DNA of 50,331 bases from positions 1 to 50,331 of the forward strand of contig NZ_JAUDCO010000010.1 in assembly GCF_030373545.1 (NCBI RefSeq), written 5' to 3'. Below are positions 1 through 50,331 of this stretch, piece after piece. Position 1 is the first letter of the stretch. Each line of letters opens with the position of its first letter. Under the pieces are notes generated by a model that saw nothing but the letters and a program-made list of their open reading frames with translations, was not told where the DNA came from and did not search any database. The stretch is from Collinsella tanakaei (GTDB lineage: Bacteria; Actinomycetota; Coriobacteriia; Coriobacteriales; Coriobacteriaceae). The position numbers and the translations under genes are program-made.

Positions 1-77
1 AGCATCTCCTTGGGGGTGCACTTGGTGGAGGGCAAAAAGCGGGTGCCCAGGCCCGCCGCGGGTATGATGGCCTTCAT
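1..77 (-). CDS. galU: UTP-glucose-1-phosphate uridylyltransferase (N-terminal fragment)
   Basis: Only the first 25 codons lie in the window; the gene runs off the left edge. The reverse-strand reading begins [19 protein letters not shown] and continues to PKEM, the nucleotide-binding N-terminus of GalU (family pattern [22 protein letters not shown]). GalU makes UDP-glucose from UTP and glucose-1-phosphate for envelope glycans. AAAGGA stands about ten bases upstream of the ATG. The 244 bases before the next gene suggest it has its own promoter, but I could not find a convincing -35/-10 pair there. The identification is firm although the gene is partial. Confidence 0.85.
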
Positions 78-321
78 TCGGCTTCGGTTCCTTTCGGGGC
101 GCGTCGCCCGTTGCGGTGCGCGTCCGCGTCATGGCGCCCTGTGCAGACGCCGCGTAACACTAAGCGGCAGGGTACCCCAAAGGGCAACCATGCGCGACTC
201 GTCGCCTAAAATTGCGCTGGAAATGCGCAGATATCAAGAGAATGTCAGGTACGTGTCTGGAGTCCGTCTCGCCCGCGCACGCCAAGGTGTCCGCTTTGTC
301 GGCTCAAAGAGCGCGCAGCAC

Positions 322-1215
322 CTACATCTCGCCCCGCGCGGGCTCGTCGACGTCCTCAAGGCCGACGTTGCCGCTGTTCACGCCAGGGTGCGCCTGTCCG
401 AGCGGCAGCCAGCTGACGACCTGCTCGATGGCCTCGTTCCAAAACGCCCAGTTGTGCCCGCCGGGAGCCTCGCGATAGGTCACCTCGAAGCCGAGCTCAT
501 CGAGCCGCTGGCGAGCCGTGCGGCTTGCGGCAAGCAGCCCGTCGCTCTGCCCGCACGCAAGGTACACCTTGGGCAGCGGCTCCCGTGAGGCGGCCAGCTG
601 CTCGGCCAGCCACAAGGGATCGCGCTCGCTGCCCACAAGAGTCGACAGGTCCCCATAGACCGCCTCGGAAAACCTGCGGGTTGAGAAATAGCGGTCGGCG
701 TCGTCGGTGCGCGCGGCCACGTCATCCACGAGCAGCGCGCCCGACAGCGACGCGATATGCGAAAACGTCTCGGGATACCGAAGCCCGCAGCGCAGCGCTC
801 CGTATCCGCCCATCGACAGTCCGCCGATGAAGGTGTCGGCGCGCTCGCGCGACAGCGGAAACATCGCGCGCGCCATCTCCACGAGCTCCTCGCCCACAAA
901 GCGCCCGTAGTAGTCGTGCGACGCCGGCTGATCGAGGTAGAAGCGGTTGTCGCCCGAAGGCATGATGACCGCCAGGTCGCGCTCCTCCGCCCAGCGCTGG
1001 ATGCACGAGCCGCTCACCCAGTCGGTGTAGTTGCCAAAGATGCCGTGCAAAAGGACGAGCGTCTTGAAACCGCCCTCGGGCACGTTGGGCCGATAGGACG
1101 AGGTCGAGCCGTCGTCGCCCACCGGCACCTCCTGCTTGTCGACCGGCAAGATCACGTTGACGGGGACCGTGCGCATGAGCGCCGACGAGAAGAAGTTGAC
1201 GGTAATGAGCGCCAC
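322..1215 (-). CDS. Esterase D / S-formylglutathione-hydrolase-like alpha/beta hydrolase
   Basis: A 297-residue serine hydrolase of the esterase D/FrmB-like family (PF00756). The nucleophile is S134 in GLSMGG, and the likely acid and base are D225 (GQSD) and H254 (PGGHNW). LVLLHGIFGN near residue 54 supplies the oxyanion region. There is no signal peptide, so it is probably cytosolic. I chose the GTG at 1215 because AGGAGG lies six bases upstream; the frame stays open further upstream without a ribosome site. It follows the aldolase gene by 78 bases on the same strand and may be the last gene of that operon, perhaps removing acyl groups from sugars. That role is inferred; the substrate cannot be read from the sequence. 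Confidence 0.8.
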   Translation of the reverse strand: MALITVNFFSSALMRTVPVNVILPVDKQEVPVGDDGSTSSYRPNVPEGGFKTLVLLHGIFGNYTDWVSGSCIQRWAEERDLAVIMPSGDNRFYLDQPASHDYYGRFVGEELVEMARAMFPLSRERADTFIGGLSMGGYGALRCGLRYPETFSHIASLSGALLVDDVAARTDDADRYFSTRRFSEAVYGDLSTLVGSERDPLWLAEQLAASREPLPKVYLACGQSDGLLAASRTARQRLDELGFEVTYREAPGGHNWAFWNEAIEQVVSWLPLGQAHPGVNSGNVGLEDVDEPARGEM

Positions 1216-1293
1216 GGGGTACCTCCTGGGAGCAATCCGCATGAACACGTGCGCGGGCGCGCCGAAGCCCCGGCGCGCCCGCATGCGAACGCC

Positions 1294-2172
1294 TTACGCG
1301 AGCAGGGCGCGGATGCGCTCGACCTGCTTGGGCGTCGCCTGGACCGCCGGCTCGCAGATCTTGGTCGAGATGGGCAGGCCCTTGACCATCACCGCGGCCT
1401 TGATGGCCGAGACGAACAGGTCGCACACGTCGTAGACCGCCATGAGCTGCGAGATGCGCTCGGCGCAGGAGACGGCGTCGGCGTACTCGCCCGCCTGATA
1501 GGCGGCGTGCATGCGCACGAACAGCTCGGGCTCCACGTTGGTCAGGCCACACAGCACGCCGTTGCCGCCCGCGACCCGGTTGGGCAGGTAGTACTCGTCG
1601 AAGCCGGACAGCACGGAGAACTCGGGGTTCACCGCACGCGCCGCCGCGATGACCTTACGCGTGTGGCTGATCGTGTCGACGGTGTCCTTGATGGCGCAGA
1701 CGTTGGCATGGTCGCGCGCGAGCGAGGTCACGAGTTCCGGCGACAGGTCGGTGCCGGTACGCGCCGGGAAGTTGTAGAGGACGACCGGCAGCGAGGTCGC
1801 CTCGGCGATGGCACCGAAGTATGCGCGGGCGACCTCGTTGGTGGGCCCGAAGTAATACGGCGAGACGGCGACGACGCCGTCGGCGCCCGCCTGCTCGGCG
1901 AAGCGCGTGAAGTCGAGCACGCGGTCGAGCGCGGTGTCGCCCACACCGGCAAGCACCTTCATGCGGCCGGCGACGCGCTCCACCGCAAAGGCCAGCGCGG
2001 CCTTCTTGTCCTCAAGCGAAAACGCGTAGAACTCGCCGATGCTGCCGAACAGCAGCACACCGTTCACGCCCGCGTCGGCCAGGTGGTCGAGGTGGCGACC
2101 CCACAGCTCCAGGTCGATCGCGCCCGTATCGTCGGTGATGGTGATGGAGGGGCAAAAGATTCCTTCGAACAT
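1294..2172 (-). CDS. DHDPS/NAL-family aldolase (2-keto-3-deoxy-sugar-acid aldolase)
   Basis: A 292-residue class I aldolase of the dihydrodipicolinate synthase/N-acetylneuraminate lyase superfamily. Visible landmarks are the FGSIGE phosphate/carboxylate-binding loop (42-47), the catalytic tyrosine in VLYNFP (Y133) and the Schiff-base lysine in CAIKDT (K162). ATG at 2172 follows GGAAAGGA. Lysine biosynthesis genes are absent nearby; the neighbours are a lactonase-type amidohydrolase, an SDR dehydrogenase and a UxaA dehydratase. The same four families occur together in the Campylobacter jejuni fucose locus. I therefore infer cleavage of 2-keto-3-deoxy-L-fuconate (or a related acid) to pyruvate and lactaldehyde. 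Its first 109 bases overlap the 3' end of the upstream gene in another frame. Confidence 0.85.
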   Translation of the reverse strand: MFEGIFCPSITITDDTGAIDLELWGRHLDHLADAGVNGVLLFGSIGEFYAFSLEDKKAALAFAVERVAGRMKVLAGVGDTALDRVLDFTRFAEQAGADGVVAVSPYYFGPTNEVARAYFGAIAEATSLPVVLYNFPARTGTDLSPELVTSLARDHANVCAIKDTVDTISHTRKVIAAARAVNPEFSVLSGFDEYYLPNRVAGGNGVLCGLTNVEPELFVRMHAAYQAGEYADAVSCAERISQLMAVYDVCDLFVSAIKAAVMVKGLPISTKICEPAVQATPKQVERIRALLA

Positions 2173-2981
2173 GCTCGTTCCTTTCCGATATGCAATCCGT
2201 AGGCGCGAACCGCGTTGCCCATGAAGAAGTCCTCGTCGTCGCCGAACGCGTCGCGCACGAGCTCGAAATGCTCGGCAAGCGAGGAATACATGTTGACGAC
2301 CGGCCAGTTGGAGGCGTACAGCAGCCGGTCCGCGGAAAACGTCTCGCGCACGAAGGCGAGCAGCTCGCGGACGAATCCGGAATCGGCCGTCGGATAGCCC
2401 GAGACCTTCACGTACAGGTTGGGCAGGGCCGCGAAGCGCTCCATGGCAGCGCACCAGGCGGCGTCCATGCGCTCGACGTTGCCCAGATGGTTGAGGATGA
2501 CTGTCTCCTCGGGCACCTGGGAAAACGCCCGGTAGGCATCCTCGAGCTCGCCGACGCGGTTGCACGACTCAAAGGGCTTGCCCGCCGCCGAGAGCGCCGC
2601 GAGCCCGTCGATAAACGACGGCTCCAGACAGCGCCCGCGCGCTGCCCCGTCCACATGCAGCGGCTCGCGGATGCCCGCGGCGTTCAACGGCACGCGCATG
2701 GCCGGCCCCACCGAGCCGCGCAGCATGGCCGCAAGCACGCGCGGCTCGCGCTCCATGAGGTCGTAGACGATGGCGTCCTCGGCGAGCGCATCGCTGCAGT
2801 CGACCTCGACGTACACGCCGCCGACAAACTCGACCCCGTCCATCTGCGCATAGATATCCGCAAGGTCGCCGAACGTATAGGTCTTGGAGATGCTTCCGTC
2901 AGTGCCCTCTAGCCACGGCAGGCGCTGGACAGCAAGGTCCCATACGTGAAAATGAGTATCGATAACCCGCAGGTCGGACAT
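2064..2981 (-). CDS. Amidohydrolase family 2 lactonase (COG3618-type, putative fuconolactonase)
   Basis: A 305-residue TIM-barrel amidohydrolase. The N-terminal metal site is THFHVWD (residues 8-14). Near the C-terminus, ASNWPV takes the place of the more usual GSDWP; an N variant is known in this family. COG3618 members include sugar lactonases (fucono-, rhamnono-) and pyrone-dicarboxylate hydrolase, and the operon favours fuconolactone to fuconate. ATG at 2981 follows GGAGAGAGGGG; 59 bases separate it from the SDR gene. The conserved family end (GNAVRAYGL) falls about 12 codons before the aldolase start, yet the frame runs on 36 codons into that gene as a low-complexity tail. A lost stop codon is the simplest explanation. 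Confidence 0.8.
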   Translation of the reverse strand: MSDLRVIDTHFHVWDLAVQRLPWLEGTDGSISKTYTFGDLADIYAQMDGVEFVGGVYVEVDCSDALAEDAIVYDLMEREPRVLAAMLRGSVGPAMRVPLNAAGIREPLHVDGAARGRCLEPSFIDGLAALSAAGKPFESCNRVGELEDAYRAFSQVPEETVILNHLGNVERMDAAWCAAMERFAALPNLYVKVSGYPTADSGFVRELLAFVRETFSADRLLYASNWPVVNMYSSLAEHFELVRDAFGDDEDFFMGNAVRAYGLHIGKERACSKESFAPPSPSPTIRARSTWSCGVATSTTWPTRA

Positions 2982-3040
2982 GGCCGGCCCCCCTCTCTCC
3001 TCAAATGACAGGCGCGATGCGCCGCAGCCGCGACCGTGCG

Positions 3041-3832
3041 CTAGGACAGCGCACGGTCGAGATTGACGTAGCCGCCGTCGACGTTCAGCCACTGGCCGGT
3101 GGTGTGCGACGAGCGGTCGGACAGCAGGAAGCAGGTCGTGTCGGCGATCTCCTCGACCGTGGTCATGCGATGGCCCAGGGGGATCTTGTCGGTGATGAGC
3201 GCCAGGCGCTTAGCCTGCGCCTCCTCGTCGCCGAACGTCTTGATCCAGTTGGCGTACAGCGGGGTCCAGGCCTCGGCGACCACGATGGCGTTGACGCGGA
3301 CCTCGTCGTCCACGAGCGCCGCGGCCCACTCGCGCGTGAGGCCCAGGATGGCACCCTTGGCCGCCGCATAGGCGGTCGTCTTGCCCTGGCCGGTGAGGGC
3401 CACCTTGGACGAGATGTTCACGATGGAGCCGTGCGAGCGCTTGAGGTACGGCAGGGCGCGGTGCACGAGCTCGAAGTAATGGGTGAGGTTGCCGTGGAGC
3501 GACGCCTCGAACTCCTGCCAGCTCGTGGTCTCAAGATCCAGGTTGTCGTTGCGCCCGGCGTTGTTGACGATGCCGTCGATGTGCCCGTACTTGGCCGCGA
3601 CGTCCTCGACGATGCCCGCGATGGCATCGGTGTCGGCAAGATCGATGAAATGGATGTCGAAGGCGTCGGTGATCTTAGAGAGCTCCGCGCAAAAGGCGTC
3701 CTCGACGCCGTCCTTGCGGTTGAGGACCACCGGAATCGCGCCCTCGCGGGCGAGCTGGAACACGATGCCCTTGCCGATGCCCTTGAAGCCGCCGGTGACG
3801 ATGACGACCTTGCCGTCCAGATGCAGATCCAT
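3041..3832 (-). CDS. SDR-family sugar dehydrogenase (putative L-fucose dehydrogenase)
   Basis: A 263-residue classical short-chain dehydrogenase. It has the cofactor motif TGGFKGIG (13-20), the NNAG motif (90-93), and the catalytic S141/S142, Y155 and K159 (YAAAK). The C-terminal GQWLNVDGGY is typical of family members acting on sugars or 3-oxoacyl groups. ATG at 3832 follows AAAGGAG. Placed between the UxaA dehydratase (57-base gap) and the lactonase (59-base gap), it most likely oxidises the free sugar, for example L-fucose, to the lactone, like FucX of Campylobacter. An alternative in the same pathway is oxidation of a 2-keto-3-deoxy acid. The cofactor preference is not clear. Confidence 0.85.
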   Translation of the reverse strand: MDLHLDGKVVIVTGGFKGIGKGIVFQLAREGAIPVVLNRKDGVEDAFCAELSKITDAFDIHFIDLADTDAIAGIVEDVAAKYGHIDGIVNNAGRNDNLDLETTSWQEFEASLHGNLTHYFELVHRALPYLKRSHGSIVNISSKVALTGQGKTTAYAAAKGAILGLTREWAAALVDDEVRVNAIVVAEAWTPLYANWIKTFGDEEAQAKRLALITDKIPLGHRMTTVEEIADTTCFLLSDRSSHTTGQWLNVDGGYVNLDRALS

Positions 3833-3889
3833 GATGCGTTGCTCCTTTCGTGCGGCCGCCGCCCCGCGTGTGCGGGCGCGGCGCGCCCC

Positions 3890-5407
3890 TTACATATAGT
3901 TGCAGATGTGCGGCAGGGCGGTCTCGGTGTAGCCGAGCGCCTCGGCGCAGGTCGGGGTTCCATTGCATACGTCGATGATCTGGTCGATCAGCGCATCGCG
4001 CAGCTCGCGCATGGTCTCGGGCCCGTATATCGAGGCCGAGGCGTCAAAATCCGTGTTGTCAGCCATGGTCTGGGCGGTGCGGCGGTTGGCGGTCAGGCGC
4101 AGAACCGGCGCGATGGCGTTACCGGTGGGCGTGCCCAGACCGGTCGAGAAGACCACGAGCTGGCAGCCGCCTGCGACGATGCCGCCCACGCTCGACGGGT
4201 CGTTGCCCGGCGTATCCATGACGACCAGGCCCTCGCCCGCCGCCAGCTGCGCGGCATACGGGTAGACCGCCGAGATCGGCGCGTGGCCGCCCTTGTGGAT
4301 GCAGCCGAGGGACTTCTCCTCGAGCGTGGTCAAGCCGCCCGCCATGTTGCCGGGGCTCGGGTTGCCCTCGCGCATCTCGGCGCCGAACAGCTGCACGTAC
4401 TTCTCGTAATCCGCGACGATGCCTAAGATGCGCTCGGCGACCTCGGACGTCTTGGCACGGCGGGCGAGGATGTGCTCGCCGCCGAACAGCTCGGGCGTCT
4501 CGCACAGCACCGAGGTGCCTCCCTGGGCGACCAGCCAATCGGAGACCTCGCCGATCAACGGGTTGGCGCCCAGCCCGCTCGAGGTATCGGAACCGCCGCA
4601 GTTGGTACCCAAGATGAGCTCGGAGACAGGGCAGGCGACGCGCCGCTCGCGGGCGGCGACGCAGGCGAGCTCGCGTGCGATGCGCGTGCCTTCCTCGACG
4701 GCGCGGATGGAGCCGCCGACCTGCTGGATGATCAGGGTGCGAACGGGCTTGTCGGTGCGCTGTCTGATGGCGTCGACCACCAGATCGTTTTGGCAGCCCT
4801 CGCAGCCAAGCGACACGGCGAGCACGCTGTGCACGTTGGGGTTGGCGGCAAGCCCGGCCAGGGTGTCGATGGTGACCTGCTGGTCGATATCCACCTGCGA
4901 GCAGCCGTTTTGGTTGTGGAACGTCACGCAGCCCTCCACGGCCCGCGCGATGCGCTCGGTCGTATCGGAGGCGCAGATGCTCGTGGGCAGGATGAGCACA
5001 TGGTTGCGGATGCCGACCCGGCCGTCGGAGCGGCGATAGCCCATGAACGTCCGCCCGGGACCGTCGGCGTGCGCTTCGGCGACGGCGGTGGGAGCGCAAG
5101 CGACAGGTTCGCCCGCATCGGCGGTACCCTTCAGGGCATCGGTGCTCGCGCAGTTGTGGACGTGCACGTGCGAGCCGGCGGCGATATCCTCGGTCGCGAC
5201 GCCGATGTATTCGCCGTACTTGATGACGCGCTCGCCGCGGGCGATATCCACGCGGGCGATCTTGTGGAACAACGGGATGTCCTCGACGGCGTCGACCGAC
5301 CCTTGCGAGCCGTCGGGCAGCGTATAGAGCGCCTGCTCGCGGGCGCCTATCGGGACGATCGCGATAGCGACGTTGTCCTTCTCGTCGATGACCACGGCGT
5401 TTCCCAT
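3890..5407 (-). CDS. UxaA-family sugar-acid dehydratase (altronate/fuconate type)
   Basis: A 505-residue protein joining an N-terminal SAF-like domain (about 1-95) to the altronate/galactarate dehydratase domain. Conserved metal-binding or structural stretches are NQNGCSQVDI, LGCEGCQND, GTNCGGSDTSSG and CIHKGGHAP. The family are iron-dependent dehydratases of sugar acids. In Campylobacter the UxaA-type protein in the fucose locus is encoded by two genes; here both halves are one chain. ATG at 5407 follows AGAGGG. It is the first gene of the minus-strand catabolic operon, so the operon promoter should lie in 5408-5500. L-fuconate is the inferred substrate; altronate remains possible. Confidence 0.85.
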   Translation of the reverse strand: MGNAVVIDEKDNVAIAIVPIGAREQALYTLPDGSQGSVDAVEDIPLFHKIARVDIARGERVIKYGEYIGVATEDIAAGSHVHVHNCASTDALKGTADAGEPVACAPTAVAEAHADGPGRTFMGYRRSDGRVGIRNHVLILPTSICASDTTERIARAVEGCVTFHNQNGCSQVDIDQQVTIDTLAGLAANPNVHSVLAVSLGCEGCQNDLVVDAIRQRTDKPVRTLIIQQVGGSIRAVEEGTRIARELACVAARERRVACPVSELILGTNCGGSDTSSGLGANPLIGEVSDWLVAQGGTSVLCETPELFGGEHILARRAKTSEVAERILGIVADYEKYVQLFGAEMREGNPSPGNMAGGLTTLEEKSLGCIHKGGHAPISAVYPYAAQLAAGEGLVVMDTPGNDPSSVGGIVAGGCQLVVFSTGLGTPTGNAIAPVLRLTANRRTAQTMADNTDFDASASIYGPETMRELRDALIDQIIDVCNGTPTCAEALGYTETALPHICNYM

Positions 5408-5444
5408 AGACCCTCTTTTCGTCGCGCACGGTCGTATGACGCCA

Positions 5445-5481
5445 TTGTGGCACAGCCCGTTCCCAAAACGCGCGGGAACGT
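5445..5481 (-). promoter_or_regulatory. Candidate operator and -10 upstream of the sugar-acid operon
   Basis: CGTTCCC (5459-5465) and GGGAACG (5475-5481) form a perfect 7-bp inverted repeat with a 9-base centre, just upstream of a -10-like CACAAT on the minus strand (plus 5445-5450). No good -35 hexamer is visible, so the repeat would sit where -35 should be, as for a repressor or activator site. No regulator gene lies beside it. Confidence 0.35.
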
Positions 5482-5539
5482 GACAAAAGGGACGCGCCGC
5501 CCCGTGAGATCGGGCGGGGCATACCGCGCCGAGGATCCA

Positions 5540-5573
5540 TACAAAAACAGGGGCCCGGTTTCCCGGACCCCTG
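5540..5573 (-). terminator. Intrinsic terminator of rplJ-rplL
   Basis: On the minus strand an 11-bp stem CAGGGGTCCGG / CCGGGCCCCTG (one U.G pair) closes a GAAA tetraloop and is followed by TTTTTG. It lies about 50 bases after the rplL stop and is a textbook Rho-independent terminator. Confidence 0.85.
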
Positions 5574-5624
5574 TGGCACAGCGGTTATGCTGCGAACTCG
5601 AGCAGGCGCATCGCCTGCCAGAAG

Positions 5625-6005
5625 TTACTTGAGGGAGACGGCAGCGCCGGCGGCCTCGAGCTTCTCCTTGGCAGCCTCGGCGTCCTCCTTCTTGACACCC
5701 TCGAGAACGGCCTTGGGAGCGCCCTCGACGACCTCCTTGGCCTCCTTCAGGCCAAGGGAGGTGAGCTCACGGACGACCTTGATGACCTGGATCTTGTTGT
5801 CGCCGAAGCCCTCGAGCACGACGTCAAACTCGGTCTTCTCCTCCTCGGCAGCGCCAGCGCCAGCAGCGGGGGCGGCCACGACGGCAGCCGGAGCAGCGGC
5901 GGAAACGCCGAAGGTGTCCTCGATAGCCTTGACGAGCTCGGAAGCCTCGAGCAGGGTCATTTCCTTCAGAGCCTCGATGATCTCATCGGTGGTAAGCTTA
6001 GCCAT
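5625..6005 (-). CDS. rplL: 50S ribosomal protein L7/L12
   Basis: A 126-residue protein with the L7/L12 layout: an N-terminal dimerisation helix pair ([20 protein letters not shown]), an Ala-rich hinge with acidic EEE near 45-75, and the C-terminal factor-binding domain containing [19 protein letters not shown] and [10 protein letters not shown]. It forms the ribosomal stalk with L10 and recruits the translation GTPases. It follows rplJ on the same strand with a 102-base gap and ends at a strong intrinsic terminator. The length is normal for the family. Confidence 0.98.
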
Positions 6006-6107
6006 TTTAAAATCCTTTCGGTTCCCCTGCGGTTTGCAGGGAGATCTTATGCGGATGGCGCGCTATGCGCCGGGGGTGCGGGCGCAAGCCCGCGATGAAG
6101 GCGACGG

Positions 6108-6629
6108 TTACGCCGCCTTCTGCTCGGAGACCTGCTGGATCGAGCGGGCGAGACCGCTGGAGACGCCGTTGACGCAAACAGCGATGTCGCGCGCGAAGCC
6201 AGAGATGAGGCCGGCGATCTGACCCAGGAGCTGGTCCTTGGTCGGCAGCTCGGCGATAGCGTTGACCTCCTCGGCGGACACGGCCTTACCCTCGGAGATA
6301 CCGCCCTTGATCTCAAGCACGCCCTTGGACTTCGTAGCGAACTCCTTGAGGGCCTTGGCAGCCTCGACGGGCTCGTTCTCGTAGAACACATAGGCGACGG
6401 GGCCGACGAGGATGTCGTCGATCTCGGGCTGGCCCTGGTTCTTCAGAGCGATACGGACGAGGTTGTTCTTGTAGACCTTCATCTCGGCGCCGGTCTCGCG
6501 CAGGGTGTGGCGCAGCGCCTCGGCCTGCTTAACGGTCAGACCGTTGTAGTTGACGACGAACACACCGTTGTTCTGCTCGATGCGAGACTCGATCTCGGCG
6601 ACCTTATCGATCTTGTACTGCTGTGGCAT
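6108..6629 (-). CDS. rplJ: 50S ribosomal protein L10
   Basis: A 173-residue L10: the N-terminal rRNA-binding domain (KVAEIESRIEQNNGVFVVNY, residues 9-28, then KNNLVRIA) and a C-terminal helix that binds L7/L12 dimers. ATG at 6629 follows GAGGAGGTG; the frame is open further upstream, but that part is the leader RNA. L10 anchors the stalk and represses its own operon by binding the leader annotated at 6690-6850. No rplK-rplA genes precede it in this window. Confidence 0.97.
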   Translation of the reverse strand: MPQQYKIDKVAEIESRIEQNNGVFVVNYNGLTVKQAEALRHTLRETGAEMKVYKNNLVRIALKNQGQPEIDDILVGPVAYVFYENEPVEAAKALKEFATKSKGVLEIKGGISEGKAVSAEEVNAIAELPTKDQLLGQIAGLISGFARDIAVCVNGVSSGLARSIQQVSEQKAA

Positions 6630-6689
6630 ATGGATTACACCTCCTCTTCTTTTTCTCCCGGCACAAACCCGTGCGAAGACGTGACGGGG

Positions 6690-6850
6690 GCATGCCTTGA
6701 GAAAAAGAAGCCCCCGCGCTGCATAGAGCGACGGGGGCGAGAAGACATATCTGCTCGACCACCTCGGCTGGCGGGTTACCCCTTTGAGCCTCGGGGCGCG
6801 TGTGCGACCCTGCGGCACCGGCTGTCTCTGGCAGCGGATTCGTGCGTGAA
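6690..6850 (-). ncRNA. L10 leader (autoregulatory ribosomal-protein leader)
   Basis: The roughly 220-base transcribed region before rplJ contains, on the minus strand, CCAGAGACAGCCGGTGCCG followed by CCGCCAGCCGAGGTGGTCG. These match the conserved core of bacterial L10 leaders (AGACAGCAGGUGCC ... UCCUGCCGAGGU). The core is followed by a terminator-type attenuator (6701-6738), so excess L10-L12 complex probably favours premature termination. Downstream GCCCCCG near 6684-6690 could pair with the GGGGGC arm of the attenuator, giving an alternative fold. I see no gene in the remaining 6888-7082. Confidence 0.8.
6701..6738 (-). terminator. Attenuator hairpin in the L10 leader
   Basis: Minus-strand GCCCCCGTCGC pairs with GCGCGGGGGC (one bulged T) around a short loop and is followed by TTCTTTTTCTC. 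It lies about 70 bases before the rplJ start, inside the leader, so it fits an attenuator rather than the end of a gene. Confidence 0.75.
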
Positions 6851-6858
6851 CCGTATGT

Positions 6859-6887
6859 AGTATGACCAACGGGACGGCACGCGTCAA
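6859..6887 (-). promoter_or_regulatory. rplJL promoter
   Basis: On the minus strand TTGACG (plus 6882-6887) and CATACT (plus 6859-6864) are separated by exactly 17 bases, a good sigma-A type promoter. It lies about 230 bases upstream of rplJ and immediately ahead of the L10 leader core. Confidence 0.75.
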
Positions 6888-7082
6888 GCCTCGCGCCCAG
6901 CGCACAAACCCTCCACGCCCTCAAATTGTCGCGTGCGGGGACGGGACCGAGACGAGCCATGCATGGGGCGGCGCCCGCATGCCTCAGATTTATTGCGCAA
7001 CACGCGCCCGCCTTGCTCCGTCAATACTATGCTCTGCAGATGAGTCGCGTCTAGGCGACGCGTTCGAGGGAAAGGTGCAGCC

Positions 7083-7988
7083 ATGTTCTGTCCCCATTGC
7101 GGAGCCATCAATTCCGATAACGCTCGCTACTGCCGCGCATGCGGAGGTGCGCTCCCCGCCCCTTCCGCCCAGCCGCACATGATGGGCCAGCAGCCCCCTT
7201 CTTCCGCTCCATTCGCGCCGCAGCCGGTCGCCGCCGCGCCCGCCATGCAGCCCGCGAAGAAGAAGTCGCGTCGGGGCATCGTTGTCGGGGCCATCGCGGG
7301 CGGCGTTGCGCTCATCGCGCTCGCCATCGTCCTCGCGCTCAACTTCCTGCCGCACAAAACCCCGGTCACCGGCGTCTCCCTTGCTGCCGCCGAAGACCCT
7401 GACGACACCTTCAACCAGCTTTCCGTCTCCCTTACCGATGACACGTTCTCGCTGTCCATCGGCCGGCTTGAACAGGACAAGGGCCCGTTCCTCACGGGGA
7501 CGATCGTGTCGACCGAGGACCGCGGCGACGCCACGCTCTATCGGCTCGCAGACGTGTCCTCGGCGATCGTACAGATATACCAGAGCTGGAGCAGCGGCAG
7601 CATGACCGTTGAATCGGCCGCGGTCATCGTCCCCAAGGACGCATCGACCGAGAACCCCGTGGGCTTCTGGGGCGTCTTTTTCGACCTTTCGGTCGCAAGC
7701 GACCGCTCCGGCCATGATTTCTGGGGCGTCGGCTATCAGGTCAACGAGGACGGAACAGCTCGGTACTACGCAGGCGAGACGATGGTGGTCGGCGACGCCA
7801 GCTCTGCCCTCGACATCACGAACGCGGCCTTCAGCATCGATGCGGCCATAGCAGAGATCCAGACTCAAAGCACATCGCACGAAGTCCACAACGGCTTCTC
7901 AGGCACGACCACCTGGAAACGTGGCGACGACGGCGTGTTCATGCTCGTCAACAACGACGGGACGCAATTCCGCATCGCCCTCACGTAA
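7083..7988 (+). CDS. Zinc-ribbon domain membrane protein of unknown function
   Basis: A 301-residue protein. It opens with a four-cysteine zinc ribbon (CPHC at 3-6, CRAC at 17-20), then a Pro/Ala-rich linker, a Lys/Arg patch (KKKSRR) and one membrane helix (about 66-88). A 210-residue C-terminal part without cysteines is probably extracytoplasmic. The zinc ribbon-linker-single helix-external domain layout is common in Gram-positive envelope proteins of unknown role. The ATG follows GAGGGAAAGG. It stands alone, divergent from rplJL and convergent with the aminotransferase gene. I recognise no catalytic motif in the C-terminal domain. Confidence 0.8.
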   Translation: MFCPHCGAINSDNARYCRACGGALPAPSAQPHMMGQQPPSSAPFAPQPVAAAPAMQPAKKKSRRGIVVGAIAGGVALIALAIVLALNFLPHKTPVTGVSLAAAEDPDDTFNQLSVSLTDDTFSLSIGRLEQDKGPFLTGTIVSTEDRGDATLYRLADVSSAIVQIYQSWSSGSMTVESAAVIVPKDASTENPVGFWGVFFDLSVASDRSGHDFWGVGYQVNEDGTARYYAGETMVVGDASSALDITNAAFSIDAAIAEIQTQSTSHEVHNGFSGTTTWKRGDDGVFMLVNNDGTQFRIALT

Positions 7989-8030
7989 CCGCTTGTCTTA
8001 GCGACTCATTTTAAGACGAGTTCGACAGGG

Positions 8031-9197
8031 TCACGCACACGTCGCGTGGCCCTGCCGCTTGGACACGAACGCCGCCAGTCGGCGGAGCGCCTCGTCGAGG
8101 TCCGCGTCCGACACGCAAAACGACAGGCGCACGTGCCCGGCCGCCCCGAAGCACGACCCCGGTACGAGTCCCACGCCCGCCTCGGCGATCGCGCGCTCGC
8201 AGAACTCCTCGTCGCCCATGCCTGTGGCCTCGATGTTGGGAAACGCATAGAACGCGCCCTGGGGACGGCGGGTGGGCAAACCCATGTCGTTGAGCGCCCC
8301 GACCACGCGATCCCGACGCGCCCGATAGGTCGCGAGCATGTCGGCGGGATCGCAGCCGAGCGCGACCTCGGCCGGCGCCATGCAAAACGCCACCGACGAC
8401 GAGGCGGCGGTCTGATGCGCCTTGGCGATCTGGGAGAGCAGCGGCTCGGAGGCCGCAAGCCACCCCATGCGCCAGCCCGTCATGGCCCACGGCTTGGAGA
8501 AGCTGTCGATCACCACCGTCCGGTCGCGCAGCTCGGGATGGCGCGCCGCGAATCGCTCGTAGCCCTCGTCGAACACCAGGCGGTTGTAGACGTCATCGCT
8601 GATCACGTACAGCCCGTACGCGGCGGCGACATCCGCCACCGCGTCGAGCGACGAAGCGTCGAGGATGCAGCCGGTAGGGTTGTTGGGCGAGTTGATCACG
8701 ATGGCCTTCGTGGCGGGCGTCACCAGCGCGCGCAGGGCCTCTCGGTCGATCTGGAAGCCGTTTGCCGCCGTATCGAGGCGCACCGGGCGCGCGTGGTTCA
8801 TGCGCGTGGCGGACTCGTAGGACACGAAGGCGGGCACCGGGATGATGACCTCGTCGCCGGGGTTCAGCAGCGCGAGCAGCGTCGACGAGATCGCCTCGGT
8901 GGCGCCGAGCGTCACCACGATCTCGTCCGCGGAATACGAAAGCCCCTGCCCCGCCATGTAGGTGGAGATGGCTCGACGCAGCGACGGCGTGCCCACGTTG
9001 GGCGCATAGTGGGTCTCACCCCGGTCGAGGGCGGCCTTCGCCTCGGCGCGGATCGCGTCGGGCGTATCGAACTCCGGCTCGCCGAGCGCAAGCGAGATGC
9101 AGCCCGGCGTGCGCGCGGCCAGCCCGCTGATGCGGCGGATGGCGGAGGGCTGCATGGCGACGATGGCCGAATTGATGGGACGGGGAGAAGCTGCCAT
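8031..9197 (-). CDS. Class I/II PLP-dependent aminotransferase
   Basis: A 388-residue fold-type I aminotransferase of the aspartate aminotransferase superfamily. Landmarks are LALGEPEFDTP (37-46), SPNNPTG (170-176), the PLP-contacting D201/D202 and Y204, the PLP lysine K235 in SFSKPWAMTGWRMGW, and the C-terminal carboxylate-binding arginine in HVRLSF. Length and motifs fit broad-specificity enzymes such as AspC/PatA-type. The substrate cannot be assigned. ATG at 9197 follows CGGAGG. It is a single gene, convergent with the zinc-ribbon gene and divergent from the next one. Confidence 0.9.
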   Translation of the reverse strand: MAASPRPINSAIVAMQPSAIRRISGLAARTPGCISLALGEPEFDTPDAIRAEAKAALDRGETHYAPNVGTPSLRRAISTYMAGQGLSYSADEIVVTLGATEAISSTLLALLNPGDEVIIPVPAFVSYESATRMNHARPVRLDTAANGFQIDREALRALVTPATKAIVINSPNNPTGCILDASSLDAVADVAAAYGLYVISDDVYNRLVFDEGYERFAARHPELRDRTVVIDSFSKPWAMTGWRMGWLAASEPLLSQIAKAHQTAASSSVAFCMAPAEVALGCDPADMLATYRARRDRVVGALNDMGLPTRRPQGAFYAFPNIEATGMGDEEFCERAIAEAGVGLVPGSCFGAAGHVRLSFCVSDADLDEALRRLAAFVSKRQGHATCA

Positions 9198-9342
9198 GGC
9201 GGACCTCCGGACGATGCGTAGCCGAATGCGTTGGCGTCCATTGTCTCATGACGGGAAGGCCCCGGGCGCGCATTCGGGCCCTTGGGGCGCGCTCGTTTCG
9301 GATCGGTTACGTGCGCGGGCGCGCCGCGGGCATCCGAGCGGC

Positions 9343-9348
9343 TACAAT
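9343..9348 (+). promoter_or_regulatory. Candidate -10 box for the following gene
   Basis: TACAAT lies about 70 bases upstream of the chosen TTG start at 9416. It argues against the earlier in-frame starts, which would lie upstream of transcription. No clear -35 is visible. Confidence 0.4.
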
Positions 9349-9415
9349 GGCCACAAACGATGGATGCCGGGGGTCTTACGACATCCGCATGGCAAGGCGA
9401 TTGGAGGCAAGAAGG

Positions 9416-10027
9416 TTGGACGGCACGCTGCGACATGTCGCGCTTGTCGACGCCGACGGCGACGACGGAGCGGCGCACCTGCTGCTCGAGGACTTCGCCG
9501 ACGCTCTGGTCGCCTACGCCCGCATGGGCGAATCCGAGCCCCCGGCCGTGACATGGATGGACGGCGCGGCGGAAGAGGCCGGGCTTCCCGATTGCGCGGT
9601 CATCGCCTCTCGCCTGCGGGAAGATACCTCCTCGACCTGGGCAATCGATGCGCTGCGAGCCCTCGGTACCCCCGACGGTCTGCCCGTGTACCTGCTGTGC
9701 TGCACCGATGAGTTCGATCCGGCCGACGCCCTGCCCGCCGTGACGGCCTGCGCCGACAAGCTCGAGGGACACGGTTTTACCTGCCGCGGCGGCGTCATCG
9801 CGGGCGGCGGCTCCCTGGTGCCGCGCACGGCGAAGAGCCCCCGCATGGGCACGCTGCGCCGATGGCGCTCGGAGGCCACGGACGCCCTGATCGCCGCCGT
9901 GCGCTTGCAATGCAGCGTGGACGAGGCGGCAGCGATGACACGCGACGAGACGCGCCGGCGCGCGTGCGGGTTCATCCTCGCCCGCTGCCCGATTCCCCGC
10001 TGGGCCTATCGCCTCTTTCGTCGCTGA
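9416..10027 (+). CDS. Unidentified protein, possibly flavodoxin/FMN-reductase fold
   Basis: A protein of about 203 residues that I do not recognise with certainty. I chose TTG at 9416 because GGAGG lies eight bases upstream and a TACAAT box at 9343 makes earlier starts unlikely. The middle reads LPVYLLCCTDEFDPADALPA and then GFTCRGGVIAGGGSLVP. That resembles the layout of flavodoxin-like NADPH-dependent FMN reductases, in which a strand and loop are followed by a Gly-rich segment, but the similarity is loose. The tail (RCPIPRWAYRLFRR) is basic. It is monocistronic, with no clear partner. A structure prediction would settle the fold. Confidence 0.6.
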   Translation: MDGTLRHVALVDADGDDGAAHLLLEDFADALVAYARMGESEPPAVTWMDGAAEEAGLPDCAVIASRLREDTSSTWAIDALRALGTPDGLPVYLLCCTDEFDPADALPAVTACADKLEGHGFTCRGGVIAGGGSLVPRTAKSPRMGTLRRWRSEATDALIAAVRLQCSVDEAAAMTRDETRRRACGFILARCPIPRWAYRLFRR

Positions 10028-10127
10028 TCTTCGCGGACAACCTATCCGCGCATCCATCCAGCATGTTTCCCGCTTCCCCTTGTGCTCCCTCTTGCTCCCG
10101 GTCCCTTTTGGGATGCCCCCATTGAAT

Positions 10128-10156
10128 CGAACATCTGTTTGTATCTATGGTATGAT
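10128..10156 (+). promoter_or_regulatory. LexA-like (SOS) box overlapping the promoter of the TerB-BrxD operon
   Basis: CGAACATCTGTTTG (10128-10141) matches the Gram-positive SOS consensus (CGAACATATGTTCG) at 12 of 14 positions, with intact GAAC-N4-GTT half-sites. The -10 box TATGAT is at 10151-10156, so the site covers the -35 region. The same distance (23 bases from box start to -10 start) occurs at the second SOS-like promoter at 18665, which strengthens both. Confidence 0.65.
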
Positions 10157-10198
10157 GAGAGGTCACCCGTTGGCGATATTCGGCAGGAAGGAGGACCC

Positions 10199-11914
10199 AT
10201 GGCGGACGTGCAGCGCATCATCGAGCAGATCCTGAACACGGAGCGGCTCCGGAACAGCTCGCATTTCTCGGACCGCGTGTACACGGACGAGCCGATTCTT
10301 ACAACCGGACGCCAGATGGCCTCCTACCTGCCGGATCGCTACCGCGAGATGCGCACCATCTCGCGCTGGCAGCCCGACGCGAACGGCGGGAGCGGGCGGT
10401 GGCTCACCGAGGCGGAGCTGTTCTGGCGCCAGGGCGTCTTCATGGAGGACTTCGAGGACGACTGCCCCTATCACGGTTCGTTCAAGTCGTTCTTCCCCAC
10501 CTACAACGCCATGAGCGACCGGCAGCTGCGCGGATACTTCACCTGGCGCGCGGCGGTGCGGCGCGGACGGATCGAGGAGACGTCGCTCTCCTTTGCGTAC
10601 GTGTACATCTACGAGCTGCTGTGCGGCATCGGCGTGACGAGTGCGTGCGAGGGCTTCGACCTGCTTCGCGGCTTTTGGGAGGCCTATCGCGCATACGCTC
10701 CCGAAATCGACCGCTACCTGCGGGTATGGATCCAGGATTACGTCGTGTACCACGGGCTCGATGTCGAGCTGATCGCCGACCAGAAAAGCGTCGCCTTCGA
10801 TCGCAGCCTCGTCGAGCTCTCCGCGCTTACCACCGAGGCGCTCGGCAGGTTGGCGCCGACGGGCGGCAAGGCCCGACGCGCGCTGCCCGAGACCCTGCTG
10901 CCTGTCGACGCCGCGTTTGAAAAGCGACTTCTTGGCGCCATCGACGCCCTGTCCACCTATCGCATCGCCGGCTCGAAGCTCTACAGAAGCGATCCTGAGG
11001 GCATGCGCCATGTCGCCTGCGCGGTCTACACCCAGCTCGCGGCGTATTACGCCGGCCATCGCAAGCACGGCATCATCGAGAGCCTGTTCGGGACGATGTC
11101 GGCGCTGCCCTACACCATGTTCGCCTCCGCGGTGTTCTTCGAGCCGGCGCGCCATCCCGACACCGTCTTCGAGCTCGACGAGATCCATCGCTTCACGTGC
11201 GCAAACGGGCTGTGGACCTGCGAGCGCGTGCACGGCAACCGGGGCCGCAGCGCCAAGATCGGCGAGGCGATGCACGCCGCGGACCGCAAGCTCCGTGAGG
11301 CGCTGGGGTTCGAGGCGCAGCTGAAAGACGAGAGCGTCCCCAAGTACCTGGAGCGCATCGTCGACCGCGAGGTCGAGGGCTGGCTGACATGGCGCCGGAC
11401 CCATGCGCCCCGCAAGATCGATATCGACCTGACAAAACTCTCCGGCATCCGCAACGCCGCCGCGCAGACCCGCGAGGCGCTCCTCGTCGACGAGGAGCGC
11501 GAGGAGAACGCGGCGGCGGTGATGGAAGATAGCTTCACAGCCGAGCTCGACACCGCACCCGAGCCTGCGCCCGCAATCGAGCTGAAGGCGGAACCGGCAG
11601 GCGATCCCACGGAGACGCACGAAACCGACGAGCCGTCCAAGGCGGAGCCCTCCGAAGCGCCGCGGGCAAGCAAGTCCGATGCGGCAGGGCCGCTGCCGGC
11701 TGCGCATGTGGCGTATCTCCGCGCGCTGCTGAGCGCCGACGGCCCGGCCGCGCGCGATGCGGTCGGGCTGGCCGGTATCTCCGAGGACATGCTGGTCGAC
11801 GCCATCAACGAGACGCTGTTCGACATCCTCGGCGACACAGCGATTGAATTCGGGCCCGACGGGGCGTGTATCGTCGAGGACTACCGGGAAGACATGGAGG
11901 AGCTGCTCGCATGA
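10199..11914 (+). CDS. TerB_N / TerB_C domain protein
   Basis: A 571-residue protein with the TerB N-terminal domain (roughly 50-215). Its signature is FWRQGVFMEDFEDDCPY, FFPTYNAMS..QLRGYFTWR and YVYIYELLCGIGV. The TerB C-terminal domain (about 495-571) contains LVDAINETLFDILGDTAIEF and VEDYREDM. Between them lie a long helical region and an acidic Glu/Ala/Pro-rich linker (about 440-500). Such proteins occur near DNA-processing and phage-restriction genes as well as tellurite-resistance genes. ATG at 10199 follows AAGGAGG. The stop overlaps the start of the BrxD-like ATPase (ATGA), so the two are translationally coupled, and a LexA-like box covers the promoter. Confidence 0.85.
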   Translation: MADVQRIIEQILNTERLRNSSHFSDRVYTDEPILTTGRQMASYLPDRYREMRTISRWQPDANGGSGRWLTEAELFWRQGVFMEDFEDDCPYHGSFKSFFPTYNAMSDRQLRGYFTWRAAVRRGRIEETSLSFAYVYIYELLCGIGVTSACEGFDLLRGFWEAYRAYAPEIDRYLRVWIQDYVVYHGLDVELIADQKSVAFDRSLVELSALTTEALGRLAPTGGKARRALPETLLPVDAAFEKRLLGAIDALSTYRIAGSKLYRSDPEGMRHVACAVYTQLAAYYAGHRKHGIIESLFGTMSALPYTMFASAVFFEPARHPDTVFELDEIHRFTCANGLWTCERVHGNRGRSAKIGEAMHAADRKLREALGFEAQLKDESVPKYLERIVDREVEGWLTWRRTHAPRKIDIDLTKLSGIRNAAAQTREALLVDEEREENAAAVMEDSFTAELDTAPEPAPAIELKAEPAGDPTETHETDEPSKAEPSEAPRASKSDAAGPLPAAHVAYLRALLSADGPAARDAVGLAGISEDMLVDAINETLFDILGDTAIEFGPDGACIVEDYREDMEELLA

Positions 11915-13215
11915 ACGACACCAACGCCGGCGTCCCGCGCGTGCCCAAGCGCGTTGCCGCCGTCATCCTGAACTCGCTCAAGGGCGGCGTGGTGCCGCGC
12001 ATCGGCCTGCCCTACATCACCGTGGGCCGCGAGGTCGAGATCCGCGCGCTGCTCACCGACCTGGATCTCATCGCCGACGGCGGCGCCTCGTTCCGTTTTT
12101 TGGTGGGCCGCTACGGCGCGGGCAAGAGCTTTCTGCTGCAGACCATCCGCACGCACGCCATGGGCGAGAACTTCGTGGTCGCCGACGCCGACCTGTCGCC
12201 GGAGCGCCGCCTGCAGGGCGGACAGGGGCAGGGCCTTGCCACCTATCGCGAGCTCATTCGCAACCTTTCGACCAAGACGCGCCCCGAGGGCGGGGCGCTG
12301 GGCCTCGTGCTCGACCGCTGGGTCGCCCGCCTGCAGGACGGCGAAGGCGGCGACGTCCTTGCGCGAGCGCGTGCAAGCGTCGCCAACCTCGAGGAGCTCG
12401 TGCACGGCTTCGATTTCTCACAGATGCTCATGCGCTATCTGCAGGCGAGCCTCGAAGGGGACGACGAGGTCAAATCGTGCGTCATGCGCTGGCTGCGCGG
12501 CGAGTACCGCACCAAGACCGAAGCGCGCGCCGACCTGGGGTGCTCCACGATCATCACCGACGACGACTGGTACGACTACATCAAGCTCATCGCGGCGTTC
12601 CTGACCAACGCCGGCTACCGCGGCCTGCTCGTGCTCATCGATGAGCTCGTCAACCTGTACAAGATTCCCAACGCCATCACCCGCCAGTACAACTACGAGA
12701 AGATTCTCACCATGTACAACGACACACTGCAGGGCAAGGCGCATCATCTGGGCATCATCATGGGCGGCACCCCGACCTCCATCGAGGACCGACGCCGCGG
12801 CGTGTTCTCCTACGAGGCGCTTCGCAGCCGGCTTACCCAGGGCCGCTTTGCCCGCGAGGACATGCGCGACATGCTGGCGCCCATCATCCGCCTGCACCCG
12901 CTCACCTACGAGGAGCTGCTCGTCCTCATCGAGAAGCTCGGGCAGATCCATGCGGGCTACTTCGGCTACGAGAACACCATCGCCGACGAGGACCTCGTGG
13001 CGTTTCTGAAGATCGAGTTCGGCCGTGTGGGAGCCGACACGCACCTCACCCCGCGCGAGGTGATCCGCGACTTCATCGAGCTGCTCGACATCGCCTACCA
13101 GAACCCCGATATCGACATATCGGCGCTCCTGCGCGACGAGGGCGCCGTGACGGGTGCGACCGGGACCTCTGCAAGCGACAACGGTGCCGCGCCGTTCGCA
13201 GAATTCACCATCTAG
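11911..13215 (+). CDS. BREX BrxD-type P-loop ATPase (DUF2791)
   Basis: A 434-residue ATPase. The N-terminus (LNSLKGGVVPRIGLPYITVGR) and the Walker A GRYGAGKS (66-73, K72) are hallmarks of the BrxC/BrxD ATP-binding family, as are DADLSPERRL and YRELIRNLSTKTRPEGGAL. LLVLIDELVNLYK (about 245-257) is the Walker B region, and GIIMGGTPTSIEDRRRG follows. In BREX type 2, BrxD accompanies an Lhr-like helicase; here a TerB protein precedes it and an Lhr/BrxH-like helicase lies 5.9 kb downstream. No PglX methylase or PglZ is present in the window. The overlapping ATGA start marks coupling with the TerB gene. A role in DNA repair or anti-phage defence is inferred. Confidence 0.88.
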   Translation: MNDTNAGVPRVPKRVAAVILNSLKGGVVPRIGLPYITVGREVEIRALLTDLDLIADGGASFRFLVGRYGAGKSFLLQTIRTHAMGENFVVADADLSPERRLQGGQGQGLATYRELIRNLSTKTRPEGGALGLVLDRWVARLQDGEGGDVLARARASVANLEELVHGFDFSQMLMRYLQASLEGDDEVKSCVMRWLRGEYRTKTEARADLGCSTIITDDDWYDYIKLIAAFLTNAGYRGLLVLIDELVNLYKIPNAITRQYNYEKILTMYNDTLQGKAHHLGIIMGGTPTSIEDRRRGVFSYEALRSRLTQGRFAREDMRDMLAPIIRLHPLTYEELLVLIEKLGQIHAGYFGYENTIADEDLVAFLKIEFGRVGADTHLTPREVIRDFIELLDIAYQNPDIDISALLRDEGAVTGATGTSASDNGAAPFAEFTI

Positions 13216-13260
13216 CCCAGAGCCGGGGCGTTCCGCCGCGCCCTTGATCCCCAAAGAGCG

Positions 13261-13384
13261 CGAAGTGAGTGCGTACATCCGGAAACGCTTTGTATACCGA
13301 TACGGTAGCAATTTGTGTACCAGCGATTTTACGCTATGGAGATACCTCTCTACTTGGGCAACCCGAAACGAAGCACTCACTTCG
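13261..13384. repeat. 124-bp element bounded by 12-bp inverted repeats
   Basis: CGAAGTGAGTGC (13261-13272) is repeated exactly in inverse orientation at 13373-13384. The 100 bases between are AT-richer than the surroundings and hold two related motifs, TTTGTATACC and TTTGTGTACC. It lies just after the BrxD-like gene. It could be a small non-autonomous element, a structured RNA or a recombination site; no open frame is convincing. Confidence 0.5.
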
Positions 13385-13420
13385 TGACCATAGGGCGAAT
13401 CGGAGGACCCCAGCGCACCC

Positions 13421-13459
13421 AAAAAGAGAAGCGGCCGCCTCCCGAAGGGAGACGGCCGC
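13421..13459 (-). terminator. Intrinsic terminator of the hydrogenase gene
   Basis: On the minus strand a 13-bp stem GCGGCCGTCTCCC / GGGAGGCGGCCGC (one U.G pair, TTC loop) is followed by TTCTCTTTTTG, 29 bases after the hydrogenase stop. Confidence 0.85.
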
Positions 13460-13487
13460 GCTCGCATCATATCGAAGCGGATGACCC

Positions 13488-15116
13488 TTACGCCTTGGTA
13501 TCAGGCGTCAGGGCCTCGTGGGCCTCGGCGACGGCGTCAGACTTGCCGTCCTCGGGGCGCTCGAGCTCGGGAATCCAGTCGATGTAGGCGTCGTCCGGCG
13601 CGTTCTTGTGCGGGGAGCGCTTGGCATAGGCCTTCACCATGGCAGCGGTCTTGGTGATGGACTGCAGCGTGCCGGCGCCGGCCACGCAGCCGCCCGGACA
13701 CGCCATGCCCTCGAGCAGGTAGCCGTCGTACTTGCCCTTGATGGCGTCCTTGAGCATCTTGCGGCAGTTGTCCAGGCCCTCGGCGTTGGCGATCTTGACG
13801 ATGCGCGACGGGTCATCACGATGGATGGCGTTGACCACGGCGTTGGCGACGCCACCGGCAACGGCGAAGTTGCGGCCGTCGGTGGAGGCGACCTCGAAGT
13901 CGCTCGAGCCCTCGCCGGCGAGCTTGGTGTAGTCGATATCCTTGGCCTCCATCATGCCCGCCATCTCCTCGAAGGTGAGCACGAAGTCGACCTCGGACTT
14001 GACGGACTTGCGCTGGGCCTCGAGCTTCTTGGCCGAGCAGGGTCCGACGAACACGATCTTGGCATCGGGATGCTGCTTGCGGATGAGGCGCGCGGTCAGC
14101 GTCATGGGCGTGAGCGCCATCGAGATGCAGTCAGCATGCTCGGGGAACTCCATCTTGGCCATGACCGACCACGCCGGGCAGCACGAGGTGCCCATGAACG
14201 GGATCTTCTCGGGGACCTCCTCGAGGAAGTCGCCGGCCTCCTGAACGGCGCACAGGTCGGCGCCGAGCGCGACCTCCTCCATGCCGGAGAAGCCGAGCTC
14301 CTTGAAGGCCTGACGCAGCTTGTCGACGTTGCCCTTGCCGCCGAACTGGCCGACGAAGGCGGGCGCGACCTCGGCGATGACCTCCTGGCCCTCGCGGATG
14401 GCGTGGATGACCTGGAAGATCTGGCTCTTGTCGGCAATGGCGCCGAACGGGCAGTTGACGAGGCACTGGCCGCAGGAGACGCACTTGTCGTAGTCGATCT
14501 TGGCGCGGCCCTGCTCATCGGAGCCGATGGCGTTCATGCCGCAGGCGGCGGCGCAGGGGCGCTCGTAGTGGTGGATGGCCGAATACGGGCACACGGTCGC
14601 GCAGCGGCCGCACTTGATGCACTTGGACTGGTCGATGTGGGCCTTGCCGTCCACGAACGAGATGGCGCCCTTGGGGCAGATCTCGCGGCAGGGGTGCGCC
14701 ATGCAGCCCTGGCAGGCGTCGCTCACGCGGTAGACGTTGTCCTCGCACGCGTTGCAGGCGAAGCTGATGACGTTGATCAGCGGCGGCTCGTAGTAGGTCT
14801 CGGGCTTGGCGGCCTCGGCCACGCCCTCGGAGAGCATGGCGGGCTTGTCAACGCCCTGCAGCGGCAGGCCCATCGCCAGGCGGATGCGCTCGCCCACGAC
14901 GGCGCGCTCGATGAAGACGCTCTCACGGTAGGTGGCCACGTCGCCCGGAATGATCTCGTAGGGCAGGTTGTCGACCCAGCTGTAGTCGTCGCTGTCAACG
15001 ATGCCGTCGCCGTCGACATCGACGCCGCCCTGATAGGCGATGCGTGCGACCTCTTTGAAGACGGTGCGCCGGATCTTGGTGAGGTTGGTGTCAACCCCGC
15101 GCATGGCGTTGCTCAT
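13488..15116 (-). CDS. [FeFe] hydrogenase, multi-ferredoxin-domain (group B-like)
   Basis: A 542-residue iron-only hydrogenase. After an N-terminal helical part come Cys-rich Fe-S segments (about 121-147) and two 4Fe-4S ferredoxin motifs (CIKCGRCATVC at 166-176, CVSCGQCLVNC at 212-222). The H-cluster domain carries TSCCPAW (310-316), PCSAKK (359-364) and EGMACPGGC (469-477). These supply the four cysteines of the active site. It evolves or oxidises H2 in fermentation, with ferredoxin as partner. Residues 33-44 (DVDGDGIVDSDD) look like a calcium-binding dockerin/EF-hand loop, unusual for this family. ATG at 15116 follows GAGAGGGG; it has its own promoter and terminator. Maturases are not in the window. 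Confidence 0.93.
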   Translation of the reverse strand: MSNAMRGVDTNLTKIRRTVFKEVARIAYQGGVDVDGDGIVDSDDYSWVDNLPYEIIPGDVATYRESVFIERAVVGERIRLAMGLPLQGVDKPAMLSEGVAEAAKPETYYEPPLINVISFACNACEDNVYRVSDACQGCMAHPCREICPKGAISFVDGKAHIDQSKCIKCGRCATVCPYSAIHHYERPCAAACGMNAIGSDEQGRAKIDYDKCVSCGQCLVNCPFGAIADKSQIFQVIHAIREGQEVIAEVAPAFVGQFGGKGNVDKLRQAFKELGFSGMEEVALGADLCAVQEAGDFLEEVPEKIPFMGTSCCPAWSVMAKMEFPEHADCISMALTPMTLTARLIRKQHPDAKIVFVGPCSAKKLEAQRKSVKSEVDFVLTFEEMAGMMEAKDIDYTKLAGEGSSDFEVASTDGRNFAVAGGVANAVVNAIHRDDPSRIVKIANAEGLDNCRKMLKDAIKGKYDGYLLEGMACPGGCVAGAGTLQSITKTAAMVKAYAKRSPHKNAPDDAYIDWIPELERPEDGKSDAVAEAHEALTPDTKA

Positions 15117-15156
15117 ATCGAATTCCCCTCTCGGAGGTTGTTACAGGCTTCACCAT

Positions 15157-15184
15157 TTTATAATCGCCGGCGCCGATTTGTCCG
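15157..15184 (-). promoter_or_regulatory. Hydrogenase promoter
   Basis: On the minus strand CGGACA (plus 15179-15184) and TATAAA (plus 15157-15162) stand 16 bases apart, 40 bases ahead of the hydrogenase ATG. Confidence 0.5.
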
Positions 15185-15257
15185 CACTTTGCTGTTTAGA
15201 AACTTGAATTGGTGCACAAGACAAACACTCACCTCCTGAAGATTTTGGCGTCATGCG

Positions 15258-15263
15258 TATAAT
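15258..15263 (+). promoter_or_regulatory. -10 box for the substrate-binding lipoprotein
   Basis: A perfect TATAAT, 113 bases ahead of the ATG at 15376, implies a leader of about 105 bases. The -35 region (around CCTGAA) is weak. I could not assign the leader to a known riboswitch. Confidence 0.45.
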
Positions 15264-15375
15264 CGAGGGCAGCGACCCGTCTGCCACCCGCCTGAGACTC
15301 AATTCGACACGCGCGACAGACGCCGTCAAACGTATATGCGCTCCGCGCGCCTGGTATTTGAAAGAAGGTTCGCTC

Positions 15376-16449
15376 ATGAAGCACCCGTTTATCTCCACCA
15401 CGCTGAACCGCCGCGCGTTCCTTGCGTCCGCCGGCCTGGGAGCGGCATCGCTCGGCGCCCTGCTCGCCGGATGCGGCTCCACGCCCGCCGAGAACGGCTC
15501 GGCCGCCGGCAGCGCCCCCGTCGAGACGGGCAGCGCCGAGACCTCCGAGGGCGTCGAGGTTCGCGTCGCCTCCCTCAAGGGCCCGACCTCCATCGGTCTC
15601 GTGACCTTCATGAACGAGGCCAAGAACCCGGACATGTTCAAGAACAGCTACGACTTCCAGATCATGACCGCCGCCGACGAGATCCTGCCGCTGGTCATCA
15701 AGGGCGATATCGACATCGCCCTCATCCCCGCCAACGCCGCATCGGTGCTGTATAACAAGACCGAGCAGGGTATCACCTGCCTGGACATCAACACGCTCGG
15801 CGTGCTGTCCGTCGTGACCGGCGACAGCTCCGTGGCGAGCTTCGAAGACCTCGCCGGCCGCACCGTCTACCTCACCGGCAAGGGCACGACGCCTGAGTAC
15901 ACCATGAACTTCCTGCTCGAGGCGGCCGGCATCGCCGATTCCATGACGCTTGAGTTCAAGAGCGAGGCCGCCGAGGTCGTGAGCGTCCTTGCTGCCGACG
16001 CCGCCGCCGTGGGCGTCCTGCCGCAGCCCTTCGTGACCGCCGCGCTCGTCAAGAACGAGGCGCTGTCCGCCCCGATCGATCTGACCGACGTCTGGACCCA
16101 GTACGCCGAGGAGGGCAGCCAGCTCGTCACCGGCGTCACCATCGTGCGCAACGAGTTTTTGGCCGAGCATCCCCAGGCCGTGTCCGAATTCGTGATCTCG
16201 CAGGCCGCTTCCGTGGACACCGTGAACGACGACCCCGCCACCGCCGCGCCGCTCGTCGTCGAGGCTGGCATCATCGACGCCGAGCCCGTGGCCGAGAAGG
16301 CCATTCCCGCCTGCCACCTGGTGTGCCTGACGGGCACCGAGATGCAGGAGGCGCTGTCCGGTTACCTCCAGGTGCTCTACGACGCTGACCCGACATCCGT
16401 CGGCGGCGCGCTTCCCGAGGACGAGTTCTACACGGCGTTCGAGGGCTAA
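15376..16449 (+). CDS. ABC transporter substrate-binding lipoprotein (NitT/TauT/ThiY-like)
   Basis: A 357-residue periplasmic-binding-type lipoprotein. The N-terminus has a twin-arginine motif (RRAFLASAG, RR at 12-13) and a lipobox LLAGC with C33, so it is probably exported folded and lipid-anchored. The mature part follows the NMT1/SsuA type II binding-protein pattern (LKGPTSIGLVTFMNEAKN; DIALIPANAASVLYNK; VYLTGKGTTPEY). Relatives bind nitrate, sulfonates, thiamine precursors or similar small molecules; the ligand is unknown. ATG at 15376 follows GAAGG. The partner permease-ATPase fusion starts 81 bases later, past a strong hairpin that may lower its expression relative to the binding protein. 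Confidence 0.88.
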   Translation: MKHPFISTTLNRRAFLASAGLGAASLGALLAGCGSTPAENGSAAGSAPVETGSAETSEGVEVRVASLKGPTSIGLVTFMNEAKNPDMFKNSYDFQIMTAADEILPLVIKGDIDIALIPANAASVLYNKTEQGITCLDINTLGVLSVVTGDSSVASFEDLAGRTVYLTGKGTTPEYTMNFLLEAAGIADSMTLEFKSEAAEVVSVLAADAAAVGVLPQPFVTAALVKNEALSAPIDLTDVWTQYAEEGSQLVTGVTIVRNEFLAEHPQAVSEFVISQAASVDTVNDDPATAAPLVVEAGIIDAEPVAEKAIPACHLVCLTGTEMQEALSGYLQVLYDADPTSVGGALPEDEFYTAFEG

Positions 16450-16462
16450 CAGCCGCGATTCG

Positions 16463-16500
16463 GGCGGGGTGCCTCGCGACGCGGGCGCCCCGCCTTTCTT
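16463..16500 (+). terminator. Hairpin between binding-protein and transporter genes
   Basis: GGCGGGGTGCC (16463-16473) pairs with GGCGCCCCGCC (16484-16494; one G.U pair) and is followed by TTTCTT. It is a terminator-like stem inside the operon, probably a partial terminator that gives more binding protein than membrane transporter. Confidence 0.6.
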
Positions 16501-16530
16501 GCTATTGATGCATACGACCACGGAAGGGCC

Positions 16531-17913
16531 ATGGGAAACGACACGTCCAACATACGCGCGCGCCGAAGCGCGACCAGGGCGATCGCCGTCCTGTTTTGGA
16601 TCGGCGTATGGCAGGCGGCGAGCATGGCGGTCGGCAGCGAGTTCATCCTCGCCGGCCCGCTCGATGCCGCCCGGGCGCTCGTGCGCCTTGTGCCCTCCCC
16701 CGCCTTCTGGGAGCACATCAGCTTTTCCAGCCTGCGCATCGTAGGCGGCACCATGGCGAGCTACGCCCTCGCCCTCGCGCTCGCCGCGCTCGCGTGGCGC
16801 AGCGCCGCCGCGCGCATCCTCATCTCCCCCGCGCTCACCGCCATCAAGAGCACACCGGTCGCCTGCGTGGTAGTCGTGCTGCTCATCTGGTTCGGCTCGA
16901 TGAACGTCAGCGCGATCGCCGTCTTCCTCATGGCGCTGCCGGGCGTGTACTTCTCGGTGCTCAAAGGTTTAGACGACCTCGATCCCAAGCTGGTCGAGCT
17001 CTTCGATATCCACCACGCGCGACGGGCGGTTCGACTGTGCGCTCTCATCTGGCCGGGTGTCCTTCCCTACCTCGTGGCGGCGAGCGAGACCGTGCTTTCC
17101 ATGAGCTGGAAGGCGGGCGTTGCCGCCGAGCTCATCGGCGTTCCCGACGGCTCGATCGGCGAGCGTATCTACCAGGCGAAGCTGCTGCTTGAGACGGCCG
17201 ACCTCTTTGCATGGACCATCGTGGTGGTCGCGATCGCCTGGGTCTTCGAGCGTGCCGCGCTCGCACTCATACGCGCCAGCTGGCCCGCCGCAGGCAGATG
17301 GGCCGCGCGGCGCGTCGCCGCGGAATCGGCTGCCCCGGCGGGCACTGCCGCCCTGCGCGCAAACGGGCTTGTTGTCGGATATCGCGGGCACGCCGCCTGC
17401 GCCGCCGTCGACCTCGACCTCACGCGTGGCGACAGCCTGTGCCTTATGGGGCCTTCCGGCGCGGGCAAGACCACGATTCTGTGCACGGTCTGCGGCCTTA
17501 CCCCTGCGCTTGGCGGCACGCTCACGGTGACCGACCGCACGCGCTGGGCGGCCGTATTCCAGGAGGCACGACTCGTTGACGATCTCACCGCCGTCGAAAA
17601 CGTCACCCTGTTCGCCGCTGCCGATGCGGATGTGCGCGGCCTGCTTTCCGAGCTTCTGCCCGAAGATGCACTCGAAGTGCCCGTCCGCGAGCTGTCGGGC
17701 GGACAGCGCCGACGCGTAGAGCTTGTCCGGGCGTTCGCCGCCCCGGCCGACATCGTGCTGCTTGACGAGCCGTTCGGCGGCCTCGACCGTGCGGCACACG
17801 ACGGCGCGCTCGCCTTTATCGTCCGTCACCGCAACGAGCGCATCCTGATCGTGAGCACCCATGACGAGGGGGACGCCGCCGCTCTCGCGGCACCGACCCT
17901 GCGCATCGGATAG
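16531..17913 (+). CDS. ABC transporter permease-ATPase fusion
   Basis: A 460-residue chain combining two components that are usually separate. Residues 1-250 form a NitT/TauT-type permease with about six hydrophobic helices and the coupling-loop region around VELFDIHHARRAVRLCALIWPGVLPYL. Residues 270-460 are an ABC ATPase with Walker A GPSGAGKT (307-314), Q-loop AVFQEARL (341-348), signature LSGGQ (388-392), Walker B IVLLDEP (408-414) and the switch histidine in STHDEGD. ATG at 16531 follows GGAAGGG. As a homodimer it would give the usual two permeases and two ATPases. It is presumably served by the upstream lipoprotein. The substrate is unknown. Confidence 0.9.
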   Translation: MGNDTSNIRARRSATRAIAVLFWIGVWQAASMAVGSEFILAGPLDAARALVRLVPSPAFWEHISFSSLRIVGGTMASYALALALAALAWRSAAARILISPALTAIKSTPVACVVVVLLIWFGSMNVSAIAVFLMALPGVYFSVLKGLDDLDPKLVELFDIHHARRAVRLCALIWPGVLPYLVAASETVLSMSWKAGVAAELIGVPDGSIGERIYQAKLLLETADLFAWTIVVVAIAWVFERAALALIRASWPAAGRWAARRVAAESAAPAGTAALRANGLVVGYRGHAACAAVDLDLTRGDSLCLMGPSGAGKTTILCTVCGLTPALGGTLTVTDRTRWAAVFQEARLVDDLTAVENVTLFAAADADVRGLLSELLPEDALEVPVRELSGGQRRRVELVRAFAAPADIVLLDEPFGGLDRAAHDGALAFIVRHRNERILIVSTHDEGDAAALAAPTLRIG

Positions 17914-17946
17914 CGCTGATGCCGCGCCGTCCTCGTGGGACGGGCC

Positions 17947-18612
17947 TTATTCCGCGCGAATCGGATCGTAGCGCCAGATCGTGTAGGTCTGCGGATGCGC
18001 GTAGACACGCACGGTGCACCCGGACGGCAGACGGTGATCTTGGATGCTCCCCTGCCTGATTACCTGCCAGCCGCTTCGCCCCAGATAGGCGAAGCGCTCG
18101 CCGTTGTCCGACATGTGCACGACCGTGACCGCCTGGCGCGCCTGGCGCTCGAGCCGATCCAGAAAGCGCGTGAGCACTGCGGTGTCGAAGGGGTTGAACA
18201 GGTAGAAATGCGTATACGGAGCGAGCTGCTCATCCAGCACGCTGCCGCATCTGACCTCGAGCTGTGGATACGCCGATGCCCATGAGGCGGCCTCGCGGGC
18301 AAGCTCCGAATCGGGCTCGAGGCCCGTCACCCGCGCCGGGCAGCCGATGTCCGCGCAATAGGCGAGCACACGCCCGCGTGCACACCCGACGTCGAGCAGG
18401 TGCGACTGGGCATCGAGGCCGATTGTGGGCAGCAGCTTCTCGAGCACGAAGTAGGGCGTCGCGGTGGGATCATGGGCGCCCATGCCGGCAAGAGCCGTCG
18501 CATCGTCGCAGGCAAGCGACCTGCCGCAGATGGCCCGGTCGCGTTCCTCGTCATCAGCGAGCAGGTCCGCCCTGGTGCAGCCTCCCTTGGATGCGCGTCT
18601 ATTGTCTGCCAT
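17947..18612 (-). CDS. Class I SAM-dependent methyltransferase
   Basis: A protein of about 221 residues with the SAM-binding motif HLLDVGCARGRVLAYC, an acidic residue after the second strand (GLEPDSELA) and a motif IV region YLFNPFD. The NPFD sequence resembles the NPPY/NPF motif of enzymes that methylate amino groups, but the substrate is not evident. I chose the ATG at 18612, preceded by GAGAGG at proper spacing; an ATG six bases earlier would abut the ribosome site. A LexA-like box lies about 55 bases upstream, between this gene and the divergent small peptide, so it may also be SOS-controlled. Confidence 0.75.
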   Translation of the reverse strand: MADNRRASKGGCTRADLLADDEERDRAICGRSLACDDATALAGMGAHDPTATPYFVLEKLLPTIGLDAQSHLLDVGCARGRVLAYCADIGCPARVTGLEPDSELAREAASWASAYPQLEVRCGSVLDEQLAPYTHFYLFNPFDTAVLTRFLDRLERQARQAVTVVHMSDNGERFAYLGRSGWQVIRQGSIQDHRLPSGCTVRVYAHPQTYTIWRYDPIRAE

Positions 18613-18664
18613 AGCCATCCTCTCGCATGCCGTCATCCGTCGATGGAAAAGGCGCCCCACGTAT

Positions 18665-18693
18665 AGAACATATGTTCTCTTTTGTGCTATCAT
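18665..18693 (+). promoter_or_regulatory. LexA-like (SOS) box within the promoter of the 27-residue peptide
   Basis: AGAACATATGTTCT (18665-18678) is a perfect palindrome with the core GAACATATGTTC of the Gram-positive SOS box. AGAACA could serve as -35 and TATCAT (18688-18693) as -10, 17 bases apart, so the box overlaps the promoter. It may also control the divergent methyltransferase. Confidence 0.75.
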
Positions 18694-18749
18694 ACCACCA
18701 TTGAGCGGACGGTGCCCTCCGAATCTCGCAGGGAGAAAGGAGGGGTCCC

Positions 18750-18833
18750 ATGCTCAGGAACCTCACCTGGCTGCTGCTTGCGGCAGCCGCGCTGCTGGCG
18801 CACGTGACGATTCTGGCGCTCATCGTCAGATAG
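18750..18833 (+). CDS. SOS-controlled 27-residue hydrophobic membrane peptide
   Basis: A short open frame beginning MLRNLTWLLL and ending ILALIVR, with a near-continuous hydrophobic stretch (residues 7-26) flanked by arginines, as expected for one membrane helix. The ribosome site AAAGGAGG is excellent and correctly spaced. A LexA-like box overlaps its promoter. Size, charge pattern and SOS control resemble TisB of E. coli (29 residues, a depolarising toxin) and SidA of Caulobacter (29 residues, a division inhibitor); sequence homology is not claimed. A structured RNA region follows directly. It is a real gene candidate that annotation pipelines would skip because of its length. Confidence 0.65.
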   Translation: MLRNLTWLLLAAAALLAHVTILALIVR

Positions 18834-18836
18834 CCG

Positions 18837-18945
18837 TTTGTGGGTGAGCCCTGAAAACGGGAACAGCCGCCTCTGGCTAGGCGGCTGTTCTGTGCGGGCT
18901 TAACCCACAAAACCCATCTAGCAGGAGGGCTTGAAACCTTCTGCT
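18837..18945. ncRNA. Structured RNA region downstream of the SOS peptide
   Basis: Three nested stems form one long hairpin: TTTGTGGGT/ACCCACAAA (18837-18845/18903-18911), AGCCC/GGGCT, and the perfect 11-bp GAACAGCCGCC/GGCGGCTGTTC (18861-18871/18880-18890). A second hairpin AGCAGGAGG/CCTTCTGCT (18920-18928/18937-18945) follows. An alternative CCGTTT/AAACGG pairing overlaps the outer stem. There is no clear T-tract, so it is not a plain terminator. It could be a 3' UTR structure or a regulatory RNA on either strand. Confidence 0.5.
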
Positions 18946-19008
18946 CGTACTGAGTATACCCTTTTCGCATCCCTGCGTGCGCGGGTATCACCGGGGCAGG
19001 GCGCCCTT

Positions 19009-19037
19009 TTGCGGCGCCCTCGCCGGCGCGGCATAAT
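19009..19037 (+). promoter_or_regulatory. Candidate helicase promoter
   Basis: TTGCGG (19009-19014) and CATAAT (19032-19037) are 17 bases apart, 45 bases ahead of the helicase GTG. The -35 partly lies in the loop of a perfect 8-bp hairpin (AGGGCGCC/GGCGCCCT, 18998-19020), which might act as an operator. Confidence 0.4.
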
Positions 19038-19082
19038 CGAAGGGCTTCGACACGAAATGTATGGGACGAGAGGAGGAACGAC

Positions 19083-21512
19083 GTGGGGGTTTTCGACCGA
19101 TATGCACCGTTCGTGCAGGACTTCATCTACAGCCATGATTGGGAGAGCCTGCGGTCCATCCAGGTGGCCGCGGCCGACGCCATCTTCAACACCGATGAGA
19201 ACGTCTTGCTCACCGCTCAGACCGCATCGGGCAAGACCGAAGCGGCGTTCTTCCCCATCCTCACCCTGTTTGACGAGGACCCGCCCGCAAGCGTCGGCGC
19301 GCTGTACATCGGTCCGCTGAAAGCGCTCATCAACGACCAGTTCTACCGCCTCAACGACCTGTGCGAGGAGGCCCATATCCCGGTGTGGCACTGGCATGGG
19401 GACGTCGCGGCGTCGCACAAGCGCAAGCTGCTCAAAGAGCCCTCGGGCATCCTGCAGATCACGCCGGAATCGCTTGAAGCGCTCCTGCTCCACAAGCATG
19501 CCGCCATTGGACGGCTGTTCGGCGATCTGCGCTTCGTGGTCATCGACGAGGTGCACTCGCTGCTGCGCGGCGACCGCGGCGGCCAGACGCTCTGCCTGAT
19601 CGAGCGCCTGTCGCGCATGGCGGGCGTCAACCCGCGCCGCATCGGCCTTTCCGCCACCATCGGCGACCCCGAGCGGACCGGAGCGTTCCTGTCGGCAGGC
19701 ACCGGGCGCGGCTGCATCATCCCCCGCTTCGAGGAGCCGCGTCGCACCTGGCGGCTGTCGATGGAACATTTCTACATCACCGGACCGCAAGCGACCGAGC
19801 GTGCCCGCCAGGACGCGTCGCCGCTCGAAGCCGAGGTGGTGAGCTGCGAGCGACTCGGCGCCGGCGCACCCTCGCTCGACGACCTGCTCGCCAACGCCAC
19901 CAGCCCGAACTCCGATGCCGTGTTGGCCAAGTGCGACCAAGCAGCACAGGGACCATCGTTCGCACAGGGAGCCGCGAGCGAACCTTCCGACGAGATCGGC
20001 ATACCGCCCGTCGCGGAGACGGAACTCATGGTGGCCACCGACACCGCGCCCGCCGATGCGGATCCCGGACTCGGCTACATCTTCGAGCACACGCGCGGCC
20101 GCAAGTGCCTCGTGTTCGTCAACTCGCGTGAGGAGGCCGAGGGCGTCTGTACCATCCTGCGTCAGTACTGCGAGGCGAACCACGAGCCCGACCGCTTCCT
20201 CATCCACCACGGCAACCTCTCCGCCTCGTACCGCGAGACCGCAGAGGAGATCATGCGCGACGAGGAGCTCGCGCTCACGACCGTCACCACCGCCACGCTC
20301 GAGCTCGGCATCGATATCGGCCGTCTCGAGCGGGCGTTCCAGATCGATGCGCCGTTTACCGTCTCGTCGTTTCTGCAGCGTATGGGCCGCACGGGCCGCC
20401 GCGACCTGCCGCCCGAGATGCACTTCGTCATGCGCGAGGAACAGCCCGAACCGCGTTCGATGCTTCCTGAGACCATCCCCTGGAAGCTGTTGCAGGGCAT
20501 CGCCCTCGTGCAGCTCTACCGCGAGGAGAAGTGGGTTGAGCCCCCGCAGCTCGATCGGCTCCCCTACAGCCTGCTCTACCATCAGGTCATGGCAACGCTT
20601 GCGAGCTGCGGCGAGCTCACGCCCGCCGAGCTTGCCGGCCGCGTGCTCACCCTGTCGTACTTCCATCGCGTGAGCGCCGACGACCTGCGCGTCCTGCTGC
20701 GCTATCTCATCGAGACCGACCATATCGAGCAGACCGAGGGCGGCGGGCTCATCGTCGGCATCGCCGGCGAGCGCATCACCAACTCGTTCAAGTTCTACGC
20801 TGTGTTCCAGGAAAACGAGGAGTTCACGGTGCGCTCCGAGTCCGCCGAGCTCGGCACCATCGTGAACCCGCCGCCCGCCGGCGAGCGCATCGCCATCGCC
20901 GGCCATTGCTGGATCGTCGAGGAGGTGGACTGGAAGCGCCACCTGGTCTACTGCACGCAGGTGAAAGGACGCGTGCCGGCCTACTTCGGCGACTGCCCGG
21001 GAGACATCAACACCCGCGTGCTCGAGCGCATGCGCCAAGCGCTCACCGAGAGCTGCGGCTACCCCTATCTCATGGCCAACGCGCGGGCGCGCTTGCGCCA
21101 GGCGCGCCACGTGGCGGCCAACGCCCACCTCACCGACCGTCCCCTCATCAACCTGGGGGGCGACACGTGGGCACTCGTGCCGTGGCTGGGAAGCTATGCG
21201 TTTTTGGCCCTCGAGCGCCTGCTCAAGATCAAATGCGCGGCCGAACTCGGCCTGAAGGGCCTCGACCCTTCGCGCCCCTACTTCATGCAATTCCGCATGA
21301 AGGCCGACGAGTCCACGTTCTATCAGGTCGTCTGCTCCGAGGCGCAGGTCGACTTCGATCCGCTCGATCTGGTCTATCCCGGCGAGGTGCCCTACTTCGA
21401 TAAGTACGACGAGATGCTCCCCGCCGAGCTCGTGCGCAAGGGCTTCGCCGAGGGCGTGTTGGACATCGAGGGCATGCGCGAGCGCGTGAGCTCGTGGGAG
21501 ATGTTCATCTGA
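19083..21512 (+). CDS. Lhr/BrxH-like DEAD/DEAH superfamily-2 helicase
   Basis: An 809-residue ATP-dependent helicase. Motif I is TASGKTEAAF (K51), motif II DEVH (155-158), motif III SAT (190-192), and motif VI QRMGRTGRR lies near 430-438. A C-terminal beta-rich module (ENEEFTVRSESAELGTIV; FGDCPGDINTRVL) is typical of Lhr-type and BREX-associated helicases. An insert of about 70 residues between the two RecA lobes is low in conserved features. GTG at 19083 follows AGAGGAGG. The TerB and BrxD-like genes that usually accompany such helicases lie at 10.2-13.2 kb. The SOS peptide lies just upstream on the same strand, so read-through SOS induction is possible. Confidence 0.88.
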   Translation: MGVFDRYAPFVQDFIYSHDWESLRSIQVAAADAIFNTDENVLLTAQTASGKTEAAFFPILTLFDEDPPASVGALYIGPLKALINDQFYRLNDLCEEAHIPVWHWHGDVAASHKRKLLKEPSGILQITPESLEALLLHKHAAIGRLFGDLRFVVIDEVHSLLRGDRGGQTLCLIERLSRMAGVNPRRIGLSATIGDPERTGAFLSAGTGRGCIIPRFEEPRRTWRLSMEHFYITGPQATERARQDASPLEAEVVSCERLGAGAPSLDDLLANATSPNSDAVLAKCDQAAQGPSFAQGAASEPSDEIGIPPVAETELMVATDTAPADADPGLGYIFEHTRGRKCLVFVNSREEAEGVCTILRQYCEANHEPDRFLIHHGNLSASYRETAEEIMRDEELALTTVTTATLELGIDIGRLERAFQIDAPFTVSSFLQRMGRTGRRDLPPEMHFVMREEQPEPRSMLPETIPWKLLQGIALVQLYREEKWVEPPQLDRLPYSLLYHQVMATLASCGELTPAELAGRVLTLSYFHRVSADDLRVLLRYLIETDHIEQTEGGGLIVGIAGERITNSFKFYAVFQENEEFTVRSESAELGTIVNPPPAGERIAIAGHCWIVEEVDWKRHLVYCTQVKGRVPAYFGDCPGDINTRVLERMRQALTESCGYPYLMANARARLRQARHVAANAHLTDRPLINLGGDTWALVPWLGSYAFLALERLLKIKCAAELGLKGLDPSRPYFMQFRMKADESTFYQVVCSEAQVDFDPLDLVYPGEVPYFDKYDEMLPAELVRKGFAEGVLDIEGMRERVSSWEMFI

Positions 21513-21525
21513 TCGCGCCGCCGCG

Positions 21526-22791
21526 TTACAGCTCGCCGTACAGCACGCACGCGTCCGGGTCGTAGGCGTCTCCGAGCACCTTCGCCGCCAGGTCCCGGCA
21601 GTACGCGACGTCAAAATCGCCGCAGCCGTCGGCGAGCCTCACGACGTTTTTCTTGGCGAGCTCGTCGGTGTAGTCGGACAGGCGGTACACGCTCATCGTG
21701 ACGTCCCACGCGCGATGGGTCACCAGCGGCGTCATCGAGTACGAGACCACGCGCGACCCCGACGAGGTCTTCTCGAAGGTGAGCTTCGCCATGCCTCCGA
21801 CCATGCGCGGCTTGTCGATCTGGCTGGAGATGTAGTTGCCGAGCGACCAGAAGACCGGAATGCGCTTGCCGCCCGCGTCCTCGAGTACCTCCACAGGCTG
21901 GATAACATGGGGGTGCGTCCCGATGATCGCGTCGACACCGGCCTCGACCAGCACATCGGCCCACTTGTATTCCGTGGGATGCGGCTCGTGGACGTACTCC
22001 TCACCCCAATGGGGGCAGGCGACCACGATGTCGGCTCCCGCCTCGCGCATGCGTGCGACGTCGTCGGCGACATCGCAGTTCTCGAAGATGCTGATGCACC
22101 ACGTTTTGTCGGACGGCGGGTATTGCCCGTTGGTGAACGCCGTGTAGGAGAGGATGCCCACCTTGATGCCGTTGCGCTCAATGATCTTGGGCGTGCGCGC
22201 GACCTCTTTGGTGTCGGCGATGCCCGGAACGAGCACCTCGGGATGCTTTGAGCGCCAATAGTCGAGCGTCCAGCAGATACCCTCGTAACCATGATCGAGC
22301 GAATGGTTTGTCGCCGAGATGGCTACGTCCACGCCCGCCTTGACCTCGGCATCTCCCAGTTCCTGCGGGCTGTTGAAATGCGGGAAATCCTCGAGCCCGT
22401 GCTCGGTGCCGCCCAGAATCGTCTCCTGGTTGACCATGGCGATGTCGGCGCCGGAGAACTCATCGCTCAGATTGGCAAAGAAGTGGTCGTAGTTGAGGGT
22501 GCCGTCCTCGCGCTCGCCGCTCTTCCAGACCGCGGTGTGAATGAGCATGTCGCCCACCATCATGAGCGTAGCCGTCTTGACCGGGGGCGCGCTGTCATAG
22601 ACGGTCGGCAGGGTTGACTCGATCTTGTCGGATCCCGCACTGCTGCTGAAAGGGGCAAGGCCGCCGGGGGCGCATCCCGGAAGCGCGGCGGCGCCGGCAA
22701 GGAGCGAACAGGCAAAGGCGCGGCGGGATATGGACACCGGCGGACGGCGCTCGCCATCGCGACGTGTCGTATCGCCCTGTCCTCGTTCCAT
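21526..22791 (-). CDS. CapA-family (poly-gamma-glutamate-type) metallophosphoesterase lipoprotein
   Basis: A 421-residue exported protein with a TAT motif (SRRAFACSLLAG, RR at 23-24) and lipobox LPGC (C40). The CapA/PGA_cap domain follows: VGDMLIH (GD at 80-81), NQETILGG (N121), ATNHSLDHG, CPHWGEEY and GTHPHVIQP, the metal-ligand motifs of the calcineurin-like fold. The family takes part in polyglutamate capsule synthesis or remodelling in Bacillus, but many gut homologues stand alone with unknown function, as this one does: no capB/capC genes are near. ATG at 22791 follows GAGGAG. Confidence 0.88.
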   Translation of the reverse strand: MERGQGDTTRRDGERRPPVSISRRAFACSLLAGAAALPGCAPGGLAPFSSSAGSDKIESTLPTVYDSAPPVKTATLMMVGDMLIHTAVWKSGEREDGTLNYDHFFANLSDEFSGADIAMVNQETILGGTEHGLEDFPHFNSPQELGDAEVKAGVDVAISATNHSLDHGYEGICWTLDYWRSKHPEVLVPGIADTKEVARTPKIIERNGIKVGILSYTAFTNGQYPPSDKTWCISIFENCDVADDVARMREAGADIVVACPHWGEEYVHEPHPTEYKWADVLVEAGVDAIIGTHPHVIQPVEVLEDAGGKRIPVFWSLGNYISSQIDKPRMVGGMAKLTFEKTSSGSRVVSYSMTPLVTHRAWDVTMSVYRLSDYTDELAKKNVVRLADGCGDFDVAYCRDLAAKVLGDAYDPDACVLYGEL

Positions 22792-22860
22792 CGTGCAGCT
22801 CCTCACCTTGCATGCGGCTGTTCCCATGATAGCAGCTGGCGGCAATGTTCCCGCACGCAA

Positions 22861-22895
22861 AGCGGGCGCGCGCCGGTTGCTGGCGCGCGCCCGCT
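22861..22895 (-). terminator. Terminator-like hairpin after the flavoenzyme gene
   Basis: A perfect 14-bp stem, AGCGGGCGCGCGCC with its complement, around a 7-base loop. Only TTTGCG follows on the minus strand, so its strength as an intrinsic terminator is uncertain. Confidence 0.5.
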
Positions 22896-22917
22896 CGCAG
22901 GGAGTGGCTGTCCGTCC

Positions 22918-24981
22918 TTACAGCGCGACGGCCGTCTCGTAGGCGGTCCAGATCGCCTCCATGACGTTGGCGGGACGGATCGCGTCGCCGATCAGATGCA
23001 GGTGCGCGGCATCAACCATCTTGGCCAGCTGATCGTACAGCTCCTGGCTGGCCGTGTACCCGACGCACGCGACGATGTGGTCGGCCGGGACCTTGTGCAT
23101 GAGCTTTTCGCCCTGCGGACCGAGCGCGAACATGCGCTTGGCACGGTTTGCGCAGTTGGGATAGTTCTTCTCGGTCTCCTCGACGTAGGCCACGCCGTCC
23201 TCGTACTTCTGCACGACGGCGTTCTTGATGACGCGCACATGGTAGTAGTCAAGCAGGTCCATGAGCATGTTGTAGTTGGCCGCCGCCAGGCCGAAGGTGT
23301 TCAGGATCGTCTCGGTCATCTCGACGATGGTGACGTGCTTGCCCTTGCGGCCCAGGTCGTAGGCAATCTCGCAGCCGGTCAGACCGCCGCCCACGATGAC
23401 GACGTTGTCGCCCTCGAACTCGTCGTGCGCCGACAGCGTATCGATCGCGTAAGTGACGTTCGGGCTGTCGAACCCGGGCGTATCGAGGCGGCGCTCGGTG
23501 GCGCCGGTCGCCACGTAGACCTCATCGTAGCCCGCGACCATGTCGGCCGTGGCCTCGGTGTTCAGGTGCACGTTCACGCCCAGATCGGCCATCTGCTTCT
23601 TGTACCACGCGAGCAGCCTGCGGTCGTCCTCCTTGAAGTCGAGGGAGGCCGCCCAGACGAAGACGCCGCCCAGCTCGCCGGTCTTCTCGAACAGGTCGAC
23701 CGTGTGCCCGCGCAGGGCGCTCACGCGCGCGGCCTCCATGCCGCCCAGGCCGCCGCCCACCACGGCGACGCGCTTGACGGTCTCGGCGGGCGTGATGGCC
23801 ATGCTCTTCTCGCGACCGCACGCGGGGTTGACCGCGCAGCTGATGTCCTTGTGCTGGAAGATGCGCGACAGGCACCCCTGATGGCAGGAGATGCACGGGC
23901 GGATGTCGTCGAGCCTACCCTCGCGGAACTTGTTGGCGATCTCGGGGTCGGCGAGCTGCGGGCGACCCATGCCCATCATGTCGATCTTGCCCTCGGCGAT
24001 GACCTTCTCGGCAAGATCGGGGTCGTCGAAGCGGCCGGCGCACACCACGGGGATGTCCACGACCTCCTTGACCTTCATGACGTCGTCCAGGTTGCACGCC
24101 TTGGGCATGTAGACCGGCGGATGCGGCCAGTACCAGGAGTCGTAGGAGCCGTTGTCGCAGTTGAGCATGGCATAGCCGTAGCTCTCGAGCAGGCGCGCCA
24201 TCTCGAGGCTCTCCTCCAGATCGCGGCCGACCTCGACGAACTCCTCACCGGGCAGCGCACCGCGGTTGAAGTCCTTGACGTAGCTGCGTACGCTGTAGCG
24301 CAGCGACACGGGGAAGTCGTCGCCGCACTGCTCGTGGATGGCCTCGACGATCTCGCGGGCGAAGCGCAGGCGGTTCTCCAAACTGCCGCCGTACTCGTCG
24401 GTGCGGCGGTTGTAGAACGAGATGGCGAACTGGTCGAGCAGGTAGCCCTCGTGCACGGCGTGGATCTCGACGCCGTCGCCGCCGGCGCGCTTGACGAGCG
24501 ACGCCGCCGTGGCGAAGTTGCGCACGTAGGCGTGGATCTCGTCTTTGGTGATGCCGCGGTTGGTGATGGTGGGATCCCACACGTTCTGGATGGGCGCGGG
24601 CGCCGGTAGCGTGTCGGTGGGCGCGTCGCCCTCGAACCAGGCCGCGCGGCCGGTCATGGCCGTGAGCTGGATGAAGATGCGCGAGCCCTGCTCGTGGATG
24701 CCGTTGGTGAGGTAGCTGAGCTTCTCGACGTACTCGTCCGGGAAGTTCACCGGGTTCATACCGGGCAGCGGGATGATGGGCACGAGGCCCGTGATGATGA
24801 GGCCCGTGCCGCCTTTGGCGCGCTCGATGTAGTAGTCGGCGCCGTCCTTGGTGTAGGCACCCGTCTTGAGGTCCATGAGGCGCGGTGAGAACACGCCCAT
24901 GGGCATCATGGCGATGCGGTTGGGCACCTCGACGTTGCCGATCTTGATGGGGCTGAACAGGTTCGGATAGTGAGTTGACAT
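22918..24981 (-). CDS. NADH:flavin oxidoreductase / 2-enoate reductase-type flavoenzyme (BaiCD/FadH-like)
   Basis: A 687-residue enzyme with three modules. The first is an old-yellow-enzyme FMN barrel (1-370), with HAVHEGYLLDQFAISFYNRR and DEYGGSLENRLRF. A 4Fe-4S cluster motif follows (CISCHQGC...C, four cysteines). The third is an FAD/NAD(P)-binding half with AVVGGGLGGMEAA and VIVGGGLTGCEIA. Relatives include 2,4-dienoyl-CoA reductase, clostridial enoate reductases and the bile-acid enzymes BaiCD/BaiH. The substrate is unknown; reduction of an activated C=C bond is the family reaction. ATG at 24981 follows AAAGGGAG. It is divergent from a TetR gene with a long palindrome between, so a ligand-released repressor probably controls it. 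Confidence 0.9.
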   Translation of the reverse strand: MSTHYPNLFSPIKIGNVEVPNRIAMMPMGVFSPRLMDLKTGAYTKDGADYYIERAKGGTGLIITGLVPIIPLPGMNPVNFPDEYVEKLSYLTNGIHEQGSRIFIQLTAMTGRAAWFEGDAPTDTLPAPAPIQNVWDPTITNRGITKDEIHAYVRNFATAASLVKRAGGDGVEIHAVHEGYLLDQFAISFYNRRTDEYGGSLENRLRFAREIVEAIHEQCGDDFPVSLRYSVRSYVKDFNRGALPGEEFVEVGRDLEESLEMARLLESYGYAMLNCDNGSYDSWYWPHPPVYMPKACNLDDVMKVKEVVDIPVVCAGRFDDPDLAEKVIAEGKIDMMGMGRPQLADPEIANKFREGRLDDIRPCISCHQGCLSRIFQHKDISCAVNPACGREKSMAITPAETVKRVAVVGGGLGGMEAARVSALRGHTVDLFEKTGELGGVFVWAASLDFKEDDRRLLAWYKKQMADLGVNVHLNTEATADMVAGYDEVYVATGATERRLDTPGFDSPNVTYAIDTLSAHDEFEGDNVVIVGGGLTGCEIAYDLGRKGKHVTIVEMTETILNTFGLAAANYNMLMDLLDYYHVRVIKNAVVQKYEDGVAYVEETEKNYPNCANRAKRMFALGPQGEKLMHKVPADHIVACVGYTASQELYDQLAKMVDAAHLHLIGDAIRPANVMEAIWTAYETAVAL

Positions 24982-25039
24982 AGGGTCTCCCTTTCCATGC
25001 GATGGAATCCGATACCCCGCATGGTACCCGCGCGGCATG

Positions 25040-25088
25040 CGCGCCCCTCACGTTTACCGAATGCGGTTCGGTAAACGTGAGGGGCGCG
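25040..25088. promoter_or_regulatory. Long perfect palindrome, putative TetR operator
   Basis: Two 22-base arms are perfectly complementary around the 5-base centre TGCGG. The core is TTTACCGAA-N5-TTCGGTAAA with GC-rich outer parts. It lies in the divergent region, 58 bases before the flavoenzyme ATG and 142 before the TetR ATG, as expected for an operator serving both. Confidence 0.7.
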
Positions 25089-25230
25089 GCGGGGAGCGGC
25101 GATATGCGGGCAGGCATCGTGCCTTGCGGCGCGCTCCCGCCGTCGGTTGCGCTAGGATTGAAACGGTCGGTCTGGCGCGTCGCCATGACCGGCAGCTATT
25201 CGACCGAGTGCTGTACAGTCAGGAGATGCG

Positions 25231-25818
25231 ATGGCAGAGACCGGCAAGCGGGCGCTTCAGGCGCGCGAGACCAAGCGCGCGATCTTCAAATGCGCGCTCG
25301 ACCTGTTTGCGGAGCACCCCTACGAGCAAGTCTCGGTCAAGGACATCTGCGATGCGGCGGGGGTTTCCGTCGGAGCGTTCTACCACCACTTCGAGGGCAA
25401 GGACAATCTGCTCGACGAGGGTTATCGCGTGTTTGACCAGCAGCTCGAGCAAGATTGGGACGCACGCGAGACGACGGGCGCCATCGAGGACATCCACTTT
25501 CTCATCGACCACCAGATGCGCTCCATGGAGGCCATGGGCGGGTTTGCCGCGGCGCAGTACTTTAAGAACCAGCTTTCGGTCGACCACAGCTACATGCTCG
25601 ACGCGCACCGCGTGCTGAACATCAAGCTGATCGAGTCGCTGCGGCGCGCCATCGGGGACGGCCTGCTTGCCGGAGACCCCGACGCGATCGCCGAGGAGAT
25701 CCTCTGCGTGACCCGCGGCATCATCTACGACTGGAACCTGCACGGCCACGACTACGACCTCGTCGCCCGCGGACGGCACCTGGTGGATATCCTGCTGGAG
25801 CATTATCGGTTGGGGTGA
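25231..25818 (+). CDS. TetR/AcrR-family transcriptional regulator
   Basis: A 195-residue repressor. The N-terminal TetR helix-turn-helix is clear: AIFKCALDLFAEHPYEQVSVKDICDAAGVS (read as two helices) then VGAFYHHFEGKDNLLDEGY (residues about 17-66). The remainder is a helical ligand-binding and dimerisation domain. The ATG follows CAGGAG. Its position opposite the 2-enoate-reductase-type gene, with a perfect palindrome between them, makes local autoregulation and control of that enzyme the obvious inference. The inducer is unknown. Confidence 0.9.
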   Translation: MAETGKRALQARETKRAIFKCALDLFAEHPYEQVSVKDICDAAGVSVGAFYHHFEGKDNLLDEGYRVFDQQLEQDWDARETTGAIEDIHFLIDHQMRSMEAMGGFAAAQYFKNQLSVDHSYMLDAHRVLNIKLIESLRRAIGDGLLAGDPDAIAEEILCVTRGIIYDWNLHGHDYDLVARGRHLVDILLEHYRLG

Positions 25819-25868
25819 CGGAACAGCGAACCGTTTCGCAGGTGGCCCAAATGCGCAGGCGCCAACCG

Positions 25869-26852
25869 CTAATCTCCCAGCACCTCGCCCAAAAACTCCT
25901 GGTCAAACGGAATGACATCGGGCCAAGTGTACACGGCGTCCGAGGCGATCACTAAGTAGTTATCCTCGCCTGCGAAGAGCTCCTCGGTCACCGGCAGAAC
26001 CCACACGTGCGCGAACACCGCGGAGAGCGTGGCCACGACATCGCGCAGAAACGTCACGTCGGTCCCCTCCCCGCGCGAGACGACGTTGGTGATGTAGATG
26101 CCGCCCAGCGTCAGGCACGCGCGCACGGCGTGCATCGCCTCGATCGTGGCAAGGCCGCGCACGGGCTCCGCACCCGAGAAGGTGTCGTTGACGATGACGT
26201 CGTACGTCATCCCCTCGGCAGCACCGCGCTCGAGCACTGCCCGTCCGTCATCGCACACGAGCTGCAAGCGTGCGCCCGCGATATGTTCGAGCTCGTCGAG
26301 GAAGAACAGGCGCCGTGCCAGGCTCGTCACCTCCGGATCGATCTCCACGACGGTCATCGCAAGATCGGGATGCTCGGTCAGGGCGTACTTGGGCCATGCG
26401 TACCCACCGCCGCCGAGCGCGAGCACGCGCGAGATACCGTGACCCGAAACCGCGCGCATCGCGTCCTCGGCGTCGAAGACGACGCTGAAACCTTGCTGAT
26501 AGGCAAAGACCGGCTCGAAGCGGCGCTCGTCGAGGTAGGTCGCCGACTGGTACACGCCGCGCGTGCACAGGATGCGAGCTAGGGAGCCGTCAGTCAACCG
26601 CCGCGTACGGACGAACGTGAACCCGCTCGCCGTGTGCGCGACATGGGGATCGAAGCGCAGGTACACGATCGCGATGACCGACGAAAGCGCGAACAGCAGC
26701 GCCATGGCCCATGCCGCCGCCCCGCTCATGCCGCCCACCGTGAACGCAATCGCGATGAAGAGGATCACCGCGACGTCGACGGCCTCGGTCGGAAGGCCGC
26801 CGCCCGCACGACGGCGCGCGGATGCCTCGCGCTGCGAGATCTGTCTGCCCAT
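25869..26852 (-). CDS. Membrane-anchored spermidine-synthase-like protein
   Basis: A 327-residue protein. Two hydrophobic helices (about 25-42 and 46-66) precede a polyamine-synthase-like Rossmann domain with LALGGGGYAWP (145-155), VVEIDPEV (168-175), a CDDGRAVL motif and VIVNDTFSG. The acidic residues after the second and third strands fit aminopropyltransferases or relatives that bind decarboxylated SAM or SAM, but no SpeD or other polyamine gene is near. The ATG overlaps the stop of elp3 (TAATG), with GGAGCTG in front, so the two are coupled. It may make polyamines or be an uncharacterised methyltransferase-like protein. Confidence 0.75.
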   Translation of the reverse strand: MGRQISQREASARRRAGGGLPTEAVDVAVILFIAIAFTVGGMSGAAAWAMALLFALSSVIAIVYLRFDPHVAHTASGFTFVRTRRLTDGSLARILCTRGVYQSATYLDERRFEPVFAYQQGFSVVFDAEDAMRAVSGHGISRVLALGGGGYAWPKYALTEHPDLAMTVVEIDPEVTSLARRLFFLDELEHIAGARLQLVCDDGRAVLERGAAEGMTYDVIVNDTFSGAEPVRGLATIEAMHAVRACLTLGGIYITNVVSRGEGTDVTFLRDVVATLSAVFAHVWVLPVTEELFAGEDNYLVIASDAVYTWPDVIPFDQEFLGEVLGD

Positions 26853-28762
26853 TACAGCTCCTTTTGCTGATAAAGCCCGTGGTCCACAAACCCAAGATGC
26901 CTGTAGTATTCCCGCGTGCCCACCGCGCTGATCACGTTGATGCGCCGATAGCCTGCATCCTGTGCCAGAGAACATGCGCGCTCGATCAGGCGCTTGCCGA
27001 GTCCCAGGTGCTGGGCGGCGCGACCGTCGGCGCCCACGCGTGTCGCCATACCGTAGACGTGCACCTCGCGGATCATCGCCTCGCCCGCCGCCACGGGAAG
27101 TTCGGCCGCGTGTGCCTCGACATAGGCTTGCACGGGCAGCGAGAGGCGCAGGAATCCGGCGATGCGACCGTCCGCGCACACCCATTGCAGGAAGTGCTCC
27201 GTCGTGTTTTCCGTCTTGTACGAGACGGTGTCCAGGCGCAGGTCATCCACATCAACCGTCCGCGTGCCGATCTCGCGGAAGCGGATCTCCTGCACGTCGG
27301 GATGGACCGGTGCGTCATCGTCGGTGCGCGACGCCGCCGCGAGCCGCGCCTCGACGAGCTGGCGCAGGTTGGGTTTCTTGTTGCCCGCCACGATGTCGTC
27401 GGAGGAAAAGTCGCGGATCATGCGGGAGATGCGGCAGAACGCCGGTGTCGCGAGCACGTCCTCGACGAGCACATCGAGCAGCTCTTCCTCGGAATAGGGT
27501 ACCCACGAGCCGTCGCGATAGCGCTCGGCCAGGCGTGCGCTGCCGATCAGCGCGCAGGGGTAGAGCTTCACCTCGTCGGGCTGATACGCCGGGTCGTGCA
27601 TCAGGCGCGCGTAGTCGCGCTTGTCATCGGCCGGCGTCGCACCGAGCAGGTTGGCCATCGCGTGCGCATGGATCTTGAACCCGAAGGCGCGCAGCAATGC
27701 GAACGCCTCGGCGATACGTTCGACGGAGATTCCGCGCTCGTTGACATCCAGGATGCGCTGGTCGGTGCTCTGCACGCCCATCTGGATCTTGGTCGCGCCC
27801 AACCGGCGGATAAGCGTGAGCGCCTCGGGCGTGATGGCATCCGGGCGTGTCTCCACGACCAGGCCGACAACACGATGGCGGGCAGTCTCGTTGATGCGCT
27901 GCTGGCGCTCCAGCTCCTCGAGGGTCGCCGTCTGGGCGGATGCCGCCCGCCGCCACGCATCGCTTTGCCCGTACAGCCGCGCAACCGCCCGGTTGTAGCT
28001 GCACGAACCGGTATCGACCGCAGCCTGGGCCTCGGCAGATGCCGCCGCGAGCGCGTGCTCATCGGCCGTGATACCACAGGCGCGATACCACGCGCGGCGC
28101 TCGACGACCCCCACCGGCACGTCAGAGGAGCTCGCGAGCACGGCGCCTTTGTCCTCGCCGGGCGCGGCGAGCATGGGATTTGCCGCCACGCCGGAGACGG
28201 CATCGTCATTCAGGGCGCGGAACAGCTCGGTCACGAACCATATCTGGTAGTCGCGCGGATAGTCGCTCCACGTACCGCCCAAAATGATGAGCTCGATCTT
28301 GTCGGTGGCGTGCCCCATCTGCGAAAGCGCGGTCAGACGGGTCGATACCTGCAGATAGGGGTCGAAGCAGTTCTGCTCCGCGCGGGCGCAGGCCGGCTCG
28401 TCGTGCAGGTAGCTTTTGGGCATGCGCACATCGTTGGGACAGTAGAGGCAATCGCTGCCGCACGGCCAGGGTTTGGTGATGACCGTGATGGTCGCCACAC
28501 CCGAAGCGGAGCGGCGCGGCTTCATGCGGATGACGCGCAACAGGGCGCGCTCCAGCTCCGACGTCACGTTCCAGCTGCGCCAGCGCTCGGGCTCTTCGCG
28601 CTTGACGCGCTGGTAGAACGGCAACAGGCGCCGCTTGGCGAAGGCGCGCTTGTCGCCGCCGGTGCGCTTGGCCTGCGCATGCACGAGCTTGACGAGCGCC
28701 GCGTCGTCGACCGTCTCGCCGTGCCGCAGCATCTCGAGTATGTTCACGATGATGTCTTCCAT
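26852..28762 (-). CDS. elp3: Elp3-type tRNA U34 carboxymethyltransferase (radical SAM + GNAT)
   Basis: A 636-residue bacterial Elp3. The radical SAM cluster motif is CGSDCLYC (C101, C105, C108), with a short helical N-terminus before it and a C-terminal GNAT acetyltransferase domain (VYGMATRVGADGRAAQHLGLGKRLIERA). In eukaryotes and archaea Elp3 uses acetyl-CoA and SAM to make 5-carboxymethyluridine at wobble position 34. I chose ATG at 28762. It has no Shine-Dalgarno sequence, and a TACAAT -10 box ends seven bases upstream, so the message is probably leaderless. Coupled downstream is the spermidine-synthase-like gene; divergent is a Trm9-like methyltransferase. Confidence 0.93.
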   Translation of the reverse strand: MEDIIVNILEMLRHGETVDDAALVKLVHAQAKRTGGDKRAFAKRRLLPFYQRVKREEPERWRSWNVTSELERALLRVIRMKPRRSASGVATITVITKPWPCGSDCLYCPNDVRMPKSYLHDEPACARAEQNCFDPYLQVSTRLTALSQMGHATDKIELIILGGTWSDYPRDYQIWFVTELFRALNDDAVSGVAANPMLAAPGEDKGAVLASSSDVPVGVVERRAWYRACGITADEHALAAASAEAQAAVDTGSCSYNRAVARLYGQSDAWRRAASAQTATLEELERQQRINETARHRVVGLVVETRPDAITPEALTLIRRLGATKIQMGVQSTDQRILDVNERGISVERIAEAFALLRAFGFKIHAHAMANLLGATPADDKRDYARLMHDPAYQPDEVKLYPCALIGSARLAERYRDGSWVPYSEEELLDVLVEDVLATPAFCRISRMIRDFSSDDIVAGNKKPNLRQLVEARLAAASRTDDDAPVHPDVQEIRFREIGTRTVDVDDLRLDTVSYKTENTTEHFLQWVCADGRIAGFLRLSLPVQAYVEAHAAELPVAAGEAMIREVHVYGMATRVGADGRAAQHLGLGKRLIERACSLAQDAGYRRINVISAVGTREYYRHLGFVDHGLYQQKEL

Positions 28763-28769
28763 AGGGCGC

Positions 28770-28775
28770 ATTGTA
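28770..28775 (-). promoter_or_regulatory. -10 box implying a leaderless elp3 mRNA
   Basis: Minus-strand TACAAT ends seven bases before the elp3 ATG, so transcription should start at or next to the start codon. No -35 hexamer and no ribosome-binding site are visible. Confidence 0.5.
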
Positions 28776-28868
28776 CTATGGCGCAGGCGGCAAGGCGGCA
28801 CCGGACAGCGCGGCGCGACGGCGGGGCGCCTGAAACGGACGTTTGGAGCCCCTATCCCGTCCGCCGGA

Positions 28869-29017
28869 GGCCATACCCCCGTTTAGGGGACGGTTTTAGT
28901 CGGCACCTCCGAGTAGCCGGAAATTCGGCAACACGTCTACCAGCACCTTTTCTGAACAGCATGGGGGATCTACTCGACCACCCCCTCTAAAACCGTCCCC
29001 TAAACGGGGGTATGGCC
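28869..29017. mobile_element. 149-bp MITE-like element with 31-bp perfect terminal inverted repeats
   Basis: The arms at 28869-28899 and 28987-29017 are exact inverse copies (31 of 31), beginning GGCCATACCCCC. The 87-base centre holds a further inverted pair, CGAGTAG ... CTACTCG, and no open frame. It fills the intergenic space between elp3 and the divergent methyltransferase. I see no obvious target duplication. It resembles a non-autonomous transposon or a large REP-type element. Confidence 0.65.
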
Positions 29018-29084
29018 CAGGGCGCTACAATGAAGCGAAAATCGACTGGCCCGAACAGCCCGATCGTGCCCGAAAGGAGGCGCT

Positions 29085-29864
29085 GTGGACGCACAGCTCG
29101 CCCGCGAGCTCATCGCATGCAACAACGAGTTCTATCGGAGGCATGCCGCGTCGTTCTCGGCAACCCGCCAGGCGCCTTGGCAGGGCTGGGCGCGCGTTGT
29201 CGAAGCAGCGCGGGCGCTCACCGAGCCGTCACGCACCCTTCATGTGCTCGACGTCGCCTGTGGCAACCTGCGCTTCGAGCGGTTCCTTGCCGAGCGGATA
29301 CCCACGGTCGAGCTCTCGTGCCTCGCCGTGGACAGCACACCCGAGCTTTCCTGCGATGCTTCCGCGATCCGCGGCGTCCGCACGCGCACCGTCGATGTGC
29401 TCGAGGTGCTGCTCGACGGGCGCGATCCGCTCGATGCCACCGGGACGTTCGATCTGACGGTCTGCTTCGGCTTTTTGCATCATGTGCCGGGCGGGAATCT
29501 CCGCCACGCGCTGCTTAACACCCTCGCGCGCCACACCTGCGCCGGCGGCATCATCGCGCTTTCCCTCTGGCAGTTCATGGACGACCCGCGCCTGGCGCGC
29601 AAGGCGGAGACTGCCGAAGAAGCGATGCGCGAGCAAGGTTTTCCCGTCGACGCACTCGACGCAGACGATCACTTCCTCGGCTGGCAGGACAGCATCCAAC
29701 CCGTCCGCTACTGCCATCATTTCAGCGAGGCCGAGGTCGACGAACTTTCGGCCCACCTCTCCCAGCGCGGCGCTCGCGAAATCGACCGGTTCTCGGCGGA
29801 CGGCCGCTCCGGCACGCTCAACCGCTACCTCATCTGCCAGATAGAGAAATCAAGCCGTCTATGA
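29085..29864 (+). CDS. Trm9/ALKBH8-like SAM methyltransferase
   Basis: A 259-residue class I methyltransferase with motif I VLDVACGNLRFERFL, motif IV-like FDLTVCFGFLHHVPGG and GGIIALSLWQF. The order of features recalls Trm9/ALKBH8: a CGN motif, the HH motif, a GG..LW strand, a late W (FLGWQ), and a tail RYCHHFSEAEVDEL ... GTLNRYLIC, which parallels the hRYYHlF..gEL...gNW of those enzymes. Trm9 methylates cm5U34 to mcm5U34, the product of Elp3, encoded divergently here. That makes a tRNA wobble role plausible but unproved. GTG at 29085 follows AAAGGAGG. Its stop overlaps the start of the GNAT gene. Confidence 0.75.
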   Translation: MDAQLARELIACNNEFYRRHAASFSATRQAPWQGWARVVEAARALTEPSRTLHVLDVACGNLRFERFLAERIPTVELSCLAVDSTPELSCDASAIRGVRTRTVDVLEVLLDGRDPLDATGTFDLTVCFGFLHHVPGGNLRHALLNTLARHTCAGGIIALSLWQFMDDPRLARKAETAEEAMREQGFPVDALDADDHFLGWQDSIQPVRYCHHFSEAEVDELSAHLSQRGAREIDRFSADGRSGTLNRYLICQIEKSSRL

Positions 29865-30631
29865 TTGCACGTCTCACCGACCCTGCAGCCGCCAGCTCCC
29901 TGTTCGATGGCTGGAATGAAACCGTTATATGGTCCTGTCTCCAAGGCATCATGGGATGCGTGCTTGCCGACAATACGACACGGCCGCAATCCGCCGCAGC
30001 CGTTCTCGGCGACTTCGCCTTCCTCGCAGGTACCGCGAACCGAGCACTCGTCCATTCAGCTTTAGCGCACGGCGAGCCCCGCCCCTTGATCCTCGTTCCC
30101 CGCGATGCAATATGGTCCGCGTGTATCGAATCGGAACTCAAAGAAAGTGTCTCGCGCATCACCCGGTTTGCCACGCGCAAGGATCCGGCGGACCTCGATC
30201 GCACCCGCCTGCTTGACCTTGTGCGCGACGTCCCTCACGGCATCGAGCTCTCCCCCATCGACGCGCATCTGCATCGGGCGTGCGCCGGTGCCGACTGGAG
30301 CTGCGACCTCGTGTCGCAGTTTCCCAAGTACGAGGACTTTCAGCACCTCGCCCTGGGTATCGTCGCGGTCGAGAGCGGCGTGCCAGTGGCAGGCGCCTCA
30401 ACCTACGCACGCTATCGTGATGGCATCGAAATCGAGGTCGACACGCGCCCCGACAGACGACGTCGGGGTCTCGCGCGGGCATGTGCCGCCGCGCTCATCC
30501 TCGCCGCGCTGGATCAAGGCCTCTACCCGAGCTGGGACGCCCACACACGCGCATCCCTCGCATTGGCCGAGCAGCTCGGCTATCGCTTCGACTATGCATA
30601 CGACGCGTATCTTGTCAGCTCAAGCCGTTAA
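29861..30631 (+). CDS. GNAT-family N-acetyltransferase
   Basis: A 256-residue protein of the GNAT_acetyltran type. The acetyl-CoA pyrophosphate-binding loop is RPDRRRRGLARACAAALI near the C-terminus, followed by SWDAHTRASLALAEQLGYRF, typical of the last strand and helix of the fold. The N-terminal 130 residues lack recognisable motifs. The ATG overlaps the stop of the Trm9-like gene (ATGA), so the two are made together. The substrate is unknown; a tRNA or antibiotic target is conceivable, but nothing in the sequence decides it. Confidence 0.8.
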   Translation: MIARLTDPAAASSLFDGWNETVIWSCLQGIMGCVLADNTTRPQSAAAVLGDFAFLAGTANRALVHSALAHGEPRPLILVPRDAIWSACIESELKESVSRITRFATRKDPADLDRTRLLDLVRDVPHGIELSPIDAHLHRACAGADWSCDLVSQFPKYEDFQHLALGIVAVESGVPVAGASTYARYRDGIEIEVDTRPDRRRRGLARACAAALILAALDQGLYPSWDAHTRASLALAEQLGYRFDYAYDAYLVSSSR

Positions 30632-30676
30632 TCGTATACAATCCACGAGCACGAACATCCGATAGCAGGGAACGCC

Positions 30677-31534
30677 ATGGGCCTCACGCATATCCGCACG
30701 CCGAAGAACTTCGACCTCGACGAGCGCATCGAGCGCTACGCCGACGCCATCGAGCGCCACGCACCCGCCTATGCCGGGCGCTGGGCCGAGGCGTGCTGGC
30801 CGCTCGATGCGGACGCCACCCGTGGTGCCAGCTTTGCGCGCGTCCACCTCGACTTAGGCTGCGGCAAGGGCACGTTCATCGCCCAATGCGCGCGGCGCGA
30901 TCCCGACGCGCTGTTCATCGGCATGGATGTCGAACCCATCTGCATCGCCTACGCCGCGCAGCGCATCGTCGAGGAGGACCTGCGCAACGCCGTCGTCGTG
31001 CCGCTCGGGGCGCAGGCGCTGCCGCGCATCTTCGGGGCCGGTGAGCTCGCGGGCATCACGCTCAACTTCCCCACGCCCCACCCCAAGCGCCACCACGCCG
31101 CCAAGCGCCTGGTGAACGTCGACCACCTGCTGCTCTATCGTCCTCTGCTCGCGGCGTCGGGTACCGTGACGCTGCGCACCGACAGCCTGCCGCTCTGGGA
31201 ATATGCCAAGGGGCAGTTCGACGCCGCCGGCTACGATGCGCAGTGGGTGTCGGCCGATGTCCGTCACGAGCACCCCGGCTTTCCCGAAACCGAGTACGAG
31301 CAGCGCCTGACCGAGCGCGGCGCCGCCGTGTACGGCATCTGCGCCACACCGGGCCAAGAGCCCGACGAGGCGCGCGTCGAGGCGGGACGCACCGCCGAGC
31401 AGAGCCTGATGTGCTACCTGCCCGACGACCTGTCGACCCTCGACTACGTGCCCCTCGGCATGGAGGCGGCCGTCGAGAACTTCCGCAACCGCGAGCGCAA
31501 GGGCAAGGCGCGCATCCCCGGATCGCGCAGCTAG
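30677..31534 (+). CDS. trmB: tRNA (guanine-N7-)-methyltransferase
   Basis: A 285-residue TrmB. Motif I is HLDLGCGKGTFIAQCA, followed by FIGMDVEPICIAYAAQRI. The family hallmark NFPTPHPKRHHAAKRLVN lies mid-protein and corresponds to NFPDPWPKKRHHKRR. It makes m7G46 in tRNA. It is longer than the common 210-240 residues because of an N-terminal segment (RTPKNFDLDERIERYADAI) and a C-terminal tail. The ATG follows CAGGGAA. It lies 45 bases after the GNAT gene on the same strand, extending the local group of tRNA-modification genes. Confidence 0.88.
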   Translation: MGLTHIRTPKNFDLDERIERYADAIERHAPAYAGRWAEACWPLDADATRGASFARVHLDLGCGKGTFIAQCARRDPDALFIGMDVEPICIAYAAQRIVEEDLRNAVVVPLGAQALPRIFGAGELAGITLNFPTPHPKRHHAAKRLVNVDHLLLYRPLLAASGTVTLRTDSLPLWEYAKGQFDAAGYDAQWVSADVRHEHPGFPETEYEQRLTERGAAVYGICATPGQEPDEARVEAGRTAEQSLMCYLPDDLSTLDYVPLGMEAAVENFRNRERKGKARIPGSRS

Positions 31535-31596
31535 GACACAAAGCCCGCGTTGGGCCATAATGGGTGCGAACAAACCAGGCAAGGAGCGCTGAAGAC

Positions 31597-34233
31597 GTGA
31601 CAACGACTACGAACACCGCACCCACCACGGCATCCGCCAGCTCGTTTGCCGGCGGCACCGGCGAGCTCCAGACGGGCTCGCTCGGAGCCCTCGTCCCCTG
31701 CTGGTGGGAACCCGAAGATGGCAGCGAGCCCGAACCGTGGCTCACGCCCGACCAGGCATTCGAGCGCTTCTTCGAGTGGGCGGCCGACCAGGGCATCGAG
31801 CTGTGGCCGCACCAGGAGGAGGCCCTCATGGACCTCGCCGCCGGCGACCACGTGATCTTGGGCACGCCGACCGGCTCGGGCAAGTCGCTCGTCGCGCTCG
31901 GCATGCTGTACATGGCCATCGCTCAGGGCAAGCGCGCCTACTACACCGCGCCCATCAAGGCGCTCGTCTCCGAGAAGTTCTTCGACCTGGTCGAGGTGCT
32001 CGGCCGCGACAACGTCGGCATGATCACCGGCGACACGCACATCAACACGGCCGCACCCGTCATCTGTTGCACGGCCGAGATCCTCGCCAACCAGGCCCTG
32101 CGCGAAGGCGAGGATTCCGACGTCGGCAGCGTCGCGATGGACGAGTTCCACTACTTCGCCGATCCCGACCGCGGCTGGGCCTGGCAGGTTCCCCTGCTCA
32201 CCCTGCCGCACGCGCAGTTCATGCTCATGAGCGCCACGCTCGGCGACGTCACCCAGATCGCGGAGGCCCTGCGCGAGCGCACGGGCGCCGAGGTCGACGT
32301 CGTCGCCGACGCGTCGCGCCCGGTGCCGCTGTCCTACGAATACGTCGACACCGCGCTCGAGGGAACCGTCGAGCTCGCGCTGCGCCGCGGCGAGGCGCCG
32401 CTCTATATCGTCCACTTCTCGCAGGATGCGGCGCTTTCCACTGCGAGCTCGCTCGCGAACTTCGGCGTCGCGAGCAAAGAGCAGCGCGAGGCCATCAAGG
32501 AGGCCGCGAAGGGCACCCGCTTCACCACCGCCTTCGGCAAGATCTTGAAGCGCCTGCTCTCATGCGGCGTGGGCGTGCACCACGCGGGCATGCTGCCGCG
32601 CTACCGTCTGCTCGTCGAGAAGCTCGCCCAACAGGGCCTGCTGCCCGTCATCTGCGGCACCGATACGCTCGGCGTCGGCATCAACGTGCCCATCCACACC
32701 GTCGTGCTCACCGCGCTCACCAAGTTCGACGGCCACCGCATGCGCCGTCTGCGCGCCCGCGAGTTCCACCAGATCGCGGGGCGTGCCGGCCGCGCGGGCT
32801 TCGATACCGAGGGCTGCGTCATCGCCGAGGCGCCGGAGCACGAGATCGAGAACGCCAAGCTCGTCGCCAAGGCGGGCGACGACCCCAAGAAGCTGCGCAA
32901 GATCAAGCGGAAGAAGCCGCCCGAGGGCTTCGTGAGCTGGAACGAGGGCACCTTCACTAAGCTTATCGAGACGGCACCTGAGACCCTCAAGCCGCGCCTG
33001 CGCATCACGCACTCCATGGTGCTCGCCCAGGTGGAGCAGGGCGGGGACGCGCGGGCGCACGTGGAGGAGCTCATCGAGCGCTCCCTGCAGACGCCCGAGG
33101 AGAAACTCGCGCTGTCCGCACGTGCCGACGAGATCTTCGCCACGCTGATCGACACCGGCGTCGTGGTGCGCGACGAGCTCGAGGACGGTACGCCCGACTA
33201 CGCGCTCACCGTCGACCTGCCCGACGACTTCGCCTTGGACCAGCCGCTCTCGCCGTTTCTGCTCGCCGCCCTCGAGCTGCTCGACCCGGAGAGCGAGACC
33301 TACACCTTCGACCTCATCTCCATGGTTGAGGCCACGCTCGAGGACCCCAAGCAGGTCCTGCGCGCCCAAGAGCGCGCCGAGCGCGACCGCGCCATGGCCG
33401 AGATGAAGGCCGACGGCGTGGACTACGAGGAGCGCCTGGAGAAGATCGCGGACGTCACCTACCCCAAGCCGCTCGAGGACCTGCTCGACGCAGCCTTTGC
33501 CGAATACTGCACAAAGGTCCCCTGGGCTGCCGACTACGCACTGTCGCCCAAATCGGTCCTGCGCGACATGCTCGAGAGCGCCGCGGACTTCAAGGGCTAC
33601 ATCCAAAAGCTGGGCATCGCCCGCTCCGAAGGCATCCTGCTGCGCTATCTCGCCGAGGCCTTCCGCTCGCTCGACCGCACGGTGCCGCTCGAGAAGCGCA
33701 ACGAGCAGCTGTGCGACATCATCTCGTGGCTGGGCTTCCTCGTGCGGTCCGTCGACTCGAGCCTTGTGGACGAATGGGAGGCCGCGGGCGACCCGGCAGC
33801 GCTGGATGCCGCGCCGCCGTCTGCCGCCGACGCGGTGGTGGCCGACCGCCGCGGCTGCACCCTGCTCGTGCGCAACGCCCTGTTCCGCCGCGTGCGCTTG
33901 GCCGCCGAGGGCAAGACCGCGGAGCTCGGTGCGCTCGACGGCGACTGGGGCATGACCGAGATGCGCTGGGAGCGCGCGCTTGACGCCTACCATGAGCAGC
34001 ACGAGGAGATCTTGCTGGACGCCGACGCGCGCTCGGCGGCCTTCCTTGCGATCGACGAGAGCGACGAGCGGGCAGAGCACGTCTGGCACGTGCACCAGAT
34101 CTTCTCGGATGAGCAGGGCGATCGCGACTTCGGCATCATGGCCGACGTCGACCTGGACGCCACGGCCGACGAGGGCGAAGCGGTGTTCTGCAACTATCGC
34201 GTGGGCTTCATCGAGGACCTGCTGGATTCGTAG
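31597..34233 (+). CDS. Ski2-like DEAD/DEAH-box RNA helicase with DUF3516
   Basis: An 878-residue superfamily-2 helicase of the actinobacterial Ski2/HelY-like type. Motif I is TPTGSGKS (90-97), motif II DEFH, motif III MSATLGD, and motif VI HQIAGRAGRAG. A long helical C-terminal half (about 430-870) matches the DUF3516 layout. The first 45 residues are Thr/Ala-rich and probably disordered. I chose GTG at 31597 because AAGGAG lies about 12 bases before it; an in-frame GTG 33 bases upstream has no ribosome site. The likely role is RNA processing or turnover. It follows trmB by 62 bases and may be cotranscribed with it. Confidence 0.88.
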   Translation: MTTTTNTAPTTASASSFAGGTGELQTGSLGALVPCWWEPEDGSEPEPWLTPDQAFERFFEWAADQGIELWPHQEEALMDLAAGDHVILGTPTGSGKSLVALGMLYMAIAQGKRAYYTAPIKALVSEKFFDLVEVLGRDNVGMITGDTHINTAAPVICCTAEILANQALREGEDSDVGSVAMDEFHYFADPDRGWAWQVPLLTLPHAQFMLMSATLGDVTQIAEALRERTGAEVDVVADASRPVPLSYEYVDTALEGTVELALRRGEAPLYIVHFSQDAALSTASSLANFGVASKEQREAIKEAAKGTRFTTAFGKILKRLLSCGVGVHHAGMLPRYRLLVEKLAQQGLLPVICGTDTLGVGINVPIHTVVLTALTKFDGHRMRRLRAREFHQIAGRAGRAGFDTEGCVIAEAPEHEIENAKLVAKAGDDPKKLRKIKRKKPPEGFVSWNEGTFTKLIETAPETLKPRLRITHSMVLAQVEQGGDARAHVEELIERSLQTPEEKLALSARADEIFATLIDTGVVVRDELEDGTPDYALTVDLPDDFALDQPLSPFLLAALELLDPESETYTFDLISMVEATLEDPKQVLRAQERAERDRAMAEMKADGVDYEERLEKIADVTYPKPLEDLLDAAFAEYCTKVPWAADYALSPKSVLRDMLESAADFKGYIQKLGIARSEGILLRYLAEAFRSLDRTVPLEKRNEQLCDIISWLGFLVRSVDSSLVDEWEAAGDPAALDAAPPSAADAVVADRRGCTLLVRNALFRRVRLAAEGKTAELGALDGDWGMTEMRWERALDAYHEQHEEILLDADARSAAFLAIDESDERAEHVWHVHQIFSDEQGDRDFGIMADVDLDATADEGEAVFCNYRVGFIEDLLDS

Positions 34234-34268
34234 GCGACCGTCGTTCGCGCACTTGGCAGGTGCAGGAG

Positions 34269-34799
34269 CTATCCGACGAGCTTCGCGGTGTAGAGCGGCT
34301 TATAGGTCGCGCCCATCTGGTCGAGCGTGCTTTTGAACAGCGTGACGCGCGCGAGCTCACACGGCTCGGGAAACGCCAGCCCGTCGAGGCCCGTACGCGG
34401 GATGCGCACGCGCCGGGCAAGCGTGATGTGGGGCATAAACGGCTTGGCATCGAAGGCAAGGCCATGGTCGCGCAGACGGTCGCGCACGTGGGCGGCGGCA
34501 TCCATGAGATCAGGGGTTTGAGCGATCCCGAGCCACAGCGTCGCATCGCTCGCCCGGCCGAACTTGCCCAGCCCGGTCGCCGCGCACGATATCGGCCCGA
34601 GGTCCGCGCACGCTGCATCGAGCGCATCGATGGCGCTGCGCGCGTCGGCCTCGCCGATATCGCCTAGAAACGCGATGGTGACGTGGTAGTTTTCCGGCGG
34701 CATGAAGCGCCCGGGGACCACGGCGGACAGCCGACGGGCCAGCCGTGCGGTATCGTCGACGAACCGCTGCGGCAACTCGAACGCGATAAACGCCCTCAC
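34269..34799 (-). CDS. thpR: RNA 2',3'-cyclic phosphodiesterase (LigT/ThpR)
   Basis: A 176-residue 2H phosphoesterase with the two catalytic HxT motifs, HVTIAFLG (H39, T41) and HITLARR (H124, T126). The family opens RNA 2',3'-cyclic phosphates and was first known as 2'-5' RNA ligase. I chose GTG at 34799, preceded by AAGGAG. The length is normal. It is convergent with the Ski2-like helicase gene and lies 63 bases after the HTH gene on the same strand. Confidence 0.9.
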   Translation of the reverse strand: MRAFIAFELPQRFVDDTARLARRLSAVVPGRFMPPENYHVTIAFLGDIGEADARSAIDALDAACADLGPISCAATGLGKFGRASDATLWLGIAQTPDLMDAAAHVRDRLRDHGLAFDAKPFMPHITLARRVRIPRTGLDGLAFPEPCELARVTLFKSTLDQMGATYKPLYTAKLVG

Positions 34800-34862
34800 C
34801 GTTCCGTATCTCCTTGTCTTGCTTGGGCGGATGGGACGCACCCCCGCCGTGGCGGCGCCGCG

Positions 34863-35192
34863 CTACAGCGATGCGGCGCCCAGCTCCGTCGAGCCCTTCT
34901 TGCGAAACGCCAGCACGTCGGCGAGCTTGACGCTCCGATGATGGTTGAGACCGAGCCGGATGCCGGGGAGTTCGCCCCGGTCGAGCATGCGCGTGACGGT
35001 ACGGCGCGAGACCCCCAAGATCTCCGCCGCCTGACCGGTCGTGATCACCGTCTCGCCAGACGCGTCGGCAGCCGGCGCGATATCGTATCCGAGACTCGCG
35101 GACAATGCGATGATGAGCTCGTATTCTTTGCGGCTGAGCTCATGACGGACGCCCTCGGGATCGATCAGGGCGGGTCCTAGGTTCTCGGGCAT
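34863..35192 (-). CDS. Excisionase/MerR-type helix-turn-helix protein
   Basis: A 109-residue DNA-binding protein. The C-terminal half carries a winged HTH of the excisionase (Xis/MerR-like) type: VITTGQAAEILGVSRRTVTRM, then LDRGELPGIRLG and RSVKLADVLAF. The N-terminal half (residues 1-48) is helical. In other genomes such proteins are often antitoxins next to a PIN toxin; no toxin gene is adjacent here, and the next gene is thpR. ATG at 35192 follows GAGGAGGAG. The target is unknown; autoregulation is likely for this kind of protein. Confidence 0.8.
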   Translation of the reverse strand: MPENLGPALIDPEGVRHELSRKEYELIIALSASLGYDIAPAADASGETVITTGQAAEILGVSRRTVTRMLDRGELPGIRLGLNHHRSVKLADVLAFRKKGSTELGAASL

Positions 35193-35355
35193 GGCTCCTC
35201 CTCGCTCACAGTGCTACAGCGAAATTGTATGCCGCAATAATCCACCCGTTCGGTGAACATCTGCCAACGGGGCAAAGCAGCCTTGTGAACGCGCGGGCGC
35301 TCGCGTGCCGCATCGCACGAGGGCGCCCGTTTATGTCGCCATGCTCGGCAGCGGG

Positions 35356-36285
35356 CTATTCCATATCGAGCGGCATCTTGTGCGAGGGCGCCGGGAAGGC
35401 ACGGCTGATGAGGGCGAGGTCCTCGTCGGTCAGCTCGATCCGATCGGCGGCGGCGTTCTCGAGCGTATGCTCGGGGCGCGAGGAGCGCGGGATGGCGATG
35501 GTGTCGCCGCCGCGGATGTCCCACGCGAGCGCCACCTGGGCGACCGTCGCGTTATGGCGGCGCGCCACCTCGGCGAGCTCGGGCGAGTCGAACAGGCGAC
35601 CGCGCAGCGTGCCGGCCTGCGCGAGCGGGCAGTACGCCATGAGTGCGACGCCGTGGTCGCGCATCCAGGGCAGCAGGTCGTACTCGATCCCGCGGGACGC
35701 AGGATGGTAGAGCACCTGGTTGACCTGGCAGTTACTGCCGCCCGGCACGCGCCAGAGCTCCTCCATGTCATCGGTGTCAAAGTTGGAGACGCCCCACGCG
35801 CGAATCTTGCCCTCGGCGACGAGCTCCTCCATGCAGGCGACCGTCTCGGCAAACGGAACCGGTCCGACCCAGTGCAGAAGATACAGATCGAGGTAGTCCA
35901 CGCCCAGGTTATCGAGGGTGTTGTCGCAGCTCTCGAAGATATCGGGGCGCCCGGCGTTGCTCGGCAGCACCTTGGAGACGATGAAGAGGTCCTCGCGGTC
36001 GAGAGTCGCGGCGCGGGAGCCGTCCTCCTCGCGCAGCGGGCCGCCTGCCACCGAGGTGCCATCCAACGCATCGCAGATCAGGCGCTCGCTGCGCCCGTTG
36101 CCGTACATCTCTGCCGTGTCGATGAGCGTCATGCCCGCGCGCACGCCGGCGCGCAGTGCCTGCGCCTCGCGGTCATGGGTGGCGCGGCTATCGCCCAGAT
36201 ACCACGTGCCCTGCCCGAGCGCCGGGACCCGATCGCCATTTGCCAGAGTGACGGTATGGCGCTGCGTGGTAACGAAATCGGACAT
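35356..36285 (-). CDS. Aldo/keto reductase
   Basis: A 309-residue NADPH-dependent aldo/keto reductase. The catalytic tetrad is visible: D56 and Y61 in LIDTAEMYGNG, K105 in FIVSKVLP and H138 in LYLLHWVG. GVSNFD and a C-terminal IPRSSRPEH cofactor-binding segment (usual IPKS/G.sr.eh) complete the pattern. The substrate is not predictable. I chose ATG at 36285, preceded by GAGGAG, over an upstream ATG without a ribosome site. It is monocistronic. A GC-rich imperfect hairpin at 35287-35334 lies just beyond its stop but has no T-tract on this strand. Confidence 0.9.
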   Translation of the reverse strand: MSDFVTTQRHTVTLANGDRVPALGQGTWYLGDSRATHDREAQALRAGVRAGMTLIDTAEMYGNGRSERLICDALDGTSVAGGPLREEDGSRAATLDREDLFIVSKVLPSNAGRPDIFESCDNTLDNLGVDYLDLYLLHWVGPVPFAETVACMEELVAEGKIRAWGVSNFDTDDMEELWRVPGGSNCQVNQVLYHPASRGIEYDLLPWMRDHGVALMAYCPLAQAGTLRGRLFDSPELAEVARRHNATVAQVALAWDIRGGDTIAIPRSSRPEHTLENAAADRIELTDEDLALISRAFPAPSHKMPLDME

Positions 36286-36401
36286 GGTGGCACTCCTCAT
36301 CTATCTGCTCAGCCAGCTGAATGCATGGCCCCAACGTACCACGGAACGACAGGCGGTACCATGGTTTGCAGGACAGGAGTACGCGCGGACGAACGCTCAG
36401 C

Positions 36402-37274
36402 CTACACGAGATAGGCCGTAAGCGCCGCGAGTTCGCGCTCGGCGTCGGCGCGGCCGATACGGTACGCATGCTCGAGAATCTCGGGGTCGCGCACGATCAT
36501 GGGCATCTGCACTGACTCGCTCGGGCGGACGACGAAGACCTTCCCCGCACGTTCGAGCTCAGCGAGTTCCTCCTCGCACCTGTTATAGCGAACATGTCGG
36601 TCAGCGAGCAGCTCGACGAGTTTGGGGTAACGGCGAAGCCACACGCGCAGCAGCGGCATGAGGCTGTTGGGCTCCTTCACGAAGCCGGCCGGTTGCGTGA
36701 GCACCACGACGGTGCGGTCGTAGCCCTGGTCGAGCATCCAGCGGACCGGAATGGAATCGGCCACGCCGCCGTCGAGCAGGCGCCTGCCGCCGAGTTCCAC
36801 GGGATGCGACACCATGGGGATGGAGGCGGAAGCGCGGATCCACTCGATATCGCCCTCGTCGCCCGGGCCGAGGTCGTGGTAGACCGCCTCGCCGGTGTCG
36901 ATATCGGTGGCGACCACCGTGAAGCGCATGGGGTTGGCGGCGAAGGTCGCGCTGTCGAACACATCGAGCTTCCAGGGCAGCTCGCCGTAGGCAAAGTCGC
37001 GGCTGAACAGGTCGCCCTTGAAGATCCAGTTGCGCAGGCTGCAGTAACGCGGGTCGGCGCAGTACTTCTTGTTGTAGCGCAGGGTGCGTCCGATCTGCAG
37101 GGACTTGAAGTTGCAGCCGAATGTGGCGCCCGCCGACACACCCACGGTCGCATCGGCCGTGATGCCGTGCTCCATCCACACGTCGAGCACGCCCGCCGTG
37201 TACATGCCGCGAAAGCCGCCGCCCTCGAGCACCACGCCGACGGTCGGCGCCTCGCCTGCCTTCAGGTACCCCAT
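36402..37274 (-). CDS. Patatin-like phospholipase (RssA/YjjU-like)
   Basis: A 290-residue patatin-fold hydrolase. The oxyanion loop is GGGFRG (18-23), the nucleophile S47 in GVSAGA, and the catalytic aspartate in LLDGGVADSIP. The tail reads ...VFVVRPSESVQMP, typical of the YjjU/RssA-like branch. It probably hydrolyses acyl lipids; no signal peptide is present. ATG at 37274 follows GGAAAGG. The 280 bases upstream hold two palindromic repeat elements. It is divergent from the small membrane protein gene. Confidence 0.87.
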   Translation of the reverse strand: MGYLKAGEAPTVGVVLEGGGFRGMYTAGVLDVWMEHGITADATVGVSAGATFGCNFKSLQIGRTLRYNKKYCADPRYCSLRNWIFKGDLFSRDFAYGELPWKLDVFDSATFAANPMRFTVVATDIDTGEAVYHDLGPGDEGDIEWIRASASIPMVSHPVELGGRRLLDGGVADSIPVRWMLDQGYDRTVVVLTQPAGFVKEPNSLMPLLRVWLRRYPKLVELLADRHVRYNRCEEELAELERAGKVFVVRPSESVQMPMIVRDPEILEHAYRIGRADAERELAALTAYLV

Positions 37275-37351
37275 CTGCCCGTCCTTTCCGATGTCACGAG
37301 GGACAGTATAGCCCTGCGACAGGCCGGAAGCGCAAAAGGGTGGCCGGAGGC

Positions 37352-37411
37352 GACAGGATGGTGCCAGGGACAAACCTGTCGCGACAAGTTTGTACCCGGC
37401 ACCATCTTGTC
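37352..37411. repeat. 60-bp imperfect palindrome (REP-like)
   Basis: Two 29-base arms (37352-37380 and 37383-37411) match in inverse orientation at 25 of 29 positions around a 2-base centre. Half-copies recur at 37824-37852 (GACAAGTTCGAACACGG ... ATCTTGTC) and near 37944-37965 (GGCGCCATCTTGTCGC). Confidence 0.6.
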
Positions 37412-37417
37412 GGCCGG

Positions 37418-37452
37418 ATGGGTTGGAACGAACACGTCCCCAACCAACCCAT
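37418..37452. repeat. 35-bp REP-like palindrome, copy 1
   Basis: ATGGGTTGG and CCAACCCAT bound the core GAACACGTCCCC. It is one of seven copies in the window and lies directly beside the 60-bp palindrome. Confidence 0.75.
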
Positions 37453-37554
37453 CTTGTCGCATTTGGCTATATATTCGCGCGAAGGCGGGCGCGTATGATG
37501 GGCTGTATCGCCGGAGCTTCCCGGCGACATCCACTCGGTTTGCCGGAGGTTCCC

Positions 37555-37815
37555 ATGCCCTTGGAATATGCATCGATCGCGCTCGGCGCTGTCGCCATCT
37601 TGCTTGGCTTCAGCCCAATCATCCCCACGCAGGTGCTGGGAGTCATACTGGGCATCGCGGGCATCGTCGCCTCCCGCCGCGCCCGCAAGGCGGACTACCG
37701 CAAGGACCTGCCCGCGACCGTCGGCTTCGTCTGCTCGATCGCGGGCATCGTGGTGAGCGCCGTCACCCCGCTGTTCGCCCTCATCATCGCCGTCGCGCAG
37801 GGCGCCATCGGCTAA
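37555..37815 (+). CDS. Small membrane protein (DUF4190-like)
   Basis: An 86-residue protein with two hydrophobic helical hairpins: LGAVAILLGF...VLGVILGIAGIVAS (about 9-40), and VGFVCSIAGIVVS...LFALIIAVAQ (about 55-83). They are separated by a basic loop, RRARKADYRK. The pattern is that of DUF4190-type membrane proteins of unknown function. ATG at 37555 follows GGAGG. REP-like repeats lie on both sides. Confidence 0.75.
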   Translation: MPLEYASIALGAVAILLGFSPIIPTQVLGVILGIAGIVASRRARKADYRKDLPATVGFVCSIAGIVVSAVTPLFALIIAVAQGAIG

Positions 37816-37864
37816 CCCGGACGACAAGTTCGAACACGGCCCCATCTTGTCGCCAACGAACCGA

Positions 37865-37943
37865 ATGGGTTGAAAGGAACACGCCCCCAGCGAACCCTTG
37901 TCGACCCAATGGGTTGGAAGGAACACGTCCCCAACGAACCCAT
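37865..37943. repeat. 35-bp REP-like palindrome, copies 2 and 3 in tandem
   Basis: A degenerate copy starts at 37865 (ATGGGTTGAAAGGAACACG) and a well-kept copy spans 37909-37943, both in the same orientation as copy 1, separated by CTTGTCG-type sequence of the other palindrome family. Confidence 0.7.
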
Positions 37944-37963
37944 GCCTGGCGCCATCTTGTCGC

Positions 37964-38749
37964 TTAGCGCGGCGGGACGATGCAGTCGTAGCGGACCGCT
38001 TTGCCGCCGATCGTGTGGCTCGGCTTGACGCCGGCAAGCTGCGGACCCTTTACCGGCCGCTTGACGACGATCTTCCTCGGATGCACGGCGCGAGCGGCCT
38101 CGAGCAGAAGCTCCGGATCCGCACAGGGCCGCTCTAGGTGATGCAGGAGCTGGAACTTCTTCTTGACGGCGGCGCTTTTGGTCCGCTCGGGAAACATCGG
38201 ATCGAGATAGACGACGTCGGGATTCTCCCCCGCCCGTGCCATGCGACGCAGGCCCTCGATGCTGTCGCCCTCCACCAGCCACATACGACAGGCGATGCCG
38301 GCAAGATCCGGGTCGTCCTCAGCACGGCGCAGCGCATCGGCGAGCAGCGCCGCGATCACGCGGTCGCGCTCGAACAGCGTCACGGTAAAACCCGCCGCCG
38401 CCAGCAAAAGCGCATCGGCACCCAAGCCCGCCGTGGCATCCACCGCCGTCGGCGCGTCGACACCCTTGACCTTGGCCGCACGCACCAGCAGCTCGCGGGA
38501 GAGGTTCGCGGGCTTCAAGCGCGGCAGCATGTCGCGCAGATCGGCGCGCAGTACCATGGACCCGTCGGTGAGAGTCAGCCCGTCGCCGCCCAGCACCAGG
38601 CGCAGCGGATACGCGGACGGATCACCACCCTCGTCCAGCAGCGACACCCCGAGATGTTCGGCGAGTCGCACCGCCGCTCCCCCGTCGGCATCGGCACGCA
38701 CGACGACCGCGAGCTTGTCGCGAAGCGCGTCTTCCGTCCTGTCGTCCAT
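37964..38749 (-). CDS. rsmJ: 16S rRNA (guanine1516-N2)-methyltransferase-like protein
   Basis: A 261-residue class I methyltransferase of the RsmJ family. The SAM motif VDATAGLGADALLLAAAG, the following FERDRVIAALLADALRRA, and the catalytic-region YLDPMFPERTKSAAVKKKF all match the RsmJ pattern. It methylates G1516 of 16S rRNA in E. coli. ATG at 38749 follows GGGAGG. It is convergent with the DUF4190-like gene, with REP-like repeats in the 148 bases between. Confidence 0.87.
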   Translation of the reverse strand: MDDRTEDALRDKLAVVVRADADGGAAVRLAEHLGVSLLDEGGDPSAYPLRLVLGGDGLTLTDGSMVLRADLRDMLPRLKPANLSRELLVRAAKVKGVDAPTAVDATAGLGADALLLAAAGFTVTLFERDRVIAALLADALRRAEDDPDLAGIACRMWLVEGDSIEGLRRMARAGENPDVVYLDPMFPERTKSAAVKKKFQLLHHLERPCADPELLLEAARAVHPRKIVVKRPVKGPQLAGVKPSHTIGGKAVRYDCIVPPR

Positions 38750-39023
38750 CGATGCCTCCCGTTCGGTCCTCCACTCCGCAACCATGCGGCCTTCCAGCAA
38801 GCATACGACGTGTTCCGCCGCCAACGGCGCACCGCTTCCATTTTCCACCCCGTCTCCGAGTGAACACTCGTTGGAGTTCGACCGGCCGCACGCTCCTCGC
38901 CTATCGCACTACGGCACAATGGAAGCATCGGGCCGGCGCCCGAGCGCACACGATCGCGTCAACGCGAGCCGCCCGCCACGAAGCCATCCCGCCCGCCGCA
39001 CATCATGGACACGAGGAGCAGCT

Positions 39024-39317
39024 ATGTCGAGCAGGAAGCCATCGGCCAAGGCCAAGCAGATCGCCGCCTTCAAGGCGCAATCCGGCGGGCTCGACGACCT
39101 GTTTACGCGTGAGGAACAGCACCGCGAGGACCTCGCCGCCAAACGCGGCGAGGCCCTCTACCACAAAGCGTGTGCATCCAAGAACCGCTACACGACCCGC
39201 GCCGAGGCAGAGGAGACGATCCGCCTGTGCGAGGCGCACGGCACGCGCGGCCTGCACTGCTACAAGTGCGACTACTGCGGCGGCTGGCACCTGACGTCCA
39301 AGCCGCAGCGGCGATAA
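39024..39317 (+). CDS. Small basic protein with CxxC motif
   Basis: A 97-residue protein of unknown function. The N-terminal half is Lys/Ala-rich and helical. The C-terminal half has HKACASKNRY, then CEAHGTRGLHCYKCDYCGGWHLTSKP, with cysteines and histidines spaced like a zinc finger. Nucleic-acid binding is plausible but inferred. The ATG follows GAGGAG. A perfect 12-bp GC-rich hairpin (39323-39359) ends the gene. Confidence 0.75.
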   Translation: MSSRKPSAKAKQIAAFKAQSGGLDDLFTREEQHREDLAAKRGEALYHKACASKNRYTTRAEAEETIRLCEAHGTRGLHCYKCDYCGGWHLTSKPQRR

Positions 39318-39322
39318 CGCGA

Positions 39323-39359
39323 ACGCCGGGGCGGACCGCAGCGCGCCCCGCCCCGGCGT
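39323..39359. terminator. GC-rich hairpin between convergent genes
   Basis: ACGCCGGGGCGG (39323-39334) pairs perfectly with its inverse at 39348-39359. No T-tract follows on the plus strand. Its position between convergent genes suggests transcription termination. Confidence 0.5.
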
Positions 39360-39456
39360 CCTACCGACATCGACAACCCTGCTCGCCGACGACCGGTCCT
39401 CTCACCGTCGATGCCGGCTTCCCTGCCGCCGGCATCGGCTCATCCGCCTTGCGGCA

Positions 39457-41085
39457 TCAGCCCTCCTGCTTGCGCGCCGTCTTGATGGCGGGCGTCGTCG
39501 CCAAGCCCAGCAGCACGATAACGGCACCGACGGCGTAGGCGGTACGCGTCGAATCGAAGCGGGCGCGCGCCTGGATGTTCACGAGCGCATGGCGCTCGGT
39601 CGCCGTCATGGGAATGTCCTTGATCTGCGCAGCAAACTCTGCATCGCTTCCCAGATCGACCGTCATGCCCGAAAGCGCATCGCGGACCTCCGTCGAGATG
39701 GACGGGTCGGACGCCGCACGCGCCCTGACCGTGCTCGTGATGCCGAACAGCAGGATCGCACCGAGCAGCGCCACGCCGATCGCCTGGCCTACGTTGCGCA
39801 TCGTGGTCTGGATGCCGCCGGACTGCGACGCCTCGCGCTCAGGCAGGGCAAGCGCCACGATGTTGCTCGCATGCGACGACACCGTGCCCGCGCCGACGCC
39901 GGCCATAAACGCGCCCAGGTACACGCCCGCCGCATTGGCACCGTCGATCGTGACCGACATCGCCATGACGCCGAGAGCGAGTGCCATGGCGAGGTAGCCC
40001 GCCTGGATCACGTGGCGCGGATTGGCGCGCGGCAGCAGTTTAGGGATACCGAGGGCGAGCGCGAAGGTGGGAACGCCGGTCACGATGGAGATGGTGCCGA
40101 CGTCGATGGGCGTCCAACCGGCCACCAGCTGCAGATACGGCGCCATGAGGATGGACTGCGCGCCCATGAAGAAAAACGTCAGGGCATTGGCCACAAGCCC
40201 GGCGAGCACCTGCGGCGTCCGGAGGAACGCACTCGGCAGCAGCGCGATGCCGTGCTTGCGCTCAACTTCGCCCTCGACCCTCACCAGCACGGCGAGCACA
40301 ACCAGACCGCAGGCGATGAGCGGCAGCGCGGGCGAGATGCCCATGATCTTGAACGGGCAGGCGGCAAGCGGCGTGATCAGGCCCCACGACGAGATGCCCG
40401 ACATACCGATCAAGACCATGAACAGGCCCGCGGCGGCAAGCGCGACACCCAGGCCGTCGAACCTCAGGCGCTCGTCAACCTGATTCGTGGCGGGCAGGCT
40501 CAGCGAAAACAGGAACACGGTGATGAAGTACACGCCGAGTACCAAGAAGGTGACGCGCATGCCCGCCGTCTCCATGACGACGCCGAGGATGAGCGGCAGC
40601 ACCGCCGAGAGGCCCGACGCCGCGCCAATGCAGCCGAACGCCACCGTACGGTTGGATCCGTGGTACAGAAGCGGGATGAGCCCGAGAACCGACGGGATCA
40701 TGAAGCTCGCACCGAAGCCCACGAGCACGCGTCCGACCCAGATGAAGACGATCATGTTGGGGGCGAAAGCGAGCGCGACCTCGCCCGCCGCGCACAGCAG
40801 CGTGCCGATGCGGAACGTCTTCTTCCATCCGACGATGGTGCCGACAAGGCCGCCGGCGATCATGAACGCACCGCCGACAAGCGGGTAGACCATGTTGGCG
40901 AGCTGAATCTCGGAGGTCGTGGCGCCCAGCTCGTGCGTAAGCGCCGAGGTGGCAAGCGACAGGGCGCCGTTGTCGCCGGTCGCCCCCATCTGCGCCAGGA
41001 TGAGGATAACGATGGGTAAGACGAGGAATTTCTCGGCGTTCGCGGACTGCGAGCGGCCGGGATGTGCCAGAGCAGCGGAGTTCAT
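39457..41085 (-). CDS. MFS drug/proton antiporter (DHA2/EmrB-QacA type)
   Basis: A 542-residue transporter with about 14 hydrophobic helices and an external loop near the C-terminus, as in the DHA2 family. FIWVGRVLVGFGASFMIPSVL (two adjoining helices and loop) is the antiporter-type motif region. The start (NSAALAHPGRSQSANAEKF) is cytosolic. ATG at 41085 follows AGGAAGGAG. It lies 111 bases after the bile salt hydrolase gene on the same strand, so it could export bile acids or another toxic compound; that is inference from position. A 13-bp-arm palindrome lies between the two. Confidence 0.88.
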   Translation of the reverse strand: MNSAALAHPGRSQSANAEKFLVLPIVILILAQMGATGDNGALSLATSALTHELGATTSEIQLANMVYPLVGGAFMIAGGLVGTIVGWKKTFRIGTLLCAAGEVALAFAPNMIVFIWVGRVLVGFGASFMIPSVLGLIPLLYHGSNRTVAFGCIGAASGLSAVLPLILGVVMETAGMRVTFLVLGVYFITVFLFSLSLPATNQVDERLRFDGLGVALAAAGLFMVLIGMSGISSWGLITPLAACPFKIMGISPALPLIACGLVVLAVLVRVEGEVERKHGIALLPSAFLRTPQVLAGLVANALTFFFMGAQSILMAPYLQLVAGWTPIDVGTISIVTGVPTFALALGIPKLLPRANPRHVIQAGYLAMALALGVMAMSVTIDGANAAGVYLGAFMAGVGAGTVSSHASNIVALALPEREASQSGGIQTTMRNVGQAIGVALLGAILLFGITSTVRARAASDPSISTEVRDALSGMTVDLGSDAEFAAQIKDIPMTATERHALVNIQARARFDSTRTAYAVGAVIVLLGLATTPAIKTARKQEG

Positions 41086-41143
41086 ATCCGCTCCTTCCTA
41101 AAGAGGTGGTATTGGGCTTGTATGTGGCAGAGATCGACGCGGC

Positions 41144-41184
41144 AGGGGTCTGACAAAGGGGGTAAATCGCCTTGTCAGACCCCT
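41144..41184. repeat. Inverted repeat between bsh and MFS genes
   Basis: AGGGGTCTGACAA (41144-41156) and TTGTCAGACCCCT (41172-41184) are perfectly inverse around 15 bases. There is no T-tract on the minus strand. It may be an attenuator or another REP-like unit. Confidence 0.5.
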
Positions 41185-41196
41185 CGTCGGGAGAGC

Positions 41197-42162
41197 CTAG
41201 GCTGCGGGCTCCAGCATGATGGGTGCGGAGCCGGAAAGATCGCACGAGGCGAGCGGGTAGGCGCGAATCTGCGGATCATCGTAGGTCGCGTGGTAGTACG
41301 TGAGCGTTCCCGCCGAGAAGCAGCTCGTGTAGAGCGTCTTCTCGTATGTGCCGTCGGCCATGCGGGCGCACCCTTCAGGCACTGCTACCGAGCCGAGCGT
41401 GCGGAACAGGCGCGTGACGTTGTCCGCCTCGCGCTCCTGCGCGGGATAGTGGCTGTTCACAAACGCAACCTTGACGAAGCGCGACGGGCCGCTGTAGTCG
41501 CCGGGCGTCCCTTGCATGCCCAGCCCTGAGCCGAAGGGTGTGAGGTCGGCGCGGTCCCACGGCGTGTGCGCCGGGGCATCGTCGGACAGCATGAGGTAGT
41601 TGCGCAGGTTTTGGCGCTGCCAGCCGAAATCAGGCTCGTTGGTCAGCACGTCGACGTCGTTTTCCCAGACGCGGACGCCGTCGTCCAGGCACTCCACGAC
41701 CACGCTTCCGGTGGCATCGCCGATAATCCAGTGGAGGTTGGCGACCGGCAGCTGTTCGTTGACCGGCTTGGCGACGATGGTCGTATCAGCGAGCGCGCGG
41801 CGCACCTCATCGAGGCTCGCGAAGTTGCGCGCAACCCAATACGGGAACTCGTAGGCAGCGACGTTGACGGAGCCCTCCTGCGGACCTGCCGCATAGCGCG
41901 CCGACTGGGGGAAGTTGAGACCGGCCACGGCAAGCCCCGCATCGTTGCCGCAGTCAAAATACAGCGGGATTCCGGCGACGACGATTCCCATGCCGATCAC
42001 GGCATGGCCATGTGCGAGGTCTGCAGACCGGTCGAATGCGGCAGGGACGATCGCGGCAGGCGGCGTCACCACCACCCGCTCGCCGTAGCCTTGCGTCCAA
42101 TCGAGATTACGGCCGAAGAACATGCGTCCTGCCGTGTCGGTAAAGCGGATGCCCGTGCACAT
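41197..42162 (-). CDS. bsh: Bile salt hydrolase / choloylglycine hydrolase family
   Basis: A 321-residue Ntn hydrolase. The start MCTGIRF gives the catalytic C2 after Met removal. R18 and D21 (GRNLDW), N83 (VAGLNFPQ), the asparagine in VLTNEPDFGWQ and the arginine in PSRFVKVAF match the BSH active-site set. Penicillin V acylases share the fold, so bile-salt deconjugation is likely rather than certain. ATG at 42162 follows GAAAGGGG. An MFS exporter follows on the same strand. No signal peptide is present, so the enzyme is intracellular. Confidence 0.9.
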   Translation of the reverse strand: MCTGIRFTDTAGRMFFGRNLDWTQGYGERVVVTPPAAIVPAAFDRSADLAHGHAVIGMGIVVAGIPLYFDCGNDAGLAVAGLNFPQSARYAAGPQEGSVNVAAYEFPYWVARNFASLDEVRRALADTTIVAKPVNEQLPVANLHWIIGDATGSVVVECLDDGVRVWENDVDVLTNEPDFGWQRQNLRNYLMLSDDAPAHTPWDRADLTPFGSGLGMQGTPGDYSGPSRFVKVAFVNSHYPAQEREADNVTRLFRTLGSVAVPEGCARMADGTYEKTLYTSCFSAGTLTYYHATYDDPQIRAYPLASCDLSGSAPIMLEPAA

Positions 42163-42310
42163 AGGGCGGCCCCTTTCCTGCCCGCGCGATGCGTGTTCGC
42201 CACCGGGCACCTGGGTGAACTAGATATCACTCTCGTACCCAAAGCGCGCAAAGGGGTCTCTGAAGGCGCACTTAAGAGCTCTTACGCTTTCGGGAAGGGA
42301 CCCGTTGTGG

Positions 42311-42345
42311 ATGGGTTCGTTGGGGACGTGTTCCGTCCAACCCAT
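42311..42345. repeat. 35-bp REP-like palindrome, copy 4
   Basis: ATGGGTTCG ... GGGGACGTGTTC ... CCAACCCAT, in the opposite orientation to copies 1-3, between tex and bsh. Confidence 0.75.
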
Positions 42346-42419
42346 TCCGCTCTGCTTGCACATATGCCGCTGAAAAAGAGCGGCGGCGATGCCCTTCTCG
42401 AGCATCGCTACCGCTCCCG

Positions 42420-44576
42420 CTACTTGCCCTTCACCATGGTGAGCGAGATCTTGCCGCGCTCGCGGTCCACGCGCTCGACCCACACCTTGACCGTGTCGCC
42501 TACGGCCACCACGTCGCTCGGATGCTTGACGAAGCGCGTCGAGAGCTTGGAGATGTGCACAAGGCCGTCCTGGTGCACGCCCACGTCCACGAAGGCGCCG
42601 AAGTCCACCACGTTGCGCACCGTCCCGGTGAGCTCCATGCCGGCCTCGAGGTCATCGATGGAAAGCGCAGCGCGGCTGAACACGACCTCCGGTGCATCGT
42701 CACGCGGATCGCGGCCAGGCTTTTCCAACTCGGCGATGATGTCGATAAGCGTGAGGATGCCGCAGCCAAGCTCGCCCGCGAGCATCGCCACGCTGCCGGC
42801 GCGCTGCTGGATATCGGGCACGCCGCCGCTGCCGAGCTCGTCGGCGGTCACGCCGGCACGCTTGAGGACCTCACGCGCAACCCCGTAGCTCTCCGGATGC
42901 ACAGCGGTGGCGTCCAACGGGTTCGCTCCGCCCGCGATACGTAGAAAGCCCGCCGCGTTCTGGAAGGCCTTGGGCCCGAGCTTGGGCACCTCCTTCAGCT
43001 GGCGACGGTCGGTAAACGCGCCGTGCTCCTCGCGGTAGGCCACGATGTTTTGAGCGACCGTCGGCGTGATGCCCGAAACATAGGAAAGCAGGCTCGCGCT
43101 CGCGGTGTTCACGTCCACGCCCACGCGGTTCACGACGTCTTCCACCACGTGCCCGAGCGTGCGCGCAAGCTCCGCCTGATCGAGGTCGTGCTGGTACTGC
43201 CCCACGCCGATGGACTGCGGCGGGATCTTGACGAGCTCGGCGAGCGGGTCTTGCAGACGGCGCCCCAGGCTCATGGCGCCGCGCGTGGTCACATCCAAGT
43301 CGGGATACTCACGACTCGCAAGCTCGCTTGCGGAATACACGGAGGCACCCGCTTCGTTCACGATGGTGTAGCGCAGCTCGGGCGCCGCTTCGGCGATGAA
43401 ATCCGAGACCACTTCCTCGGTCTCGCGGCTCGCGGTTCCGTTGCCGATCACGATGGTGTTGATGCCATAGCGCTTGGTCAGGCGCGCCAGCTCGCGCTTG
43501 GTGCCGGCGATATCGCGACGGGGCGGCGTGGGGTACACGACGCCGTGGTCGAGCAGCTTGCCCGTCTCATCGAGCACGGCCACCTTGCAACCGGTGCGAT
43601 AGCCGGGGTCGAGCGAGATGATGCGCGCCCCGCGCACCGGACGGGCGGACAGCAGGCTCTCGAGGTTCTTGGCAAAGACGCGGATCGCCTCGGTCTGCGC
43701 GCGCACGGTCAGGCGGGCACGCAGCTCGCGTTCGAGCGAAGGGGCCATGAGGCGCTTGTAGCCGTCGGCGACAGCGGCGTCGAGCACCGGCGCGAACCCG
43801 CCTTGACGACGCGGCCACCGGCTTCCCAGACGGGCGACGGCCGCCTGCGCGTCGACACCCACGTGCACGCGGAGCTTGCCCTCTCGCTCACCGCGGTCGA
43901 TGGCGAGGATACGGTGGTTGGGGATCTTGCGTGCCGGCTCGGAAAAGTCGTAGTAGGGCTCGTAGGGCGTCTTCTCGTCGGCATCGACCGCGATGGAGAC
44001 GATCTCACCCGTGCTCTCGGTGAACGAGCGCAGGTCGGCGACGTTCTCCGGATCCTCGGCCACGGTCTCGGCGACGATGTCCTGCGCACCCGCGAGCGCC
44101 TTTTCCGGCGTGTCGTAGCCGGCTTCCGCCGCCTTGGGCGTCACGAAGGGAGCCGCCGCCTCGAGCGGCGAGCCCTTGGAAGTGACCTGCATGATGATCA
44201 TGTTCGCAAGCGGCTCGAGCCCCGCCTCGCGCGCTTTCTGCGCACGCGTCTGGCGCTTCTTGCGATAGGGCTTGTAGAGGTCCTCCACGCGTTGGAGCTG
44301 CGTGGCGGCGCGGATCTCGGCCTCGAGCTCGGGCGTGAGCTTGCCCTGCGTGCCGATCAGCAGGATGACGTCCTCCTTGCGCTGCTCAAGGTTGCGCAGG
44401 TAGGAAAGGCGATCGTCGAGCGTGCGCAGCGCGACGTCGTCCATGCCGCCCGTGGCCTCCTTGCGGTAGCGCGCGATGAACGGGATGGTGTTCCCCTCGT
44501 CGATGAGCGCGACGGCAGCCTCGACGGCAGAGGGCTTGAGATTCAGCTCTTGCGCAAGCGCAGCGATGATATCCAT
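42420..44576 (-). CDS. tex: Tex-family RNA-binding transcription accessory protein
   Basis: A 718-residue Tex protein with the usual order. First comes the helical N-terminus (IARYRKEATGGMDD; LYKPYRKKRQTRAQKAREAGLEP). Then the YqgF/RNase H-like domain (SLDPGYRTGCKVAVLDETG), tandem HhH modules (IGVGQYQHDLDQ; KEVPKLGPKAFQNAAGFLRI), and a C-terminal S1 domain (GTVRNVVDFGAFVDVGVHQDG). It binds nucleic acid and affects transcription and RNA stability. I chose ATG at 44576, with GGAG in front; the frame extends 39 bases upstream without support. REP-like repeats flank both ends of the gene. Confidence 0.95.
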   Translation of the reverse strand: MDIIAALAQELNLKPSAVEAAVALIDEGNTIPFIARYRKEATGGMDDVALRTLDDRLSYLRNLEQRKEDVILLIGTQGKLTPELEAEIRAATQLQRVEDLYKPYRKKRQTRAQKAREAGLEPLANMIIMQVTSKGSPLEAAAPFVTPKAAEAGYDTPEKALAGAQDIVAETVAEDPENVADLRSFTESTGEIVSIAVDADEKTPYEPYYDFSEPARKIPNHRILAIDRGEREGKLRVHVGVDAQAAVARLGSRWPRRQGGFAPVLDAAVADGYKRLMAPSLERELRARLTVRAQTEAIRVFAKNLESLLSARPVRGARIISLDPGYRTGCKVAVLDETGKLLDHGVVYPTPPRRDIAGTKRELARLTKRYGINTIVIGNGTASRETEEVVSDFIAEAAPELRYTIVNEAGASVYSASELASREYPDLDVTTRGAMSLGRRLQDPLAELVKIPPQSIGVGQYQHDLDQAELARTLGHVVEDVVNRVGVDVNTASASLLSYVSGITPTVAQNIVAYREEHGAFTDRRQLKEVPKLGPKAFQNAAGFLRIAGGANPLDATAVHPESYGVAREVLKRAGVTADELGSGGVPDIQQRAGSVAMLAGELGCGILTLIDIIAELEKPGRDPRDDAPEVVFSRAALSIDDLEAGMELTGTVRNVVDFGAFVDVGVHQDGLVHISKLSTRFVKHPSDVVAVGDTVKVWVERVDRERGKISLTMVKGK

Positions 44577-44652
44577 GGACGGACTCCGGTTCGATCGGGT
44601 GCAGAAGCTGAACAAGGATACTCGCCCGCTCGGACAAGAGCAAACCCGCAGA

Positions 44653-44724
44653 ATGGGTTGGTTGGGGACGTGTTCGTTTCAACCCATAATGGGTTGAAAA
44701 GCACACGTGCCCCACCCACCCCAT
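44653..44724. repeat. 35-bp REP-like palindrome, copies 5 and 6 in opposite orientation
   Basis: Copy 5 (44653-44687) contains GGGGACGTGTTC; copy 6 (44689-44724) reads the other way with CACACGTGCCCC. They are separated by one base, forming a head-to-head pair between tex and the divergent lipoprotein gene. Confidence 0.75.
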
Positions 44725-44804
44725 TTGACGCGCGCCCGCATGGCGGGGGTTTTAAGGCCTCCCCCTTCGGCATCCGGACAAGCCACCCGGCCTCAAGTGC
44801 CGAC

Positions 44805-44810
44805 TATAAT
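44805..44810 (+). promoter_or_regulatory. -10 box of the lipoprotein gene
   Basis: A perfect TATAAT stands 38 bases ahead of the ATG at 44848. No clear -35 is visible. Confidence 0.5.
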
Positions 44811-44847
44811 GGACCCATCGCCTTGGCACACGATGGGAGGCCACCTC

Positions 44848-46236
44848 ATGTCCCGCATGACCACCCCGCCGCCCTCTCCTGCGATTCCCGCGGCACGCAC
44901 GGCGAGCCCCTCGCGCCGCCCCCTCGTCCTCTTTGTCGCGTGCGCGCTGCTTGCCTGCACGGTTGCGGCTGTCCTCACCGGCTGCTCGAACCTCGGCGAG
45001 TTCAACGAGAGCGCCGTCGTTCGACAGGCGGAAAGCTACTACGCCGACAAGTACGGTGAGCACATCAAGGTCGCCGATCTTTGGGAAGACCGTTCCTATC
45101 AGCTGTTTGGCTATCGGTCGAGCGGGCAGGCATTCTGCACCATGGAGGACGGCTCCTGCGTGCTCGTGGATTTCGAAGAGGGCGTAGTCGGCGACAATCG
45201 GCAGCAGGACGAAATCGTAGCGGCTTACGAGCAGCGCTTCCGCGACGCCGTCGAAGATGCCACGCGGCGGCTCGAAAGCGCAGGGTACACGGTCTCGACC
45301 ATGTACATAAACGGTTTCTCTCCGGAAAGCGACGGCTTTTTGGATGGGGAGATTTCGACCCGCACCTGGCAGAGAAACGAAGAGGCGTCTGAGGAAACCG
45401 GATCGTTCTTCTACGCGCGCTATACGGACGACGAGCGCTTCTTTGAACAGGAAGCGTCGCGCGTGTATCTGGGGGTGCCCTCAATCGAACTTGAGATCTC
45501 AGGCGCGGATGCGAACTATGAGCACGGCTTTCCCGTAAACGTTCCCGCGCGTCCGGCGTGGGTTGACCCCATCGATGCGGCCTGTGAGACTCTTCTGCCA
45601 CTAACCGACAACGATCCCGAGGTGGAGGTCACTGTTTTCCAGGACGGATATCGCAACGCTGCGCGCATGGAGGGCACACCGTTCGGCATGCTGGGCGAGC
45701 TGAGCCCCTTCGACCATGAAGAACCGACCGGCAACTGGCTCATCGTCGACTGGGTCTCCTTGGGCAAAGGTATCTACGTCACGTCCGACGAGGCCGGCGT
45801 GCGCCTGCGCGGCAGCGACATGGCGTTAGCGGCGGCCGATGGGTCGCTTTCGCTTGAGGATCTGGTGGTAAGCGGGCGCCTTGACGAACGGGAAAGCCGC
45901 GCCTATCTCCCCGAGGCCTTTGAGATCTATCGTCTCGATACCAACGCGGACCTGTTCGCGACCGCACCGGCATACGTTCGGGACAAAGGCTGGTTCAGCG
46001 TGAATATCGCCTACGACAACACCGACCCCGAAACGGGGCTCGCGCAGCTCGGCATTGAGCCCGACGCGCTCGCGCCGTCGCTTTACACCGTCAAGGCCAA
46101 CCCCGATGCAGCGGATTCCGAGGACGAGCCGTCCCTTGACGTGGGCATCATGCGCACCGAGACGCTCCCTAACGGCTTCCAGTACACGAGCACGGCGTTG
46201 TTTGAGGATGAATCGCTGATGCTCGCGCGGGCGTAG
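44848..46236 (+). CDS. Lipoprotein of unknown function
   Basis: A 462-residue exported protein. After a Pro/Ser-rich basic N-terminus come a hydrophobic helix (25-43) and lipobox VLTGC with C46. The mature protein is acidic, with no motif I recognise; it shows two broad halves with repeated DxxG/E-rich stretches. It has no cysteines after C46 other than in FCTMEDGSC and DAACETLL. ATG at 44848 follows GGGAGG, and a perfect TATAAT box lies upstream. The last 21 bases of the gene are duplicated 57 bases downstream, with a small hairpin between. Confidence 0.75.
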   Translation: MSRMTTPPPSPAIPAARTASPSRRPLVLFVACALLACTVAAVLTGCSNLGEFNESAVVRQAESYYADKYGEHIKVADLWEDRSYQLFGYRSSGQAFCTMEDGSCVLVDFEEGVVGDNRQQDEIVAAYEQRFRDAVEDATRRLESAGYTVSTMYINGFSPESDGFLDGEISTRTWQRNEEASEETGSFFYARYTDDERFFEQEASRVYLGVPSIELEISGADANYEHGFPVNVPARPAWVDPIDAACETLLPLTDNDPEVEVTVFQDGYRNAARMEGTPFGMLGELSPFDHEEPTGNWLIVDWVSLGKGIYVTSDEAGVRLRGSDMALAAADGSLSLEDLVVSGRLDERESRAYLPEAFEIYRLDTNADLFATAPAYVRDKGWFSVNIAYDNTDPETGLAQLGIEPDALAPSLYTVKANPDAADSEDEPSLDVGIMRTETLPNGFQYTSTALFEDESLMLARA

Positions 46237-46294
46237 GCAACATGTAATAAAACCCCTAGGGTTATTTTGCATATGATGCTGGCGCGGGCGTAGG
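46217..46294. repeat. 21-bp direct repeat flanking a hairpin at the lipoprotein gene end
   Basis: 46217-46237 and 46274-46294 are identical at 20 of 21 positions; both hold the last codons and stop of the lipoprotein gene. Between them is the 23-base hairpin unit described next. Confidence 0.65.
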
Positions 46295-46379
46295 TGTCGC
46301 CGGACCAAGAGCGCAACGCCCATACAACCCGCCGGCATGCCCCTGCGTAGTCACGCGTAATAAAACCCCTGGGGTTATT
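46244..46379. repeat. Two copies of a 23-bp terminator-like hairpin
   Basis: Copy 1 is at 46244-46266 and copy 2 at 46357-46379, differing at one base. Each begins GTAATAAAACCCCT and ends GGGTTATT, so it can fold on itself and is followed by T-rich sequence in copy 1. They probably end transcription of the lipoprotein gene. Confidence 0.55.
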
Positions 46380-46460
46380 GTGCGTAGCGCACGAAAAGCG
46401 AGCGCCCCCGTGCAGGACGCCCGCCTACGACATATGAAAACACGTCAGAGGTTTTCCCAT

Positions 46461-46495
46461 ATGGGTTGGATGGAACACGTCCCCATTCAACCCAT
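46461..46495. repeat. 35-bp REP-like palindrome, copy 7
   Basis: ATGGGTTGGATGGAACACG ... TTCAACCCAT, in the same orientation as copies 1-3, lying four bases beyond the stop of the surface-protein gene. Confidence 0.75.
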
Positions 46496-46498
46496 CGG

Positions 46499-48121
46499 TT
46501 ACGAATGACGCTTCAGCGGAGCACCGACACCCAGGGCCAGCATGCCGATGAGGGCGAGGCCGATCACACCCTCCATGGCCACGTCGCCGGTGGCGGGGAT
46601 GGTCTCCGCCTCCTTCTCCTCTTTGGGCTCGGTCTTCTTATCCTTTTCGGACTGCACCTGCTTGACGTAATCCGGATCCTTCGCTCCGCAGATGGTGCAG
46701 ACGCCATCCTTCATATCGTGCTCGATGGCCGGAAGGGTCTCGGTCGCCGTCGCCGAATACGCAGCACCGTCAAGCTCAACCGTCCCGCGATAGAGGCGCA
46801 CGCCTGCCGCGGTGCAGGTCGACTTCGTCTTCACGCTCGCTGTCGGCGTGACGGTCAGCACCTTGGTATGGTCGGCATCGTGCTCGCACGTGAAGGTCGC
46901 CACGAACTGCTCGCCGTCCTCGGACCAGCTCCACGTCGGCTTGCCCCACGCATGGCCGAGCGCGTCGATAGTCTTGCCCTTCTCGAGCACCTTGCCGCAC
47001 AGCTCGCAGACCTTGTCGCCCGTGTAGCCCTTCTCGGTGCACGTCGAGTGCGCCGCACCCACGGTCGCCACCTTGTGGTCGAGCTGGGAGCCCTCGTCGG
47101 TACGCGTATCGGTCGCACCACAACCGTTGTCGCAGGTCGCCGTCTCCGTGCCGTCCGTCGTGCATGTCGCATCGCCGTTGGACACATAGTTCGTGAAGCT
47201 GTGCTCCAGCGCGGCGACGGTTTCGCCCTTGGCCATCATGTATCCGCAGGCGGAGCATACAGTGTCGCCCGTGTAGCCGCCCTTCGTGCAGGTAGCATCC
47301 GTTTTGCCTTCGACAGCAGGTGTGTGCTTGGCATAGCCCAGCTTGGTATCGCACCCGTTTTCGCACGCATACCAATGGCCGTGCTCATCGCTCGACCATG
47401 TCGCCGCGCGAGCATGATCGGTCGCGGGATCGATAGTCTCTTCCTCCGCGATCTCCACCGCACCTTCGGCATCGCTGAAGTAACGCCCGCAGCCCTCGCA
47501 ATACCAGTACGCGATGTTGCCGTCATCGGTGCACGTAGGAGCCTTGGCCGCAACCTCGATCAGCTGATGCTCGTGCATCACGGTCGGGTTCACGATATCC
47601 CCGGTGCCGACGATGGTGCCCGCATCGATCATCGAGCCGATGACCTCTATGGTTCCATCGTTCGTCAGGGTCACGCCTTCGGGAATCGTGAGCGTCGCGC
47701 CCTCCGGCACGGTCAGGATCTGCTTCTCGCCGATGACCAAATCGCTCGTCAAGGTCGCGTTGCCATAGACGACACCCGCATCGCCCGTAAAGACGATGAG
47801 ACCGGGATCATCTTCGTCCGAGGGAAGCTTGATTCCCAGCTCATCCACGATGCCCTGCAACGTGTCGCCGGGCACGGCATCCTGGATGACAAGAAGCCCC
47901 TTGCCGTCATAGCGCACGTCGTATTCGTTTTCGTCAGCAGGAATCAGCGCGCCGGTATCATCAACCGTCCAGTAGCTATCCGTCGCTTCTGCAGCATCGG
48001 TGACCGGAGGGGTCCCGGACTCGCCCTCCGCCGCGACCGCTGTCGCGGGCGCCCATATGCCGACGGTGAACACAACCAACGCAAATACTAAGAACCTGCG
48101 GAGCTTCACGTCCATCTTCAT
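46499..48121 (-). CDS. Cys-rich cell-wall-anchored surface protein
   Basis: A 540-residue secreted protein. It has a signal peptide (about 1-31, ending ATAVAA) and a small N-terminal domain. From about 195 to 480 come repeated Cys-rich units of the type CT..GYTGD.VC..CG....KG.....LGH. A Lys/Glu-rich spacer follows, then a sorting signal with IPATGD (508-513), a hydrophobic helix and the tail KRHS. IPATG is a variant of LPXTG, so sortase attachment is likely. Such GYTGD/CxxCG repeats are common in surface proteins of gut bacteria; the ligand is unknown. ATG at 48121 follows GGAAGGAG. Confidence 0.85.
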   Translation of the reverse strand: MKMDVKLRRFLVFALVVFTVGIWAPATAVAAEGESGTPPVTDAAEATDSYWTVDDTGALIPADENEYDVRYDGKGLLVIQDAVPGDTLQGIVDELGIKLPSDEDDPGLIVFTGDAGVVYGNATLTSDLVIGEKQILTVPEGATLTIPEGVTLTNDGTIEVIGSMIDAGTIVGTGDIVNPTVMHEHQLIEVAAKAPTCTDDGNIAYWYCEGCGRYFSDAEGAVEIAEEETIDPATDHARAATWSSDEHGHWYACENGCDTKLGYAKHTPAVEGKTDATCTKGGYTGDTVCSACGYMMAKGETVAALEHSFTNYVSNGDATCTTDGTETATCDNGCGATDTRTDEGSQLDHKVATVGAAHSTCTEKGYTGDKVCELCGKVLEKGKTIDALGHAWGKPTWSWSEDGEQFVATFTCEHDADHTKVLTVTPTASVKTKSTCTAAGVRLYRGTVELDGAAYSATATETLPAIEHDMKDGVCTICGAKDPDYVKQVQSEKDKKTEPKEEKEAETIPATGDVAMEGVIGLALIGMLALGVGAPLKRHS

Positions 48122-48361
48122 GGCGAACTCCTTCCAGCCCTAGCACCGGATGGCGCACCTTACCCGCTTGTATTGTTCCCCGGAAAGACTCTTCCACGCA
48201 TCGCCCCAGCTTGAGCGGTAGGGCCAGCGTGGCGAACGCATTGCCACGCCTTTTGGGCGCACCAAATGAGTTCTTCGTAGTCCGCCGGATTCCGCTTCCC
48301 GCTTTGCTTTGTCCCGCCTACAGTTCTGCTCAGGACAACAGCTCAAGAAAAAGAGAGAACC

Positions 48362-48640
48362 ATGGACATCAGTGCAGCTATCGAGCAGGTCAAGAAGCTC
48401 TACCATGTGGCGGAAACCGCCAACAACCTCGAAGCGGGTGAGCGCAGCGTCGAGCGGTGGGTTGGAACCAGCATGAAAGACTTCATCAGCAGTATGGACT
48501 TCAACCAGTATGTTGCTCTTCTCGGCTTGTACGGAGACAGCGACGAGCATGATGAATGGATTGAACGCGCTCAGCAATTCGTCAGTTCGCTATCAGACGA
48601 GCAGATTGACCTGTTCAGCCGCATCTGGCATCAAGCTTAG
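48362..48640 (+). CDS. Small protein of unknown function
   Basis: A 92-residue, acidic, mostly helical protein (DISAAIEQVKKLYHVAETAN; DEQIDLFSRIWHQA) with no transmembrane segment and no cysteine. Its base composition is lower in GC than its neighbours. The ATG follows AAGAGAGAA. I do not recognise a family. Its position beside a DUF4143 ATPase gene suggests an accessory or recently acquired region. Confidence 0.6.
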   Translation: MDISAAIEQVKKLYHVAETANNLEAGERSVERWVGTSMKDFISSMDFNQYVALLGLYGDSDEHDEWIERAQQFVSSLSDEQIDLFSRIWHQA

Positions 48641-48757
48641 CGTTCGGCCGAAACGCTATGGGGGCGGTAGCGCGCGAAATGGCTTGCAGCGCTCGATCGC
48701 TCCAACCCGAACGTCCGCCCCCCGATCAGCGCCGTCGCGCTCTCATTTAAGCCCAGC

Positions 48758-50059
48758 CTATCCCCACAACCCCATGTTCGACATCGCGTACAGCGGGACA
48801 TTCCTCATCCAGTCCTGCTCGCGGTAGCCCGACAGGCTAAAACGAACGGACTTAATCTCCGGGTGGGCGGCCTTGAACGCCCTGAGGCTCTTGGCCCGCA
48901 GGTTCTCCTCCGCCTTCACCTCGATAGCGTAGACGCCGTTCGATCCCTGCACCAGGAAGTCGATCTCGCCCGACGAGTTCTCGGCGGACCAGTAGTACGG
49001 CGCGAGTCCGCAGTCGGAAACAAGCTGCTGGCAGACGTACTGCTCGGTAAGGGAGCCCTTGAACTCTGTGAACGCCGCGTTGCCGTCCAACACGGTGGCG
49101 GGGTCAAGGCCCGCCATGGCGCCGAGGAGGCCAACGTCGAGAAGAAACACCTTGAAGGACTTGTTGTCGTTGTATGCCGAAAGCGGGATTCCCGGCTTGG
49201 TTATGCGCGGAACCTTGTGGATAAGCCCCGCCTGAGCCAGCCACGTGAGGGACTCCGCGTAATCCTTGGCACGGGCACCCTCTCTGACCTGCCCAAAAAT
49301 AAACTTCTTGTTCTCTTTCGCAAGGTGCACGGGAATCGAGTTCCAAGCCTCGACCATCTTCGGGTTGATTCGCAGCGGCGCGTGCTTGGCAAAATCTCGA
49401 AGATAGTCCTCGAGGATCTGGCTCTGCATATCCCGAACCGAGCCGAGCGACTCGCCCTCGATATAGCCCGCGACGACCGCCGGCATCCCTCCCACCACGA
49501 AGTACCGACGCAAAAGCGGGATGAGCCTCGAGGAAAACGCGTTGATGCTCACTGTGTCCACCGAGTCCGCGAGCTCTCGCAACATGGTATTACCCGTGGC
49601 ATCGAGAAACTCGCGGAAGCTCAACGGATAGAGATCGAGCGTATTCACTTTTCCAACGGGATACCCCGTGCCCTCGGTTGCGGATATCCCCAGAAGCGAC
49701 CCCGCGGCAGCAACGGCGTATTCCGGCGCGTTCTCACAGAAGTATTTGAGGGAGGTTATGGCCTTTGGCGCTGCCTGTATCTCGTCAAGGATTACAAGCG
49801 TGGATAGAGGGCGAATTGCGACGCCGGTCAGGATGGACAGGTCGCGTACGATGCGTACTGGGTCGAGATCCTGCTCGAACAAGTCGCGCGCAACCGAGTT
49901 TCCATCTAAGCTGACGTACGCGACGGCGTTAAAGTGCTCTCGTCCGAACTCTTTGAGAAGCCATGTCTTGCCGACCTGCCGCGCTCCGTTGAGAATGAGC
50001 GGCTTGCGGCGGGGAGATTCCTTCCAGCGGACAAGTTCGGTCATCAGGTGCCTATCCAT
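48758..50059 (-). CDS. AAA ATPase with C-terminal DUF4143 nuclease-like domain
   Basis: A 433-residue protein. Walker A is GARQVGKT (near residue 26), Walker B LVILDEIQ, then the sensor stretch AAAGSLLG. The C-terminal DUF4143 part carries GEIDFLVQ ... YAIEVKAEE, a PD-(D/E)xK-like arrangement. Such proteins are widespread, often in many copies, and of unknown function. I chose ATG at 50059, with GAGGAG five bases upstream, over a GTG six bases earlier. A long, AT-rich palindrome stands immediately before the ribosome site. Confidence 0.88.
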   Translation of the reverse strand: MDRHLMTELVRWKESPRRKPLILNGARQVGKTWLLKEFGREHFNAVAYVSLDGNSVARDLFEQDLDPVRIVRDLSILTGVAIRPLSTLVILDEIQAAPKAITSLKYFCENAPEYAVAAAGSLLGISATEGTGYPVGKVNTLDLYPLSFREFLDATGNTMLRELADSVDTVSINAFSSRLIPLLRRYFVVGGMPAVVAGYIEGESLGSVRDMQSQILEDYLRDFAKHAPLRINPKMVEAWNSIPVHLAKENKKFIFGQVREGARAKDYAESLTWLAQAGLIHKVPRITKPGIPLSAYNDNKSFKVFLLDVGLLGAMAGLDPATVLDGNAAFTEFKGSLTEQYVCQQLVSDCGLAPYYWSAENSSGEIDFLVQGSNGVYAIEVKAEENLRAKSLRAFKAAHPEIKSVRFSLSGYREQDWMRNVPLYAMSNMGLWG

Positions 50060-50074
50060 GCGCACTCCTCACAA

Positions 50075-50120
50075 AATACGGCCTTATTTTTGTTCAGAGT
50101 AACAGAAATAAGGCCGTATT
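50075..50120. promoter_or_regulatory. 46-bp palindrome upstream of the DUF4143 ATPase
   Basis: AATACGGCCTTATTT (50075-50089) and AAATAAGGCCGTATT (50106-50120) are perfect inverse copies. The 16-base centre can extend the stem (TGTT/AACA), giving nearly 20 bp. It lies 15 bases from the ATG and could be an operator, a 5' UTR hairpin or the end of a mobile unit. Confidence 0.6.
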
Positions 50121-50312
50121 AATGAGACTATCGACGAAAATCAGGCGGAACTTTACTCCCACTCAGTAATTGTCGGCGCAGGTGAGAGGGCCGCTTCATC
50201 TTCTGCTTCGCCGTTTACCACCATGCTTACCCTATTCCACATGCACTCGAGATGGATTCACGCGGTCACCGTCCCCATCACCCCTCCCCCCTTGCGAATC
50301 ATGGCGCAGGAG

Positions 50313-50331
50313 CTGTCTCTTATACACATCT
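50313..50331. other. Nextera transposase mosaic-end adapter (artefact)
   Basis: CTGTCTCTTATACACATCT is exactly the Tn5/Nextera 19-bp mosaic end in reverse complement. Being at the last base of the window, it is library adapter left on the contig end, not genome. Between 50121 and 50312 I see no supported gene. Confidence 0.95.

Follow-up and report, generated by a model that had tools for sequence, protein, structure and literature searches.

The 149-bp palindrome lying between two genes of Collinsella tanakaei is one of about 30 copies in its own genome, and these belong to an apparently undescribed family of fixed-length repeats of Collinsella and its relatives. On balance, and as a whole, the best explanation is taken to be that the feature is a non-autonomous palindromic element working at the level of DNA, a member of a family of the order Coriobacteriales, and that the family consists of selfish palindromes resembling REPINs with an unrelated, nuclease-type partner which would mobilise them. 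No published account of the repeat family was found in a literature search of open-licence papers.

The element in the window

The window, i.e. the whole stretch of 50,331 bp that was analysed, is contig C2 of a 2.2-Mb genome (own genome, labelled G000). The positions of the element and of its parts are listed in Table 1. Both arms are exact reverse complements over 31 bp and 87 bp lie between them, which makes 149 bp in total, and an inner pair is formed by CGAGTAG (28910-28916) and CTACTCG (28970-28976); the coordinates bear out everything that the earlier note had read from the letters in these respects. Its intergenic placement is correct as well, since the element is flanked by two divergent genes, one for a radical-SAM/GNAT protein (26852-28801, minus strand), which we take to be Elp3-like, and one for a methyltransferase (29085-29864, plus strand), 90% identical to its counterpart in Collinsella tanakaei ET10. 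The fold energy of the element amounts to -86.7 kcal/mol in comparison to -45.8 +/- 3.9 in 200 shuffles (z -10.6; 0/200). The constant part of the family measures about 133-139 bp and excludes the outermost bases of the 31-bp arm, which other copies do not share. A covariance model built from 39 copies gives the window element 130 bits on the minus strand and 85 bits on the plus strand.

Table 1. Coordinates of the element, its parts and the loci at which a gene lies between two elements
Feature	Position	Strand	Remarks
Whole palindromic element	28869..29017	-	core (GAGTAG...GCTGGTAG...CTACTC) reads on minus strand
Left arm, 31 bp	28869..28899	+	family part TACCCCCGTTTAGGGGACGGTTTT, GGGGA arm type
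Right arm	28987..29017	-	exact inverted copy of left arm
Core GAGTAG ... CTACTC, 65 bp	28911..28975	-	63-67 bp, mostly 65, in core-pattern relatives
Conserved middle block AAAAGGTGCTGGTAGACG	28934..28951	-	family consensus AAAcC.GCAGGTaGa
Two-sided loci (element-gene-element)	L220, L231 (G017); L371 (G041); L372 (G058); L375 (G064)		

Copies in the genome and their geometry

The copy count proposed in the earlier note was carried out and revealed a multi-copy, hairpin-forming element with 29 arm pairs in its own genome. A DNA search of this genome returned 63 matching pieces, the arm pattern with up to 3 mismatches gave 57 matches vs 0 for the reversed control, and a wider arm pattern gave 73 vs 8. 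In the 29 copies the arm starts are paired 112 bp apart, and all 56 arm matches with 0-1 mismatch fall inside these short pairs, the interiors of which (91 bp) have a mean identity of 53% when compared ungapped. To check the spacing without selecting for it, arm pairs at any distance from 90 to 140 bp were accepted in the element loci retrieved from three genomes; 55 of the 59 pairs obtained were spaced at 112 bp, two at 113, one at 114 and one at 110, pairings at 117, 133 and 140 bp being left out of the 59 (two of them hide true 112-bp pairs, L131 and L181). A constant length beside strongly diverged interiors is the first striking fact about these repeats. The inverted doublet of REP-type ends at a fixed spacing, which is the mark of a REPIN, is therefore present here (55/59 pairs at 112 bp).

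The consensus opens with ACCCCCGTTTA, followed by a five-base block (GGGGA, CGGTT or GAAGA), CGGTTTT, about 11 variable bases and CGAGTAGAC. After about 25 further bases come AAAcC.GCAGGTAGA, about 20 bases, CTACTCG, about 11 bases and the inverted arm. The five-base block swaps as a unit: both arms carry the same block in 49 of the 59 pairs, and ten pairs are mixed.

Spread across the Coriobacteriales

The arm pattern of the window is present in 3 of 43 genomes of the genus. With the covariance model at E<=0.001, matches were obtained in 62 of 65 genomes of the host family, a count which includes weak matches unvetted and in which one element may count twice, as a palindrome can match on both strands. 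The matches inspected, six per genome in five genomes and one each in four others, display the same core motifs at a model length of 133-147, with arms that do not resemble the ones in the window. The core GAGTAG-N-GCAGGT-N-CTACTC is conserved across genera at nearly fixed length and it is the arms that differ; G058 and G037, which belong to different genera, have one arm type in common, and G017 has several. The layout of the family can be described as inverted arms of about 16-30 bp, perfect or nearly so and specific to a lineage or subset, placed around a core of nearly fixed length.

The core pattern by itself occurs in 26 of 396 genomes of the class, 20 from the host family and six from a second family of the order, with 88 matches vs 19 for the reversed control in the same class-wide genome set. 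Among distinct cores from 28 core-pattern loci, inverted arms scoring at least 13 accompany 21 of the 26 that contain GCAGGT and 0 of the 3 that do not, and such arms were found in 1 of 4971 random placements. Since GCAGGT cores predict arms, core and arms form one unit, and what varies by lineage is the arms and not the core. Copy number, fixed geometry, core conservation and block-wise arm variants are all read directly from the copies.

Searches of phages (by DNA and by protein) and of plasmids (by DNA) gave no match above threshold, nor did a search of viral contigs with two arm patterns. The core pattern was met in 49 viral stretches, which were taken as chance, as none has arms and none scores at least 9.

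The gene found between elements

In two of the genomes without a Y1_Tnp match, the genes adjoining elements include those of four homologous proteins (P0001-P0004), and the genes of P0001 and P0002 each lie between two elements. Altogether, the order element-gene-element with a gene of this putative nuclease family inside is observed at five loci in four genomes. The prediction that close element pairs hold the gene was tested on eight pairs with 1.2-2.3 kb between them that were chosen by eye from the listed coordinates. Three of them (in G041, G058 and G064), equal to 3 of the 20 regions of that scan, contain it, and their proteins reach 221, 277 and 210 bits against a profile built without them. 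The remaining five pairs hold other DNA and no gene of the nuclease family, and no family member was found in the other regions searched, namely the other 17 of the 20 and L391, L392, L396, L397, L398 and L400. One-sided cases are L226 (G017) and L215/L399 (G023), the latter with an element plus solo arms.

At the five two-sided loci the arms of both elements are the same or show few differences, and they differ between loci. In G058 and G064 the gene-flanking arms differ from those of the best-scoring elements, with no match when 4-5 mismatches were allowed. As a control, DNA taken at even spacing from G017 and G058, 785 kb in all, was searched; it holds about eleven element matches and one divergent relative of the protein family (L411), with no inverted repeat scoring at least 13 within 500 bp and no element nearby. 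A full and a solo site were also observed with the same flanks, G041 having element-gene-element and G000 one element, the core of which gives 0.60 and 0.53 against the two G041 elements and is not clearly derived from either.

A search at E<=0.01 of the window, of seven other G000 stretches and of 244.8 kb surrounding the G000 elements gave no member of the nuclease family. Because these comprise a minor part of the genome, the partner in G000 may lie elsewhere or be lost. A helper acting in trans, as the earlier note supposed, is still the natural reading, with three Y1 genes on other contigs and the nuclease family absent from the window.

The foremost alternative is that another, unseen recombinase or transposase spreads the elements and that the nuclease gene is cargo or a hitchhiker. 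The absence of the gene near the G000 copies, the other DNA within five of eight close pairs and the minority arm type that accompanies the gene in two genomes would all agree with this. It is nevertheless considered unlikely, for in four genomes genes of one and the same protein family recur between elements, with arms particular to each gene, and the 785 kb of control DNA yielded the family only once, as a divergent relative.

Some relatives of the gene were seen in other settings. A tblastn search of plasmids with P0001 gave three Collinsella aerofaciens records. The record NZ_OY725722.1 (L401; 1785 bp, C. aerofaciens, labelled plasmid), where the relative is matched without its N-terminal part, was considered as an excised circle and rejected, as it has no inverted repeat and no element. 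At L035:5975-6168 and L038:5937-6122, weaker relatives of the gene are accompanied by another, longer palindrome at or just past their 3' end (arms of 24-36 bp with 122-138 bp between), to which the 139-bp element model does not match.

The partner protein

The partner is likely a two-domain protein comprising an N-terminal part weakly like AbiEi and a Vsr-like (DUF559-type) nuclease. All of its Pfam matches are below the curated cut-offs (DUF559 with 19.8 of 20.6 bits in P0004, MTES_1575 with 26.8 of 38.2 bits in L372), P0001 and P0002 have no Pfam match to DUF559 or MTES_1575, NCBIfam names none of P0001-P0004, and PADLOC and PHROGs provided marginal matches only. A structure model was made of a weaker relative, L036; its confidence is low (mean pLDDT 67, pTM 0.54), and Foldseek returned no match for it at E<=0.001. 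With a second aligner, residues 213-329 matched I-Bth0305I (Z 11.5, rmsd 2.4, 94 residues), NGO0050 (Z 10.4) and E. coli Vsr (Z 8.7), with 92-95 residues aligned across the three; the fold of a Vsr-like nuclease domain is thus found in this low-confidence model of the weaker relative. The N-terminal part of L036 compares to the AbiEi antitoxin with Z 4.6, a likeness that may reflect a common arrangement. We infer that the partner protein is an active nuclease that reads the arms and moves the elements. No report linking Vsr-like or DUF559 proteins to palindromic repeats was found among open-licence papers.

DNA sites or structured RNA

A structured regulatory RNA is a rather improbable explanation of the feature. 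The hairpin is very stable, and the GAGTAG stem of the core shows partner-specific pairing on the oriented strand, better than with permuted partners (z -3.1, 0/100 permutations, 52 non-redundant sequences). However, among seven other core regions one flank reached z -2.4 (2/200) and the rest were no different from permuted partners, and a middle hairpin seen by eye in single copies was rejected as unsupported by permutation. In 28600-29300 no Rfam family exceeded its gathering score, the sole match being RF00017 with 14 bits against 70. The arms vary as whole blocks without G:U at the most variable columns; at columns 16/124 and 17/123 neither G:T nor A:C was ever seen in 55 sequences. Owing to these block-wise variants and the lack of G:T and A:C, the arms are regarded as sites read in DNA and not as a drifting RNA stem.

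At 50 loci both neighbours were called (by simple open-frame choice, a few loci overlapping); the neighbouring genes are convergent at 17 of them, co-directional at 27 and divergent at 6. Two further observations argue against an RNA: the orientation of elements relative to co-directional genes is even, 12 vs 14, and no common function of neighbouring genes was seen by eye in 30 proteins scanned.

Two peculiarities of placement were observed. A terminator-like palindrome stands directly before the element in the same place at L391 (~5770-5805) and L393 (~5470-5510), with sequences that differ between species. An open frame of at least 1044 codons encloses the element copy around 1501-1633 of L221 (G023:C5:115324-115456), and this copy may therefore be inserted in a protein gene.

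History of the window site and of other sites

The note's suggestion of recent activity found no support, as G036 and C. tanakaei ET10 both carry this element between the same two genes. G036 has the same arms and an inverted core, the reverse alignment of 145 bp showing 94% identity; the arms of the C. tanakaei ET10 copy (L034) are CGGTT/GGGTT, and a decayed trace of the element was recognised by eye in L035. The G041 genome and that of L034 were counted as one species because their coordinates are identical (G041/G065). With the same site occupied in three species, the window copy is not a recent insertion. A single copy at a site conserved in all relatives had been named as the finding that would favour a regulatory RNA; the site is indeed conserved, but the element has many copies. 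The copy in the window probably dates far back and was inherited, and no partner gene was found in the parts of its genome that were searched.

Flanks matching G000 element loci were found at 12 of 15 G036 loci and 6 of 9 G041 loci, and many element sites are, judged from these sequences, inherited vertically. The empty sites and target duplications that the note wished to see did not appear: at three sites compared (L170, L169 and the site at 282 kb on contig C1) no clean empty site, no duplication and no insertion into an empty site was found. At the first, the element is present in G036 and G041 and is gone from G000 by imprecise deletion; at the second, the G041 counterpart has diverged too far for a judgement; and at the third, G041 carries elements of its own.

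The core of the window element lies inverted in G036 between flanks collinear with those of G000, which would suit an inverton, i.e. an invertible switch with the arms as recombination sites. That reading is nonetheless very unlikely, given that orientation is kept in 11 of 12 clear one-to-one G000-G036 pairs and inverted in one, the window element, with one more site complex, and is kept in all three clear G000-G041 pairs. The L161/L135 rows and unclear rows were left out of the 12; by eye, the L161/L135 site is a chimera-like mix of two neighbouring elements. The one inversion at the window site is a direct observation, and so are the association of elements with the gene between them and the solo vs full site.

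Comparison with known repeat systems

Correia elements, ERIC and RUP serve as examples of MITEs for comparison. The repeats described here are likewise short, non-coding and nearly fixed in length, with terminal inverted repeats. No target duplication was seen at three sites, and the inside is conserved while the ends are variable, which is the reverse of a MITE. The element, which the earlier note called MITE-like, departs from an ordinary MITE in that conservation across genera extends to its inside but not to its terminal repeats. EDxHD or Vsr-like homing endonucleases (I-Bth0305I) and DUF559 proteins resemble the C-terminal fold in the model of the partner's relative, and the N-terminal part of the partner, weakly AbiEi-like (Z 4.6), sets it apart from them.

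The closest likeness is to REPIN/RAYT of Pseudomonas and E. coli: an inverted doublet with short conserved ends at a fixed distance, hairpin-forming and intergenic, with lineage-specific ends and a cognate gene adjoining copies. The differences lie in the partner, which in Coriobacteriales is likely a Vsr-like nuclease and not a Y1 HUH transposase, and in the core, which is conserved across genera here while the ends are not. The family acts as a REPIN population and its enzyme do, yet it does not pass the test that defines REPIN/RAYT, the Y1 transposase. A REPIN moved by a RAYT (Y1 HUH transposase) was rejected as a general explanation and is highly improbable: the architecture is REPIN-like (inverted ends, fixed spacing of 112, ends alike within a genome, diverged spacer) and the own genome has three Y1_Tnp matches, but G017, G023, G042, G044, G046 and G057 have no Y1_Tnp match despite 12 to 40 model matches, in which both strands of one element may count, and none of the three G000 Y1 genes is flanked by the arms, one being flanked by a different repeat, GGGGACGTGTTCC.

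At L140 (G000:C3:32500-36000) a Y1_Tnp gene (1078-2305) lies amid many copies of a second palindrome (ATGGGTTG...GGGGACGTGTTCC...CAACCCAT), which also abuts several 139-bp elements. The gene and the second palindrome look like the genome's own RAYT-REP pair.

REPIN spacings of 71 bp (GI) and 110 bp (GII) are given in PMC3116915. The CGTC/GTAG-tagged REPs (PMC3733652) resemble the family in that one arm type, CGTC-CCC-TAAAC-GGGG, has the form of a tag plus a small hairpin, and GTAG occurs in the core. In contrast to these REPs, a tag of this kind is missing from other arm types of the family, the stem falls far short of the 8-9 bp that CGTC families have, and the unit here is the whole 133-139 bp and not a REP of 20-40 bp.

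Proposed mechanism

With the nuclease-type partner as the preferred reading, the nuclease would recognise the arms, or a target resembling them, and cut, and repair would copy the element or the arm from another copy. Such cut-and-copy would spread the elements and would keep arms alike within a genome while cores drift. The core would invert between inverted arms, and a gene between two elements would be deleted, leaving a solo element. In the simplest model each nuclease would read the arms of its own type, which would account for the fixed geometry, the exchange of arm variants as blocks, the inversion, the reduction of a gene-bearing site to a solo element and the arms particular to each gene.

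A bolder version is put forward tentatively, being judged somewhat short of probable: each arm type would be the recognition site of its own Vsr-like nuclease, with a conserved core and interchangeable arms, which would make this a new mobile system. Under the same version, and with the same reserve for the two taken jointly, element-nuclease-element would be the autonomous form, with the solo elements, tens of them in each genome, as its satellites.

Significance

The textbook example of bacterial repeats kept up as a population by a domesticated enzyme is REPIN-RAYT. If the preferred explanation is true, the Coriobacteriales would have a second REPIN-like system with an unrelated, nuclease-type enzyme, and this life style would have evolved more than once. 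The family would also provide a natural series of matched arm/enzyme pairs for studying the co-evolution of specificity, and one conspicuous class of intergenic repeats in gut Coriobacteriales would be explained.
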